DNA of 52,657 nucleotides from Bacteroidota bacterium (GTDB lineage Bacteria > Bacteroidota > Bacteroidia > B-17B0 > Aurantibacillaceae): contig JAUXSA010000157.1 of NCBI GenBank assembly GCA_030681615.1, positions 1 through 52,657 of the forward strand, in the 5' to 3' direction. The position numbers were made by a program, and so were the translations under genes. Positions 1 through 52,657 of this stretch are shown one piece after another; position 1 is the stretch's first letter; each line of letters starts with the position of its first letter. The notes under the pieces are model-generated. The model did no database searches and was not told the origin of the DNA. It was given only the letters and a program-made list of their open reading frames with translations.

Positions 1-41
1 TAACTATCTAAACTATATAAAAAAATCAAAGAAAAGAAATC

Positions 42-1235
42 TTAAACTTTTAAAGGTTTTACTTTATTAAATACAAGCACAACTAAGATAGAAAAGAAAA
101 CCGCCAGGTATCCCAAATAGGGATAGTTGTGCAAATTATGATCGCTTGATTGTATAACAATAAATCCCCCTATCAACGAAGCAATAGAAGTGCCAAATTG
201 TTGCACAGATGAGTTGATAATTAAAAATGCCCCGCGAATATGCGGTTGCGCTGTACTCGTAGTATGTGCCATGGCAATGATCATACGCGAACCGCTAAAA
301 ACAAAAAAAGATGCAGTAAAACATAACAAAACAAATTTATTATGTGTTTGCAAATTAGGAATGCCAATTAAAGGAATTACCGATAAAACAGAGAGCGCCA
401 GAAGAACTTTATACCGCCCTATCCTATCACTTAATTTACCGATCGTAGGTGAGGTAAAAGCTGTGATGGCGCCGCCCACAATGTAAACCAATGGCACTGT
501 ACTCGAATAATCAAACTGAAGATTAGAAGTAAAATAATCCGTTAAAAAAGGAATGATAAAAAAGTGCGATGGCATAATAAGAGCCGTTAATAATAGCGCC
601 CAGCGACGGTTCTTATCTTCAAGCACACTGCGCATAACACCTACAAATGTTTGTTGTTTGTATGTAGCCAGGTGAGCGGTAAAAGAAGGAACTACAAACA
701 AGATCCCCACAAATACAACAACACACAAAAATCCTAAAATTATAAATGGGGTGTACCAATGGTTGTGGCCCGCAAGATATAAACCGCCAGGCACACCAAC
801 AATACTTGCCAATGCAAAACCCATCATTAAAATACCCATAGCCTGTCCCCTTTTTTGAGCAGGAATAGCATCACCAACAATAGATTGGATAATGGAGCCA
901 GAAACGCCGCCAAATAAACCCGTTATAAAGCGTGCTAACACTAACATATAATAACTTGTGGCAAAACCACAGAAAAAAGTACCTAAAGTAAAGCCCGCAT
1001 AAATGACCACAAGCACTTTTTTTCGGTCAAACCTATCTACTTTATTTACGCATATAAGCGACGAAATAAAGGCGCCAAAACCATAAGCAAATACGGCAAT
1101 CCCAAATTGGCTTGGTGTAATACCCCAAAGCTCGGTAAGTTTGGGCTTAAGCGGCATTAACACCATAAAGTCTACTATTCCTGTAAACTGAACAAAGGCT
1201 AGAATTAGTAAGAGAACAACATCGGCACGCTTCAT
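42..1235 (-). CDS. MFS family transporter (drug:H+ antiporter-like)
   Basis: A 397-residue inner-membrane protein with about twelve hydrophobic segments, the normal length for the major facilitator superfamily. The first helix begins within the first ten residues. A charged loop with a VDRFDRKK run follows helix 2, matching the MFS motif-A loop, and a second SDRIGRYK loop lies after helix 8, the equivalent position in the second half. Together these show two six-helix halves. The type resembles arabinose-efflux/drug:H+ antiporter permeases, and the substrate cannot be read. It is a single gene at the window edge, running away from the next gene, and its upstream region (1236-1345) is shared divergently. 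Family is confident; substrate is unknown. Confidence 0.88.
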   Translation of the reverse strand: MKRADVVLLLILAFVQFTGIVDFMVLMPLKPKLTELWGITPSQFGIAVFAYGFGAFISSLICVNKVDRFDRKKVLVVIYAGFTLGTFFCGFATSYYMLVLARFITGLFGGVSGSIIQSIVGDAIPAQKRGQAMGILMMGFALASIVGVPGGLYLAGHNHWYTPFIILGFLCVVVFVGILFVVPSFTAHLATYKQQTFVGVMRSVLEDKNRRWALLLTALIMPSHFFIIPFLTDYFTSNLQFDYSSTVPLVYIVGGAITAFTSPTIGKLSDRIGRYKVLLALSVLSVIPLIGIPNLQTHNKFVLLCFTASFFVFSGSRMIIAMAHTTSTAQPHIRGAFLIINSSVQQFGTSIASLIGGFIVIQSSDHNLHNYPYLGYLAVFFSILVVLVFNKVKPLKV

Positions 1236-1316
1236 AAACGGTTAAAAAATTGAGAAGCTAAAGTTAGGTTAAAAAACGAGGTTAAAATAAATTTATTGGC
1301 GAATAAAAAAAATAAT

Positions 1317-1324
1317 ATATTTGA
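1317..1324 (+). promoter_or_regulatory. Bacteroidetes-type -7 box
   Basis: TATATTTG fits the Bacteroidetes consensus TAnnTTTG exactly, and lies 21 bases before the ATG at 1346. An ATTG at 1296-1299 is a possible -33 box with a 17-base spacer. Confidence 0.45.
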
Positions 1325-1345
1325 TAAACTTTAAAAAATAAAATT

Positions 1346-1786
1346 ATGTTTGATTTAAAAACCGCAATAACAAATATTGCTACAAAGTGGAAGTATAAAG
1401 TGGACGAAATTAGTCCCGGAATTTTTAGAATGGATGTTGCTATTAAGATGAAAGATGACAGCTGGCGTTATCAATTTGTTTATATCTGGATAATCCAGGG
1501 CCGTCATTTTGGAAAAGATGTGGTTTACATGAACAGTCGTTGTGGGGAATACAATCCAAACCTTAACCATTACAAAATGTTGAAAGAAAGTGGGTATGGA
1601 ACTTATGCACAAGTTACAGTTACAACTGATAAACGTGCAGATGGCTCACCTTGCGAAACGGTTATCGTTCAAGCGGTTCAACCGGTAGAACTTACCAATG
1701 AAACTATCTTAAATGAAGTTATATACGATGTGGCATTTAATGCCGATATTATCGAAGAATCGTATTTTGGTGGCGACAAGAACTAA
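1346..1786 (+). CDS. hypothetical cytosolic protein, 146 aa
   Basis: I do not recognise the family. The protein has no signal peptide or membrane segment and looks like a compact alpha/beta domain. It opens with an amphipathic helix (residues 1-16), followed by alternating strands rich in aromatic residues and ending in an acidic helix (NEVIYDVAFNADIIEESY, about 123-140). The general layout resembles small YbjN- or secretion-chaperone-like folds, but that is a guess. It stands alone: a promoter-like TATATTTG lies just upstream and a strong hairpin terminator follows 19 bases after the stop, so it is probably monocistronic. Being a real gene is well supported; function is not. Confidence 0.75.
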   Translation: MFDLKTAITNIATKWKYKVDEISPGIFRMDVAIKMKDDSWRYQFVYIWIIQGRHFGKDVVYMNSRCGEYNPNLNHYKMLKESGYGTYAQVTVTTDKRADGSPCETVIVQAVQPVELTNETILNEVIYDVAFNADIIEESYFGGDKN

Positions 1787-1804
1787 GAAATGTTTTTAAC
1801 AATT

Positions 1805-1852
1805 AAAAAACTGAATTGTGAGGAATTTTTATTTGTCCAATTCAGTTTTTTT
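1805..1852. terminator. hairpin terminator
   Basis: A 14-bp stem, A-rich on the left (1805-1818) and ending in a T run on the right (1838-1852), with core CTGAATTG/CAATTCAG. It can serve either strand and follows the 146-residue gene. Confidence 0.8.
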
Positions 1853-1897
1853 GCTTTACTTGCGTCAAATTAATCTTTAAAAAACATCAATTTATCG

Positions 1898-2812
1898 ATG
1901 AAAATTTATAAAACAATGCTTAACAAAAACGTTTTAGTCTTAACACTTGCAGTAGCTTTTTTAACCTCTTGCGGCGACCCTAAAAAGGATGATGGAAATA
2001 AAGATGAATTGGTTGAAACCGTTGACACTGTTAAAACTTCGGTGGTAAATGTAGGTGGCGAACTATTCAGTGTGCCGTCTCCAATTCAAACAGCTTTATT
2101 GATCCAAAAAAGTGGTATTACTTACGATAAAGCAATTTTACATTCGTCAAATAAGGTAAATACATTTTCAACAGATTATGCAAAATCTATCAATTTAGGC
2201 ATTTATGGTGCAGATCTTGGGTATGTTTCGCTTTATAACCAAACTCAGGATGCTTTAGGATATCTGGCCTCGGTAAAACAATTAGCCGATAAATTAGGTA
2301 TTTCTGCTGCTTTTGATGCTTCTACAATGGAGCGTATCAAAAATAACGTTACAAACAAAGATAGTATGATGGTGTTAGTAGGTATTGCATACAGAGGTAG
2401 CGATGCTTATTTAAAGAATAATCAAAGAAGTAATGTAAGCAGCCTTATCCTTACAGGCGGCTGGATAGAAAGTATGCATTTTTCGGTTACAGCTTATAAA
2501 ATAAAACCAACCGAAGGTGTTAGATTTAGAATTGCAGAACAAAAACAAGCTTTAGGAAGTTTAATTAAAATTTTAGGCAGCAGCGCCGAGCCTGAGGTTG
2601 TTGCTTTAACCGCGCAATTAAACGATCTTTCAAAAATTTATGATGGCATTCAGTTCAAATACAATTTTATTGAACCTGTAACTGATACTGCTAAAAAAAT
2701 GACCTACATTAATAGCACGACTGAGGTTATAGTAAGTGATGAGCAAATTGCGCAGATCACTGAAAAAATAAAAGAGATCAGGAACAAAATAATTAATACT
2801 ACACAATCATAA
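1898..2812 (+). CDS. hypothetical lipoprotein, 304 aa
   Basis: The N-terminus has a hydrophobic core followed by LTSC-G, a lipobox with the modified cysteine at residue 25, so this is an exported lipoprotein. A second ATG at 1916 gives a more typical signal peptide (MLNKNVLVLT...) and may be the real start. After an acidic linker the mature part is mostly helical, with no motif I recognise. It contains a segment that reads GIYGADLGYVSLYNQTQ and a C-terminal amphipathic helix. The gene is 20 bases upstream of the next secreted-protein gene, so the two are probably co-transcribed. The function is unknown, and the export assignment is solid. Confidence 0.8.
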   Translation: MKIYKTMLNKNVLVLTLAVAFLTSCGDPKKDDGNKDELVETVDTVKTSVVNVGGELFSVPSPIQTALLIQKSGITYDKAILHSSNKVNTFSTDYAKSINLGIYGADLGYVSLYNQTQDALGYLASVKQLADKLGISAAFDASTMERIKNNVTNKDSMMVLVGIAYRGSDAYLKNNQRSNVSSLILTGGWIESMHFSVTAYKIKPTEGVRFRIAEQKQALGSLIKILGSSAEPEVVALTAQLNDLSKIYDGIQFKYNFIEPVTDTAKKMTYINSTTEVIVSDEQIAQITEKIKEIRNKIINTTQS

Positions 2813-2832
2813 TATTAAACATATCAACTAAA

Positions 2833-3261
2833 ATGAAGAAATTTATTATAGCCTTATCATTTGTTTCAATTACAGCTTGCTTTAATAAAGTTAATGCGCA
2901 GTGCGATACAATTGCAAATATTTGTGCTAAACACATCATCTCTACTTTTATTTCAGATGGGCAACAATACCGCGCCCTTTTATTGAACTCGGAAGAGACT
3001 GCTGAATTTCAAACAACTTTTTTTGGCGAAACAACATATAGAATTGCAGCTTGCAGCGGTACTTCTGATGGAAATTTGATCTTTAATATTTATGATCAGG
3101 ATCGTCATTTATTATTTACTAACAGAGATAAGAAGAACGCCCCGTATTGGGATTTCAAAGTAAAATCTACCCTTGAAACAATTATTGAAGCTCAATTAGA
3201 TGCAAATAAAAATCCCGGTTCAGGATGTGCTGTAATGTTAATTGGTTTTAAACAAAAATAA
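2833..3261 (+). CDS. hypothetical secreted protein, 142 aa
   Basis: A short exported protein. The signal sequence runs to about residue 22 and ends NKVNA-Q, a plausible signal-peptidase I site. ITAC at residues 13-16 could instead be a lipobox. The mature domain looks beta-rich with several cysteines (CDTIANIC, AACSGTSDG, GSGCAVML), suggesting a disulfide-linked sandwich. It carries the pattern NLIFNIYDQDRHLLFTN typical of small jelly-roll-like extracellular domains, but I cannot name the family. It is co-directional with the lipoprotein gene 20 bases upstream and is followed by a bidirectional hairpin terminator. Confidence 0.75.
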   Translation: MKKFIIALSFVSITACFNKVNAQCDTIANICAKHIISTFISDGQQYRALLLNSEETAEFQTTFFGETTYRIAACSGTSDGNLIFNIYDQDRHLLFTNRDKKNAPYWDFKVKSTLETIIEAQLDANKNPGSGCAVMLIGFKQK

Positions 3262-3296
3262 TTCCTTTTAATTCTGGATATTTTTCAAAAAAAATT

Positions 3297-3328
3297 AAAA
3301 GGATAAAGTAAAACTTTATCCTTTTTTT
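3297..3328. terminator. bidirectional hairpin terminator
   Basis: A perfect 13-bp stem (3297-3309 and 3313-3325) around a 3-base AAA loop. It has A4 on the left and a T7 run on the right, so it can terminate in both directions. Confidence 0.85.
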
Positions 3329-3350
3329 GTATCTTAGAATTCGCTTTAAA

Positions 3351-3839
3351 ATGAAGTATATATATTTAATTATCGGCATCCTGCTTTTCAGTTCTCTTGG
3401 GTTTTCCCAAAAGTCGGGTGATTTTGCTTTTATTAAAGATACCATTCGCATTCCAAAAGAAAATAAAGTAGTAAATTCTGAATATTTAATTACAACTTTA
3501 AAGAACGGCACCACCGTACAATTAGCAAAAGCATCAACCGGAAAATTCTACTTAAGGATCTGTACTTCCGAAAATTTATATTTTGGTAAAACAGATATGC
3601 TCGAAATTAAATCGGGTTCAAAAAGTTTTTTCGCTAAAGAAACTACCAATTATGAATTAAGCAAGAATAGCGGTTTTTATGTAATAGAAATATTTAAGAA
3701 TTATATTGGAACGTTGAAAGAAGATGGTATCACTGGTTTTACTTTTGGTAAAGCGGTAACTACTTTTTCTAAACAAGATTGTAATCAAGTAAAACAAATG
3801 GCAAAACATTTTTACGAAAATGTTTGTGCTAAAAAATAA
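3351..3839 (+). CDS. hypothetical secreted protein, 162 aa
   Basis: I chose the ATG at 3351 over an in-frame ATG at 3327 because the earlier one lies inside the terminator hairpin, and 3351 opens directly onto a signal peptide ending SLGFSQ. The mature protein is small and predicted beta-rich, with FYLRICTSENLYFG and IEIFKNYIGTLKEDGITGF segments and two late cysteines (DCNQVKQM, NVCAKK). No family is recognised. It stops only six bases before the ABC protein that follows, so the two are almost certainly translated from one mRNA. A role as a periplasmic or outer-membrane partner of that transporter is an inference from position only. Confidence 0.75.
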   Translation: MKYIYLIIGILLFSSLGFSQKSGDFAFIKDTIRIPKENKVVNSEYLITTLKNGTTVQLAKASTGKFYLRICTSENLYFGKTDMLEIKSGSKSFFAKETTNYELSKNSGFYVIEIFKNYIGTLKEDGITGFTFGKAVTTFSKQDCNQVKQMAKHFYENVCAKK

Positions 3840-3845
3840 TAAAAA

Positions 3846-6800
3846 ATGAGCGAACGAATATTAAGAGCCCTGATGCAAATGTTTGCAATTATTGCAAAGG
3901 TTGATGGCATAAACAATACCGGTAGACAAATTGTACAATCTTTCTTAAAAGGCCAATTAAATTTAGAGCAGGTTGAAACCTATTTAAAAATATTTGACGA
4001 GTATTTAGAATCGCATCAAAATACCAGCAAGAAAAAAGAGGGTGCCGCAAAAAGAACATCTCTTAACTCAGTTAAGATCTTAAAAATCTGTACTCAAATA
4101 AACCAGGAACTTGAACAACCACAAAAAGTGATCGTGTTAATACGTTTGCTTGAATTTATTCACTCAAGTAACGAGATCTCTGAACAGGAAAATGAATTCG
4201 TGCTTACTGTGGCCGATACATTTAACATACCAATGGAAGAATTTAACCTCTTAACTTCATTTATTATTGATGGATTAGAGGTTATTCCAAACAACCCAAA
4301 TATTTTGGTTATTAATAATAACCAGGATGGTATCCAAAACCAAAGCAAACATATTTATTGCGAAACATTACCTCAAGACGTTAGGGTTATACAAATTGAA
4401 AGCGTGTCGATGTACGCGCTGAGAATTTATGGCAACTACGAACTGCAATTAAACGGACAAGGCATCTCTAAAGAGCGTGTACACATTTTTACACCGGGTT
4501 CGTCTATCCGTTCAAGCAAAATAAAACCGATCTATTACAGTGACGTTATTGGTCGTTTCTTAAGTGATGAATCGCAAGCGAGAATCACATTCGAAGTAAA
4601 AAATCTTGAATACAAATTTAAAGGCGGTAAATTAGGTTTACGTGATGTTAACATCAACGAGGAGTCAGGAAAGCTAATAGGCATCATGGGCGGCTCGGGT
4701 GCAGGTAAATCTACTTTATTAAACGTTTTAAATAGTATGGAAACACCAAGTGGTGGTTCTGTAAAAATAAATGGCAAAAATATTCATACAGAACGTGAAG
4801 CTATTTCAGGAGTTATTGGCCACGTTAGCCAGGATGACCTTTTAATTGAAGAGCTTACTGTTTACCAAAATCTTTTTTACAATGCTAAATTGTGTTTCGG
4901 AAATTTAGATGATGAAGAAATTTCAAAACGTTGTAACAGTTTATTAGCCGATTTAGGTTTAAGTGAAACAAGACATTTAAAAGTTGGTTCTCCTTTAGAA
5001 AAAACAATTTCGGGTGGACAACGTAAACGTTTAAATATTTCGTTAGAGTTAATCCGCGAACCAAGTGTATTATTTGTGGATGAACCAACTTCAGGTTTGT
5101 CGTCACGTGACTCTGAAAATATTATGGACCTTTTAAAAGAACTAGCTTTAAAAGGAAAATTAATTTTTGTGGTAATTCACCAGCCATCATCAGAGATCTA
5201 TAAAATGTTTGATAACCTGATGATCCTTGACGTGGGTGGCTATCCTATTTATTATGGCAATCCGGTTGATGCCGTTAGTTATTTTAAACGTTTGGTTAAT
5301 CATGTTAACGCCGAAGAATCTGAATGCTGGAACTGTGGTAACGTAAATCCTGAACAGATCTTTAATATTATTGAAAGCAAGGTATTGGATGAGTACGGTA
5401 ACTTAACGTATAACAGAAAAGTTAGTCCGCTTGAATGGAACGTACAATACCGTGAGCGTATTGAGAGCAACATTCACTCCGAGAAAAAACATACCGAGAT
5501 CCCTGAAAGTATTTTCAAGATCCCGAATATCTTTAAACAGTTTAAAGTATTTATGACGCGTGATGTTAAGAGTAAATTAACCAACACGCAGTATTTAATG
5601 ATCAACTTTTTAGAAGCTCCCCTACTCGCTTTTATTTTAGCGTATTTGGTTAGGTTCTTTAATACGGATGTTGACACGAGCAAAGGGTATGTTTTTGGCG
5701 AGAACGAAAACATTCCGGCTTACATGTTCATGTCGGTGGTTGTGGCTTTATTTATTGGATTAACGGTGAGTGCTGAAGAAATTATTCGCGACAGGAAGAT
5801 CCGTAAACGCGAATCATTCCTCAATTTAAGTAAAGGCAGTTATTTGTGGAGTAAGATCATTATCATGTTTGCTTTATCTGCTATACAAACATTAAGCTTT
5901 GTAATAGTTGGTAATTCTGTTTTAGGTATTCAGGGCATGTACACCGATTATTGGATGGTATTATTTACTTCATCATGTTTTGCAAATATTTTAGGTTTAA
6001 ATATCTCATCTGCATTTAACAGTGCGGTTACAATTTACATCTTAATTCCATTCTTAATTATCCCGCAATTATTATTGGCCGGTGTGGTTGTTAAATTTGA
6101 TAAATTAAATCCAACGCTTGCTGCGCAAGGCTCTGTGCCGTTAAGTGGCGAGGTAATGGCCAGCCGTTGGGCTTTTGAAGCTTTAGCGGTAAACCAATTC
6201 AAAGAGAATCGTTACGAACATAATTTTTACAAATACGATAAAAGTATTAGCGTAGCCCAATACAAAAAAGATTATTGGATGCCTAAGTTGGAAAGTAAAC
6301 TGGTAAAAATTGAGAACGAACTGAAAGAAGGTAAAAAATTAAACGACGTAAAATCTGATATTGCATTATTGTTTAACGAGATAACCAAGGAAACTAAAAT
6401 AAATAAAAAAGTTGCATGCGAGGTCTTGCCTCAAATAAACGAGAAGAGTTATAATCCTGCAGTTGCTGCAGCTATAAAAGCTTACTTAGCAAACATCAAG
6501 AATTATTATATCAATGTGCAAAACACAGCCTATAAAAAACTGGATGAAGTAAAACTTTCTATGCAAAAAAATCCTGCAGAGAAAGAGCAGTTCTTAGCAT
6601 TAGCTGCCAATTATGATAATGAGAATTTAAATAACCTGGTGAAAAATGCAGGTGAGTTAAACCGTTGTATCGAGAAAGATGGCAAATTAATTCAGCAGAT
6701 AGATCCTGTTTACCAAGACCCTGTAGATTCTAAAATGGGTCGCGCTCACTTTTTTGCGCCAAGGAAGAATTTTATGGGAACTTATTTTTCTACGTATTGG

Positions 6801-6923
6801 TTCAACATCTGCGTTATCTGGATGATGAGTATTGTATTGATCATTACTTTATACTTTGAAGTATTTAAAAAGATCTTAGATGCTTTAGGCAATATTAAAT
6901 TCGGAAAGAAAAAAGGATTTTAA
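3846..6923 (+). CDS. ABCG-type ABC protein, ATPase and permease fused, with N-terminal TerB-like region
   Basis: A 1025-residue inner-membrane ABC protein. Residues 1-145 are helical and resemble TerB/tellurite-resistance-type domains (LMQMFAIIAKVDG near the start). Residues about 150-235 are a small beta domain of the sort that often precedes such ATPases. The nucleotide-binding domain spans about 245-480: Walker A GGSGAGKS at 282-289, signature SGGQR from 389, Walker B LFVDEPTSG near 409, and a switch histidine in VVIHQPSSE. The permease half starts near 575, with about six membrane helices, the last near 985-1005. A large soluble insert (roughly 785-965) lies between the last two. Order and fusion match ABCG/White half-transporters (ABC-2 fold). 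The substrate is unknown. It sits directly behind a small secreted-protein gene. Confidence 0.88.
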   Translation: MSERILRALMQMFAIIAKVDGINNTGRQIVQSFLKGQLNLEQVETYLKIFDEYLESHQNTSKKKEGAAKRTSLNSVKILKICTQINQELEQPQKVIVLIRLLEFIHSSNEISEQENEFVLTVADTFNIPMEEFNLLTSFIIDGLEVIPNNPNILVINNNQDGIQNQSKHIYCETLPQDVRVIQIESVSMYALRIYGNYELQLNGQGISKERVHIFTPGSSIRSSKIKPIYYSDVIGRFLSDESQARITFEVKNLEYKFKGGKLGLRDVNINEESGKLIGIMGGSGAGKSTLLNVLNSMETPSGGSVKINGKNIHTEREAISGVIGHVSQDDLLIEELTVYQNLFYNAKLCFGNLDDEEISKRCNSLLADLGLSETRHLKVGSPLEKTISGGQRKRLNISLELIREPSVLFVDEPTSGLSSRDSENIMDLLKELALKGKLIFVVIHQPSSEIYKMFDNLMILDVGGYPIYYGNPVDAVSYFKRLVNHVNAEESECWNCGNVNPEQIFNIIESKVLDEYGNLTYNRKVSPLEWNVQYRERIESNIHSEKKHTEIPESIFKIPNIFKQFKVFMTRDVKSKLTNTQYLMINFLEAPLLAFILAYLVRFFNTDVDTSKGYVFGENENIPAYMFMSVVVALFIGLTVSAEEIIRDRKIRKRESFLNLSKGSYLWSKIIIMFALSAIQTLSFVIVGNSVLGIQGMYTDYWMVLFTSSCFANILGLNISSAFNSAVTIYILIPFLIIPQLLLAGVVVKFDKLNPTLAAQGSVPLSGEVMASRWAFEALAVNQFKENRYEHNFYKYDKSISVAQYKKDYWMPKLESKLVKIENELKEGKKLNDVKSDIALLFNEITKETKINKKVACEVLPQINEKSYNPAVAAAIKAYLANIKNYYINVQNTAYKKLDEVKLSMQKNPAEKEQFLALAANYDNENLNNLVKNAGELNRCIEKDGKLIQQIDPVYQDPVDSKMGRAHFFAPRKNFMGTYFSTYWFNICVIWMMSIVLIITLYFEVFKKILDALGNIKFGKKKGF

Positions 6924-6942
6924 ACTATTTTTTTGAGAGATG

Positions 6943-6973
6943 AAAGGGAAGCAGAAATGTTTCCCTTTTTTTT
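6943..6973 (+). terminator. hairpin terminator after the ABC gene
   Basis: AAAGGGAA (6943-6950) pairs with TTTCCCTTT (6960-6968) and is followed by a T-rich run. It lies between convergent genes. Confidence 0.75.
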
Positions 6974-6992
6974 ATTAATTCTTTTAATAATT

Positions 6993-7412
6993 TTAATTTT
7001 CTCTTTCAGAAAGAATTACGTCTTTATAATTTAAAGACCATTTAATGGCTTCAGATTCTGCAGAAAAAAACCGGGTTGGGGTTTTTGATTTAATAAGTTT
7101 AAAATAAAAATTAGTAAGTATCTTTTGTCCTATATTTCTTACTAAAACGGCAACAGACGAACAGTGTTTTAATACTTCTTCACTGGCAAAAAAAGCTTTA
7201 GATTCTTTATCCATCCCCGAAAATGTTTCGCCGCTAATATATAGCGGACAAATATCCCATGGAGAGTTTTCTCTTATCACCTTAAATATTTCTTTACTTT
7301 CTTCTAATATCAACAAATGATCTAAAAAATGAACATGAATGATACCATCACTTCTATAAGTAATAGTTGCATACTTTGTTTTTACTACTTTTTCAATCAT
7401 TGATTCTTGCAA
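6993..7412 (-). CDS. hypothetical STAS/SpoIIAA-like small protein, 139 aa
   Basis: A cytosolic protein that begins IEKVVKTKYATITYRSDGIIHVHFL and continues into an alternating alpha/beta pattern (ILEESKEIFKVIREN, CPLYISGE, SSVAVLVRN). This order is like the SpoIIAA/STAS-type regulators common in Bacteroidetes. I see no phospho-acceptor serine in the classic D-S-S position, so a role in partner switching is not shown. The second ATG at 7400 (MIEKVV) may be the real start. It faces the ABC gene convergently. About 1.1 kb away on the same strand is a SpoIIE-type phosphatase, the class that acts on STAS proteins, but a functional tie is only a suggestion. Confidence 0.6.
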   Translation of the reverse strand: MQESMIEKVVKTKYATITYRSDGIIHVHFLDHLLILEESKEIFKVIRENSPWDICPLYISGETFSGMDKESKAFFASEEVLKHCSSVAVLVRNIGQKILTNFYFKLIKSKTPTRFFSAESEAIKWSLNYKDVILSEREN

Positions 7413-7455
7413 TCGGCACTAAAGATAATTTAAAATTCTGATTCATAAAAAATTA

Positions 7456-7574
7456 ACCACACAGATACATAGGTGTTACATAGAAAATAAAAAAGCGAAA
7501 CATAGCAAATTGAAGCTACGCTTCAATTCTATGACTCCTATGATTCTTTCTTTTTCCTATGTGTCTATGTGGTT
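7456..7574. repeat. long intergenic palindrome, CCAC-type (copy B1)
   Basis: The 19-base arms at 7456-7474 and 7556-7574 are reverse complements with two mismatches (AACCACACAGATACATAGG). The middle folds as well, with a perfect 9-bp stem and TAC loop at 7508-7528. The right arm reaches the stop codon of the PP-loop gene. Arms are built of short CACATAG-like units. The whole element can fold into one hairpin of about 119 bases. Confidence 0.75.
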
Positions 7575-8293
7575 CAAAGTGGTAGCAGATCACAAAACCA
7601 AAAACCTTTGGTAACAATAGCTTGATCAGTTTTACAGGTATCATCAGTTTTAATATCCAACGCTTTATAAATTTTTTCGCCAATAGTAAAATTTATCTCT
7701 TTTTTAAACACCGGGCCCGCAAAACAAAAAGTATGATACTCACCATTCTCGCCGCAGGGATCAACATTAGCAGGTAATTCTTTTATAAATTTTTCGTTGA
7801 TCTCCCTACCCAACCATTCTTCGCTTAAATAACCGTCGTTCACACAACATAATACTGTTTTAAATTTTAAACTGATAAATTCTTTTATTAGCTCAGCGGT
7901 GTCTTTTTTCCATAACGGAAAAACAGCTTTCATGTTTACTTTTGCCAAATTATTTTCACGATACGTTCTTAGGTCCTCTAAAAAAATATCGCCAAAAATA
8001 ACATGCTCAACTCCTTCTGCTTTGGCTTTTAAAAGAATTGCTTCCATTTGTTTTTCGTACTCAGAATTGGTTCCTTCTTTTACTCTTACTTTTAATGAAG
8101 GAATTCCTATAGAGGCTGTTTGAAGATCTAATAACTCTTCTCTTGTGCCATGCATGGAGACGCGCTTGAACTCATCGTTTACTGTTGTAAGCAAATACTT
8201 TACGTCAAATAATTTTTCTGATAAAACTTTATGCAGACAAAAAGCAGAATCTTTTCCTCCGCTCCAACAGAATATTGCTTTAGGTAATTCCAT
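7574..8293 (-). CDS. Dph6-like PP-loop ATP pyrophosphatase (diphthine-ammonia ligase family)
   Basis: A 239-residue cytosolic enzyme. The PP-loop SGGKDS sits at residues 11-16, directly after the first strand, as in N-type ATP pyrophosphatases that adenylate a substrate. Further family marks are the HGTREELLDLQ segment, EGVEHVIFGDIFLEDLR, and the C-terminal region with DPCGENGEYHTF, typical of the Dph6/MJ0570 family. In eukaryotes Dph6 amidates diphthine on EF-2. Bacteria lack diphthamide, so the true substrate here is unknown and the diphthine name is only a family label. The stop codon touches the end of an intergenic palindrome. Confidence 0.85.
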   Translation of the reverse strand: MELPKAIFCWSGGKDSAFCLHKVLSEKLFDVKYLLTTVNDEFKRVSMHGTREELLDLQTASIGIPSLKVRVKEGTNSEYEKQMEAILLKAKAEGVEHVIFGDIFLEDLRTYRENNLAKVNMKAVFPLWKKDTAELIKEFISLKFKTVLCCVNDGYLSEEWLGREINEKFIKELPANVDPCGENGEYHTFCFAGPVFKKEINFTIGEKIYKALDIKTDDTCKTDQAIVTKGFWFCDLLPL

Positions 8294-8373
8294 AATTAAA
8301 TTTTAATACTGATCACAACATTATTTCGACAAAGTTTAGGCAAAAGGTCAAAATATCGAAGTCTAAAAAATAA

Positions 8374-8461
8374 TGTCACTTCGAGTAATCCTGACGACAG
8401 GAAGGATGTATCGAGAAGCGTTCTCGATACGCTCCACTCCGTTCCGCTACTCGAACTGACA
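8374..8461. repeat. intergenic palindrome, TGTCA-CGAGTA type (copy A1)
   Basis: The outer arms TGTCACTTCGAGTA (8374-8387) and TACTCGAACTGACA (8448-8461) pair with one mismatch. The inner arms GTATCGAGAA (8408-8417) and TTCTCGATAC (8421-8430) pair perfectly around GCG. It fills the gap between the PP-loop gene and the phosphatase gene. Two further copies occur at 17485 and 31639. Confidence 0.85.
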
Positions 8462-8521
8462 AATCTAGTATCATAATGAGCTAAGTCCAAATGCTCAGGA
8501 TAAACTGACTCATTTGCTTTT

Positions 8522-10876
8522 TCATATTTTTATTCCAATAACACAAACGTCGTCAACCTGTTCCAGGTTTCCTTTCCATTTGTCAAATGCAATATTTAAT
8601 TTTTCTTTTTGAACTGACATTTCTTCGTTTACATTTTGTAACAAAATCGATTTCAGTTGCTTGTACTTAAATTTCTTTCCTTTTTCACCGCCAAATTGAT
8701 CGGCAAAACCATCAGTAAATAAATAAATGCTATCGTTTTTACTTAAGCTTATTTTATGAGTTGTAAAAGGTTTGGCTTCTGCATATTTACCAATTGGCTG
8801 TTTATCCGGTTTAATTTCTCTAACATCTTTTTCATTCGCAGAAATGATCCACAGCGAATTATTTGCGCCGGCCCAGAGTAATTCGTTTGTTGTTTTATTT
8901 AAACAACATAAACTAATATCCATACCATCTTTTACATCTTTATCACTTTTCTCAAAAGTAGCAATAACCAATTCGCGGGTTTTATCTAAAATTTTTCCGG
9001 GATCTTTTATACCAAATTCTAAAACCGTTCTGTTTAATGCATTACTGCAAACTACCGACACCAACGCACCGGGAACACCATGACCCGTACAATCAGCAGC
9101 TGCAAAAAATACTAAATCTGCGGTTGGCAGTTGTTCAGTCTTCGATGACTGGCGACTGTCAACTAACGACTGTTGACTGATGCTTTCCATCCAGTAAAAA
9201 TCTCCGGCAACAATATCTTTTGGTTTGTATAGAATAAAACTATTTTTAAGATTTTCTTTCCAAAAAATATCGGCGGGTAAAATTGCTTCCTGCAATCGTT
9301 TAGCATAAGTAATTGAATCCAATATCTCTTTCTGCTTTTCTTCTATCAAATGTTTTTGACCTTCTACTTCACTCTTCTGTAACTCAATAATATTCTTTTG
9401 CTTTTGCGTGATCTTAAAACGGTTAAACATAAAACCCGCAAAAACAATCACCAATAAAAGTCCGCCATACAAGGCAATACGTTGTGTTTTTTCTTGTTTG
9501 ATCTGTGCTTCCTGTTTCGCAAGTTTAATATCAGTCAGTTTTCTTTCATCTGCACTTTTAATACTGTCTGCCGATACCTTTTTTTCATACTCATATTGAA
9601 ATTGTTGTTTTAGGGATGCTTTACGGTTTTCAATATTATTTACACTATCTTTCATCAACGTATAAAGCTCAAGCATTTCTAATGCTTTGGCAGGTTTATT
9701 AGTGAATTTATAGATCGGTAACATTAACGCCGAAGAGAGTCTTATAAGATGTGGCGCCCCTACTTCTTTAGCAAGAACTAAACTTTTTAATCCTACCTCT
9801 TCTGCTTTTGCAAAATTTCCCATCTTAATATAATAACTTCCAAGGTTTTTATATGCTAAACATGTACCTTCTTTATAATTTATTTCTTCATTAACTTTTA
9901 AAGCTTTCTCAAAGTATTCAAAGCACTTTGGCATATTATCCAACGAGTAATAAACAGATCCTAAATTATTGCATATGATGCCAATACCTTTTTTATCATT
10001 TATCTCTTCTTTTATTTTTAAACTTTGAAGAGACACATCAATTGATTTTTGAAGCTGGTTTTCTTCTCTATAAATTACTGATATATTATTTAACAAAATG
10101 CTTATACCAATTTTATTATTTGCTTCTTGTTTTAATTTAAATGCTTTTTCATAGTATTCAAGTGCTGTTTTACGGTTCTTTTGCGCATCATAGATCCCGG
10201 CAATATTTGTAAGTGAATTGGCAATACCGCTTTTATCTCCTTCTTCTTCCTGGATCTTTAAAGCCCTGTGAAAATATTCAAGCGCTAAAGGAATATTACC
10301 TTGCCGCTCATAAATTGAACCAATATTTACAAGTACAGTAGATGTGCCCAATTTATTTTTTAATTTCTCAAATATTTTTAAAGATCTTTTAAAGTATTCA
10401 AGTCCTTTTATTCCATCACCTGTATGTGTATAGATCAATCCAATATTATTTGTAACAGTGGCCATTCCGGCATAGTCTTCGATCTCTTCTTTTATTTTAA
10501 AAGCTTCTTCGTAGTAAGCGATACACTTAGAGACATCGCCTGCTTCCTGTTGCAAAATGCCCATGTTATTAATTGCATCTGCAAGAAATCTCATGTAAAA
10601 AATATACAAAGGTTTTCCTTTTGTTTCTGTTTTTAATTTTTCTTTTGCAAAAGCATGCATCTGATCATTATAAACAGGCCATTCTTTTTCGGAAGCATTT
10701 TCAGTTAGAACACTTAGTGTTTTTATTTTTACAGTATCATTTTTTTCTGAAGCAAGAACTTTTTTGAGAGAATCGATGGTTCGACTTTGCTCACCACTTG
10801 TATTTTGCGCAACAATAAAATTGCAACATCTTATTAAAAAAATAACAAGAAGATTTATTTTAAAAAAACCGGTCAT
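8522..10876 (-). CDS. TPR-repeat membrane protein with SpoIIE-type PP2C phosphatase domain
   Basis: A 784-residue signalling protein. A signal peptide (1-23) is followed by a long TPR array (about 90-390; repeated units such as ALEYFHRALKIQEEEGDKSGIA). A single membrane helix lies at about 467-486, then a coiled coil (490-530), then a SpoIIE-like serine/threonine phosphatase domain (about 545-784). Phosphatase marks are GDFYWME, AAADCTGHGVPGALVS with the metal-binding Asp, and DSIYLFTDGFADQFGG. The topology puts the TPRs in the periplasm as a sensor and the phosphatase in the cytosol. Such enzymes usually dephosphorylate STAS anti-anti-sigma factors. Residues about 563-582 (ISQQSLVDSRQSSKTEQLPT) look like an insert, and the DNA there is an AGTC-rich repeat. 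A transcriptional partner is not visible. Confidence 0.88.
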   Translation of the reverse strand: MTGFFKINLLVIFLIRCCNFIVAQNTSGEQSRTIDSLKKVLASEKNDTVKIKTLSVLTENASEKEWPVYNDQMHAFAKEKLKTETKGKPLYIFYMRFLADAINNMGILQQEAGDVSKCIAYYEEAFKIKEEIEDYAGMATVTNNIGLIYTHTGDGIKGLEYFKRSLKIFEKLKNKLGTSTVLVNIGSIYERQGNIPLALEYFHRALKIQEEEGDKSGIANSLTNIAGIYDAQKNRKTALEYYEKAFKLKQEANNKIGISILLNNISVIYREENQLQKSIDVSLQSLKIKEEINDKKGIGIICNNLGSVYYSLDNMPKCFEYFEKALKVNEEINYKEGTCLAYKNLGSYYIKMGNFAKAEEVGLKSLVLAKEVGAPHLIRLSSALMLPIYKFTNKPAKALEMLELYTLMKDSVNNIENRKASLKQQFQYEYEKKVSADSIKSADERKLTDIKLAKQEAQIKQEKTQRIALYGGLLLVIVFAGFMFNRFKITQKQKNIIELQKSEVEGQKHLIEEKQKEILDSITYAKRLQEAILPADIFWKENLKNSFILYKPKDIVAGDFYWMESISQQSLVDSRQSSKTEQLPTADLVFFAAADCTGHGVPGALVSVVCSNALNRTVLEFGIKDPGKILDKTRELVIATFEKSDKDVKDGMDISLCCLNKTTNELLWAGANNSLWIISANEKDVREIKPDKQPIGKYAEAKPFTTHKISLSKNDSIYLFTDGFADQFGGEKGKKFKYKQLKSILLQNVNEEMSVQKEKLNIAFDKWKGNLEQVDDVCVIGIKI
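9130..9185 (-). repeat. AGTC-rich repeat inside the phosphatase gene
   Basis: Read on the minus strand, this stretch holds CAGTCAACAGTC, GTTGACAGTC, CCAGTC and AAGACTG within about 45 bases. It stays in frame and encodes a polar Ser/Gln-rich loop between the first two conserved blocks of the SpoIIE domain. Confidence 0.6.
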
Positions 10877-10960
10877 TATGCAAGAACAAGATAATAATAA
10901 CCTCTTAAAATAAGCTAATTTTAAAGCTAAATTATTAAGAAAATATGGGTTTGACTGTGA

Positions 10961-11677
10961 TTAATTAAGGTTAAGTCCAAATGCCAAACCTAACCAGGGC
11001 TTTTGCTGGTAGATCCAAAAATCTTTATTCTCATCCAAAAGGTCATCAAAACCAAGCGCCAAACCAATTGTAAAATTATTAATACCAATAATGGCACTAA
11101 GGCCTTTTGACCAAGCCACGCCATCGTACTCATAACCTACAACATTGTTTGTAACCCATGGGTTTATTGCTGTACCGCCAATACCTGTAAATACACCAAA
11201 CGAAAAACCGTAATGCGTGGTTTGTCGTTCAAATTTCTTCAATGGCGTTTCTTTATACTTTAATTGATAAACATCATTTCGTAAACCAAAATAAACAGCG
11301 CCATTTAAATTGGTATTAAATTGCTGCGGAAAACCTCTTTGCGTTGGCCTGAATTTAAAGGGCATGGTTACAAAATCCACATCAAAACTTGGTTGGCGAA
11401 AATATTTTGAATTTTCATTGATGCGCGAAGTTTTTTGCACGAATGCTAACCGGGTTTGGTAAGAAGTGTCAACCGTTTTTAATTGTTTATCATATTTGTA
11501 AACGTAAACTGTATCTACCTCATTATCTATATAAACTTTTTCAGTTTTAGCAGAAAAGGACTTGCTCTTATAATAACCATTGGCCAATTGATACTTAGGT
11601 GAATTTTTTATAACACCGCAACTATGCAATAGTAACATTACCATACCAGATATAAAAAGTTGCTTATACAGTTTCAT
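10961..11677 (-). CDS. hypothetical outer-membrane-associated lipoprotein, 238 aa
   Basis: The signal peptide ends in LHSC-G (cysteine at residue 20), so this is a lipoprotein. The mature part has a polar first half that includes DTVYVYKYDKQLKTVDTSYQTR. A second half is rich in aromatic residues and glycine in an alternating pattern (YGFSFGVFTGIGGTAINPWV, INNFTIGLALGFDDL), ending GLAFGLNLN. That alternation and the aromatic/asparagine end suggest beta strands of a small barrel or a surface beta domain. I do not recognise the family. It lies 84 bases downstream of the start of the phosphatase gene on the same strand and has its own upstream gap. Confidence 0.7.
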   Translation of the reverse strand: MKLYKQLFISGMVMLLLHSCGVIKNSPKYQLANGYYKSKSFSAKTEKVYIDNEVDTVYVYKYDKQLKTVDTSYQTRLAFVQKTSRINENSKYFRQPSFDVDFVTMPFKFRPTQRGFPQQFNTNLNGAVYFGLRNDVYQLKYKETPLKKFERQTTHYGFSFGVFTGIGGTAINPWVTNNVVGYEYDGVAWSKGLSAIIGINNFTIGLALGFDDLLDENKDFWIYQQKPWLGLAFGLNLN

Positions 11678-11700
11678 ATTAAAATTTATAAATATATCAA

Positions 11701-11728
11701 TCCCCCTTACCCCCTTTTCTAAGGGGGA
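11701..11728. repeat. C5T2A inverted repeat
   Basis: TCCCCCTTA (11701-11709) and TAAGGGGGA (11720-11728) pair perfectly over a 10-base loop. The inner CCCCTT (11711-11716) can compete for the same right arm. Nothing else was recognised in the 208-base gap 11678-11885. Confidence 0.65.
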
Positions 11729-11885
11729 ATTGGAATCCTAAATTACTCAAAGATCTATAAACTCAAAAGCAGCCGCTGGTTTTTTTACCGGTTTTGGCTA
11801 TTTAAACGAGTCCCTACCAAAAAGCCGGAACATTATGGAACTACTTTAGGCATAAATTTAGCTTGTTATAGATCAAATATATACT

Positions 11886-12335
11886 ATGACACAGATAAAA
11901 ATATTGGTGAATAATATCCATGATGTAACACACCGCGCAGCTGCAGAGACAGAATTAAACGTGTATTTAAAAACAGGCTGGAAAGTACAGGAGACCCACC
12001 AACACATGGATGCTGATAATGGCTCCTTACTATTGACTACCATTCTTACAAAAGAGGGAGATGATACCGAAAAAACGGAAAGTAGCAAGCAGGAAACAGT
12101 GAAACATAGCGAGAACAAAAACTCTATCTTAAAAACCGATCAACAGAATACTGTAAAGGAAGTTAAAGAAGAGAAAACAAAAGAGGGCAACGAAGAAAAC
12201 AAAAACGATCCGGAAAGTTCGGAAAAAGAGAAAGAGTCTTCAAAAACCTTAGCCGCCAAAAAGGAAACAAAAGAAACAAAAGAGGGCGTAAGTGATGAAA
12301 TTGAACAATTTGATCCTGAAGAAAAAACATCATAA
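11886..12335 (+). CDS. hypothetical protein with DUF4177-like N-terminus and K/E-rich tail
   Basis: Residues 2-58 form a small alpha/beta domain (IKILVNNIHDVTH, then a helix, then GWKVQETHQH and SLLLTTILTK). The 'LN..L..GW.V' core resembles DUF4177-type domains; this is a weak match by eye. Residues 60-149 are low complexity, almost only Lys, Glu, Ser, Thr and Asn, with repeated KEGNEENKND and KETKETKEG runs, and are expected to be disordered. There is no signal peptide, so it is probably cytosolic. It is flanked by a C-rich inverted repeat upstream and a weak terminator downstream, with the toxin-antitoxin operon converging on it. The function is unknown. Confidence 0.7.
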   Translation: MTQIKILVNNIHDVTHRAAAETELNVYLKTGWKVQETHQHMDADNGSLLLTTILTKEGDDTEKTESSKQETVKHSENKNSILKTDQQNTVKEVKEEKTKEGNEENKNDPESSEKEKESSKTLAAKKETKETKEGVSDEIEQFDPEEKTS

Positions 12336-12385
12336 ACAGCATATTATTGTAGAAATAGTTCTACGTAAAATAGGTCTATAAAAGC

Positions 12386-12417
12386 AAAAACTCGGTTGTA
12401 ATGAGCGGGAGTTTTTT
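12386..12417 (+). terminator. weak hairpin terminator
   Basis: AAAAACTC (12386-12393) pairs with GAGTTTTT (12409-12416) around a 15-base loop, followed by further T. It lies between the K/E-rich gene and the convergent hipT-like gene. Confidence 0.5.
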
Positions 12418-12444
12418 TCTATCTAATACTTCCAATAGTTAGCA

Positions 12445-13770
12445 TCACTTTATCCATTCACAATTTAATTCCATACTAAAATCGTCAATTGGTAACGATA
12501 CTTTTATTTTTGCCGTAACTTTTTTTCTTCCTTCAGGAAGTATTAAGTCAATATATTTTGTTTCTTTAGTGATAAAAAACAAATTATTAGTCAATTTGAT
12601 ATTTACAAATAAATCGCCTAATGGAAATTCACGAACTGTTTTATGTTTCCCATCATCAATATTTATTTCTATGATAAATTTATTTTTTAAAGCGATTGGC
12701 TCAAGATGGATATTAAACAAACGAAGAGAACTAAAACTATTATCTATCGGAACGCTCCATGTGCGAAGTTTCATTCCTTCTTTATTTTTATAAAATCTGT
12801 AAGGAGGGAATTCGGGTTTATTTAGAGGAATATTAATTATCCTAGAGAGTCGCTCATCAAAAAGATCTTTATACTTTTCTTTGTTTTCTGATGATAAGAA
12901 TGAATTATCTATCCATTCTAAAGCAATATTCCTTTTAGTTATAAATTTTCTGAATACATTTTCTATTTGCTTTTCATTTAATCCAAGATCTGCTCCAAAC
13001 AGTTCAAACTGATATTGTTTTAATCGATTCCTTTCTCTTCTTATTGATAGGGCCATTTCATCCTTGTCACTCGGGTATACTAATGCTACATTTAACAGAT
13101 CATATGCGGGAGCTAATAACCATTCTCTACCATTGTTGATCATAGAAAAGTTCTTTAAATGCATATCATTATTACATGTTAAAAAACTAAACACAGTCAG
13201 TTCAAAAAAATAAGATATATCTAATAATGTGTTACTCGAATATTTATTTATTGCATCGCCAATCTTTTCCATTGAACTTTTATATTTATCAACAGCTTCC
13301 ACAATTTGATACATATCTATCATATGTATTTTATCTCCTTTATTTTTCCTGTCAATCCGCTTAGTTATGTAACAAAGTTCTCCTGATTGCAAACGTATAA
13401 GACTTGATGGCACTACACTTACTCCGAATGCCTCTGCAATGCGCATTGTTACATGTTCATCTTCCGGCATCTCTTTATATTCTGAAGGTGGCTTTAAAAT
13501 ATAGTTTCCATCCAGCGCACCTACAACTGTTAGTCTGTCTTTTCCATTTCCAAATTCTTTATTTATTTGACTAAGTGATAATTTTGGTTGTACACCTGGC
13601 ACAGCAATTTTACGTTCAATAACATTCATTGCTAGCTGACTCATTTGATCAAGTGTATATGCTAACACCGGCGCATCTTTAACACCAAAAAATTCCATGC
13701 TGCAATGCTCATGAAAATCGCTCTCATTATTTTCTAATGTCTTATAACAATATAAACACTTATTCTTCAT
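12445..13770 (-). CDS. HipT-like Ser/Thr kinase toxin with C-terminal extension
   Basis: A 441-residue HipA-family kinase that lacks the N-terminal HipA subdomain, which is the separate gene just upstream, as in HipBST systems. Residues 5-23 form a C-x2-C...H-x-H-C knuckle. The glycine-rich loop is AVPGVQPKLS (56-65). The ATP-binding lysine is in ILKP (93), the catalytic segment NDMHLKN has Asp202, and PAYD has metal-binding Asp224. E. coli HipT, as I recall it, has Ser-Ile-Ser before GVQ and autophosphorylates there; here it is Ala-Val-Pro. The kinase core ends near 315, and residues about 320-441 are an extra beta-rich region. E. coli HipT is shorter by roughly 100 residues. It starts 11 bases inside the hipS-like gene. 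The target is unknown; TrpS and GltX are the targets of known relatives. Confidence 0.85.
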   Translation of the reverse strand: MKNKCLYCYKTLENNESDFHEHCSMEFFGVKDAPVLAYTLDQMSQLAMNVIERKIAVPGVQPKLSLSQINKEFGNGKDRLTVVGALDGNYILKPPSEYKEMPEDEHVTMRIAEAFGVSVVPSSLIRLQSGELCYITKRIDRKNKGDKIHMIDMYQIVEAVDKYKSSMEKIGDAINKYSSNTLLDISYFFELTVFSFLTCNNDMHLKNFSMINNGREWLLAPAYDLLNVALVYPSDKDEMALSIRRERNRLKQYQFELFGADLGLNEKQIENVFRKFITKRNIALEWIDNSFLSSENKEKYKDLFDERLSRIINIPLNKPEFPPYRFYKNKEGMKLRTWSVPIDNSFSSLRLFNIHLEPIALKNKFIIEINIDDGKHKTVREFPLGDLFVNIKLTNNLFFITKETKYIDLILPEGRKKVTAKIKVSLPIDDFSMELNCEWIK

Positions 13771-14095
13771 CCAATAGAGTTATTGGTTTTACACTTACTG
13801 CACCGATGCAATTTTCACAACATGCCATTAATAAACCCATTCGATCATTCTTATTTATTTTCCAGTTTGTCGAAGCTATATTCAGTAACCATCCTTCAGG
13901 AATTAATCCATCAAAAAATTGAAAAAGCCTTTTATCAACATATTCTTTTTTTTGAACTGGCATTGTAAATGTTAGAAACTGATCAGGATATTTCTCTACG
14001 TACTCTTCATCATATTTGAAAATATACTCTCCATCATCTGTTTCTGTAAGTAAGCCAGCTACTATATCTTTATAAAATATTTCTGCTTGTCTCAT
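13760..14095 (-). CDS. HipS-like subunit (HipA N-terminal subdomain as a separate protein)
   Basis: A 111-residue protein equal to the first subdomain of HipA. It has the marks LTETDDGEYIFKYDEEYV, FLTFTMPVQKKEY, FFDGLIPEGWL (Trp69) and NDRMGLLMACCENCIGAVSV. In the E. coli HipBST system, as I recall it, HipS is the antitoxin that blocks the HipT active site with a tryptophan of this region; Trp69 is the likely counterpart. It overlaps hipB by the four bases ATGA (14092-14095) and the kinase gene by 11 bases, so the three are translationally coupled. The split is not a frameshift: both halves have their own start and stop, and the overlap is clean. Confidence 0.85.
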   Translation of the reverse strand: MRQAEIFYKDIVAGLLTETDDGEYIFKYDEEYVEKYPDQFLTFTMPVQKKEYVDKRLFQFFDGLIPEGWLLNIASTNWKINKNDRMGLLMACCENCIGAVSVKPITLLDEE

Positions 14096-14301
14096 TTATT
14101 CAAATCTTTACTATTTACTGGCGCTAATTCATGTCCAAACATTTTCAATACTTGATTTACACTACCAAGATTTAAATTCACTTGACCTTGTTCTATCTTT
14201 CTTATTACAGTTAATGCAACTCCTGCGCGTTCTGCAAATTCAGTTTGAGTAAGATTAGCTTGCTTTCTTTTTTCTTTTACGAATCCTGGTAAATTTTTCA
14301 T
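14092..14301 (-). CDS. HipB-like XRE-family antitoxin/repressor
   Basis: A 69-residue Cro/C1-type helix-turn-helix protein (KEKRKQANLTQTEFAERAG then LTVIRKIEQGQVNLNLGSVNQVLKMFGHEL). This is the usual HipB size and layout, with a short basic tail. It is the first gene of a hipB-hipS-hipT-like operon. The start at 14301 sits inside the first of three inverted repeats upstream, and an exact TATATTTG -7 box lies 26 bases upstream of the start codon. It is therefore expected to repress its own operon by covering promoter and start, as HipB does in E. coli. Confidence 0.85.
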   Translation of the reverse strand: MKNLPGFVKEKRKQANLTQTEFAERAGVALTVIRKIEQGQVNLNLGSVNQVLKMFGHELAPVNSKDLNK

Positions 14302-14320
14302 TATATGTAATTAAATATAA
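14301..14320 (-). promoter_or_regulatory. candidate HipB operator O1
   Basis: TTATAT-N8-ATATAA inverted repeat (6-8-6). E. coli HipB binds TATCC-N8-GGATA, so the 8-base spacer fits. The site touches the hipB start codon and the expected transcription start. Confidence 0.65.
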
Positions 14321-14326
14321 TTTATA

Positions 14327-14334
14327 CAAATATA
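14327..14334 (-). promoter_or_regulatory. hipBST -7 promoter box
   Basis: On the minus strand this reads TATATTTG, a full match to TAnnTTTG. It lies between operators O1 and O2. A -33 box is not clear, which is usual for repressed AT-rich promoters. Confidence 0.55.
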
Positions 14335-14340
14335 ATAATA

Positions 14341-14360
14341 TTATATGTAATTAAATATAA
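14341..14360 (-). promoter_or_regulatory. candidate HipB operator O2
   Basis: Identical to O1, as part of a 23-base direct repeat (14300-14322 and 14340-14362). Its centre is exactly 40 bp from that of O1, and it covers the expected -33 region. Confidence 0.65.
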
Positions 14361-14368
14361 TTATTAAT

Positions 14369-14412
14369 ATATATTATAAAATATATGTAAATGCATATAT
14401 TTTATAATATAT
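14369..14412 (-). promoter_or_regulatory. candidate HipB operator O3, extended palindrome
   Basis: The ATATAT-N8-ATATAT core at 14381-14400 is again 40 bp on from O2. It lies in a longer palindrome with perfect 18-bp arms (14369-14386 and 14395-14412) around GTAAATGC. It is too AT-rich to be a terminator. Confidence 0.6.
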
Positions 14413-14619
14413 TAAAAATCAATTAGTTAAAATAATTAAATGATAACATAAAAAAATGTGGATTAAAATAGCGTGAAAAATAACTAATAATTTATTTGAT
14501 TTTTAAATAATTAGGGTGGTACCTTTATTTTTACAAAAAAGGTACCACGGTTTATTAGGATTACATATAGAATCGAATCCAAATCTGCAATCTCAAAAAA
14601 AATATCGTACGGCCCTTTT
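14413..14619. other. gap between uvrA end and the hipBST operators
   Basis: With the operator array this makes a 318-base region without a gene. It is AT-rich. The only other structure is a perfect 11-bp inverted repeat GTGGTACCTTT (14516-14526) / AAAGGTACCAC (14538-14548). It lies past the uvrA stop and might help end uvrA transcription, although no T run follows on that strand. I see no RNA gene or coding frame. Confidence 0.6.
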
Positions 14620-17442
14620 CTACCTCAACTTCTCCGCCACATACTTCCCAGTATACCCTTTTTTATTTTTAGCGAGCTCTTCGGGTGTTCCTTCAAATAC
14701 AATGGTTCCACCATTCTCTCCTCCTTCAGGACCAATATCAATTATCCAGTCGGCACATTTAATTACATCTAAATTATGTTCAATTACAACAATAGAATGT
14801 CCTTTTGCTAATAAGGCATCAAATGATTTTAAAAGTTTAGCCACATCATGAAAATGTAAACCGGTTGTTGGTTCATCAAACACAAATAAAGTGGGCGATG
14901 TATTATTAATGGCAATTAAAAAACTGGCCAGCTTAATACGCTGTGCTTCTCCTCCACTTAATGTACTGCTGCTTTGTCCGAGTGCTACATAACCTAAACC
15001 AACCGCTTGCAGTGCCTGTAGTTTTTCTAATATTTTTTTACAGGTTTTATTTTCGGTATCTCCTTCAAAAAATTCAACAGCATCATCAACCGTCATATCT
15101 AAAATATCAGAAATAGATCTGCCGCGATATAAAATTTCTAAAGTCTCTGCTTTATAACGTTTGCCTTTACAATTTTCGCACTGCAATTGTATGTCGGCCA
15201 TAAACTGCATCTCTACCGTAATTTGCCCTTCGCCCTGGCAAACTTCGCAGCGACCACCTTCTACATTAAAACTAAAAAAGCCCGGTTTGTAACCACGGGT
15301 TTTTGCCAGACCCTGGTCTGCATACAAATTCCTAACCTCATCAAATGCTTTTACATAAGTTACGGGATTAGAGCGCGACGATTTTCCAATTGGATTTTGA
15401 TCTACAAACTCTAATTGTTTTATTTGTTTTAAGCTGCCACCTATCATGTGATCGGCATTCACACTTTCAAAATAACCATCTAAGTAACGTTGTAAGTTAG
15501 GGATCAAGCCTCTTCTTACCAACGTCGATTTTCCTGAACCGCTTACACCTGTTACGCAGGTTAAAACCCCTAAAGGAAATTTAACGGAAACATTTTTTAA
15601 ATTGTTATCGTTCAGATTTCTTATCTCAATAAACTCTTTCCACTTACGACGGCTTTTCGGAATTTCAATTCTTAAAATATCATTTAAATATTTTGTGGTG
15701 TAACCTGCTTTATTTTTTAATAACTCTTTATGCGTGCCCTGAAAAACCAAATGACCGCCATGCGTTCCGGCCTCCGGACCAATATCTATCAACTCATCGG
15801 CCATGCGCATAATTTCTTCGTCGTGCTCAACAATAATCACCGTATTACCTTGCTGCTGTAGCGAACGCAAAACTTTTATTAATCGCTCGGTATCTCTCGG
15901 GTGCAAACCAATGCTTGGCTCATCTAAAATATATAAACTGCCAACCAAGGTACTTCCTAATTGTGTTGCTAAATTAATACGTTGGCTCTCGCCGCCACTT
16001 AATGTATTGGCAACACGATTTAATGTCAGGTATCCTAAACCAACATCTAACAAATATTGTAAACGGTTAGTGATCTCTACCAACAAACGCTTGGCTACTT
16101 TTGTATCGTGCTCGTCTAACTTTAAATTTTTAAAGAAAGGATATAACTGATCAACGGGCGTTAAAACTAGCTCTGTAATATTTTTTCCGGCAATTAAAAC
16201 GTAATTCGCATCCTTGCGTAAACGTGTGCCCTGGCAATCCGGACAAACCGTTTTACCACGGTAACGCGCCAACATAACACGATACTGAATTTTGTACGTT
16301 TCTTTTTCCAACATTTTAAAGAAAGCATTTAAGCCATCAAAATACTGGTTGCCTTCCCACAATAACTGGTAATCTTTTTTAGATAACTCTACAATAGGTT
16401 TATGTACCGGGAAATTAAATTTATGCGCATTCTTTAAAAGTTCTTTTTTGTAAGCGCTCATTACTTCTCCATTCCAACACACAATTGCATTTTGAAATAC
16501 AGAAAGACTTTTGTTGGGAATAACAAGATCAGGATCGATACCAATAATGCTTCCAAAGCCTTCGCAGGTTTTGCAGGCACCAATAGGATTATTGAAAGTG
16601 AAAAAGTTGACGTTTGGTTCTTCAAACGAAATGCCATCCAGCTCAAATAAATTACTGAAAGAATTTTTGCTGTAAGTGCCGTCACCTTTTTCTATCCAAA
16701 GTAAACATTCGCCGTTCCCTTCAAAAAAAGCAGTCTGTACACTATCGGCAGTGCGGTTTAAAAAATCTTCATCTGTTGGATTAGAAACTAATCTATCAAT
16801 TAATAAAAATACTTCTGATGTTTTTTTTAAGGTCTTAGGATCTATTTCGTTTATCTTTTTAATTTCTCCATTAATAACCGCACGCGAAAAACCCTGTTGC
16901 GAAAGCAACTCCAATTGTTTTTGAAAAGGACGGTCTTTTGCTTCAGAAACTTTTGAAAGGATTAAAACCTTTGCACCTTCTTTTAATTCGGCTACAAAAT
17001 TCACTACATCGGTAACTGTTTGGCGTTTTACTTGTTTGCCACTTACAGGACTATACGTTTTACCAACGCGTGAGAATAATAATTTAAAATAATCATAGAT
17101 CTCGGTTATTGTACCAACTGTACTTCTTGGATTGCGAGAAATAACTTTTTGTTCAATGGCAATTGCCGGCGAAATGCCTTTAATATAATCTACCTGTGGT
17201 TTTTCTAATCTCCCTAAAAATTGGCGGGCATAAGCCGAAAGACTTTCTACATAACGTCTTTGTCCCTCTGCATATAAAGTATCAAAAGCCAACGATGATT
17301 TTCCCGAACCGGATAGTCCGGTAATAACGATCATTTTATTACGCGGTAAAGCCACATCCACATTTTTTAAATTGTGTTGGCGCGCGCCTTTAATAATAAT
17401 AAACTCTTTAGAACTTAATTTTGTAACATCCTTCGTACTCAT
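14620..17442 (-). CDS. uvrA: UvrABC nucleotide excision repair ATPase UvrA
   Basis: The 940-residue DNA damage-recognition subunit of the UvrABC excinuclease, of standard length. Two ABC modules are present. The first Walker A is GLSGSGKSS (42-50) and the second is GVSGSGKST near 645. Both signature motifs (LSGGESQRI and LSGGEAQRI) and both Walker B stretches ([26 protein letters not shown]) are visible. Zinc-binding cysteines occur as CKTCEGFG...CPDCQG in the first half and CEVCQGEG...CENCKG in the second. The opening [17 protein letters not shown] fixes the start. It acts with UvrB and UvrC, which are not in the window. A palindrome of type A lies just upstream. Confidence 0.97.
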
Positions 17443-17484
17443 TGATATGTAATATTATTAAAATTATTTTTAGTTTTAAATATC

Positions 17485-17594
17485 TGTCATGTCGAGTAAC
17501 GAAGCGTTAGCGAAGTGTATCGAGACATGATCTCATTCATACTTCTCGATACAATTTTTGTAAAGAGGCGAACAAAAATTTACTCGAAGTGACA
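17485..17594. repeat. intergenic palindrome, TGTCA-CGAGTA type (copy A2)
   Basis: The outer arms TGTCATGTCGAGTA (17485-17498) and TACTCGAAGTGACA (17581-17594) pair with one mismatch. The inner arms GTATCGAGA (17517-17525) and TCTCGATAC (17544-17552) pair perfectly. It has the same layout as the copies at 8374 and 31639. Confidence 0.85.
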
Positions 17595-17636
17595 GCAAAT
17601 GTTAAATTTCGCTTCTTTTCAATGCCTAAAATCCAA

Positions 17637-18128
17637 CTACTCCATCAATTTTTTTAAATGTTCTGCTGTTGATTCATCTTTCCAATCAATATAACCAACT
17701 TCTTCTTTTTTTACTTCTAGTTTTGTATTTACAATATAAGATGTTGGAATAGAAAAGATACCTATATCATTAAAACCCTGTTCTAATTTCAAAAAAGTAA
17801 ATGGATAACCCTTTCTCGATTTCCACGACATTATTTTTTCTAAAGGCTCATCGCTAATGATGATCACTTCCACATCGCTCAATTTTGTATCTTTTATATC
17901 ATTCATTTCGCGCATCTCCTCCAAACAATTCGGGCACCAGGACGCGCTAAAGCTAACTACTATTTTTTTGCCTTTGAAGGATGAGAATTTTACCGGATTG
18001 CCGTTAAGATCGGATAAATTGAGTTTATTAAAGTCTATTGTTGGGGCAGTTTTGTATTTATTGTAAAAATAAAAGGCAATAAAGGCGCCAATTACAAGAA
18101 TAATTATGCCGGTCCATTTTTTGTTCAT
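17637..18128 (-). CDS. TlpA-like thioredoxin-fold protein, membrane-anchored
   Basis: I placed the start at 18128 (MNKKWTG) because it opens directly onto an N-terminal membrane helix (residues 6-22). An in-frame ATG at 18176 only adds a polar leader. The thioredoxin fold follows, with the redox motif WCPNC (Cys65 and Cys68) after FSASW, and an AhpC/TSA-like SDLNGNPVKFSSFKGK entry. A cis-proline is likely in GIFSIPTSYIVN. The family includes TlpA, ResA and CcmG, which reduce disulfides on exported proteins or cytochrome c. The anchor puts the active site in the periplasm. It is divergent from mtgA, and its partner is unknown. Confidence 0.85.
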   Translation of the reverse strand: MNKKWTGIIILVIGAFIAFYFYNKYKTAPTIDFNKLNLSDLNGNPVKFSSFKGKKIVVSFSASWCPNCLEEMREMNDIKDTKLSDVEVIIISDEPLEKIMSWKSRKGYPFTFLKLEQGFNDIGIFSIPTSYIVNTKLEVKKEEVGYIDWKDESTAEHLKKLME

Positions 18129-18192
18129 AGTAATTAAGAATCGATAGTTAATTGATTTACAAACTAAAGCGTTCAAGGTTTAAAAATACGAA

Positions 18193-18200
18193 TAGATTTG
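18193..18200 (+). promoter_or_regulatory. -7 box for mtgA
   Basis: TAGATTTG is a full match to TAnnTTTG and lies 11 bases before the mtgA start codon. The -33 box is weak. Confidence 0.4.
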
Positions 18201-18211
18201 CAAGATAAAGG

Positions 18212-18973
18212 ATGATTTTGTTAACCAAAATATTTAAGGTGATCTTAAAGATCATTGTTTTTTTTATTGTGCTTTCGGTTGGCAGCACCATTCTTTTTCG
18301 TTGGGTACCCGTGCCTTTAACGCCTTTAATGTTAATACGTTGTGTTGAGCAGAAAGGTGATGGCAAAAGCATGACCTTAAAACACGATTGGGTTAGCCTT
18401 GAAGAGATCCCGCCAAAATTACAGCTGGCCGTGGTTTGTAGCGAAGACCAGAATTACCTTAAACACTACGGTTTTGATTGGGGCGCTATTGAAAAAGCCA
18501 TGAAAGCCAACGAAAAAGGCAAAAAAATACGAGGCGGCAGTACCATCTCACAACAAACAGCAAAAAATGTATTCTTATGGCCTGGCCGCAGTTATATACG
18601 TAAAGGTTTTGAAGCTTATTTTACATTATTGATAGAGACCTTTTGGAGCAAAGAGCGCATTATGGAAGTTTACCTGAATAGCATTGAGATGGGAAATGGC
18701 GTTTATGGCGCCGAAGCAGCCGCACAACACTGGTTTAAAAAACCAGCCATTAAATTAAATAAAGATGAGTGTGCTGCTATTGCCGCTGTTTTGCCTAACC
18801 CTTTAAAATATGTTGCTAACCCGCCAAGCTCTTACATCTCTAAACGCAAGGCCTGGATAAAACAGCAAATGAGCTTTTGGGGCAATAAACTGGATTATGA
18901 TAAATACAACGATGAAGACGAAGTGGTAGAGAAAAAAGTAAAAAAGAAAACTTCAACTAAAACTAAAAAATAA
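18212..18973 (+). CDS. mtgA: monofunctional peptidoglycan glycosyltransferase MtgA
   Basis: A 253-residue GT51 enzyme that polymerises lipid II into glycan strands at the outer face of the inner membrane. One membrane helix spans about residues 8-28. The catalytic motif SEDQNYLKHYGFDW contains Glu78. The second family motif is RGGSTISQQTAKNVF, followed by KERIMEVYLNSIEMG with the second acidic site. The absence of a transpeptidase domain separates it from class A PBPs. The C-terminus is a lysine-rich tail. The stop overlaps the next start by one base (TAATG), tying it to a serine hydrolase. Confidence 0.95.
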   Translation: MILLTKIFKVILKIIVFFIVLSVGSTILFRWVPVPLTPLMLIRCVEQKGDGKSMTLKHDWVSLEEIPPKLQLAVVCSEDQNYLKHYGFDWGAIEKAMKANEKGKKIRGGSTISQQTAKNVFLWPGRSYIRKGFEAYFTLLIETFWSKERIMEVYLNSIEMGNGVYGAEAAAQHWFKKPAIKLNKDECAAIAAVLPNPLKYVANPPSSYISKRKAWIKQQMSFWGNKLDYDKYNDEDEVVEKKVKKKTSTKTKK

Positions 18974-20136
18974 TGAACAGATTATCCATACTTTTTATCT
19001 TATTGGTAATGTTCTTAAGCTGCGGCAACTCCACAACCGCCAGTAGAGGAAAAACTGTTTCAAAGTCTGATAAATTCGAGATCCCCACAAACTTAAATAA
19101 AGAAGAACAATTTATCTCTTATAAATTAGATACCATGTTCACACAGCTAAACCTTACGGGTACCTTTAACGGTTCTGTTTTGGTGGCGCGCGCTGGCAAG
19201 GTGTTATTTAAAAAATCGCTGGGCATTTTAAATAAGAATACTAAAGATCTGCTTACCGATTCATCTATGTTCCAGTTAGCCTCCGTTTCAAAAGTAATTA
19301 CGGCCACAGCCGTTTTAATGTTGCACGAAAGAGAATTAATAGACCTTAACAAACCTTTTGCTTTTTATTTTCCTGATTTTCCTTATACGGACGTAACGGT
19401 TAAACAACTTTTAAATCACCGTTCGGGCCTTGCCAATTATATTTATGTTTTAAATAGCGAGATCTATCAGCCTAATTACCAAATGAGTAATGAAGATATG
19501 TACAATTGTTATATTGTAAAAAATCCAAAGCCCTATTTAAAACCAAATACACGCTTTAACTATTGTAATACCAATTATGCTTTGCTGGCTTTGTTAATAG
19601 AAAAGGTCTCGCACAAGTCTTACTCTAATTTTGTGAAAGAAGAATTATTTAAACCTTTGGGCATGAAGAATACGGCCACCATAAAAGATATTGACCTCAA
19701 CGGGAAGAACGTTACAAAGCCTTACGATACCAAGTGGAAGCCTATTGACCTGGATGCCAGTGATTATGTGTTGGGTGATAAAAGTATCTATTCAACACCT
19801 TACGATCTTTTTTTGTTTAGCGAGGCCATGTATCAAAATAAGATCATTAAAGCTGAAACGCAGGCTTTAGCATACACCGCTTATAGCCGCGAAAAAAAAT
19901 TAAGTAATTATGGTTATGGCTGGCGTTTAAAAGATGTTAACGATTCGCTCAAAAAAGAAGTGTATCATAATGGCTGGTGGCATGGTTACCGTTCTTCGTT
20001 CCACCGCAGGTTAAATGATAAGTTAACGGTTATTATTTTAAGCAACCAGTTAAACCGCTCGGCATACCAAACTTATAAAGTTTATCAAATATTGGATAAC
20101 GCACCTGCCGGCGATACACTGGAAGAGGTTGAATAG
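18973..20136 (+). CDS. beta-lactamase-family serine hydrolase, lipoprotein
   Basis: A 387-residue class C beta-lactamase/DD-peptidase-fold protein. The lipobox ends LSC-G (Cys17), so it is an envelope lipoprotein. The nucleophile motif is S104-V-S-K107 in LASVSKVIT. The second motif is YCN in FNYCNTNYALLA, and the third is HNGWWHG, in place of KTG. This HxG form is usual for esterase/peptidase members and argues against a true beta-lactamase. It starts on the last base of the mtgA stop codon, so the two are translationally coupled, which suggests a role in peptidoglycan trimming. The substrate is not known. Confidence 0.85.
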   Translation: MNRLSILFILLVMFLSCGNSTTASRGKTVSKSDKFEIPTNLNKEEQFISYKLDTMFTQLNLTGTFNGSVLVARAGKVLFKKSLGILNKNTKDLLTDSSMFQLASVSKVITATAVLMLHERELIDLNKPFAFYFPDFPYTDVTVKQLLNHRSGLANYIYVLNSEIYQPNYQMSNEDMYNCYIVKNPKPYLKPNTRFNYCNTNYALLALLIEKVSHKSYSNFVKEELFKPLGMKNTATIKDIDLNGKNVTKPYDTKWKPIDLDASDYVLGDKSIYSTPYDLFLFSEAMYQNKIIKAETQALAYTAYSREKKLSNYGYGWRLKDVNDSLKKEVYHNGWWHGYRSSFHRRLNDKLTVIILSNQLNRSAYQTYKVYQILDNAPAGDTLEEVE

Positions 20137-20167
20137 AAATCATGTATCATAAAATTTGTAAAAATAT

Positions 20168-20199
20168 TTTGGAGAATGTTGTCTAATTAGCTAACTTTG
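20168..20199 (+). promoter_or_regulatory. higBA promoter (TTTG-N20-TAACTTTG)
   Basis: The -33 box TTTG (20168-20171) and the -7 box TAACTTTG (20192-20199) both match the Bacteroidetes consensus with a 20-base spacer. The inverted repeat TTAGC-N7-GCTAA (20187-20203) covers the -7 box and is a candidate HigA operator. The toxin GTG starts five bases after the -7 box. Confidence 0.6.
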
Positions 20200-20203
20200 C
20201 TAA

Positions 20204-20560
20204 GTGAGCACTCATTCAAAAAGAAGAGAGGTATACTTTTATAAGAATTATTATTTAGACTTCTACAATAAACAAACCAAAGAAGTTAAAAAGAAGTTGA
20301 ATCATGCAATAGGTTTGTTAGAGGTTTTGGAATATGTTCCGGAAAAGCACTTTAAATCTTTAAAAGGAACTGATGGATTATTTGAAATTAGAGTTGAAGT
20401 TATTAGCAATATATACAGAATATTTTGCTTTTTTGACAAAGGCAAATTAGTTATTTTACTAAATGGCTTTCAAAAGAAAACGCAAAAAACTCCAAAGAAT
20501 GAAATTGAACTCGCGGAAAAATTAAAAAAACAATATTTCAATGAAAAAGAAAGTAAATAA
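20204..20560 (+). CDS. RelE/HigB-type toxin
   Basis: A 118-residue RelE/ParE-superfamily protein, the class of ribosome-dependent mRNA interferases. The body REVYFYKNYYLDFYNKQ, KHFKSLKGTDGLFEIRVEV, NIYRIFCFFDKGKLVILLNGFQKKTQKTP is the standard HigB layout, with basic residues and the conserved Arg (YRI) in the core. The only possible start is GTG at 20204. It lies so close to the -7 box that the mRNA would begin at or next to it, so translation may be leaderless. It overlaps the antitoxin gene by 20 bases, toxin first, as in higBA loci. Confidence 0.85.
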   Translation: MSTHSKRREVYFYKNYYLDFYNKQTKEVKKKLNHAIGLLEVLEYVPEKHFKSLKGTDGLFEIRVEVISNIYRIFCFFDKGKLVILLNGFQKKTQKTPKNEIELAEKLKKQYFNEKESK

Positions 20561-20849
20561 AAGTTTAACCTCATTTGCAGATTTGTTAGATAATGAATAT
20601 GGCAAACGCGGAGCAAAAAAACGCGAACATTACGAACAGGAATTTGAAGCATTTAAACTTGGTATTTTGATCCAGGAAATGAGGGAAAAACAACATTTAA
20701 CACAAGGGCAGCTTGCTGAAAAATGTGGTACTACCAAATCCTATATTTCCCGGATCGAAAACAACTCCAGTGATATTAGGCTCTCAACCCTTATGCGTAT
20801 AATCAATGAAGGGCTTGGTGCTCATTTAAGATTATCACTTACGTTATAA
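20541..20849 (+). CDS. HigA-type XRE antitoxin
   Basis: A 102-residue antitoxin. A polar N-terminal helix (1-35) is the likely toxin-binding part. The Cro/C1 helix-turn-helix follows at about 42-95 (REKQHLTQGQLAEKCGTTKSYISRIENNSSDIRLSTLMRII). The start at 20541 lies 20 bases inside the toxin gene, which couples their translation. As in other HigBA pairs it should bind the toxin and repress the shared promoter. It ends the operon, with gldF 69 bases downstream. Confidence 0.88.
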   Translation: MKKKVNKSLTSFADLLDNEYGKRGAKKREHYEQEFEAFKLGILIQEMREKQHLTQGQLAEKCGTTKSYISRIENNSSDIRLSTLMRIINEGLGAHLRLSLTL

Positions 20850-20918
20850 ACATGTTTTAGTTAATTTATATCTCAAAAGACAATAAACCATGTTCTATAA
20901 TAAGTACTTTTATTCTTT

Positions 20919-21659
20919 ATGTTAACGCTTTATTTAAAAGAAATACGTAGTTTTTTAAGTTCCTTAATTGGCTACATTGCTATTGGCGTTTTTATTTCGC
21001 TGGTGGGTATTTTTATGTGGGTGATCCCCTCAGAAAGCGGAGGATCAAATATTTTAGATAATGGTTTTGCCAATATCGATCCTTTATTTTTTATAGCGCC
21101 CTGGGTATATTTATTTTTGATCCCGGCCATTACCATGCGTTCTTTTTCGGAAGAAAAAAAGACGGGTACTATTGAATTATTATTAACGCGCCCGCTTACC
21201 GATCTACAATTAGTGCTTGCAAAATATTTAGCAGGCTTTACATTAGTAATGGTGTCGTTATTGCCAACACTTATTTATTATTACAGCGTGCATGTGCTTG
21301 GTGCCCCAAAAGGTAATATTGATACCGGGGGTATGTGGGGTTCTTATGTAGGACTTTTATTTTTAGGTGCAGGTTTTGTTTCCATTGGCATTTTTGCTTC
21401 GGCTATTGCAGAGAACCAGGTTATTGCTTTTATTATTGCTTTATTACTTTGCTTTTTTTGTTATATAGGTTTTGAATTTATTGCGCAAAGCGGTGTGTTT
21501 GGCAAGTACGATGCCTTCTTTAAAGGATTAGGACTGAACGATCATTATGTAAGCATGAGCCGTGGTGTTATTGATACCCGCGATGCTTTATATTTTATAA
21601 GTGTGATTGCACTTTTTAATTTGTTAACCAAATTAGTTTTAGAAAGCAGGAAATGGTAG
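20919..21659 (+). CDS. gldF: gliding-motility ABC transporter permease GldF
   Basis: A 246-residue ABC-2-type permease with six membrane helices. It begins LTLYLKEIRSFLSSLIGYIAIGVF, has the family segment AITMRSFSEEKKTGTIELLLTRPLTD, and ends in a helix with FNLLTKLVLESRKW. This matches GldF of Flavobacterium, part of the GldA-GldF-GldG ABC complex needed for gliding or T9SS-linked motility. It overlaps gldG by seven bases. The ATPase GldA is not in the window and must be encoded elsewhere. Confidence 0.92.
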   Translation: MLTLYLKEIRSFLSSLIGYIAIGVFISLVGIFMWVIPSESGGSNILDNGFANIDPLFFIAPWVYLFLIPAITMRSFSEEKKTGTIELLLTRPLTDLQLVLAKYLAGFTLVMVSLLPTLIYYYSVHVLGAPKGNIDTGGMWGSYVGLLFLGAGFVSIGIFASAIAENQVIAFIIALLLCFFCYIGFEFIAQSGVFGKYDAFFKGLGLNDHYVSMSRGVIDTRDALYFISVIALFNLLTKLVLESRKW

Positions 21660-23374
21660 CAGAGAAAAAAATAACCACTTCAAAAAATAAACGCCGCGAT
21701 ATCATGTCGCTGTTTGTTTTAATTGCTATTGTTGTTTTAATAAATTTTATTGGTTCATTTTATTTTAAGCGTTTCGATCTTACTTCTGAAAAACGTTACA
21801 CATTAGCTGAATCAACCAAAACCTTATTAAAGAATTTAGATGACGAGGTTTATTTTAAAGTTTATTTTGATGGAGATTTTAATCCAAGTTTTACACGTTT
21901 AAGAAATGAAGCGAAAGAAATTTTAGATGAATTCAGGGCTTATTCGGGCAACCAGATACAATACGAATTTATTGTACCGGGCGAAGGCATGAGTGGCGAT
22001 GAAAAAACCAGTCTCGAAAAACAATTGTATGAAAAAGGATTAGTGCCAGAACAGGTTTACGAAAAAAACAAAGATAAGATGTCGGAGTCACGCGTGTGGC
22101 CGGGCGCTATTGTAAGCCATAAAGGACGCGAAGCCGTTTGGAAGATCTTTAGCCGCCAGGATAATACTGATTTTGAAACATCTGTAAATAACTCCGTAAA
22201 AGAATTAGAATACAGTTTAACCAACACCATTCGCAAATTAAAGCGTAGTAAAAAACAAGAAGTGACTTTTATTGACGGTCATTACGAATTAGATACGTTG
22301 CGCACTTACGATCTTGCAAGAAGTCTTTCAGAATATTATGATGTTAACCGCACAGCCATTTTAGGAAAGCTAGGTGCCTTAGATCAAAGCGATGCTATTA
22401 TTATTGCGAAACCGGATAGCTCTTTTTCTGTTGCCGATCAATACATTATTGATCAATACATCATGAAGGGCGGAAAAGTACTTTGGCTCGTAGATCCGGT
22501 TGGAATAAACATGGATACCTTACAAATGAAAGGTTACTCTTTAGGCTTAAGCAATCCACTTAATTTAGATAACATGTTATTTAAATATGGCGTACGTTTA
22601 AACTCGGTTCTACTACAGGATTTTCAATGCTCTGTAATACCTATGAATGTTGGCTTTAAAAAAGGTCAGCCTAATTTTAAATTATTTCCATGGCCATTCT
22701 CTCCTTTAGTTTTACCGGATGGTGATCATCCTATTGTAAAAAATCTTGATCTTATTAAATTTGATTACGTTGGCTCTTTAGATACAATTTCTGCAAAAGG
22801 AATTAAAAAAACTATTTTATTAAGCACATCACGTTACACAAAAACATTGCCAACACCTGTAAGGATCTTTTATAGCAGCGTTCAGATTCCGCCAAAAGAA
22901 TCGCAGTTCATGAACTCGTACATTCCTGTGGCTTGTTTATTAGAAGGAGAATTTACCAGTTTTGCCGAGAACCGTTTGCCAACTATATTTTTGCAAGATA
23001 CCAACTTTACTAAAAAACATAAATTCATTGACAAAGGAAAATATACCAAAATGATCGTTGTTGCCGATGGCGATATAGCCCGCAACGATTATAACCGTAA
23101 TGAAAGAAGGCCTTATCCTTTGGGGTACGATAAATTTTCGAACAGACAATACGCCAACAAAACTTTTTTATTGAACTGTGTAAATTATTTGCTGGATGAT
23201 GAAGGCATGTTGCAATTACGTTCGCGCGAAGTAACCTTACGTTTACTGGATAAAAAGAAAATAACAACGCAACGCAGTAAATGGCAAATGACCAATGTGT
23301 TGTTGCCTGTAGCGTTACTAATAGCTTTTGGATTGATACAATTCTTCCTTAGAAAAAGAAAGTTCGCTAAATAA
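21653..23374 (+). CDS. gldG: gliding-motility protein GldG
   Basis: A 573-residue inner-membrane protein with one helix near the N-terminus (about 18-40) and one at the very end (MTNVLLPVALLIAFGLIQFFL). Between them is a large periplasmic ABC-2-associated domain: RFDLTSEKRYTLAESTKTLL, VTFIDGHYELDTL and GGKVLWLVDPVGINMDTL are recognised family blocks. It is the partner of GldF and begins within its last codons. No cytosolic ATPase domain is present. A palindrome (copy B2) begins immediately after the stop. Confidence 0.93.
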   Translation: MVAEKKITTSKNKRRDIMSLFVLIAIVVLINFIGSFYFKRFDLTSEKRYTLAESTKTLLKNLDDEVYFKVYFDGDFNPSFTRLRNEAKEILDEFRAYSGNQIQYEFIVPGEGMSGDEKTSLEKQLYEKGLVPEQVYEKNKDKMSESRVWPGAIVSHKGREAVWKIFSRQDNTDFETSVNNSVKELEYSLTNTIRKLKRSKKQEVTFIDGHYELDTLRTYDLARSLSEYYDVNRTAILGKLGALDQSDAIIIAKPDSSFSVADQYIIDQYIMKGGKVLWLVDPVGINMDTLQMKGYSLGLSNPLNLDNMLFKYGVRLNSVLLQDFQCSVIPMNVGFKKGQPNFKLFPWPFSPLVLPDGDHPIVKNLDLIKFDYVGSLDTISAKGIKKTILLSTSRYTKTLPTPVRIFYSSVQIPPKESQFMNSYIPVACLLEGEFTSFAENRLPTIFLQDTNFTKKHKFIDKGKYTKMIVVADGDIARNDYNRNERRPYPLGYDKFSNRQYANKTFLLNCVNYLLDDEGMLQLRSREVTLRLLDKKKITTQRSKWQMTNVLLPVALLIAFGLIQFFLRKRKFAK

Positions 23375-23375
23375 A

Positions 23376-23496
23376 AGCCGCAGTCCCGATAGCTATCGGG
23401 AGCGCAGATACCGCAGATTTATTTTATTGCAAAAGGATAATAATAAGCATATTGCTTTTAAAAAAATATCCGTGAAAATTTGTGGAATCTGTGGCT
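23376..23496. repeat. intergenic palindrome, CCACAGATT type (copy B2), with nested palindrome
   Basis: The right arm AAATTTGTGGAATCTGTGGC (from 23476) pairs with a left arm that is split. AGCCGCAG (23376-23383) and CGCAGATACCGCAGATTT (from 23403) flank an 18-bp perfect palindrome TCCCGATAGCTATCGGGA (23384-23401). CGCAG occurs on both sides (23379-23383 and 23403-23407), so removing the 24 bases rebuilds a continuous arm. Confidence 0.75.
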
Positions 23497-23513
23497 AAAA
23501 AAATACAGAAATA

Positions 23514-24188
23514 TTACTCGAACAAATTAAAGTTTGTTTCCAGTAATTGATTTTTAACGGCAAACATTACAACACCCGCGGTATTGTTTACACCTAATTT
23601 GTTCATGATGTTCTTGCGATGTGTATTTACAGTATGCGTACTTAATTTTAATTTATCGGCAATTAATTTATTGGATAAACCTTCGGCAATACCTCTAATG
23701 ATATCAATTTCGCGATCGGTAACATTCATACCATCGCAACCTAAAGATTTAATAAATGAATTGGTAATTTTAATTTCTTTAGCGGCAGTTAAAAAAGAAA
23801 CAATTTTTCCGCAAATAAATTTCTCTCCTTTAATGGTTGAGTTAACGGCTTCTAAAATTTCTGTTTTGTCGCAATCTTTTAATAAATAACTGGTAACCTC
23901 ACTTTGCAAAACTTTATTAAGATCATTCTTAGATAACATTTCGGTTATCACCAAAAATTTAATTTTCGGGAATTTTTTTGCAATAACCCTTACTTCATCC
24001 ACTTCAATTCCTAAAGAAGTAAAATCGGTGATTAATAAGTTGGGTTTAGAAAGTTGTAACTGACTAAGTAGATCATGTTTATCGCCACAAACAGATGGCA
24101 CTAATTCAAAACCTTTTAATTCGCCCACTAAAAGTTCGAGTCCAACCCTGGACAGAAAATTTTTATCGGCTATTAAAACTTTGATCAT
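23514..24188 (-). CDS. orphan LuxR/NarL-type response regulator
   Basis: A 224-residue two-component regulator. The receiver domain (1-125) has Asp55 in LLITDFTSLG as phospho-acceptor, a Thr in FLVITEM and a Lys in SYLLKDC. The N-terminal acidic pair is reduced to one Asp (IADKNFLSR), common in Bacteroidetes. The C-terminal LuxR helix-turn-helix (about 155-215) reads VTDREIDIIRGIAEGLSNKLIA then THTVNTHRKNIMNKLG. No histidine kinase lies nearby. A possible promoter box TATATTTG (minus strand, 24202-24209) is 14 bases upstream. Confidence 0.9.
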   Translation of the reverse strand: MIKVLIADKNFLSRVGLELLVGELKGFELVPSVCGDKHDLLSQLQLSKPNLLITDFTSLGIEVDEVRVIAKKFPKIKFLVITEMLSKNDLNKVLQSEVTSYLLKDCDKTEILEAVNSTIKGEKFICGKIVSFLTAAKEIKITNSFIKSLGCDGMNVTDREIDIIRGIAEGLSNKLIADKLKLSTHTVNTHRKNIMNKLGVNNTAGVVMFAVKNQLLETNFNLFE

Positions 24189-24201
24189 AATTTAACAAAA
24201 G

Positions 24202-24209
24202 CAAATATA
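24202..24209 (-). promoter_or_regulatory. -7 box for the response-regulator gene
   Basis: The minus strand reads TATATTTG, an exact TAnnTTTG. No clear -33 box. Confidence 0.4.
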
Positions 24210-24233
24210 CACAAGAAATTCTAAAAAAATGTG

Positions 24234-25154
24234 TTAAATCGTTATCCTTTTGCCATCGGTTGCTAACAAACAGTTATCAAAAAATGGTTTTGCTTCGGCT
24301 ATGAACTGCTCAAGATCGCCGTACCTGGCCGAAAAGTGGCCTAATAACAATTGTTTAACATTGGCGGCCTTTGCAATTTGAGCCGCTTGTTCGGCTGTTG
24401 AATGATAGGTCTTCTCTGCCCTCTCTTTTTTATCATTTAAAAAAGTGCTCTCGTGATATAAAAGGTCCACATCTTTAACATACTCTACAATGGCCGGAGA
24501 ATAAATTGTATCGCTTGCATAAGCATAACTTTTTGGATCACGTGGATCGATTGTTACCTGTTTATTTTTTATGGTTATGCCTTCTTGATTTACAACATCA
24601 CCTCCGTTTTTCAATTTCAAAACATCCGCTGTTGAAACTTTAAATTTATCCAGTTTATATTTATCTATTTTTCTTGGCAAAGGTTTTTCTTTAAATATAA
24701 AACCGGTACAAAAAATGCGATGCTTTAAAGGGAAAGAAAATACTTCTACTTTATCATCTTCAAAAATTAAATTTAAACCATCATTCTTCGTAAACACCCA
24801 ATTAACTGTAAAATTAAAACGCGTATCGGAAACTGAATTCATAAGATCCATTACATCTTTTAATTCTTTAGGGCAATAAACAGTAATTTCCTGCTTGCGT
24901 CCTAAAAGGTGCATGCTGCTAAGTAAGCCGGGCAAGCCAAAAAAATGATCGCCATGCAAATGCGAAATAAAAATATGATCTATTGCCTGAAACTTTGCTT
25001 TAAAACGGCGTAACTGAATTTGTGTTGCTTCGCCACAATCAATTAAAAAATAACGCTCAGCTATGTTCAATAACTGAGCGCTTGGATTTCTTTCAGAAGT
25101 GGGACTTGCAGAGGACGAACCTAAAATTAATAATTCAAACGTTTGACTACTCAT
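24234..25154 (-). CDS. rnz: ribonuclease Z
   Basis: A 306-residue metallo-beta-lactamase-fold tRNA 3'-endonuclease. The zinc motif HLHGDH is at residues 65-70, and the start-proximal block LGSSSASPTSERNPSAQLL is typical of the family. Further metal ligands lie in AYASDTIYSP, LYHESTFL and LLLGHFSARYGD (the last carrying the GHFSxRY signature). The length matches the short RNase Z form. The start codon overlaps the stop of the upstream T9SS-protein gene by one base (TAATG on the minus strand). Confidence 0.95.
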   Translation of the reverse strand: MSSQTFELLILGSSSASPTSERNPSAQLLNIAERYFLIDCGEATQIQLRRFKAKFQAIDHIFISHLHGDHFFGLPGLLSSMHLLGRKQEITVYCPKELKDVMDLMNSVSDTRFNFTVNWVFTKNDGLNLIFEDDKVEVFSFPLKHRIFCTGFIFKEKPLPRKIDKYKLDKFKVSTADVLKLKNGGDVVNQEGITIKNKQVTIDPRDPKSYAYASDTIYSPAIVEYVKDVDLLYHESTFLNDKKERAEKTYHSTAEQAAQIAKAANVKQLLLGHFSARYGDLEQFIAEAKPFFDNCLLATDGKRITI

Positions 25155-25984
25155 TAACGGTTTGCGGTAAGAACCATTCGTTTTGTTTCAGAAAAATTTT
25201 TGTATTGAATTGTGTAAAGATACATGCCGTTACTCCAGTTTGAGCCATCTAACTCATAACTGTTATCACCATAAGTGGTTTTAATTTTATCTTCAAAAAT
25301 TTTATCGCCCAATAAATTATACACGCAAATTTTTGCAGAGGCCTCATCCTTAACATTAAATTTTATAGTTGTTTTTGCAGTAAAAGGATTTGGAACGTTT
25401 GAAACATTTAATGATCTTGACGTTACTTCTTCTTTAATACCAACTGCGGGATTTATTTGAATGATATAATAACTTAAAGTTGTTGCAGGAGAAATAGACG
25501 CTGAGCCATTATTATAATTAGGAGTTGCAGGACAAGGGCCGAATGGCGAAGGTGATAAATAAGGCTGCACTTTAAACTGTAAAGTATAAGTGCCCGCCGT
25601 TGTTGGCGTGCCTGAAATAACTGCACAGCTGCTTGCATTACCCGGAAATTTATAAACACCTGCGGCGGTTGTAACGGTAGTACCTGCCAATAAATTTAAA
25701 CCCGGAGGTAAATTAAAATTTGTAAAGGCTGTTGGTGTACTAAGCTCTATACGGTTAAAACAAATTGTAATAGAGCTTTGTACGGTATCGTGAGGCACAC
25801 GTACGGTAATGTTTTGTCCGTAAGGCAAACCAACAGTGCCTTGTATAAAATTGGTTGCGCTGTCGGGCCAAATACCAGCATTGTTAGTGGCTAAAAAAGC
25901 AGGGTCTAACGAGCAGGTAGTTGGTGCCTGGGCTAATGCCATAACATAAGTAAGTGCCAAAATAAATGTATATATTTTTTTCAT
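25154..25984 (-). CDS. T9SS-exported protein with Ig-like region
   Basis: A 276-residue secreted protein. The signal peptide ends ALAQA. The middle contains ISGTPTTAGTYTLQFKV, the mark of a putative-Ig/cadherin-like strand pair. The C-terminal 75 residues are a type A T9SS sorting domain (NVPNPFTAKTTIKF, LLGDKIFEDKI, NWSNGMYLYTIQYKN, ETKRMVLTANR). So it crosses the outer membrane through the Por/T9SS machinery and is anchored or released. No catalytic domain is seen. Coupling to rnz through TAATG is odd for a cell-surface protein and may have no meaning. Confidence 0.85.
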   Translation of the reverse strand: MKKIYTFILALTYVMALAQAPTTCSLDPAFLATNNAGIWPDSATNFIQGTVGLPYGQNITVRVPHDTVQSSITICFNRIELSTPTAFTNFNLPPGLNLLAGTTVTTAAGVYKFPGNASSCAVISGTPTTAGTYTLQFKVQPYLSPSPFGPCPATPNYNNGSASISPATTLSYYIIQINPAVGIKEEVTSRSLNVSNVPNPFTAKTTIKFNVKDEASAKICVYNLLGDKIFEDKIKTTYGDNSYELDGSNWSNGMYLYTIQYKNFSETKRMVLTANR

Positions 25985-26076
25985 ACTTAATAAATTAATA
26001 AGATTTTAGATATTGCTAAAGTAGCTATCCTCTTTTAAATAAAAAAGTGAAATAACGTAAAAAGGAAGATATAATG

Positions 26077-26107
26077 CTTGTTTAAAATACGCGAATTAGT
26101 ATCTTTG
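26077..26107 (+). promoter_or_regulatory. ndk promoter (CTTG-N19-TATCTTTG)
   Basis: The -33 box CTTG (26077-26080) and the -7 box TATCTTTG (26100-26107) are 19 bases apart, a near-ideal Bacteroidetes promoter. It lies 20 bases before the ndk ATG. Confidence 0.7.
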
Positions 26108-26127
26108 CGCACTTAAAATTAAAAAAA

Positions 26128-26547
26128 ATGACAGGTAATATAACCTTTACAATGATCAAACCCGATGGCGTTGAAGCAAACAATATTGGACCGATTTTAG
26201 CAATGATAAACAAAGCAGGGTTTAAGATCCTTGCAATGAAATACATGCGTTTAACCCAGGAACAAGCAGGTAGCTTTTATGCGGTGCACAAAGAGCGTCC
26301 TTTTTATGGCGAATTAACCGGGTATATGAGCAGCGGCCCAATAGTGGCAGCCATTTTAACCAAAGATAACGCAGTTACAGACTATCGTAAACTGATAGGT
26401 GCTACCGATCCTACAAAAGCGGATGAAGGAACAATTCGTAAATTATTTGCCAAATCTATTGCAGCAAATGCGGTACATGGTAGCGATAGCGACGAAAATG
26501 CAATTATAGAATCTAACTTCTTTTTCTCGCAACTTGAAAGATTTTGA
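26128..26547 (+). CDS. ndk: nucleoside diphosphate kinase
   Basis: A 139-residue cytosolic enzyme that moves the gamma-phosphate of ATP onto nucleoside diphosphates. It opens [19 protein letters not shown], has the substrate-loop arginine segment [18 protein letters not shown], and the phospho-histidine His117 in [12 protein letters not shown]. Its length and order are standard. It has its own promoter and a strong terminator, so it is monocistronic. Confidence 0.97.
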
Positions 26548-26562
26548 TCTTTAAAATAACTT

Positions 26563-26598
26563 AAAAGCCCGTAAATGATTAACATTACGGGCTTTTTT
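26563..26598. terminator. ndk terminator
   Basis: AAAAGCCCGTAA (26563-26574) pairs with TTACGGGCTTTT (26585-26596) and is followed by T. It can work in both directions. Confidence 0.88.
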
Positions 26599-26749
26599 GT
26601 TGTATTTTTTTACCAGAAAAGCGTGAAAAGCAACCACTTTTAAAAAAAATAGCCATTTTTGAAAAAAAGTAATAAACATTGCTTTGTTTTATGATAAAAA
26701 ATAAACAAATTTGTTAAAATTTATTAATGTTTAAATAAACCATTTTGGT

Positions 26750-29700
26750 ATGATAAAATATCTCTCTAAAAAATTAGTAAAAGCTGTTGCTGTTGTTGCT
26801 TTAGCAGGATTAAGCGGCGTTGTTGACGCACAACCTTTTAACTGGTCTCAGGCTGGCCCTATTTACAACGCAGGTAGAGCAAGAAACATGATCGTTGATA
26901 AGGCTGATCCATCTGGAAATACATTGTACGTAGGTAGTGCTTCAAGCGGCGTATTTTACACAAACGACGGTGGTGTTAACTGGAACGCAGTTACTTTAAA
27001 CGGTAACAAACTAAATGTGAGTTATATAGCCCAGGCTGCAGATAATAAGATTTACGTTGCAACCGGTGAGGGTTTTTTACGTCCTGGTCAAAAATTAAAA
27101 GCATTACCTGGAACAGGTTTATATAGGATCAATGGTACAAACCTAGACCTGGTTGCGCCAAGCTCGATGGTTGGTACAGTAATTAACCGCGTAGCTTGTA
27201 GTCCACAAAGCGCTCAAAAAATTGCCCTTGCTACTAATAAAGGGATAATGGTTTCTGTTGATGGTGGTGCTAATTTTACTGTATTATCAGGTCCTCCAAC
27301 AGCTACAACAGTTAGTGGACAAGATGTGAAGTTTGATAGTAATGGTATCTTATATTGCTCTGCTGGTAATGAAAATTCTACTCCTGCTTCTGCTGCTGCT
27401 GAATTTTCTAAAGTTTATAAATCAACTGATAATAATTTAACTGCATTAACGCCTATTACAACAATGACATCGTCTTTACTTCAAAACGATGCTTATGGTC
27501 GTATTGAATTAGCTATTGCGCCTTCAAACAATAACGTAATTTATGCGAATTGTGCTACTAAATATGCTGGCCCAAGTGCACCAGCTTCTGCTACAACAAA
27601 AGGTTTATTTGTTTCTTATGATGCAGGTGCAACCTGGGGTTTGATCTTACAAGGCTCTCCTCAATTAGACCCTTTAGGGAATGGTGGTAGTATTGCTTCA
27701 GGAGATTATGCACAAGTAATAACAGTTAATCCTTTCAATTCTGATGTTCTTTATGTAGGTAGTTACCAATTTTATGTTTGGCAAAGAACAGGTGGAAACA
27801 ATTCTAACCCTATAGGAAGCTGGATAAAACCATCTTTAACTTTCAATGCATTTCCACAATTATATTTAGCACCAAATATCCACGATATACAATTAATTAA
27901 ATCAGGTACCTCCATTTCAAGATATTATTTTGTGACTGATGCAGGTATTTACCGCTCTTCAGACGGATTATTAAGTTACCAACCTTTTTATAAAGGTTTA
28001 ATTACTGGTCAGTTTAACTCAGTGAGTATCGAGCGTTTTCCTTTAGCTGCAACACAAACTATAGCTGCATCACCAACTACTGCTACTTTGGTTACACCTT
28101 TTTCAGGTTTTATTGGTGGAACAGGTGGTAATGGTTTAAATTATTTCAGTGGTAATTTTCCGTTGGTTACTACCGAAGTTGTTTGGGGAAATGGGGATAT
28201 TTACCAATCTGAATTCTCAAAGATACTTCCTAACGCCGCATATTTTACGGCAGGTTCAGGAAAATTATTTAGAAGTACGGATGTTAGAACATCTGCTCCA
28301 ACACAAATTGATCTTTTATCAAACGCAAAACTTCAAACCATTGTTCCTTACGACAACACAACATATAACGTAACAGGTACACCATTTAAACTTTGGGAAA
28401 ATTACGGGCAAACAACTGCTAGTCCCGATTCAATGGTATTTTATAATGACACGTTAAGATTCTCTGCCTCTATGATCGGTGTGCAAACTTTAACTACTCA
28501 AACCACCTTTACTTTTTCTGCAGCAAGACCAAACCAGTATGCATTAATTGATAGTATCGTTGTTAGAACTGGTACAGTTGTACTGCCAATTAGCGGAAGC
28601 GCAAAGGACTCTCCTGGTTTTACAGGAGCTGATAAAAAGGATATCTCTATATCTTTTGTTGATACATACACTGCTCCTTCATCAGGTACATTTACTGCAC
28701 CCATTAAAAATCAAGCAGGGCCGGTGGTAACATCAAGTACATCTGTTGTTCTTAATAGCACTACCTTATTAGATAATATTAGTGTAACGTTTACTGCCGC
28801 ACCGTTTTTAGCTAAAACAACTGCAAGTTATACAGGCGTTCCTGACGCTGCTGCTTATTACCGTGTGTTTTGTACTGTGTTTTACAAATATAAAGCAGGC
28901 GATGTTGTTCAGGTAGTTGATGACAAGATCTCTACTAAGACCTATTCGTATTCTACTACTTTAACGCAACCGCTTAACTGGGATTACAATGGTTCGTTAA
29001 CCAGTTATACAATGGGTGCCTCTCCAAGCTCATCTGCAGTATCAAACCCAACGTATGTATTAACACCGGGTTCTACGGCTCCGTCATCTAACCCTGTATT
29101 TACTGTAGCTCCAATAACAACAACTAACTATACTTTATCAACCTATGGTGGTTATACTGTAACTGCTAGACCTGTTACTTATACAATTAGTGCGGTTCCT
29201 TCAGGTACAGTTACAACTCCCAGTTATGTTTTAACACCAGGCAGTATAACTCAAACTAATGTAGTTTTTGTAGTAACACCTACAACAACTACAAATTATA
29301 CTATTTCTGAAGTAGGAACCGGAACTATAACAGGTTCTGAAACATACAGTACTATTACCCAATCAACTTATAATTTAATGCCTGGTAATGTTAATCAATC
29401 TACTCCTGTATTTACTGTTCAGGTTACACCTGCAACTGCAGGAACAACTTATACATTACTTGGTTTAAGTTCTAACACTTTAATTGGAGCAAATACTTCA
29501 ACCGTTGCAACCCCTGTTGCGGTTTCATCATTTAGTACCCTTGGTTATTTTGCTGCTCCTATAGGTGGAAATAACAAACCTGTTAAAATTGCAAATGTTA
29601 CATCTGCAAGATTAGCCATGGGTTATGGTGCAAATGTTTACGTTTCTAATGCGCCATTGAGCTTAAACAATCCGCTAAGTATGATAAACGTAAGTTCTAA

Positions 29701-30742
29701 CAAATGTTTAACAACTGATGCTGCAGGTAATAAATTATCTGGCGCTTCAAATACCGTTGCAATTAGCGGTACAGTTACAGCATTAGAATGGAGTAAAAGC
29801 GGTACCGAATTGTATTACGCAACTAATGATCAATTAAGCGGAGTAAAATCATTATACCGTGTTTCTTATATTGATGCATTAATGGATTCTACTGCAAAAA
29901 ATTACTCAGGTAAATTACACACCAATGTTTTCACCTTCTCAACAACCAACGCACCTGATGGCACTAAGAACAATCCTCGTAGCCCATACAGAACTGCATT
30001 ACTTGGCACTTACACCAATGTAGTTACTGGTATTAGTGTTACTAATGATGATAAAGCTATTGCTGTTACTTTTGATGATGTTACAGGAACTAAAATTTTA
30101 TATAGCACTGTTGCCGATGTAAGGAAATGTAACTCTACTAACGTGGCATTAGTTTCTAAAAACGGAACAGGTTTACCTGCTTCTAAAATTTATTGTTCTT
30201 TAATGGAAATGTCGGATAACAAAAAAGTATTTGTTGGAACCGACTTTGGTGTGTATTACACAAGTGATATTACTGCCGGTGCACCTACATGGGTAGATGC
30301 AAACAATAATCAATTACCGGTATTACAGATATTCGATCTTAAGCAACAGGTAATGAGACCTTGGGATTGTTACAATTCAGGTTTAATTTATGCTGCTACT
30401 AACGGACGTGGTATTTGGTCTAACAAAGACTTTACAGCCCCTCCTTATTATGTAGGGATGGAAGAACTTGAAGCTAAACGTGCAAATAATCTAAGCCTTT
30501 ACCCTAACCCAACTAACGGTGATGTATTTGTTGCCTTTAACAGTAACGAAGGCGAAACTGCTTACATTAACGTTATGGATATTAACGGCCGAATTGTTAA
30601 ACAAGAAAAACTTGGAAAATTAAACTCGGGCGAAGCTAATTACACACTTGACACGAAAGATCTTTCAAGCGGTATGTACATCGTAAGCATCAACAGCGAT
30701 ATGGGTACTAAGCGTGTTGCTAAATTAATTGTAACTAAATAA
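26750..30742 (+). CDS. giant T9SS-exported protein with BNR/WD-type propeller repeats
   Basis: A 1330-residue secreted protein. The signal peptide ends VVDA-QPF (about 27). The first 430 residues hold BNR-like repeats (SSGVFYTNDGGVNWNAV, NKGIMVSVDGGANFTVL, TKGLFVSYDAGATWGLI), as in sortilin/VPS10-like or Asp-box propellers. Residues about 766-925 hold three tandem copies of a YVLTPGS...VFTVxPTTTTNYT unit. A second propeller-like stretch returns near 1175 (VFVGTDFGVYYTSDITAGAPTW). The last 80 residues are a T9SS sorting domain (LYPNPTNGDVFVAFN ... SGMYIVSINSDMG). Long Thr/Ser/Pro stretches suggest a surface or adhesin-like role. No enzyme motif was found. Confidence 0.88.
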   Translation: MIKYLSKKLVKAVAVVALAGLSGVVDAQPFNWSQAGPIYNAGRARNMIVDKADPSGNTLYVGSASSGVFYTNDGGVNWNAVTLNGNKLNVSYIAQAADNKIYVATGEGFLRPGQKLKALPGTGLYRINGTNLDLVAPSSMVGTVINRVACSPQSAQKIALATNKGIMVSVDGGANFTVLSGPPTATTVSGQDVKFDSNGILYCSAGNENSTPASAAAEFSKVYKSTDNNLTALTPITTMTSSLLQNDAYGRIELAIAPSNNNVIYANCATKYAGPSAPASATTKGLFVSYDAGATWGLILQGSPQLDPLGNGGSIASGDYAQVITVNPFNSDVLYVGSYQFYVWQRTGGNNSNPIGSWIKPSLTFNAFPQLYLAPNIHDIQLIKSGTSISRYYFVTDAGIYRSSDGLLSYQPFYKGLITGQFNSVSIERFPLAATQTIAASPTTATLVTPFSGFIGGTGGNGLNYFSGNFPLVTTEVVWGNGDIYQSEFSKILPNAAYFTAGSGKLFRSTDVRTSAPTQIDLLSNAKLQTIVPYDNTTYNVTGTPFKLWENYGQTTASPDSMVFYNDTLRFSASMIGVQTLTTQTTFTFSAARPNQYALIDSIVVRTGTVVLPISGSAKDSPGFTGADKKDISISFVDTYTAPSSGTFTAPIKNQAGPVVTSSTSVVLNSTTLLDNISVTFTAAPFLAKTTASYTGVPDAAAYYRVFCTVFYKYKAGDVVQVVDDKISTKTYSYSTTLTQPLNWDYNGSLTSYTMGASPSSSAVSNPTYVLTPGSTAPSSNPVFTVAPITTTNYTLSTYGGYTVTARPVTYTISAVPSGTVTTPSYVLTPGSITQTNVVFVVTPTTTTNYTISEVGTGTITGSETYSTITQSTYNLMPGNVNQSTPVFTVQVTPATAGTTYTLLGLSSNTLIGANTSTVATPVAVSSFSTLGYFAAPIGGNNKPVKIANVTSARLAMGYGANVYVSNAPLSLNNPLSMINVSSNKCLTTDAAGNKLSGASNTVAISGTVTALEWSKSGTELYYATNDQLSGVKSLYRVSYIDALMDSTAKNYSGKLHTNVFTFSTTNAPDGTKNNPRSPYRTALLGTYTNVVTGISVTNDDKAIAVTFDDVTGTKILYSTVADVRKCNSTNVALVSKNGTGLPASKIYCSLMEMSDNKKVFVGTDFGVYYTSDITAGAPTWVDANNNQLPVLQIFDLKQQVMRPWDCYNSGLIYAATNGRGIWSNKDFTAPPYYVGMEELEAKRANNLSLYPNPTNGDVFVAFNSNEGETAYINVMDINGRIVKQEKLGKLNSGEANYTLDTKDLSSGMYIVSINSDMGTKRVAKLIVTK
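29045..29520 (+). repeat. three tandem coding repeats in the giant T9SS protein
   Basis: The encoded unit is Y-x-L-x-P-G-(S/N)...PVF-x-V...T-x-YT-(I/L). It starts near NPTYVLTPGS, TPSYVLTPGS and QSTYNLMPGN, with spacing of about 55-65 residues. Similarity is clear in the protein and weaker in the DNA. Confidence 0.7.
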
Positions 30743-30760
30743 CATTGTTTTATTAATAAA

Positions 30761-30793
30761 AAAAAGCTGCTTCTTATAAGCAGCTTTTTTTTT
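30761..30793 (+). terminator. terminator after the giant T9SS gene
   Basis: The 12-bp stem AAAAAGCTGCTT (30761-30772) / AAGCAGCTTTTT (30778-30789) runs into a T tract. Confidence 0.88.
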
Positions 30794-30821
30794 GGAATAA
30801 CTTTATACTAAATAAAATTAA

Positions 30822-31628
30822 ATGAAAACCACAGAAGCCGATTCGTTATATGATCATTTAGAAAAAATGAGTGTTAACGAACTTCTTGCCAATATTAATA
30901 AGGAAGATAAAACTGTGCCCATCGCAGTAGAAAAAGCTATTCCACAAATTGAAAAGTTGGTTAACGAAACTGTAACACGTTTAGCAAACGGCGGAAGATT
31001 ATTTTACATTGGTGCAGGTACCAGCGGCAGGTTAGGTATCGTTGATGCGAGTGAATGTCCGCCAACCTACGGCATTGAGCATGGTGTTGTTATTGGTTTA
31101 ATTGCAGGTGGCGATGAAGCTATCCGTAAAGCTGTTGAGTTTGCAGAAGATGATCTGCAACAAGGCTGGTTAGACCTTAAACAACATAATATAAATTCAA
31201 AAGATGTTGTAGTTGGTATTGCGGCTTCTGGTTCTACACCTTACGTAATTGGTGCATTAAAAAAATGTAACACCGAAAATATTTTAACCGGTTGCGTTAC
31301 CTGCAACTCTGGAAGCGAAATGGCTTCTGTTGCTAAATTTCCAATCGAAGTTATTGTTGGACCAGAATTCGTAACAGGTTCTACACGCATGAAAAGCGGC
31401 ACCGCACAAAAGCTGGTATTAAACATGCTCTCTACAGCCGTAATGATAAAACTAGGGCGTGTTAAAGGAAATAAAATGGTAGACATGCAACTTAGCAATA
31501 ATAAATTGGTAGACCGTGGCGCAAAAATGCTGATGAAAAATACAGGCATGCAAAATTACGAAGAAGCCAAAGCATTACTCTTAAAACATGGCAGTGTTAG
31601 AAAAGCTACGGAAGCTTATAAAAAATAA
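30822..31628 (+). CDS. murQ: N-acetylmuramic acid 6-phosphate etherase
   Basis: A 268-residue cytosolic SIS-domain lyase that removes lactate from MurNAc-6-P to give GlcNAc-6-P in cell-wall recycling. The sugar-phosphate loop GAGTSGRLGIVDASECPPTYG includes the catalytic glutamate, and VVGIAASGSTPYVIGALK is the second SIS block. TGSTRMKSGTAQKLVLNMLSTAVMIKLGRV is the family signature. It is about 30 residues shorter than E. coli MurQ (mainly at the C-terminus) but has all active-site blocks. No MurNAc kinase or transporter is adjacent. Confidence 0.95.
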   Translation: MKTTEADSLYDHLEKMSVNELLANINKEDKTVPIAVEKAIPQIEKLVNETVTRLANGGRLFYIGAGTSGRLGIVDASECPPTYGIEHGVVIGLIAGGDEAIRKAVEFAEDDLQQGWLDLKQHNINSKDVVVGIAASGSTPYVIGALKKCNTENILTGCVTCNSGSEMASVAKFPIEVIVGPEFVTGSTRMKSGTAQKLVLNMLSTAVMIKLGRVKGNKMVDMQLSNNKLVDRGAKMLMKNTGMQNYEEAKALLLKHGSVRKATEAYKK

Positions 31629-31638
31629 TAAGCACGGG

Positions 31639-31753
31639 TGTCACGTCGAGTAGAAAATTTTTCTTTTAAATTTTCGTATCGAGACGCCTTTTCAAATTGT
31701 TCTCGATACATTTTTTTGCAAAGATGCAAGGCAAAAAAACACTCGAACTGACA
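31639..31753. repeat. intergenic palindrome, TGTCA-CGAGTA type (copy A3)
   Basis: The outer arms TGTCACGTCGAGTA (31639-31652) and CACTCGAACTGACA (31740-31753), and the perfect inner arms GTATCGAGA (31676-31684) / TCTCGATAC (31701-31709), match A1 and A2. It lies between convergent genes. Confidence 0.85.
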
Positions 31754-31772
31754 GCTTTCGTTTAGGAACTCT

Positions 31773-33116
31773 TTACTTCGCATTAATAAACTCCGCCATT
31801 TTATCGGTTACCTTTTGCGAAACATGATTTGGTTTGTTTATATCTTCAGGCCTTGCTTTGCCTTCACCAGTAAAGAACATATGATCTAACTCTTCAAAAT
31901 AAACCGCTTTAAAGTTTGGTTTACCTTTCATCGCATCATTCCACAGATCATAATCTTTTTTGGTAACGTTGTAGTCTCTTCCCCCTTGTATTAAAAGTAT
32001 TGGTAAGGTTAATGTTTGAGCCACATCCAACACTTTATAATTCCTGTCGAACAACCAGTATTTAGGCCGTGCACCAAAAGGCAATATGGTTCTGCTTTGT
32101 AAAGTAAGATCGGGTTTCAACGCATTTCCAACCTGCCATTTCATTGCATTGGTCTGTGCTTCGGCGGTTGCATCTTTTTTTGTCTGTAAACTCGCAATAT
32201 AATCCAGTTGTTCTGGGATCATATCCAGCAACCTTCTGCCCGGCGCGGCCAATAATACCAAGCCTTTTACTTTACATTTTTTTGCCATTAACGGTGCACA
32301 TAAAGCCCCCTGACTATGACCTGCAATATATATCCTGTTTGTATCAATTCCCGGCTGTTGTTTTAAAAAATTAACTGCGGCCACTGCATCATCAATTGTT
32401 TCCGATTGAAAATCCATACTGTCCATCGGAAATGGATCGTGATACTGGTAAACATAAGTACGCTTATCATAAATTAAAACAGTAATGCCTTTTTGTACTA
32501 ATTCCAAAGCCATATCCAAAAATATTTTATTGCGCGAAATACTCATATTTCTGTCGTGTGGACCACTTCCATGAACCAATACTACAGCGGGACCCGGCTT
32601 CTTTAAATTATTTGGCACATATAAACTGCCCGGTAATTTTATAAAAGGATTGCTTTCAAAAAGAATTTCTTTTCTTGTAAAATTAATATTAGAAATAGGT
32701 TTTGGTTTATAGAACCATTGATCACTGAATGTATCAATAGTTAAACGCTGAATATATTGCGCCTGGTCGAAATACAAATACCATAAAAATTTTCCGTGAC
32801 CTGATTTTATAGAAGTTACGGTAGCCATTTTGCAGCCCTGTGTATCTACTTCAGTTTTTTCGATTGCCACAATTACGCCATGCGTTCTTCTAAAATTATC
32901 TAACGTCCTGTCGGTTTGGGCCGAGCTTATCTTCGCATAAAAAGAAGTATCAAAGAATTTTTCATTCCTGTTGGGGATATCTCTTTTTACAGCTCCAAAA
33001 AACGATTTTGTGAGTTTCTTGTAAGGGTTAACATCTTTTGTATCGTCCTGTGCTACAGTGGTTCCACTTATCAACAGCAGGACCAAAATTTGTAAAGAAT
33101 AGCGTAATTTTATCAT
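31773..33116 (-). CDS. secreted alpha/beta hydrolase with DUF3887-like N-terminal domain
   Basis: A 447-residue exported protein (signal peptide ending TVAQ). Residues about 25-125 form a small NTF2-like/DUF3887 region (ILVLLLISG precedes it; KSFFGAVKRDIPNRNEKFFD). The hydrolase domain runs from about 165 to the end. It has the oxyanion-hole block VVLVHGSGPHDRN, the nucleophile elbow GHSQGALCAP, ILLIQGGRDYNVT with the catalytic Asp, and ELDHMFFTGEG with the catalytic His. This is the dienelactone-hydrolase/BAAT-like group, often esterases or peptidases. The exact substrate is unknown. It is divergent from dnaG over 40 bases. Confidence 0.88.
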   Translation of the reverse strand: MIKLRYSLQILVLLLISGTTVAQDDTKDVNPYKKLTKSFFGAVKRDIPNRNEKFFDTSFYAKISSAQTDRTLDNFRRTHGVIVAIEKTEVDTQGCKMATVTSIKSGHGKFLWYLYFDQAQYIQRLTIDTFSDQWFYKPKPISNINFTRKEILFESNPFIKLPGSLYVPNNLKKPGPAVVLVHGSGPHDRNMSISRNKIFLDMALELVQKGITVLIYDKRTYVYQYHDPFPMDSMDFQSETIDDAVAAVNFLKQQPGIDTNRIYIAGHSQGALCAPLMAKKCKVKGLVLLAAPGRRLLDMIPEQLDYIASLQTKKDATAEAQTNAMKWQVGNALKPDLTLQSRTILPFGARPKYWLFDRNYKVLDVAQTLTLPILLIQGGRDYNVTKKDYDLWNDAMKGKPNFKAVYFEELDHMFFTGEGKARPEDINKPNHVSQKVTDKMAEFINAK

Positions 33117-33156
33117 CTAATTAAAGTATATTTATTAGTCCAAATTTACTATAAAA

Positions 33157-35151
33157 GTGATACCTAAAAACACCGTTGATAAAATAATTGATGCCGCGCA
33201 TGTTGAGGAAGTAGTAGGTGAATTTATTACCTTAAAGAAACGTGGCGCCAATTTACTGGGTTTATGCCCTTTTCATGGTGAAAAATCTCCTTCCTTTACG
33301 GTTTCGGCGGTAAAAGGTATTTACAAATGTTTTGGCTGTGGCAAATCGGGCAACTCTGTTAATTTTATCATGGAGCACTTAAAGCTTTCGTATCCCGATG
33401 CTTTACGCTGGCTTGCTAAAAAATACAATATCGAAATTGTTGAGCGCGAAATTACACCTGAAGAACGCGAACAACAAACAGAGCGCGAAAGTATGCTCAT
33501 CGTTATGCAATATGCGGCACGCTATTTTGCAGAGACCATGATGAATACCGATGAAGGAAGATCTATTGGCCTTGGTTATTTTAAAGAACGCGATCTGCGC
33601 GATGATATCATAGAAAAATTTCAGTTAGGTTACAGTTTGGAAGAGCGTAATGCTTTTACTGTAGCCGCCATAAAAAACAGTTACCAACCCAAATACCTTG
33701 CAAAAACAGGTATGAGCATTATAAGCAACCGTTATGTAGAGGGGAATGAATTAACACAGGCTGATCTTTTTGACCGTTATGCAGGCCGTGTAATGTTCCC
33801 AATACACGATGACGGCGGCCGTGTAGTTGCATTTGGTGGAAGAACTTTAAGCAGCGATAAAAAAGTAGCAAAATATATTAATAGTCCCGAGACAGAGATC
33901 TACAACAAGAGTAAAATTTTGTATGGCTTGTGGATGGGAAAAAGGGCTATTCAGGATGCCGATTGTTGTTACCTTGTAGAAGGTTATATGGATGTTATTG
34001 CCATGCACCAGGTTGGTATTGCCAATGTTGTAGCTTCAAGCGGCACATCGCTAACCGTTGAACAAATAAAATCAATACACCGTTTTACAAAGAATATTGT
34101 TGTATTGTATGATGGTGATGATGCGGGGCAAAAAGCCAGCAACCGGGCTATTCCGTTGCTGTTAGAAGAAGGTATGAATGTGAAGTTGTTATTGTTTCCG
34201 GATAATGACGATCCGGATTCGTTTAGCAGGAAAGTAACGGTACAGGAGTTTAAAGATTACTTACAAAATAATACAGAAGACTTTTTAAAGTTCAAGGCAA
34301 AAAAATTAACCGAAGAAAGTAAGAACGATCCCATAAAACGCGCAGGTGTCATTAAAGATATTGTAGAAAGTATTTCGTTGATACCCGATAATATTATTAG
34401 AAGCATTTATATCAGAGAATGTTCTAATATAATGGAGATAGAGGAATCTATCCTGCAGTTAGAAGTAAATAAAATAAGAAGGAAAAGTGCAGCAAAGACA
34501 GGAAGCTCTAATTATTTAACTACCGAAAGCTCAACAACACCTGAAGATAATTTAGAGAGTGAATTATTAATTGAGACCAAACCCGAAAAAGAAGTTTTTA
34601 ATTTTGATGCAGAAGAGGAACGCTTACTTGTTTTATTAATAAAATACGGCAACATACTTATTACTACGCAGGCCGAAGATGAAATGGATGTGGAACATGA
34701 GCTTGAAATTACTTTGGGCGAGTTTATTGTGTTTGAATTATGGCGCGACGGCATTGCTTATGAGAACCCATTATACCAGGCAGTTTTAGATGAATACATA
34801 GCACAATTAAAAGATCATCGTTTACCGGATGTAAAACATTTTTTACAATCTCCCGATCCAATCATAAGTAGCTTTGCTGTGAATTATGTAATAGATAAAC
34901 ATGAAGTAAGTCCGAAGTGGATAAACTTTGGCGTAATAGTTCCAAAAGAAATTGATCTTGCTAAAAAAGATGCCGAAAAAACGTTGTTTAGTTTTAAAAG
35001 CAGGAAACTAAACGCTTATATAAATTCTATCCGCGAATCTTTAAAAGCCCTTCAATACGAAGAGCAATTAGAAATATTGGAAGAGATAAAACGTTTGGAT
35101 ATTCTGAAAGGCCGGGTTAATAAGCTTTTGGGAAGAGAGGTTATAAAGTAG
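33157..35151 (+). CDS. dnaG: DNA primase
   Basis: A 664-residue replication primase that makes RNA primers for the replisome. The start is GTG, directly opening into IPKNTVDKIIDAAHVEEVVG, where family members begin. The CHC2 zinc finger has Cys37, His40, Cys58 and Cys61. The central RNA-polymerase domain contains HDDGGRVVAFGGRTL. The TOPRIM motif is YLVEGYMDVIAMHQVG, with the metal-binding YDGDDAGQKAS. The last 200 residues are the helical DnaB-binding region, more variable as usual. It stands alone on the plus strand; no rpoD or rpsU is adjacent. Confidence 0.97.
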   Translation: MIPKNTVDKIIDAAHVEEVVGEFITLKKRGANLLGLCPFHGEKSPSFTVSAVKGIYKCFGCGKSGNSVNFIMEHLKLSYPDALRWLAKKYNIEIVEREITPEEREQQTERESMLIVMQYAARYFAETMMNTDEGRSIGLGYFKERDLRDDIIEKFQLGYSLEERNAFTVAAIKNSYQPKYLAKTGMSIISNRYVEGNELTQADLFDRYAGRVMFPIHDDGGRVVAFGGRTLSSDKKVAKYINSPETEIYNKSKILYGLWMGKRAIQDADCCYLVEGYMDVIAMHQVGIANVVASSGTSLTVEQIKSIHRFTKNIVVLYDGDDAGQKASNRAIPLLLEEGMNVKLLLFPDNDDPDSFSRKVTVQEFKDYLQNNTEDFLKFKAKKLTEESKNDPIKRAGVIKDIVESISLIPDNIIRSIYIRECSNIMEIEESILQLEVNKIRRKSAAKTGSSNYLTTESSTTPEDNLESELLIETKPEKEVFNFDAEEERLLVLLIKYGNILITTQAEDEMDVEHELEITLGEFIVFELWRDGIAYENPLYQAVLDEYIAQLKDHRLPDVKHFLQSPDPIISSFAVNYVIDKHEVSPKWINFGVIVPKEIDLAKKDAEKTLFSFKSRKLNAYINSIRESLKALQYEEQLEILEEIKRLDILKGRVNKLLGREVIK

Positions 35152-35179
35152 TTTAACCGAATAGGAGAATACTTATTAT

Positions 35180-35899
35180 ATGCCATTTCGAAATAAGATA
35201 AAGAATGAAGCCATTAAACAAAAATATGATAAGTCAGATTTACTTAAATCTGATTATTTATTAGGCTTGGAAAATAATATCGAAATTTATTATGCTCCCG
35301 TTGATTTTTTGAATACCGAGGCATCGGTCGTTATGGTTGGAATAACACCAGGATGGACTCAGATGGAACTTTCTTATAGAACTGTTATTAAATCATACAA
35401 AGAAAGTAGTGATTGGTTTGGATCATTAAAATCTGGAAAAAAAGCAGCTAGTTTCGCAGGGTCGATGAGGACGAATCTTATTAGAATGCTTGATGAATTA
35501 CGGTTAAATAACAAACTTGGAATAAACTCTACACAAGAATTATTTGACATTAGAAATTCTGTTTTACATACAACATCTATTTTAAAGTATCCAGTATTTC
35601 ACAAAAACAAGAATTACAATGGAAAAAATCCATCAGCGATAAACACCAAAATTTTATGGAACTCTATTAAGCAAAATTTTGTTCCCGAAATCAATTCCTT
35701 TAAAAACACATTAATCATCCCTCTAGGGAATAGCGTTTCCGAGGTACTAAAAAAATTACAGGAAGACAGCTTAATTAATCAAAATATTATTTTAGACTAT
35801 TTCCCTCATCCCTCCGGTGCAAATGGTCATCGTAAAACTCAATTTGAAGAATATAAAGATATTATGAAGAGCCAAATAGAAAACTGGAAATACAAATAA
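35180..35899 (+). CDS. uracil-DNA-glycosylase-superfamily-like protein (Mug/TDG-like motifs)
   Basis: A 239-residue cytosolic protein. Residues 49-58 (SVVMVGITPG) and 207-218 (YFPHPSGANGHR) resemble the two active-site motifs of Mug/TDG glycosylases (GINPG and PNPSGLSR) in the right order and near-normal spacing. A strand IIPLGNSVSEVL lies between them where Mug has a similar block. The central helix SMRTNLIRMLDEL also fits. The catalytic Asn of Mug is Thr56 here, so glycosylase activity is uncertain. It follows dnaG by 28 bases on the same strand. The fold match is made by eye and is not certain. Confidence 0.6.
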   Translation: MPFRNKIKNEAIKQKYDKSDLLKSDYLLGLENNIEIYYAPVDFLNTEASVVMVGITPGWTQMELSYRTVIKSYKESSDWFGSLKSGKKAASFAGSMRTNLIRMLDELRLNNKLGINSTQELFDIRNSVLHTTSILKYPVFHKNKNYNGKNPSAINTKILWNSIKQNFVPEINSFKNTLIIPLGNSVSEVLKKLQEDSLINQNIILDYFPHPSGANGHRKTQFEEYKDIMKSQIENWKYK

Positions 35900-35900
35900 T

Positions 35901-35990
35901 TCCTTTGAGAACTTTGCGCCTCCTTTGTGAACTTCGTGGTTAAATCTATCCACAAAGAGCACGAAGAATTTTTCACAAAGGACACTGAGA
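35901..35990. repeat. intergenic palindrome, CCAC-type (copy B3)
   Basis: The left and right halves are imperfect reverse complements. The minus-strand left half and plus-strand right half both start CCAC(G/A)AAG and continue in CACAAAG-like units about every ten bases, to end near AATT. It separates the glycosylase-like gene from the T9SS carboxypeptidase. The fold is weaker than in copies B1, B2 and B4. Confidence 0.55.
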
Positions 35991-35991
35991 A

Positions 35992-38343
35992 TTATTTTTC
36001 TACAACTACTTTCTTCACCACTTCTTCTCCACCCGCTTTTATTTTTACGAAATAAATTCCGGCAGCCTGGTTCTCAATATTAATGTTTGAGTTTAAAGCG
36101 TTATTGTTCTGTTGCTGATAAACTAATTGTCCTAACGAGTTATACACCGCTACATCAATAGAAATTCCATCAGGATTTGATAAATTAAAATTACCATTAG
36201 ATGGGTTGGGACTTAAAACAATATTATCGCCAACTAAAATATTTATAACAACACCTACAGGGCCCGAGGAAATAACACGGATCAAAAGGTCGTCAAAATA
36301 AAAACCGTCTTTATTGACACTAAAATCTGTATTGAATAAAAATCTTAATTTAATTGTTTGTCCTAAATATAATGAAAGGTCAATATCCTCTTTTACGAAC
36401 GCGTCCTGGATGCCATCATAAATAGGTACCGTTCCTCCAAATGATGTAGGAGCTGTTTCGTACTTACCGCATAAAGGTGCCCAGGTTGTACCATCGTTTG
36501 TAGTTATTAGTATTTGTGTTTTATCACCATCTTTTTCCATTTCAAAACGTGTGTAATATTGTAAATGTGCATATACCGCATTGGTTAACACCATTGGATT
36601 TTTTAATGTGATAGATTTGGTAAGGTTCCCCGTATAATTACCTGTAGGACTCTCGGTAATACTGGTTGGTGGGGAAACAAATTTTGTTGTACTCAATCCC
36701 CAGGTACCTGATGTAGTATAATTTGTTGCGGTTGAATTTCCATTATCGTAAATCAAAGTTAAAGGTGTGCCATACACTTTAGTCACTGTGTCTAAACGTG
36801 TAAAAGCACCGTTGTTAACTGCAATTGCATATTTCACAGCTTGTCCCGGTGTTAAGCCTGTATTTAAAACAAAAGAAATAGAATCGCTGATCGTTTGATT
36901 TTGAATTAAAGTAGAATAAATTTTTGGCGCACCAACCGATGAAATGTCTGTACCAACAGGAACTATCGAAACAGTAAATGTACCAGCTTGTAAGCCTAAG
37001 CGTTGCAAATTGTAATTTAAATAACCATTGCCGCTTAAAAATTTATCGCGCGCATCTCTTGCAATGGCGTACTTGCCAACCATCTTTGCAAGATTATAGT
37101 TTTGATTGAAAGTAGTTTTACACACATCCAGGATACGTGATGATGCCGGCCAGAAACCGTCATTGGCTGCTCCCGCTTCTGGTGTCATAGCTAAGATCAT
37201 TGGTTTTGTAGTTTGCTCGCCGTACATCCAGTCATCACTATCACCATTTACAACATAGTTCACTGTTTGATCGCCGGTACCGTATAAAAATCTGCTTGTC
37301 TCGGTTAATAGAACAGACCAATTCACAAAAGTAGCACTATCAGGCGTGTAGATACTTGGAAGATAACCCCATGGATAGATCAATAAATTACCATAAGTAT
37401 GCGCGTTCAATGCCGTAGCAAATTGGTGTGCATTACAAAAATTTCTAATGGCTTGTGTTTCAGGTTCGCTAAAAGCACTTGGGCCACGGTATGTATCGCT
37501 ACTGGTAGTTGGCGAAGAACCTGTGTTATCAAACCCCCAATTGTAACCATAATTCCTGTTAAGATCAACACCAAAATTAGAACCATTGTTTCTGCGATTC
37601 TTGCGCCACATACCGCCACCGTTTGGATTGGTTGTTTGATTATACACATAACCATCCGGGTTAACGCAAGGCACAAAATATAATTCTGTATTATCTATTG
37701 TAGCTTTAATATCAGCATTAGTTGCATAATTTTCTAATAGATACCACATGTAAAAGATCGTTTGTGATAAACTTGCCGCTTCTCTGGCATGGTGCAAAGC
37801 GTTATAAAACACCTCAGGCTCTGCTTCGTCTACATTTGGATTATCACTTATCCTTACCCAATAAAGTTCTCTGCCTTCGTGGCTAAGCGGACTTAACGGC
37901 TGCTTCACATTAATTAAATTAGGATATAATAATGCCATACTATCAAGGATCTGTTTCATTTCATTCCAGGTAAAATATCCACCCATAGTTCCTAAGTGAA
38001 AATAAGTTGGCTTTGTAAGGTTTGATTTATTACAATCAATAGGAGGCATTGAACGTTCGGCCATGTCAGCTTTATTACGGGCTTCATAAAATTTGGCCAT
38101 ATCGTAGATCAAAATTTTATGTTTTACGCCATTCGCTTTTAATACTTGCAATTCAGAGTCGCTTATCTCAGCGGCAATGCCATCATCCTGCACATCGCTG
38201 TGATCGATAGTAATACCTAACTGTAATAATTTTATAGCGAGTTGCTCATCACCCTGCATTAAAACCTTATGGTACTTTAAAGTTTGTGCGTTAATAGCGG
38301 TTAGGCTAAACAATACAATTATTCCTAAAATAATTTTTCTCAT
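35992..38343 (-). CDS. M14 zinc carboxypeptidase with T9SS sorting domain
   Basis: A 783-residue secreted metallopeptidase. The signal peptide ends INAQ (20). The M14 domain spans about 115-425: zinc ligands His185 and Glu188 in HHAREA and His315 in ALNAHTYGN, the substrate-binding block NPDGYVYNQ, RNYGYNWGF, and catalytic Glu389 in MTPEAG. It is followed by a beta-rich region (435-690) that includes a jelly-roll-like YTTSGTWGLSTTKFVSPP and the FYFDDLLIRV mark of a concanavalin-like module. The last 75 residues are the T9SS domain (LSPNPSNGNFNLSN ... AAGIYFVKIKAGG). It is likely a surface or secreted peptide-degrading enzyme, 11 bases downstream of a prolyl oligopeptidase gene on the same strand. 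Confidence 0.93.
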   Translation of the reverse strand: MRKIILGIIVLFSLTAINAQTLKYHKVLMQGDEQLAIKLLQLGITIDHSDVQDDGIAAEISDSELQVLKANGVKHKILIYDMAKFYEARNKADMAERSMPPIDCNKSNLTKPTYFHLGTMGGYFTWNEMKQILDSMALLYPNLINVKQPLSPLSHEGRELYWVRISDNPNVDEAEPEVFYNALHHAREAASLSQTIFYMWYLLENYATNADIKATIDNTELYFVPCVNPDGYVYNQTTNPNGGGMWRKNRRNNGSNFGVDLNRNYGYNWGFDNTGSSPTTSSDTYRGPSAFSEPETQAIRNFCNAHQFATALNAHTYGNLLIYPWGYLPSIYTPDSATFVNWSVLLTETSRFLYGTGDQTVNYVVNGDSDDWMYGEQTTKPMILAMTPEAGAANDGFWPASSRILDVCKTTFNQNYNLAKMVGKYAIARDARDKFLSGNGYLNYNLQRLGLQAGTFTVSIVPVGTDISSVGAPKIYSTLIQNQTISDSISFVLNTGLTPGQAVKYAIAVNNGAFTRLDTVTKVYGTPLTLIYDNGNSTATNYTTSGTWGLSTTKFVSPPTSITESPTGNYTGNLTKSITLKNPMVLTNAVYAHLQYYTRFEMEKDGDKTQILITTNDGTTWAPLCGKYETAPTSFGGTVPIYDGIQDAFVKEDIDLSLYLGQTIKLRFLFNTDFSVNKDGFYFDDLLIRVISSGPVGVVINILVGDNIVLSPNPSNGNFNLSNPDGISIDVAVYNSLGQLVYQQQNNNALNSNINIENQAAGIYFVKIKAGGEEVVKKVVVEK

Positions 38344-38354
38344 TCTTTTATTTT

Positions 38355-40457
38355 TTAATGGTACATATCTAAATTATAAAATACAAAAGCCCACATATCT
38401 CCAAACTCATCAATTTGTTTAGCTGTAGGTTTACCGGCACCGTGCCCGGCGTTCACATCAATTCTGATCAGCATTGGGTTTTCGCTGGTATTTTTTTCCT
38501 GCAAGGTTGCTGCAAATTTAAAAGAGTGTGCGGGTACTACCCTGTCGTCATGATCTCCTGTTAAAACCATGGTTGCAGGATATGCCGTTGCTTTTACATT
38601 GTGTAATGGAGAATATTTAAACAAACAGGCAAACTCTTCTTTATTCTCGCTATTGCCATAATCAACACTCCAGGCCCTGCCAATAGTAAATAAATGAAAA
38701 CGCAACATATCTAAAACACCAACCGTTGGCAATGCCACTTTACAAATATCCGGTCGCTGAGTCATAACCGCGCCAATTAATAAACCACCATTACTGCGGC
38801 CGTGAATTGCAATTTTATTATATGAAGTATAATTATTAGCAACTAAATATTCGCAGGCCGCAATAAAATCATCAAACACATTTTGTTTTTTGCATTTGGT
38901 TCCTGCTTTATGCCAGTCCTCGCCATACTCGCCCCCACCACGAAGGTTAGGTACACAGTAAATTCCACCTGCTTCTAAAAAAACAGCACGATCAACCCTA
39001 AACTCTGGTGAGAGCGAAATATTAAAACCACCATAACCGTAAACAAAGCAGGGTGTTTTTGGATTTATCTCTAAACCTCGTTTATGCGTAATGAACATCG
39101 AAATTTTTGCGCCGTCTTTGCCCGGAAAAAAAACCTGCTTTGTTTCATAACCTTCTGAATGAAATTTACACTCAGGATTAAAGACCAATTTACTCTGCCA
39201 GCTAGCAGCGTCCAGGTAATAATTTTGATCAGGCCCGGTGTATTGAGAAATACTGTAAGTTGCAAAATTATATTCCTTATCAGTATTAAAAGAATTTACT
39301 TTACAAATACCCGGCAACTTAATTTCTTTTTCGAGTTTCCCCTCTAAACTATAGCAACTTAATTTTGAACAGGCATTTGCAAGATAATTAACAACAATTT
39401 TATTGTTACACAATCTCACTCCTTCTAATAGATCAAATGATTCGGGTATAATTGTTTTCCAGTTTTCCGGGCCGGGAGCATCTGCTTTAAAAGAAACTAA
39501 TTTATATTTTGATGCTTTGTTATTTGTATGCAAATAAAAAACGTTCCCGATATTATCAATAGTATGATTTTCAAAATCAAAATTATCAGCTACTGTAACA
39601 AATTTAGCTGCGGGGGTTGAAAGGTCTTTTATCAATAATTTGTTACCGCTGGTGCTTTGGCTGATAGACAACACTAAATAATTTTCATCGTCCGTTACAT
39701 TAGCCCCAAAATTATAATTTGGATTATTTTTATCTTCAAAAACCAAAAGATCTTTTTCTTGTTTAGTGCCTAACTGGTGAAAATAAACTTTATGGAATTG
39801 GTTCTTTTGAGAAAGTGCGCTGCCGGTTGGTTCGCTGTAGCGGCTGTAATAGATGCCATTCCCTTTCCAACTCATGCCGCTAAATTTTACCCACTTAATA
39901 ACATCGGGTAAATCATTTTTTGTTCCAATGTCCCTAAAACGTATCTCTACCCAATCACTACCGGCTTTTGAGATACCATAAGCAAGTGTTTTACCGTTTT
40001 TAGAAATAGATATACCGCTTAAAGAAACCGTACCATCTTTTGATAAGGTATTGGGGTCTAATAAAATTTCACCAGCATCATCCAGATTTTTTTGGATATA
40101 AAGTACACTTTGATTTTGGAGTCCGTTATTCTTATAACAAAAAAATGAATTTCCTTTTTTAAATGGTGCCGACTGTTTGTTGTAGTTCCATATTTCGGTT
40201 AAACGCGCTTTTATTTTATCACGAAAATAGATCTTCTTTAAATATTCCTCTGTTACGGCATTTTCTTTTTTAACCCAGGCGCCGGTCTTCTCAGAGCGAT
40301 CATCTTCCAGCCAACGGTATGGGTCGGCCACTTTCTCTCCAAAATAAGTATCCACCTGCGGATCCTTTTCAGTGACAGGATAATTAAATTTATTTTGAGC
40401 GTTAAAAGGTATAACTGTCAGGTTCAAAAAAAATAGTGCAATAACCGTTTTATACAT
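38355..40457 (-). CDS. prolyl oligopeptidase family S9 peptidase, secreted
   Basis: I placed the start at 40457 (MYKTVIALFFL), which opens a proper signal peptide ending FNAQ. An in-frame ATG at 40508 adds 17 unusual residues. The 700-residue protein has the beta-propeller N-terminal part, with KVADPYRWLEDD at its entry, and a C-terminal alpha/beta hydrolase. The nucleophile is in GRSNGGLLIGAVM, the acid in LTGDHDDRVVPAHSFK and the histidine in NAGHGAGKPT. The order and length fit S9A prolyl endopeptidases, which cut short Pro-containing peptides. It forms a pair with the M14 carboxypeptidase gene, 11 bases apart, consistent with joint peptide breakdown outside the cytosol. Confidence 0.93.
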   Translation of the reverse strand: MYKTVIALFFLNLTVIPFNAQNKFNYPVTEKDPQVDTYFGEKVADPYRWLEDDRSEKTGAWVKKENAVTEEYLKKIYFRDKIKARLTEIWNYNKQSAPFKKGNSFFCYKNNGLQNQSVLYIQKNLDDAGEILLDPNTLSKDGTVSLSGISISKNGKTLAYGISKAGSDWVEIRFRDIGTKNDLPDVIKWVKFSGMSWKGNGIYYSRYSEPTGSALSQKNQFHKVYFHQLGTKQEKDLLVFEDKNNPNYNFGANVTDDENYLVLSISQSTSGNKLLIKDLSTPAAKFVTVADNFDFENHTIDNIGNVFYLHTNNKASKYKLVSFKADAPGPENWKTIIPESFDLLEGVRLCNNKIVVNYLANACSKLSCYSLEGKLEKEIKLPGICKVNSFNTDKEYNFATYSISQYTGPDQNYYLDAASWQSKLVFNPECKFHSEGYETKQVFFPGKDGAKISMFITHKRGLEINPKTPCFVYGYGGFNISLSPEFRVDRAVFLEAGGIYCVPNLRGGGEYGEDWHKAGTKCKKQNVFDDFIAACEYLVANNYTSYNKIAIHGRSNGGLLIGAVMTQRPDICKVALPTVGVLDMLRFHLFTIGRAWSVDYGNSENKEEFACLFKYSPLHNVKATAYPATMVLTGDHDDRVVPAHSFKFAATLQEKNTSENPMLIRIDVNAGHGAGKPTAKQIDEFGDMWAFVFYNLDMYH

Positions 40458-40518
40458 TGTTAAAAGTGCTTTGTTAATATTAAAAAAAAAGGTGCCAAAA
40501 ATGCGCAAAGAGGCGCTC

Positions 40519-40526
40519 TATATTTG
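40519..40526 (+). promoter_or_regulatory. -7 box for the glucosaminidase gene
   Basis: TATATTTG exactly matches TAnnTTTG and ends nine bases before the ATG at 40536, giving a very short leader. No good -33 box. Confidence 0.4.
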
Positions 40527-40535
40527 TAAATATAG

Positions 40536-41468
40536 ATGATAAAAGGCAATATTTCAATAGCTAATACAATAAAATGTTCGGCGGTAAATATTGGCTTTTT
40601 TTTGGTGATCATCTCCTTAAAAATGGGCGGACAACCACCGCAAGCCCATACTGACATTTACATTAGCTCATATGCTGCCGAGGCCGTAAACCAAATGATC
40701 GAATACAAGATCCCGGCCTCTGTTACCCTTGCACAGGCCATTTTTGAAAGCGCTTGTGGAAACAGCAATTTGGCCCAAAGATCTAATAACCATTTTGGAA
40801 TTAAGTGCCACACGCAATGGGGCGGAGATACTGTTCGTAAAAGTGATGATAGCTGGGACGAATGTTTTAGAAAATATAATTCTATTAAAGATTCATATAC
40901 CGATCATAGTTTATTCTTGAGATCAAGAGCCAGGTATAAAGAATTATTTAAACTATCTGTTAACGATTACAAAGGCTGGTGCCACGGCTTAAAAAAATCA
41001 GGTTATGCAACTTACGCCTATTATCCTGAAGTATTGATAAAGATAATTGAGGAATATGGCTTGTATGAATTTGACAGGGCTGAGACTTTAGAACCGGCGG
41101 TTTTGATATGCAATAACAACAAAGAAATAATTAAAAGTAAACTAACCGATAAAGAGTTTACCCTTGATGAATTTTGTGTTAATGACATTTTATGGAACGA
41201 TGAAAAGGATGTTCTCATTCAAAGCCTTGAGTTGGTTATTGATCATCCGGAACCTCATAGTATCGATGTTTTAGAAAGCGGTATGTTGATGTGTTTTAAA
41301 ACAGAAGAGATCGTTGAAAGTAATTTTATAACAGAAGGATTTACTTTAAAAGAATTAAGTGCCCACGACCTGCTTTGGAGCAATGAAAAAGATCTTTTGA
41401 TCCAAAGCCTCGAGTTTATTATTGATCATCCTGAAAAGCAGGTAGAACTAATTACTGACAATTATTAG
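40536..41468 (+). CDS. glucosaminidase (FlgJ-type) with two C-terminal tandem repeats
   Basis: A 310-residue cell-wall hydrolase. A hydrophobic stretch at about 16-29 may be a signal or anchor. The glucosaminidase domain (about 38-180) has the catalytic Glu71 in LAQAIFESACGNSNLAQRSNNHFGIKC, and FRKYNSIKDSYTDHSLFLR plus ATYAYYPEVLIKIIEEYGL as family blocks. This is the LYZ2/Mannosyl-glycoprotein endo-beta-N-acetylglucosaminidase group that cuts peptidoglycan. Two 55-residue repeats follow (185-239 and 246-300), 28 of 55 residues identical. I do not recognise them. They take the place of the SH3b or LysM binding modules often found here, so a binding role is a guess. Confidence 0.85.
   Translation: MIKGNISIANTIKCSAVNIGFFLVIISLKMGGQPPQAHTDIYISSYAAEAVNQMIEYKIPASVTLAQAIFESACGNSNLAQRSNNHFGIKCHTQWGGDTVRKSDDSWDECFRKYNSIKDSYTDHSLFLRSRARYKELFKLSVNDYKGWCHGLKKSGYATYAYYPEVLIKIIEEYGLYEFDRAETLEPAVLICNNNKEIIKSKLTDKEFTLDEFCVNDILWNDEKDVLIQSLELVIDHPEPHSIDVLESGMLMCFKTEEIVESNFITEGFTLKELSAHDLLWSNEKDLLIQSLEFIIDHPEKQVELITDNY
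41088..41435 (+). repeat. tandem coding repeat in the glucosaminidase
   Basis: The two units at 41088-41252 and 41271-41435 encode 55 residues each, joined by a six-residue linker. Shared core residues are LW..EKD.LIQSLE..IDHPE. Confidence 0.8.
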
Positions 41469-41590
41469 GCTTTAAGTGTCCTTATAAACAAAAAATTCAC
41501 TTTATTCTGTCTATTTAAAAATGTATTTATTCTTTTCGGATAAATTAATTTTGGCTAAATCCATTTAATTTACTAATTTAGCCCAAACCT

Positions 41591-41598
41591 TACATTTG
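41591..41598 (+). promoter_or_regulatory. -7 box for the T9SS gene
   Basis: TACATTTG exactly matches TAnnTTTG, 17 bases before the ATG at 41616. Confidence 0.4.
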
Positions 41599-41615
41599 TA
41601 AGTTTTGTACTAAAA

Positions 41616-42629
41616 ATGAAAAAAAGTTTATTTATTACATTTTTTATTTTAGCTATTACACAAATTAAAGCGGCAACCTGCATAGCTTTATTCAGTGGTG
41701 ATTGGAATTCGACCCTTGGCTGGTCTTGTGGTTCAGTGCCAGCGTGTGGAGATTCTATTGTTATTCCGGCAGGAATAACCGTTACAATTTCAAACCAGCA
41801 AGATTATTCTGGTTGTCCTTCAAACTTACCATTGAAAATTACTATTTACGGTACTTTAAAATTTACTAATGGTAATAAACTCAAATTAAATTGCGAATCG
41901 ATCATATATATATTTCCTGGCGGAACCATTTCACCTGGCACTGGCGGCGGAAATTCAAACTACATAGAGGTTTGCGGGGATAACTACTGGAACGCTGCGT
42001 CTGGACCTCTATACGGCCCCACATGTATACCTCCTAGTACACCCGGTTGTGGTATTGTTTTACCTATAGAATTAATTAATTTCTCGGGAAAACCAAATAA
42101 TGGTTTCGTGGAATTATCTTGGCTTACCGCTACCGAAAAGAATTCAAATTATTTTGATGTAGAAAGAAGTTCGGATGGTATTGATTTTACTAAAAGAGTA
42201 ACTATAAATTCAAAAGCTATAAATGGCAATAGTTCCTCCCCATTAGATTATTATTGCATAGACAATGATCCACTATTTGATGTTAGCTATTATAGATTAA
42301 AACAGGTGGACTTTAGTGGCTTACTTAGTTATAGTAAAGTAATTTCCGTTAATTATTCGAAGGCGAAAAATATTAGATTCGTAATATACCCTAACCCTAA
42401 TATCGGTGAATTTACCGCCGATATTTCCGGAATAGAAAATAATCACGAGGTTTTATTACTTTTAAGAGACTCAAAAAGTAAATTACTTTACCAAACTAAA
42501 TTCTATTCTAACGAGCACACTGATTCAAAATTTCAAATAATTCCTGACACAAAGCTAGTACCGGGCATTTATGTTTGTACTTTAATAATCGAAGAAATAG
42601 AATATAACGTAAAAGTTATAGTAAGTTAA
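41616..42629 (+). CDS. T9SS-exported protein, G8-like N-terminal repeat region
   Basis: A 337-residue secreted protein. The signal peptide ends IKAA. Residues 20-115 read GDWNSTLGWSCGSVPACGDSIVIPAGITVTI and IYGTLKFTNGNKLKLNCESIIYIFPGGTIS, the right-handed beta-helix-like opening common to many Bacteroidetes surface proteins. The block PIELINFSGKPNNGFVELSW then FDVERSSDGIDF is a conserved linker often seen before T9SS domains. The C-terminus (IYPNPNIGEFTADI ... PGIYVCTLIIEE) is the sorting domain. No catalytic motif is visible. Its TACATTTG box suggests its own promoter. Confidence 0.85.
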   Translation: MKKSLFITFFILAITQIKAATCIALFSGDWNSTLGWSCGSVPACGDSIVIPAGITVTISNQQDYSGCPSNLPLKITIYGTLKFTNGNKLKLNCESIIYIFPGGTISPGTGGGNSNYIEVCGDNYWNAASGPLYGPTCIPPSTPGCGIVLPIELINFSGKPNNGFVELSWLTATEKNSNYFDVERSSDGIDFTKRVTINSKAINGNSSSPLDYYCIDNDPLFDVSYYRLKQVDFSGLLSYSKVISVNYSKAKNIRFVIYPNPNIGEFTADISGIENNHEVLLLLRDSKSKLLYQTKFYSNEHTDSKFQIIPDTKLVPGIYVCTLIIEEIEYNVKVIVS

Positions 42630-42736
42630 AGTCAACAAACATTTACGTAACCTAAATAGATTAATCTTTTACTTAATCGTACTATTTGCTTTCCGTTTTA
42701 TAAATCCTAAATTTATAGCTTCAAAAAGCAATAATA

Positions 42737-44158
42737 ATGGAATCTGAAAAAACATTAACTATGGATTATAGAATAGAAAAAGACACAATGGGCGAGGTAA
42801 AAGTACCTGCTCATGTATATTGGGGTGCGCAAACAGAACGTAGCCGTAACAATTTTAAAATTGGTCCAGAAGCCAGTATGCCAAAAGAGATCATTTATGC
42901 TTTTGGTTATTTAAAAAAGGCTGCCGCAATGGCAAATATGGAGCTAGGCGTTTTAACAAAAGAAAAATGTGAACTAATAAGCAAAGCTTGTGACGAAATT
43001 ATTGCCGGTAAACTGGATGATCAGTTTCCTTTAGTTATTTGGCAAACAGGTTCAGGCACACAAAGTAACATGAATGCTAATGAAGTGATAGCTTATCGTG
43101 CACATGTTATGAATGGTGGAAAATTAGAAGATGAACCAAAGATCTTACATCCTAACGATGATGTAAATAAATCTCAGTCAAGTAACGATACCTACCCCAC
43201 GGCTATGCACATTGCGGCATACAAACAGGTAGTAGAAATTACCATACCGGGTTTAGAAAAATTAAAAGCTACTTTAGAAAAAAAATCAAAAGACTTTGCG
43301 TCTATAACAAAAACCGGTCGTACCCATTTTATGGATGCTACACCTTTAACATTAGGACAAGAATTTAGCGGATATGTACAACAAATTAATATGAGCATTC
43401 GCGCTTTAAAAAATGCTTTAGATGCTGTTAAAGAATTGGCTTTAGGCGGTACTGCTGTTGGAACCGGACTTAATACCCCAAAAGGATATGATGTATTAGT
43501 GGCTAAAAAAATTGCAGAATTAACGAAACTACCATTTGTAACTGCACCAAATAAATTTGAAGCTTTAGCTGCGCATGATGCTATGGTTGAAATAAGTGGC
43601 GCTTTAAAACGCACAGCGGTGGCATTAATGAAAATTGCAAACGATGTAAGAATGTTATCATCAGGACCACGTTGTGGTATTGGCGAATTGATAATTCCTG
43701 ATAACGAACCGGGAAGCTCTATTATGCCTGGTAAAGTAAACCCAACACAACCCGAAGCAATGACCATGGTTTGCGCCCAGGTAATTGGTAACGATGTGGC
43801 TGTTTCTATTGGTGGCATGAACGGACATTTTGAATTGAATGTATTTAAACCATTAATTGCTTCTAACGTTTTACAGAGTGCCAGATTAATTGGCGATGCT
43901 TGTGTTAGCTTTAATGATAAATGTGCGGTTGGAATTGAACCAAACTTACCGGTTATTAAACAACATTTAGAGAATTCGTTAATGTTGGTAACTGCTTTGA
44001 ACACACATATTGGTTACGAAAAAGCCGCAAAAATTGCAAAAACAGCACACAAAGGAAATAAGACCCTGCGTGAAGCTGCAATTGAATTAGGTTATGTTAC
44101 CAACGAACAATTTGACCAATGGGTAAAACCCGAGGACATGGTTGGAAGCATGAAATAA
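42737..44158 (+). CDS. fumC: class II fumarate hydratase
   Basis: A 473-residue cytosolic TCA-cycle enzyme that interconverts fumarate and malate without an iron-sulfur cluster. The superfamily signature [15 protein letters not shown] is present near residue 330. The substrate loops [14 protein letters not shown] and [14 protein letters not shown] and the block [17 protein letters not shown] are also clear. The most upstream ATG is used here. An in-frame ATG at 42764 ([12 protein letters not shown]) fits the E. coli start better and may be the true one. A strong terminator follows. Confidence 0.96.
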
Positions 44159-44175
44159 GATCTTCTTTTTTTGAG

Positions 44176-44208
44176 AAGCCCTTTCAATTAGTTGAAAGGG
44201 CTTTTTTT
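44176..44208 (+). terminator. fumC terminator
   Basis: AAGCCCTTTCAA (44176-44187) pairs with TTGAAAGGGCTT (44192-44203) and continues into a T run. Confidence 0.9.
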
Positions 44209-44268
44209 ATAAATTATAATGAGTAATATCATATTAATACGCATAATAAATTAATATCTTTAACATCG

Positions 44269-44658
44269 ATGGCTTCTTTTTTAAAAGGTAAAAAAATATA
44301 CAGTATCCTTCTCTGCAAATGCCCTAGATGTCATGAAGGAAATTTGTTCGTCGTTAAAAATCCTTATAAATTAAAAACACTTGATAAAATGCCTACGCGT
44401 TGCCCGGTTTGCAACCTTGATCTTGTGCGTGAAACAGGTTTTTATTATGGCGCTATGATGATCAGTCATGCTTTAACAACCATTATAGCGGTAATAGTAC
44501 ATTTTAGTGTCTTCCATTTTTGGGGTTGGGAAATTGCGCCGCATTTAATTTTTCTTATTACAATTATTATTGGATTGTTTCCTGTAAATTTTAGAATTGC
44601 CAGAGCCATATGGATCAACATGTTTGTAAGCTATAATCCAAAAGCAAACAAAATTTAA
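44269..44658 (+). CDS. DUF983 family membrane protein
   Basis: A 129-residue inner-membrane protein. Two zinc-ribbon-like pairs, CPRC (18-21) and CPVC (45-48), come first, separated by GNLFVVKNPYKLKTLDKMPTR. FYYGAMMISHALTTIIAVIVHF and HLIFLITIIIGLFPVNF give two membrane helices. The order is that of DUF983, a widespread family of unknown function that is sometimes near cytochrome oxidase genes; none is near here. It ends 23 bases before the convergent BtuF-like gene. Confidence 0.9.
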   Translation: MASFLKGKKIYSILLCKCPRCHEGNLFVVKNPYKLKTLDKMPTRCPVCNLDLVRETGFYYGAMMISHALTTIIAVIVHFSVFHFWGWEIAPHLIFLITIIIGLFPVNFRIARAIWINMFVSYNPKANKI

Positions 44659-44681
44659 ACTAAATCCGTAAAGCAGAGTCA

Positions 44682-45470
44682 TCAAACATCCAGCATTTTT
44701 TTCAATTGTTTTACGTATTCCGTAAAATGCAGCAACCGCGAGCCATACCAGCTAAAGATCTCTCCATCAATAATAACAATTTTAGATTCCGGTAATTTAT
44801 CCCGTAGTTCTTTTATATGTTTTACTTTAAAAGGAAAAGGTTCGCTGGATAAAAGACAAAGCCCTGGCTTAATTTCTTTTAATTTTTCATCATCCAGTTT
44901 TGGATACCGCTTAAAATTTCGAAGAGCATTTTTTAATCCCACATAATTTAAAGCATGATCTATAAATGTGTTCCTGGCGGCGCACATATAAGGTTTGTAC
45001 CAAATAAAATAGGCGGTCTTTTGTCGTTTAAAAATATTTTTTACTTCCGGCAGTGTCCGCTTTATCTCGTCGACTATTTTTTTTACTCTGCTTTTCTTGT
45101 CAAGGATCTCGCCAAGATTTTTCATCATTTCAAAGGCATGGTCAAATGTATAAATGTCGCTCATCCAAACATTAAATTCTTTTTGTAACAATTCAATATC
45201 TGCCTGCTCATTTTCTTCTTTATTACCAATAATAAGATCGGGTTTTAAAGCGCGGATCTTGTTAATGTTCAGATTTTTTGTCCCACCTACTTTTTCTATA
45301 CTCCTGAACATTTCGCCGGGATGAACACAAAATTTAGTAATGCCAACCAATTCGTTTCGCAAACCTATATCCCATAAAAATTCTGTTTGCGAGGGCACAA
45401 TAGAAATAATACGCAAGGGCTTTTTATCCAGCTTAATTATATTCCCTAATTGGTCCTTATACTTTAACAT
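44682..45470 (-). CDS. BtuF-like helical-backbone metal-receptor protein, no signal peptide
   Basis: A 262-residue protein with the two-lobe fold of vitamin B12/iron-siderophore binding proteins: KKPLRIISIVPSQTEFLWDIGL, VGGTKNLNINKIRALKPDLIIGN, and a long helix between the lobes. These blocks fit the BtuF/periplasmic-binding type. I prefer the ATG at 45470 (MLKYKDQLGN) to the upstream one at 45479. Neither gives a signal peptide or lipobox, so the protein looks cytosolic, unlike a true substrate-binding protein. No permease or ATPase is nearby. Such leaderless forms occur in Bacteroidetes; their role is not known to me. Confidence 0.85.
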   Translation of the reverse strand: MLKYKDQLGNIIKLDKKPLRIISIVPSQTEFLWDIGLRNELVGITKFCVHPGEMFRSIEKVGGTKNLNINKIRALKPDLIIGNKEENEQADIELLQKEFNVWMSDIYTFDHAFEMMKNLGEILDKKSRVKKIVDEIKRTLPEVKNIFKRQKTAYFIWYKPYMCAARNTFIDHALNYVGLKNALRNFKRYPKLDDEKLKEIKPGLCLLSSEPFPFKVKHIKELRDKLPESKIVIIDGEIFSWYGSRLLHFTEYVKQLKKMLDV

Positions 45471-45511
45471 AAAGCACAAAAATAAGGTTTAATTAAAAAA
45501 TCGCCTAACTC

Positions 45512-46426
45512 TTGGTATATTTACGTGGTTTGACAAACGCCGTTAAAGGACATATTGCCCTATTTGCTGCACAAATTGTGTATGCCCTTAATTACTCTAT
45601 TGCCAAGGGTCTAATGCCCGACTTTATTGGCCCTCTGGCATTGGTATTCTTACGCATATTTGGAGCCGGCCTGCTTTTTTGGATACTTTCCATATTTGTA
45701 AAAACGCAAAAGGTTGAAAGGGCCGACATGATCAAAATGATTTGGCTGGCTTTGTTTGGTGTGGTCATTAACCAGGTATTCTTTATCTGGGGCTTAAGCT
45801 TAACGCATCCCATCAATTCTGCCATCATCATGGTATCCAACCCAATTATCGTATTTATTTTTACTTTAATTATTTTAAAAGAGCGCATTACTATTTTAAA
45901 GGTAAGTGGTTTAACCCTTGCTGTTATTGGCGCCATGATACTTTTATTATTTAAAGGTAACTTTAGTTTTGGCAGCGAAACAAAGTTAGGCGACCTTATG
46001 ACACTGATCAACTCTACCTCCTGGGCAATTTTTGTAGTTCTTGTAAAACCAATTATGCAAAAATATAACACGGTAACTGTTATGCGCTGGATGTTCTTAT
46101 TTGGCAGTATATACATCATACCTATTGGTTTAAATGATATGATGGATACAAACTGGCACCTTTTTACACCACATGCTATCTTTGCCACCTGCTTTGTAAT
46201 AATTGCCACTACTTTTTTTGCGTACTTGTTAAATATTTATGGACTGCAATCCTTAAGCGCCAACACTGTTAGTATGTATATTTATTTACAACCTTTTTTA
46301 GCCACTATATTTGCTATTATTATGGGAGAAGATAGATTAACTCCTATTAAAATATTCTCAGGAATTTTAATAATTTGCGGTCTGTACCTGGTAAACAAAA
46401 AAACCAAAAAACTACAACATGATTAG
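45512..46426 (+). CDS. EamA-family (DMT) transporter
   Basis: A 304-residue inner-membrane protein with ten hydrophobic helices in two EamA halves: FAAQIVYALNYSIAKGLMPDFIGPLALVFLR opens the first and STSWAIFVVLVKP the second. The start is TTG. The frame used starts at 45512, but TTG at 45530 (TNAVKGHIALF) fits relatives better, and a TATATTTA promoter-like box (45516-45523) lies within the first codons. The family exports amino acids or other metabolites; the substrate is unknown. The end overlaps the next gene by eight bases. Confidence 0.85.
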   Translation: MVYLRGLTNAVKGHIALFAAQIVYALNYSIAKGLMPDFIGPLALVFLRIFGAGLLFWILSIFVKTQKVERADMIKMIWLALFGVVINQVFFIWGLSLTHPINSAIIMVSNPIIVFIFTLIILKERITILKVSGLTLAVIGAMILLLFKGNFSFGSETKLGDLMTLINSTSWAIFVVLVKPIMQKYNTVTVMRWMFLFGSIYIIPIGLNDMMDTNWHLFTPHAIFATCFVIIATTFFAYLLNIYGLQSLSANTVSMYIYLQPFLATIFAIIMGEDRLTPIKIFSGILIICGLYLVNKKTKKLQHD

Positions 46427-47288
46427 ATCAATGACCGGCTTTGGAAAAGCCACTTTAGAATTAGAAGATAAAACAATTAATGTAGAGATCCGCTCGTTAA
46501 ACAGTAAAGGCGCGGATATTAGTTTGCGTTTATCTTCGGGATTAAGAAACTACGAATTAGAGTTGCGTAATGATATCTCTAAACAGCTAGAGCGCGGTAA
46601 AATTGATCTGAGCATTTATATTGAATCTAAAAAAGCGGAAACGCCTGTTGAGATAAATATTGAATTAGCAAAAGCATATCACGATCAGTTAAAAAACCTT
46701 GCCATTGAATTAAATGAACCTATTGGTGATGCACTGACACAGGTATTAAAATTTCCGGATGTTTTAAAAAGCGAGCGTAAAGAAACAGATGAGAACGAAT
46801 GGAAACAAATTAAACAATGCGTGAACGAAGCCATTGTTCAGTTAAATAATTTCAGGGACATGGAAGGACTTTCTTTGAAAAAAGATTTTGAAGAACGTTT
46901 AAATAAAATTGGAAATTGCCTTGAAGAAATAAAAATATTGGATCTTATTCGTATTAATGCAATTAAAGACAGGATAAGAAATAATATTGAAGATGTTTTA
47001 GGAAAAGGTAAAATAGATGAGAACCGTTTTGAACAGGAATTAATTTATTACGTTGAGAAATTAGATATTAACGAAGAAAAAGTACGTTTAAAAACGCATT
47101 TGGATTATTTTATAGAGACCTGTAACGAAGTAGCACCAGGAAGAAAACTAAATTTTATTAGCCAGGAAATTGGTCGCGAGATAAACACTATAGGCTCTAA
47201 AGCCAATGACGCACCAATGCAAAAACTGGTTGTATTAATGAAAGACGAATTAGAGAAGATTAAAGAGCAGGCGAATAATGTACTCTGA
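46419..47288 (+). CDS. YicC/YloC-family endoribonuclease
   Basis: A 289-residue cytosolic protein. The opening IRSMTGFGKATLE and the end DAPMQKLVVLMKDELEKIKEQANN are the two conserved ends of the YicC family, and EIRSLNSKGADISLRL adds a third mark. YicC proteins are endoribonucleases with a channel-like oligomer in known members. In many genomes the next gene is gmk; here a palindrome and ftcD follow. The overlap of eight bases with the EamA gene suggests joint translation. Confidence 0.93.
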   Translation: MIRSMTGFGKATLELEDKTINVEIRSLNSKGADISLRLSSGLRNYELELRNDISKQLERGKIDLSIYIESKKAETPVEINIELAKAYHDQLKNLAIELNEPIGDALTQVLKFPDVLKSERKETDENEWKQIKQCVNEAIVQLNNFRDMEGLSLKKDFEERLNKIGNCLEEIKILDLIRINAIKDRIRNNIEDVLGKGKIDENRFEQELIYYVEKLDINEEKVRLKTHLDYFIETCNEVAPGRKLNFISQEIGREINTIGSKANDAPMQKLVVLMKDELEKIKEQANNVL

Positions 47289-47295
47289 TTTCTTT

Positions 47296-47377
47296 GCCAC
47301 AGATTACACTGATTCGCGCAGATTTTATTTTTAAATTATATAAAAAAATAATCTGTGTTATCCGCGAAATCTGCGGC
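47296..47377. repeat. intergenic palindrome, CCACAGATT type (copy B4)
   Basis: The left arm starts GCCACAGATTACACTGATT (47296) and the right arm ends ATCTGCGGC (47377). They pair over about 28 bases with a few mismatches around a short AT loop. It is the closest relative of copy B2 and lies between convergent genes, where it could also end transcription. Confidence 0.75.
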
Positions 47378-47392
47378 TTTTTTGTTTCACAA

Positions 47393-49081
47393 TTAAACAC
47401 CAATTTTCCCATCCACAATTTTTAAAATAGCTGCTTCTGTTGCAATTGTTTTTTGTTCAATATCTTTTCCTTTTGCTAAAATATCGTTTACAAAGGTTTT
47501 ATCGTTATAACCACTTGCGTTAATTCTTACGTTCATAAAAGCACCCATTACGGCGCTGCGCGCGCATAACGCACCAACACCTGCATCACTAACCGAATTT
47601 GGATTTCCAATTTCGGCCATGGCTTTTATAATTTCTAAACTCTCGTAACTTAATTGCATCACTTTAAACGGAACTTCAATTGCAAATTTAGTAGCGCTTT
47701 GTATAGCATCTGTTCTTATTTTCTTTTCTTCATCTGTACCTTTTGGTAAACCAAATGCAGTCATAATTTTATTAAAGGCAGCAGTATCTGCATCAACCAA
47801 ACGCAATAATTCATTTTTAATTTTTTGTCCTTTTTCTGCCCAGGCACTAAACTCTTCCCACCTTTCATCCCAGCCTTTTTTATGTGAACTTAAGTTGGCT
47901 ACCATAGTTGCTAACGAAATTCCTAAGCTGCCAACATAAGCAGAAATAGAACCACCGCCTGGCGCCGGACTCTCACTTGCTGTTTCATCGGCAAAAGCAG
48001 CAAGATTCATATTTATTAATTTTGAATCTGCAGGATCTTTCAATAAATATTCGATGATCCTCTCTTCAGGTTTAAATGGTGCCAGCTCATCCAGCCCCAT
48101 TGATTTTACAGCGATCTTAATTAATTCACTTTCGCTAACACCGATGGAACGTTGTTGCTTTTTAAGAAAATAAATTCCGGCATCTAGCAAGGATTTTAAT
48201 GGAATTAATCCCACCAATTCTGATCCTGTAACACGCATGCCGCGCTCTGTTGCTTTTTTACAAACTTCATCAAAAGCAATATGCACCGGTGTGATATTAA
48301 TGTTGGTAAGGTTCATCGAGATCTGGCAAACACCGTATTCTTCAATGTACCAGCCAATAGCCTTAACAGATTTTAAACTTCCCGGAACTGATTTTGGAGA
48401 TCCATCAGCATTCAAAACAATTTTTCCGGTCAACGAATTACCTTCCCGTACAACTCTTCCCGCTTCACGCACATCAAATGCGATTGAGTTTGCACGACGC
48501 GTTGATGTTGTATTTAAATTAATATTATAAGCCACTAAAAAATCACGCGCACCAATAACAGTAGCGCCACGCAAAGCATCGTACTCCGCAGGACCAAAAT
48601 CAGGTTTCCACTCCGGTAACTTTATTTTTTTGAAAAAGCCTTCGTACTCTCCATTTCTAATAACAGAAAGGTTACTGCGCTTTTTATCTGCTTGCGCTTC
48701 TTCATATAAATAAACAGGGAGTTTTAATTCCTCGCCTACTCTTTTTGCTAATTGCTGTGCGTATTTTGCTGTTTCCTGCATGGTAATATTGCTTATTGGA
48801 ATTAACGGACAAACATCAGTAGCGCCCATACGCGGATGCTCGCCTTTATGCTTGCTCATGTCAATTAATTCTCCTGCTTTTTTTATAGCCAGAAAAGCTG
48901 CCTCTATAACGCTTTTGGGATTGCCAACAAAAGTTACAACTGTTCTGTTAGTTGCTTTACCCGGATCAACGTTCAACAATTTTACACCATCAACACCTTC
49001 AATTACATTAGTAATTTGTTTAATGATGTTCATATCAACACCTTCGCTAAAATTGGGTACGCATTCAATTAATTGTTCCAT
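47393..49081 (-). CDS. ftcD: bifunctional glutamate formimidoyltransferase / formimidotetrahydrofolate cyclodeaminase
   Basis: A 562-residue fused folate enzyme of histidine degradation. The formiminotransferase half (about 1-325) opens ECVPNFSEGVD and contains HKGEHPRMGATDVCPLIPI with the catalytic His near residue 80, then NINLNTTSTRRAN and VCQISMNLTNINITPVH. The cyclodeaminase half (about 350-562) has SPAPGGGSISAYVGSLG and a helical C-terminus. The two-domain fusion is as in animals and several Bacteroidetes. hutH, hutU and hutI are not in the window. Confidence 0.95.
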   Translation of the reverse strand: MEQLIECVPNFSEGVDMNIIKQITNVIEGVDGVKLLNVDPGKATNRTVVTFVGNPKSVIEAAFLAIKKAGELIDMSKHKGEHPRMGATDVCPLIPISNITMQETAKYAQQLAKRVGEELKLPVYLYEEAQADKKRSNLSVIRNGEYEGFFKKIKLPEWKPDFGPAEYDALRGATVIGARDFLVAYNINLNTTSTRRANSIAFDVREAGRVVREGNSLTGKIVLNADGSPKSVPGSLKSVKAIGWYIEEYGVCQISMNLTNINITPVHIAFDEVCKKATERGMRVTGSELVGLIPLKSLLDAGIYFLKKQQRSIGVSESELIKIAVKSMGLDELAPFKPEERIIEYLLKDPADSKLINMNLAAFADETASESPAPGGGSISAYVGSLGISLATMVANLSSHKKGWDERWEEFSAWAEKGQKIKNELLRLVDADTAAFNKIMTAFGLPKGTDEEKKIRTDAIQSATKFAIEVPFKVMQLSYESLEIIKAMAEIGNPNSVSDAGVGALCARSAVMGAFMNVRINASGYNDKTFVNDILAKGKDIEQKTIATEAAILKIVDGKIGV

Positions 49082-49278
49082 GATTAAAGTATAAAAACTT
49101 GTTAAAAATTCAGTCTATAAAGCTACTAAATTTAGCAAAAATCGCAAAAGGCAAATTAATATTATTAAAAAGTAATAATTATTAGCTTTTATCTCTATAA
49201 TTCTCTAAAACAGGCGATAAATGCAACTATACCGTTTTCTCCGGTGCTTATCAATTAGTCAGAAAGATCCATTTAAAA

Positions 49279-49286
49279 TAATTTTG
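49279..49286 (+). promoter_or_regulatory. -7 box
   Basis: TAATTTTG fits TAnnTTTG exactly and lies 26 bases before the start at 49313. The rest of the 231-base gap 49082-49312 holds nothing recognised. Confidence 0.4.
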
Positions 49287-49312
49287 TTTCATCAAACTAA
49301 AAACAAAACATC

Positions 49313-50587
49313 ATGAAAAAACTAATAAAAAAAACCGCAACAATTTGCTTGCTGGCATTTTCGTTAAGTAGTATTTCACAAACAGCAAACAAAAAACAAA
49401 GTCTGACCATCCTGAATGTAGACGTTCAAGGCCTTAATATGAGCACAAGCGCAATGGGAAGTCTGGTACGAACCGAAATAGAAAAACTGGATACTTTTGC
49501 AGTAACCGACAAATACGATATTAACTATATTCTCGAAAAGAACAGGTTCTCATCTGTTTCGTATGCCGACTCTAATAAAATAAAGAACCGTTACAAAGTA
49601 ATTCGTGTAACCGGAAATTCAAATTCTTTATTCGATAAAAAAGATACGCTGGAGTTGGTTGATAAATACAACAGTGTTTTAATGGCCGAAAGGAACAAAC
49701 AATTTGTAAATAATTGTTTTGGTAAACTCTGTTTGGTTGAGATAGGCGAATCTATAGGCTCCGAAAAAATGTTCAGCGGCAGTGTGGAGCGTTATGGAAG
49801 AACGATAGTTGTAACATTAAGATTAATTGATGTAAAAAGTAAAAGCATTGAAAGAACTTATGTGAAAGAGTTTTTGAATTTACCTGAAGAGATCCAGGGT
49901 ATTATTCATATTGCAGTTAGAGAAATGTTTAACTATCCAAACGATCAAAATACAGTTGCGAAATTAACCGAACGTTTTGAATTTGATAATGCAATCAATA
50001 ATCCACACCAAGACAGATTGCGATTGGACGGGCCGCGTTTAGGAAGTGTCTTTTATACCGGCGAAACACAAAATCGTTTAATGGAAGGTAAATCAAGTGG
50101 AGGTTTTGATGCTGTACCGGTTATGTTCCAGTTTGGCTATCAGTTTGAAAAACAATATTTAAATGAAGGAAAATTGCAGGCGCTTTTCGAATTTATACCA
50201 ATGATCACAGGTGTTGACCAGGGTTACTTTATTCCAAGCTTTACTATTTTGCACGGTCTACGAAGTAACGTAAATGGGTGGGAGTTTGCACTGGGGCCAA
50301 CAATTAATTTTGTTACCACTTCAAATGGTTATTACGATCAGGATAATAAATGGCAGTTAGAAAGTACATGGGCAAAAGATCCAAACAATGCTAATCTTGC
50401 TAACCCCTACGAAATTAAACAACGATTAGATAGCCGTGGTGATTATACACTTAACACCGGTTTTGTATTTGCGGTGGGCCGCACATTTAAATCAGGAAAA
50501 TTAAATATACCAGTAAACGTATTTGCGATCCCAAGTAAACATGGTTCGCGCTTTGGTATTTCGGTAGGTTTTAATGGAAAAAATTAA
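49313..50587 (+). CDS. hypothetical secreted protein with CsgG-like N-terminal half and beta-rich C-terminal half
   Basis: A 424-residue exported protein (signal peptide ending SSISQ). Residues 28-215 resemble the CsgG/LpoB/TolB-N-like alpha/beta fold: SLTILNVDVQGLNMSTSAMGSLVRTEIEKLDTFAVTDKYDI, then ILEKNRF, KLCLVEIGESIGSEKMFSGSVERYGRTIVVTLRLIDVKSKSIERT. The match is by pattern and moderate. Residues 255-424 have alternating hydrophobic strands (VMFQFGYQFEKQYL, EFALGPTINFVTTS, FVFAVGRTFKSGKL) ending RFGISVGFNGKN, like an outer-membrane barrel. No other family is known to me. A bidirectional terminator follows. Confidence 0.7.
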   Translation: MKKLIKKTATICLLAFSLSSISQTANKKQSLTILNVDVQGLNMSTSAMGSLVRTEIEKLDTFAVTDKYDINYILEKNRFSSVSYADSNKIKNRYKVIRVTGNSNSLFDKKDTLELVDKYNSVLMAERNKQFVNNCFGKLCLVEIGESIGSEKMFSGSVERYGRTIVVTLRLIDVKSKSIERTYVKEFLNLPEEIQGIIHIAVREMFNYPNDQNTVAKLTERFEFDNAINNPHQDRLRLDGPRLGSVFYTGETQNRLMEGKSSGGFDAVPVMFQFGYQFEKQYLNEGKLQALFEFIPMITGVDQGYFIPSFTILHGLRSNVNGWEFALGPTINFVTTSNGYYDQDNKWQLESTWAKDPNNANLANPYEIKQRLDSRGDYTLNTGFVFAVGRTFKSGKLNIPVNVFAIPSKHGSRFGISVGFNGKN

Positions 50588-50592
50588 AATAA

Positions 50593-50622
50593 AAAAGCGG
50601 AGTAATAAAATGCTCCGCTTTT
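50593..50622. terminator. bidirectional terminator between convergent genes
   Basis: AAAAGCGGAG (50593-50602) pairs with CTCCGCTTTT (50613-50622) over a 10-base loop. It lies between the 424-residue gene and tsaD. Confidence 0.88.
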
Positions 50623-50627
50623 AATTT

Positions 50628-51653
50628 TTACAAACTCATTCTGGCCTGAGGAACAGAACTTAGGTTTCCAAAATCATTCTGTAAAAATTTATAATACGCT
50701 GTGATCCCAATCATGGCAGCATTATCGGTACAATACTCAAATTTTGGGATAAAGGCTTCTATCTTCAATTCAGTTTCTAATTCTTTTATTTGTTTGCGCA
50801 ATTCGCTATTGGCAGAAACGCCACCGGCAATTGCCAGTTGTTTAATGCCCGTTTCTTTTAAAAGTGCTTTTACATTTTTTAATAAGACTTTTATTAAATG
50901 TGCCTGATATGATGCGCAAATGTCATTTAAATTTTTTGTTACAAAATCTGCATCCTTTTGTAAACTATTTTGAATAAAATATAAGAAAGAAGTTTTTATA
51001 CCACTAAAACTATAATCAAAGCCCGGCACGTTAGATGAAGCAAATTTAAATTTAGTACTATCGCCTTCTTTTGCGAGTTTATCAATTAATGGTCCACCCG
51101 GATAAGGTAAACCCAGTATTTTTGCCGCTTTATCAAATGCCTCGCCAACCGCATCATCAATGGTTGACCCTAAGATCTCAAACGTCAAATGGTCGTTGGC
51201 CTTTACCAATTGGGTATGGCCACCGCTAACCGTTAGGCATAAAAAAGGAAAAGATGGCGGCGCATAGGTTTCGTTTTCTTTGATAAAATGTGCTAAAATA
51301 TGGCCCTGCATATGATTTACCTCAATTAGTGGAATACTTAATGCCATTGAAAGTGATTTAGCAAAGGATAGTCCAACCAAAAGACTACCCATAAGTCCCG
51401 GGCCAATGGTAACAGCAACTGCGCTTAATTGGCCAAGCTCGATGTTTGCTTTTTTTAACGCCTCGTTTATAACCGGAACAATGTTCTTTTGATGGTCGCG
51501 GCTTGCCAATTCGGGAATAACACCGCCATATTGCTCGTGAATTTTTTGGTTTGCCGTAATATTTGCCAATACAACATCATTACGCAAAATTGCGCAGGAT
51601 GTATCGTCGCAACTGCTCTCTATAGCTAAAATATAGATGTTTAAATTTTGCAT
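50628..51653 (-). CDS. tsaD: tRNA N6-adenosine threonylcarbamoyltransferase
   Basis: A 341-residue cytosolic ASKHA-fold enzyme that, with TsaB and TsaE, adds threonylcarbamoyl to A37 of ANN-decoding tRNAs. The opening ILAIESSCDDTSCAIL and metal motif HMQGH (His114 and His118) are diagnostic. LPYPGGPLIDKLAKEGD, LAIAGGVSANSELRKQIKEL and the end block YCTDNAAMIGI complete the family pattern. It is divergent from tamB, an arrangement usual in Bacteroidetes. Confidence 0.97.
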   Translation of the reverse strand: MQNLNIYILAIESSCDDTSCAILRNDVVLANITANQKIHEQYGGVIPELASRDHQKNIVPVINEALKKANIELGQLSAVAVTIGPGLMGSLLVGLSFAKSLSMALSIPLIEVNHMQGHILAHFIKENETYAPPSFPFLCLTVSGGHTQLVKANDHLTFEILGSTIDDAVGEAFDKAAKILGLPYPGGPLIDKLAKEGDSTKFKFASSNVPGFDYSFSGIKTSFLYFIQNSLQKDADFVTKNLNDICASYQAHLIKVLLKNVKALLKETGIKQLAIAGGVSANSELRKQIKELETELKIEAFIPKFEYCTDNAAMIGITAYYKFLQNDFGNLSSVPQARMSL

Positions 51654-51707
51654 TTTTTTGGTTATCTAAAAACAATTTTTGGCTTATCTTTATAGCAAAG
51701 CCATAAT

Positions 51708-52657
51708 TTGCGCAAAGTTATAAGAATATTTTTTAAATCACTCGGTGTACTTACTATCCTGGTACTTTTATTAGGGGTTACTCTTTACTTTGCCATACAA
51801 ACAAATTCTTTCCAAACCTGGCTAGGTCAAAAAGCCGGTAACTATTTAAGCAAGGAATTGGGTAATGTGGTTACCATAAAAAAAGTTGATCTCGAATTTT
51901 TTAGTAAAGCCAATTTAAAAGGCGTTTTTATAAGCGATAAGCATAAAGACACACTTTTTAACGGCGAACTTTTAGTGTATATCCGCAAACTAGATCTTAA
52001 AAATCAAAAAATAGAGTTCAAAAGAATAACCTTAATGAACTCTACTACAAAACTTATTTCTTACAAAGGAGATTCGCTTTTGAACTTTCAATTCTTAATA
52101 GATTACTTTGATTCGGGTGTTAAAGATACCACGCCAAAAAAAGAATGGGAAGTTAAACTTGGCGACATCTATTTAGACAATGTGCGCTTTGTTTATCGTG
52201 ATGAAGGAAAGAATACTACCGTTTCAAAAAACATGAATTTTAATAATTTAGATTTTACAAGAACAAACGGTAAACTCTCAGGAATAAGATTTGACAAAGA
52301 TACGATCTATGTGAAGCTTAACAATTTTAGAACCGTAGAACAATGTGGTTTTGACCTAAAAAATCTGACAACAGATGCGAAGATATCCAGCAGCGAACTA
52401 TTATTAAAAAAGCTCATCATTAAAACCCCAAAAAGTGATATTAAAGGCGATGTCAACTTTTACTATACTGAGTTGAACGATTATTCGGATTTTATAAATA
52501 AAATAAAAATAAAAGCAGAACTGAAAGAGGGCACACAACTTGCATTTGAGGATATTGCAAGATTTACAAGCGAATTGAATGGATTAAATGAAACTGTTTA
52601 TTTATCTGGAAAAATAAAGGGCTATGTGAACGATCTTAATTTAAAGGAATTTAAATT
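51708..52657 (+). CDS. tamB: TamB/AsmA-like translocation-assembly protein, 5' part only
   Basis: An open frame that starts at TTG 51708 and runs off the window end (316 complete codons). A stop TAG at 51693 lies upstream in frame and no ATG or GTG occurs near, so TTG is the only start I can support. The N-terminus is a membrane anchor (IFFKSLGVLTILVLLLGVTLYF), followed by TIKKVDLEFFSKANLKGVFI and a long repetitive beta-strand pattern, as in AsmA/TamB-like proteins that span the envelope and move lipids or barrel proteins. Its place next to tsaD matches Bacteroidetes tamB loci. The rest of the gene is outside the window. Confidence 0.82.
   Translation, partial: MRKVIRIFFKSLGVLTILVLLLGVTLYFAIQTNSFQTWLGQKAGNYLSKELGNVVTIKKVDLEFFSKANLKGVFISDKHKDTLFNGELLVYIRKLDLKNQKIEFKRITLMNSTTKLISYKGDSLLNFQFLIDYFDSGVKDTTPKKEWEVKLGDIYLDNVRFVYRDEGKNTTVSKNMNFNNLDFTRTNGKLSGIRFDKDTIYVKLNNFRTVEQCGFDLKNLTTDAKISSSELLLKKLIIKTPKSDIKGDVNFYYTELNDYSDFINKIKIKAELKEGTQLAFEDIARFTSELNGLNETVYLSGKIKGYVNDLNLKEFK

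Follow-up and report, generated by a model that had tools for sequence, protein, structure and literature searches.

A putative DNA glycosylase gene behind dnaG in a Bacteroidota bacterium points to a separate, patchily inherited family of the UDG superfamily

Introduction

The stretch of DNA analysed in this work, hereafter the window, is contig JAUXSA010000157.1 of the Bacteroidota bacterium assembly GCA_030681615.1 at its full length of 52,657 nucleotides. Behind dnaG it carries a gene whose product shows two short motifs resembling those of the active site of mismatch uracil glycosylases, with Thr at the place of the catalytic Asn. A sequence-only reading had labelled the product as Mug/TDG-like and had left two options, a glycosylase of new specificity or an inactive binder of DNA bases. 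The locus thus raises the question of which kind of UDG-superfamily protein is encoded, whether it would be an enzyme, and on which base and to what end it would act. On the basis of the sequence comparisons presented here, a glycosylase of new specificity appears to be the best reading.

Results

The gene and its conserved motifs

An intact open reading frame with an ATG start was found at positions 35180 to 35899 of the forward strand, with 28 bases between the stop codon of dnaG and its start, confirming the location behind dnaG that had been described. It encodes a protein of 239 amino acids devoid of Cys residues, and its assignment as a UDG-superfamily DNA glycosylase gene, with GITPGxxQ and PHPSGAN as signatures, is based on the reading frame, alignment, profile and structural model. 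In the translation GITPG occupies residues 54-58 and PHPSGANGHR residues 209-218, exactly as claimed. From sequence and alignment, the motif 1 region (GITPGWTQ, residues 54-61) was located at 35339-35362 and the motif 2 region (residues 209-218, with residue roles that we infer below) at 35804-35833, whereas a putative motif 3 region (residues 130-152, HTTS...YPVF...NYNGKNPS) was assigned by spacing to 35567-35635, all of them on the forward strand. According to sequence and model, the strand formed by residues 50-54 is followed by TPG (56-58), and HPSGAN (210-215) is followed by a helix (216-235); this is the layout of the UDG superfamily, in which a core strand leads into motif 1 and motif 2 precedes the last helix.

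Conservation was determined in a set of 15 rows, composed of the window protein and 14 relatives obtained by whole-protein comparison without motif patterns, and in a second, wider one of 100 rows, where counts are biased upwards because 86 of them came from scans with one of two motif patterns; the latter omits the fragment L102 and also L002, which duplicates L022. The two motifs appeared in the same order in the 15 rows of the first set, which rules out a chance motif and supports the claim that both active-site motifs are present. G54, I55, T56, P57, G58, Q61, P209, H210, and P211 were invariant in these rows, as were Y38, P40, A48, K87, G94, R97, S133, and G183; the Thr reported where the family-2 Asn is expected was therefore a constant feature (T56, 15/15). 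In the motif-biased wider set T56, P57, G58, Q61, K87, R97, S133, and H210 were found in 100/100 rows, and N145 (Asp in the other 3), N215, and R218 in 97 rows each. H217 was present in 69/100 rows only. Position 132 was variable (T in 77 rows, V in 9, S in 6, A in 3, I in 3, and C in 2), and the conserved loop NYxGxxP (residues 145-151) after the motif 3 strand contains position 149, which is Lys in the window protein and His in 50/100 rows. Position 42 was the sole column with Asp or Glu in 100/100 rows, position 170 being acidic in 99, and no conserved acid was found inside motifs 1 or 2 among the 100 rows.

Membership of the UDG superfamily

When scanned alone, the window protein matched nothing in Pfam, NCBIfam or PADLOC up to E 10, and searches of PDB chains with the protein or with profiles retrieved no UDG entry and no glycosylase. 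The relatives were more informative. Among the 63 aligned members, 61 matched the Pfam family PF03167 at E ≤ 0.1, with 8.6e-8 as the best value; the window protein was one of the two unmatched. Of the members scanned singly, L003, L022, L028 (27.1 bits), and L021 (24.4 bits) reached the curated cut-off of 24.3 bits, the relatives with 73 and 77% identity scoring 26.5 and 24.3 bits, respectively; L016, with 23.9 bits, was 0.4 short. The cut-off is thus reached through close relatives and not by the window protein by itself, which was the outcome of the profile search proposed together with the Mug/TDG label.

A structure unrelated to the UDG fold had been named as grounds for abandoning the glycosylase reading, and the UDG fold was found. 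The AlphaFold2 model, built from the 63-row alignment, had a mean pLDDT of 95.1 and a pTM of 0.91. The first 35 Foldseek matches all belonged to the UDG superfamily (best E 1.1e-3, probability 1.00), with modest E-values and large rmsd. In VIA-align the best match was 4zbx, the family-4 UDG from S. tokodaii (Z 10.9, 3.6 Å over 159 residues), followed by 1ui0 (10.7), UdgX (10.5), 3ikb, an unnamed S. mutans protein (10.3), and TDG (10.1), values within 1 Z of each other being considered tied. The window protein belongs to the UDG superfamily; judged from the model, the fold is settled, and the tied values single out no UDG family as the nearest.

Position among the UDG families

The family HMM was compared with 59 reference UDG proteins, sorted by motif into 20 family-4, 28 UNG, 3 family-5-like, 1 SMUG2-like (matching 5h0j at 2e-68), 2 COG1573-like, and 5 HDG-like; these references came from the phylum of the window and contained no Mug or TDG proper. 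The best score was 7.4 bits. Conversely, the family-4 and UNG HMMs reached at best 3.7 and 5.1 bits on the 100 rows of the family; the family-4 HMM reached 45.4 bits with family-5-like references and 14.8 bits with one COG1573-like, and did not find the UNG and HDG-like references. Alignment by hhalign of the family with the family-4 and UNG alignments, which are narrow and drawn from Bacteroidota genomes, was uninformative, with probabilities of 7.8 and 1.8, respectively. The scores on the 59 references, with Brig1 and Brig3 (discussed below) compared by description only, argue for a family of its own within the UDG superfamily, with its own active-site signature; the 7.4-bit ceiling equally means that sequence alone puts the family near no one reference. 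No named family had been recognized for this pair of motifs, and in agreement none was matched in Pfam, NCBIfam or PADLOC, the only hit being one PHROG of unknown function at E 0.025.

The Mug/TDG label did not hold. According to Xia et al. 2017 (PMC5387724), the third residue of motif 1 is Asn in family 2 (GINPG), and the motif 2 His is missing from families 2 and 6. The window protein has Thr56 instead of this Asn and presents His210 in motif 2; it shares with family 2 the fold (TDG, Z 10.1) and the GIxPG and PSG spelling. Besides, the NCBIfam Mug models TIGR00584 and NF007570 were each matched in 1 of 15 members (E 0.067 and 0.074) and not by the window protein. The extra His noted with respect to Mug does exist as H210, but this is the ordinary motif 2 His of UNG-type enzymes, whereas H217 is not conserved. 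The surprise expressed at the missing Asn was overstated, since families 4, 5, and 6 are also described as having no Asp or Asn in motif 1 (PMC5387724).

Considering the GITPG and HPSGAN motifs, family 4 (UDGa; S. tokodaii 4ZBX and T. thermophilus 1UI0) seems the closest in catalytic logic. It gave the best fold matches (tied with others, as indicated above) and shares with the window protein a motif 1 without Asp or Asn and a motif 2 His; catalysis in family 4 was proposed from mutants to be carried by this His together with a motif 3 Asn, and Glu47 of Tth UDGa faces the C5 of uracil (PMC5387724). An acid or amide is located four residues past the motif 1 Pro in both, Glu47 in family 4 and Gln61 in the window protein, a correspondence made by spacing. 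In contrast, motif 1 is GE[AG]P in family 4 and GITP in the window protein, the stretch between motifs 1 and 3 is longer in the latter, and the uracil-reading Asn80 of family 4 corresponds, by spacing, to T132, where T, V, S, A, I or C were found. The S. tokodaii enzyme has an Fe-S cluster (PMC11078745), whereas the window protein, which lacks Cys, has none. The family-1 motif GQDPYHG was absent from the window protein, and so was the GEQP of UdgX, whose motif 3 loop could be related to that of the window protein only by eye. One other PF03167 protein was found in the window genome, a family-1 Ung (L120).

Distribution and phylogeny

Within the genus of the window 40 genomes were searched, and 3 carried the gene (that of the window, G034 with 77% identity, and G012 with 73%); it was in none of the 60 more distant genomes completing the first 100 searched, and a profile search in 296 genomes of the phylum retrieved two, the window genome and one other. 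Higher frequencies were obtained in Bacillota. In the family that includes the Paenibacillus locus L030 the gene was present in 33 of 118 genomes, two of these having only broken or short pieces and five giving two-part matches; in the class of the Bacillota locus L036 it was present in 32 of 200, with one copy each. Scanning the genome collection by pattern yielded at least 568 confirmed related stretches, 80 of which were kept. Members were also found in 34 of 72,556 plasmid records, 12 of these 34 being inspected. In the viral collection a pattern scan recovered 7 contigs, including one short piece; an initial scan of this collection with a single protein found none. The absence from 50,697 phage records at E ≤ 1 says nothing either way. 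Inheritance of the family is thus patchy and the gene is accessory, being commoner outside the phylum of the window than within it.

A tree of the 100 rows, obtained by a quick method and with several long branches, had two sides. The first (clade 1) comprised 85 rows (69 Bacillota, 8 Bacteroidota, 2 Acidobacteriota, 1 Chloroflexota, and 5 unlabelled), and the second (clade 2) the remaining 15, which came from plasmids and viral contigs. The window protein grouped with L022, L003, and other Bacteroidota (SH-aLRT 99). The glycosylases of L024 and L037 were longer, with 312 and 317 amino acids. Record L009 (NZ_CP154897.1, 1-6813), labelled as a plasmid, carries gltB, proB, proC, and rtp, and because of these genes it is probably a chromosome fragment.

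Genomic neighbourhoods

Twelve dnaG loci, of 30 fetched, were compared, and only in the window and in G034 was the glycosylase gene located behind dnaG. In G019 and G012, with dnaG 96 and 85% identical to that of the window, dnaG is directly followed by the convergent gene that comes next in the window, without glycosylase, and the G012 copy is on another contig; a single gene has thus been gained or lost at this locus. By reading, the neighbours in the window itself look like housekeeping or secreted-protein genes.

Partner genes were looked for in 86 loci, taking six ORFs on each side by a simple longest-ORF caller and clustering them by single-linkage BLAST. No partner gene recurring across clade 1 was found in these loci. 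The largest clusters of neighbours, from 22 and 17 loci, resembled by their letters an ABC-transporter ATPase and a sensor kinase and were scattered in position. Neighbours were shared among Paenibacillus loci that are closely related (one cluster at position -1 in 5 loci and one at +1 in 4), and L024, L037, and L044 had a common gene at -1. In clade 2 the upstream ORFs were compared in 13 of 15 loci, and five displayed a related ORF of about 90 amino acids just upstream (L008:5570-5842, L010:473-751, L011:5571-5843, L014:5572-5856, and L097:4588-4932); it was weakly DUF4258-like, below the cut-off, in two of the three scanned, the third giving no match, and it is a possible partner or regulator of the glycosylase.

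For defence genes, 132 near and 111 far neighbour ORFs were compared in 40 loci picked by hand from the 86. At E ≤ 1e-10, 197 PADLOC models were matched near and 84 far, figures that count models and not proteins. Many matches corresponded to generic methyltransferase, ATPase or HTH models, and the far-neighbour control also matched PADLOC, with methyltransferase models among the matches listed. No enrichment was drawn from these counts, because they refer to models and to the best 25 of each set, and many of the models are generic. Ten near neighbours were scanned singly for defence models: three matched (in L019, L024, and L044) and seven did not (in L017, L018 twice, L020, L021, L047, and L057). 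A protein matching capP, capH, and RmrA/HTH models is encoded next to the glycosylase gene at L024:3929-5050 and L044:6682-7830, and a gene related to this regulator adjoins the glycosylase in L037. L019 has an HEC-06/SspE-like gene upstream, and in L016 an AAA ATPase matching mad3, PtuA, and GajA models is encoded two genes upstream. A PDC-S05 match near L027 was set aside, as the same model also matches the E. coli control. A methyltransferase model found no match near the family gene in 32 genomes or records. The neighbours of the relatives are mostly unremarkable.

The member from Bacillus amyloliquefaciens adjoins rtp, a 3-ketoacyl-ACP reductase gene, and a DUF948 gene, a locus that we take to be the yoxD-yoxC-yoxB place of B. 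subtilis. By this gene order, the uncharacterised YoxB of B. subtilis would be a family member. Regulation by sigma-B is reported for yoxB-yoaA (PMC1925097), and yoxB is among the genes listed in a paper on the SigB regulon (PMC7824861), both sources giving regulation only. Such a sigma-B operon setting fits repair as well as defence.

Comparison with antiviral glycosylases

Two antiviral enzymes resemble the window protein in being UDG-superfamily glycosylases in accessory settings. Brig1 is an alpha-glucosyl-hmC glycosylase (Hossain et al. 2024) whose model best matched the S. tokodaii family-4 UDG (Dali Z 9.2) and many homologues of which lie in putative defence islands (PMC11078745); Brig3 is a 5hmC glycosylase in which Glu55 reads the hydroxymethyl group and Asn225 is inserted in the DNA (PMC13160076, preprint). 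Brig1 Q81, W122, and residue 147 are listed beside Brig3 E55, W100, and residue 127 (PMC13160076). The best structural match of Brig1 is the same S. tokodaii enzyme as for the window protein, although for the latter it was tied with UdgX and TDG. Compared by description, Gln61 is a candidate for the role of Brig1 Gln81 and Brig3 Glu55, and Asn215 for that of the inserted residue, as an Ala precedes Asn225 in Brig3 and Ala214 precedes Asn215 in the window protein. Conversely, Brig3 has Asn50 in motif 1 where the window protein has Thr56, and no conserved acid was found at the place of Brig1 Glu147 or Brig3 Asp127, which by spacing is T132.

Other reported antiviral glycosylases are Brig2, for modified thymine, and Dag1 and Dag2, for modified guanine bases (Getz 2025 preprint, as cited in PMC13216743). 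The family may be one of these three and perhaps is already described in that preprint. As a string, GITPG led to no glycosylase paper by title in the open-licence literature.

Proposed function

The proposal that follows takes the observed family, fold, residue conservation, patchiness, and absence from sister genomes as its starting point, and puts forward the catalytic steps, substrate, and role by analogy. The protein is very probably an active glycosylase of the UDG superfamily, and its substrate is quite likely other than plain uracil. Repair of uracil is not expected, because the genome encodes an Ung as well and the position that spacing assigns to the uracil-reading Asn is occupied by T, V, S, A, I or C. 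The enzyme would be a stand-alone, monofunctional DNA glycosylase. A base flipped out of the DNA would enter a pocket between motifs 1 and 2, where Gln61, at a place that is C5-adjacent in related enzymes, may help to pick a C5-substituted base over uracil. His210 would stabilise the leaving base, Asn145 of motif 3, and not Thr56, would position the water as family-4 Asn89 does, and Asn215 would occupy the space left in the helix, like Asn225 in Brig3; the product would be an abasic site. The most likely use would be against phages with modified DNA, as for Brig1 and Brig3. We give an even chance to this complete reading, in which an active glycosylase that removes a base other than uracil, probably one modified at C5, serves against such phages. 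The patchy distribution, the 34 plasmid records, the 7 viral contigs, and the defence-type neighbours at some loci counted in favour of a defence role; the seven of ten neighbours without a defence model, the lack of a clade-1 partner in the loci compared, and the acid of Brig1 Glu147 and Brig3 Asp127, for which no counterpart was found, counted against it.

Much of the same evidence bears on a repair role, in which the glycosylase would act on endogenous or stress-induced base damage, such as deaminated or oxidised pyrimidines, and would have been kept in some lineages and lost in others, with no part in phage interactions. The position of the B. amyloliquefaciens member at what is presumably the yoxB place, with the sigma-B regulation mentioned above, agrees with this account, as do the single copy in 32/32 positive genomes of the class of L036 and the fact that no partner gene recurs across clade 1. 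The strong patchiness (33/118, 32/200, and 3/40 in the genus of the window), the carriage on plasmids and viral-collection contigs, and the defence-type neighbours at some loci are at odds with it. We consider repair possible, with a chance below even, and the antiphage role is somewhat favoured over it. A broader version of the antiphage role, rather unlikely in our estimation, is that of an unnamed, widespread anti-phage family with Thr-type motif 1 that includes YoxB and has an undescribed specificity, for instance for 5-hydroxymethyluracil or another C5-hypermodified pyrimidine; B. subtilis is the host of phages with 5-hydroxymethyluracil DNA.

Loss of activity was also considered. A catalytically dead protein of UDG fold that binds a DNA base or an abasic site would be compatible with Thr in place of the motif 1 Asp or Asn and with the lack of a conserved acid within the two motifs. 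This is improbable, since the GITPG loop, Gln61, and His210 are invariant across phyla (15/15 rows) and families 4, 5, and 6 are enzymes without that Asp or Asn (PMC5387724); for these reasons Thr56 would not be a sign of decay. A decayed or inactive enzyme was thus rejected as the main reading, and the inactive base binder suggested earlier is disfavoured. Even less probable, to the point of being very doubtful, is a UdgX-like self-cross-link to the abasic site through a residue in the loop after motif 3. The structural match to UdgX (Z 10.5) and the conserved NYxGxxP loop, with His at position 149 in half of the 100 rows, recall the cross-linking His that UdgX has in its extended motif 3 loop; the window protein, however, has Lys at this non-conserved position and lacks GEQP, and the loops were matched by eye. 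In summary of the earlier claims, the family label was wrong in detail and the pointer to an unnamed glycosylase family was right.

If the proposed active glycosylase is real, the UDG superfamily would gain another type of active site, with activation of water without motif 1, and the apparent B. subtilis member would open its substrate and role to testing in a model organism. As a defence enzyme, it would give a function to a common 'hypothetical protein' of Bacillota and widen the set of base-excising antiviral enzymes; as a repair enzyme, it would show which lesion some bacteria must handle beyond Ung.

A palindrome downstream of the gene

Between the convergent glycosylase and peptidase-like genes an imperfect palindrome was found at 35901-35996, with perfect arms of 11 nucleotides (35921-35931 and 35972-35982) and a folding energy of -26.3 kcal/mol (z -3.7). 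It had 6 partial matches elsewhere in the genome, and G019 and G012 have a different sequence at this place. The palindrome is likely a terminator or a REP-like element.
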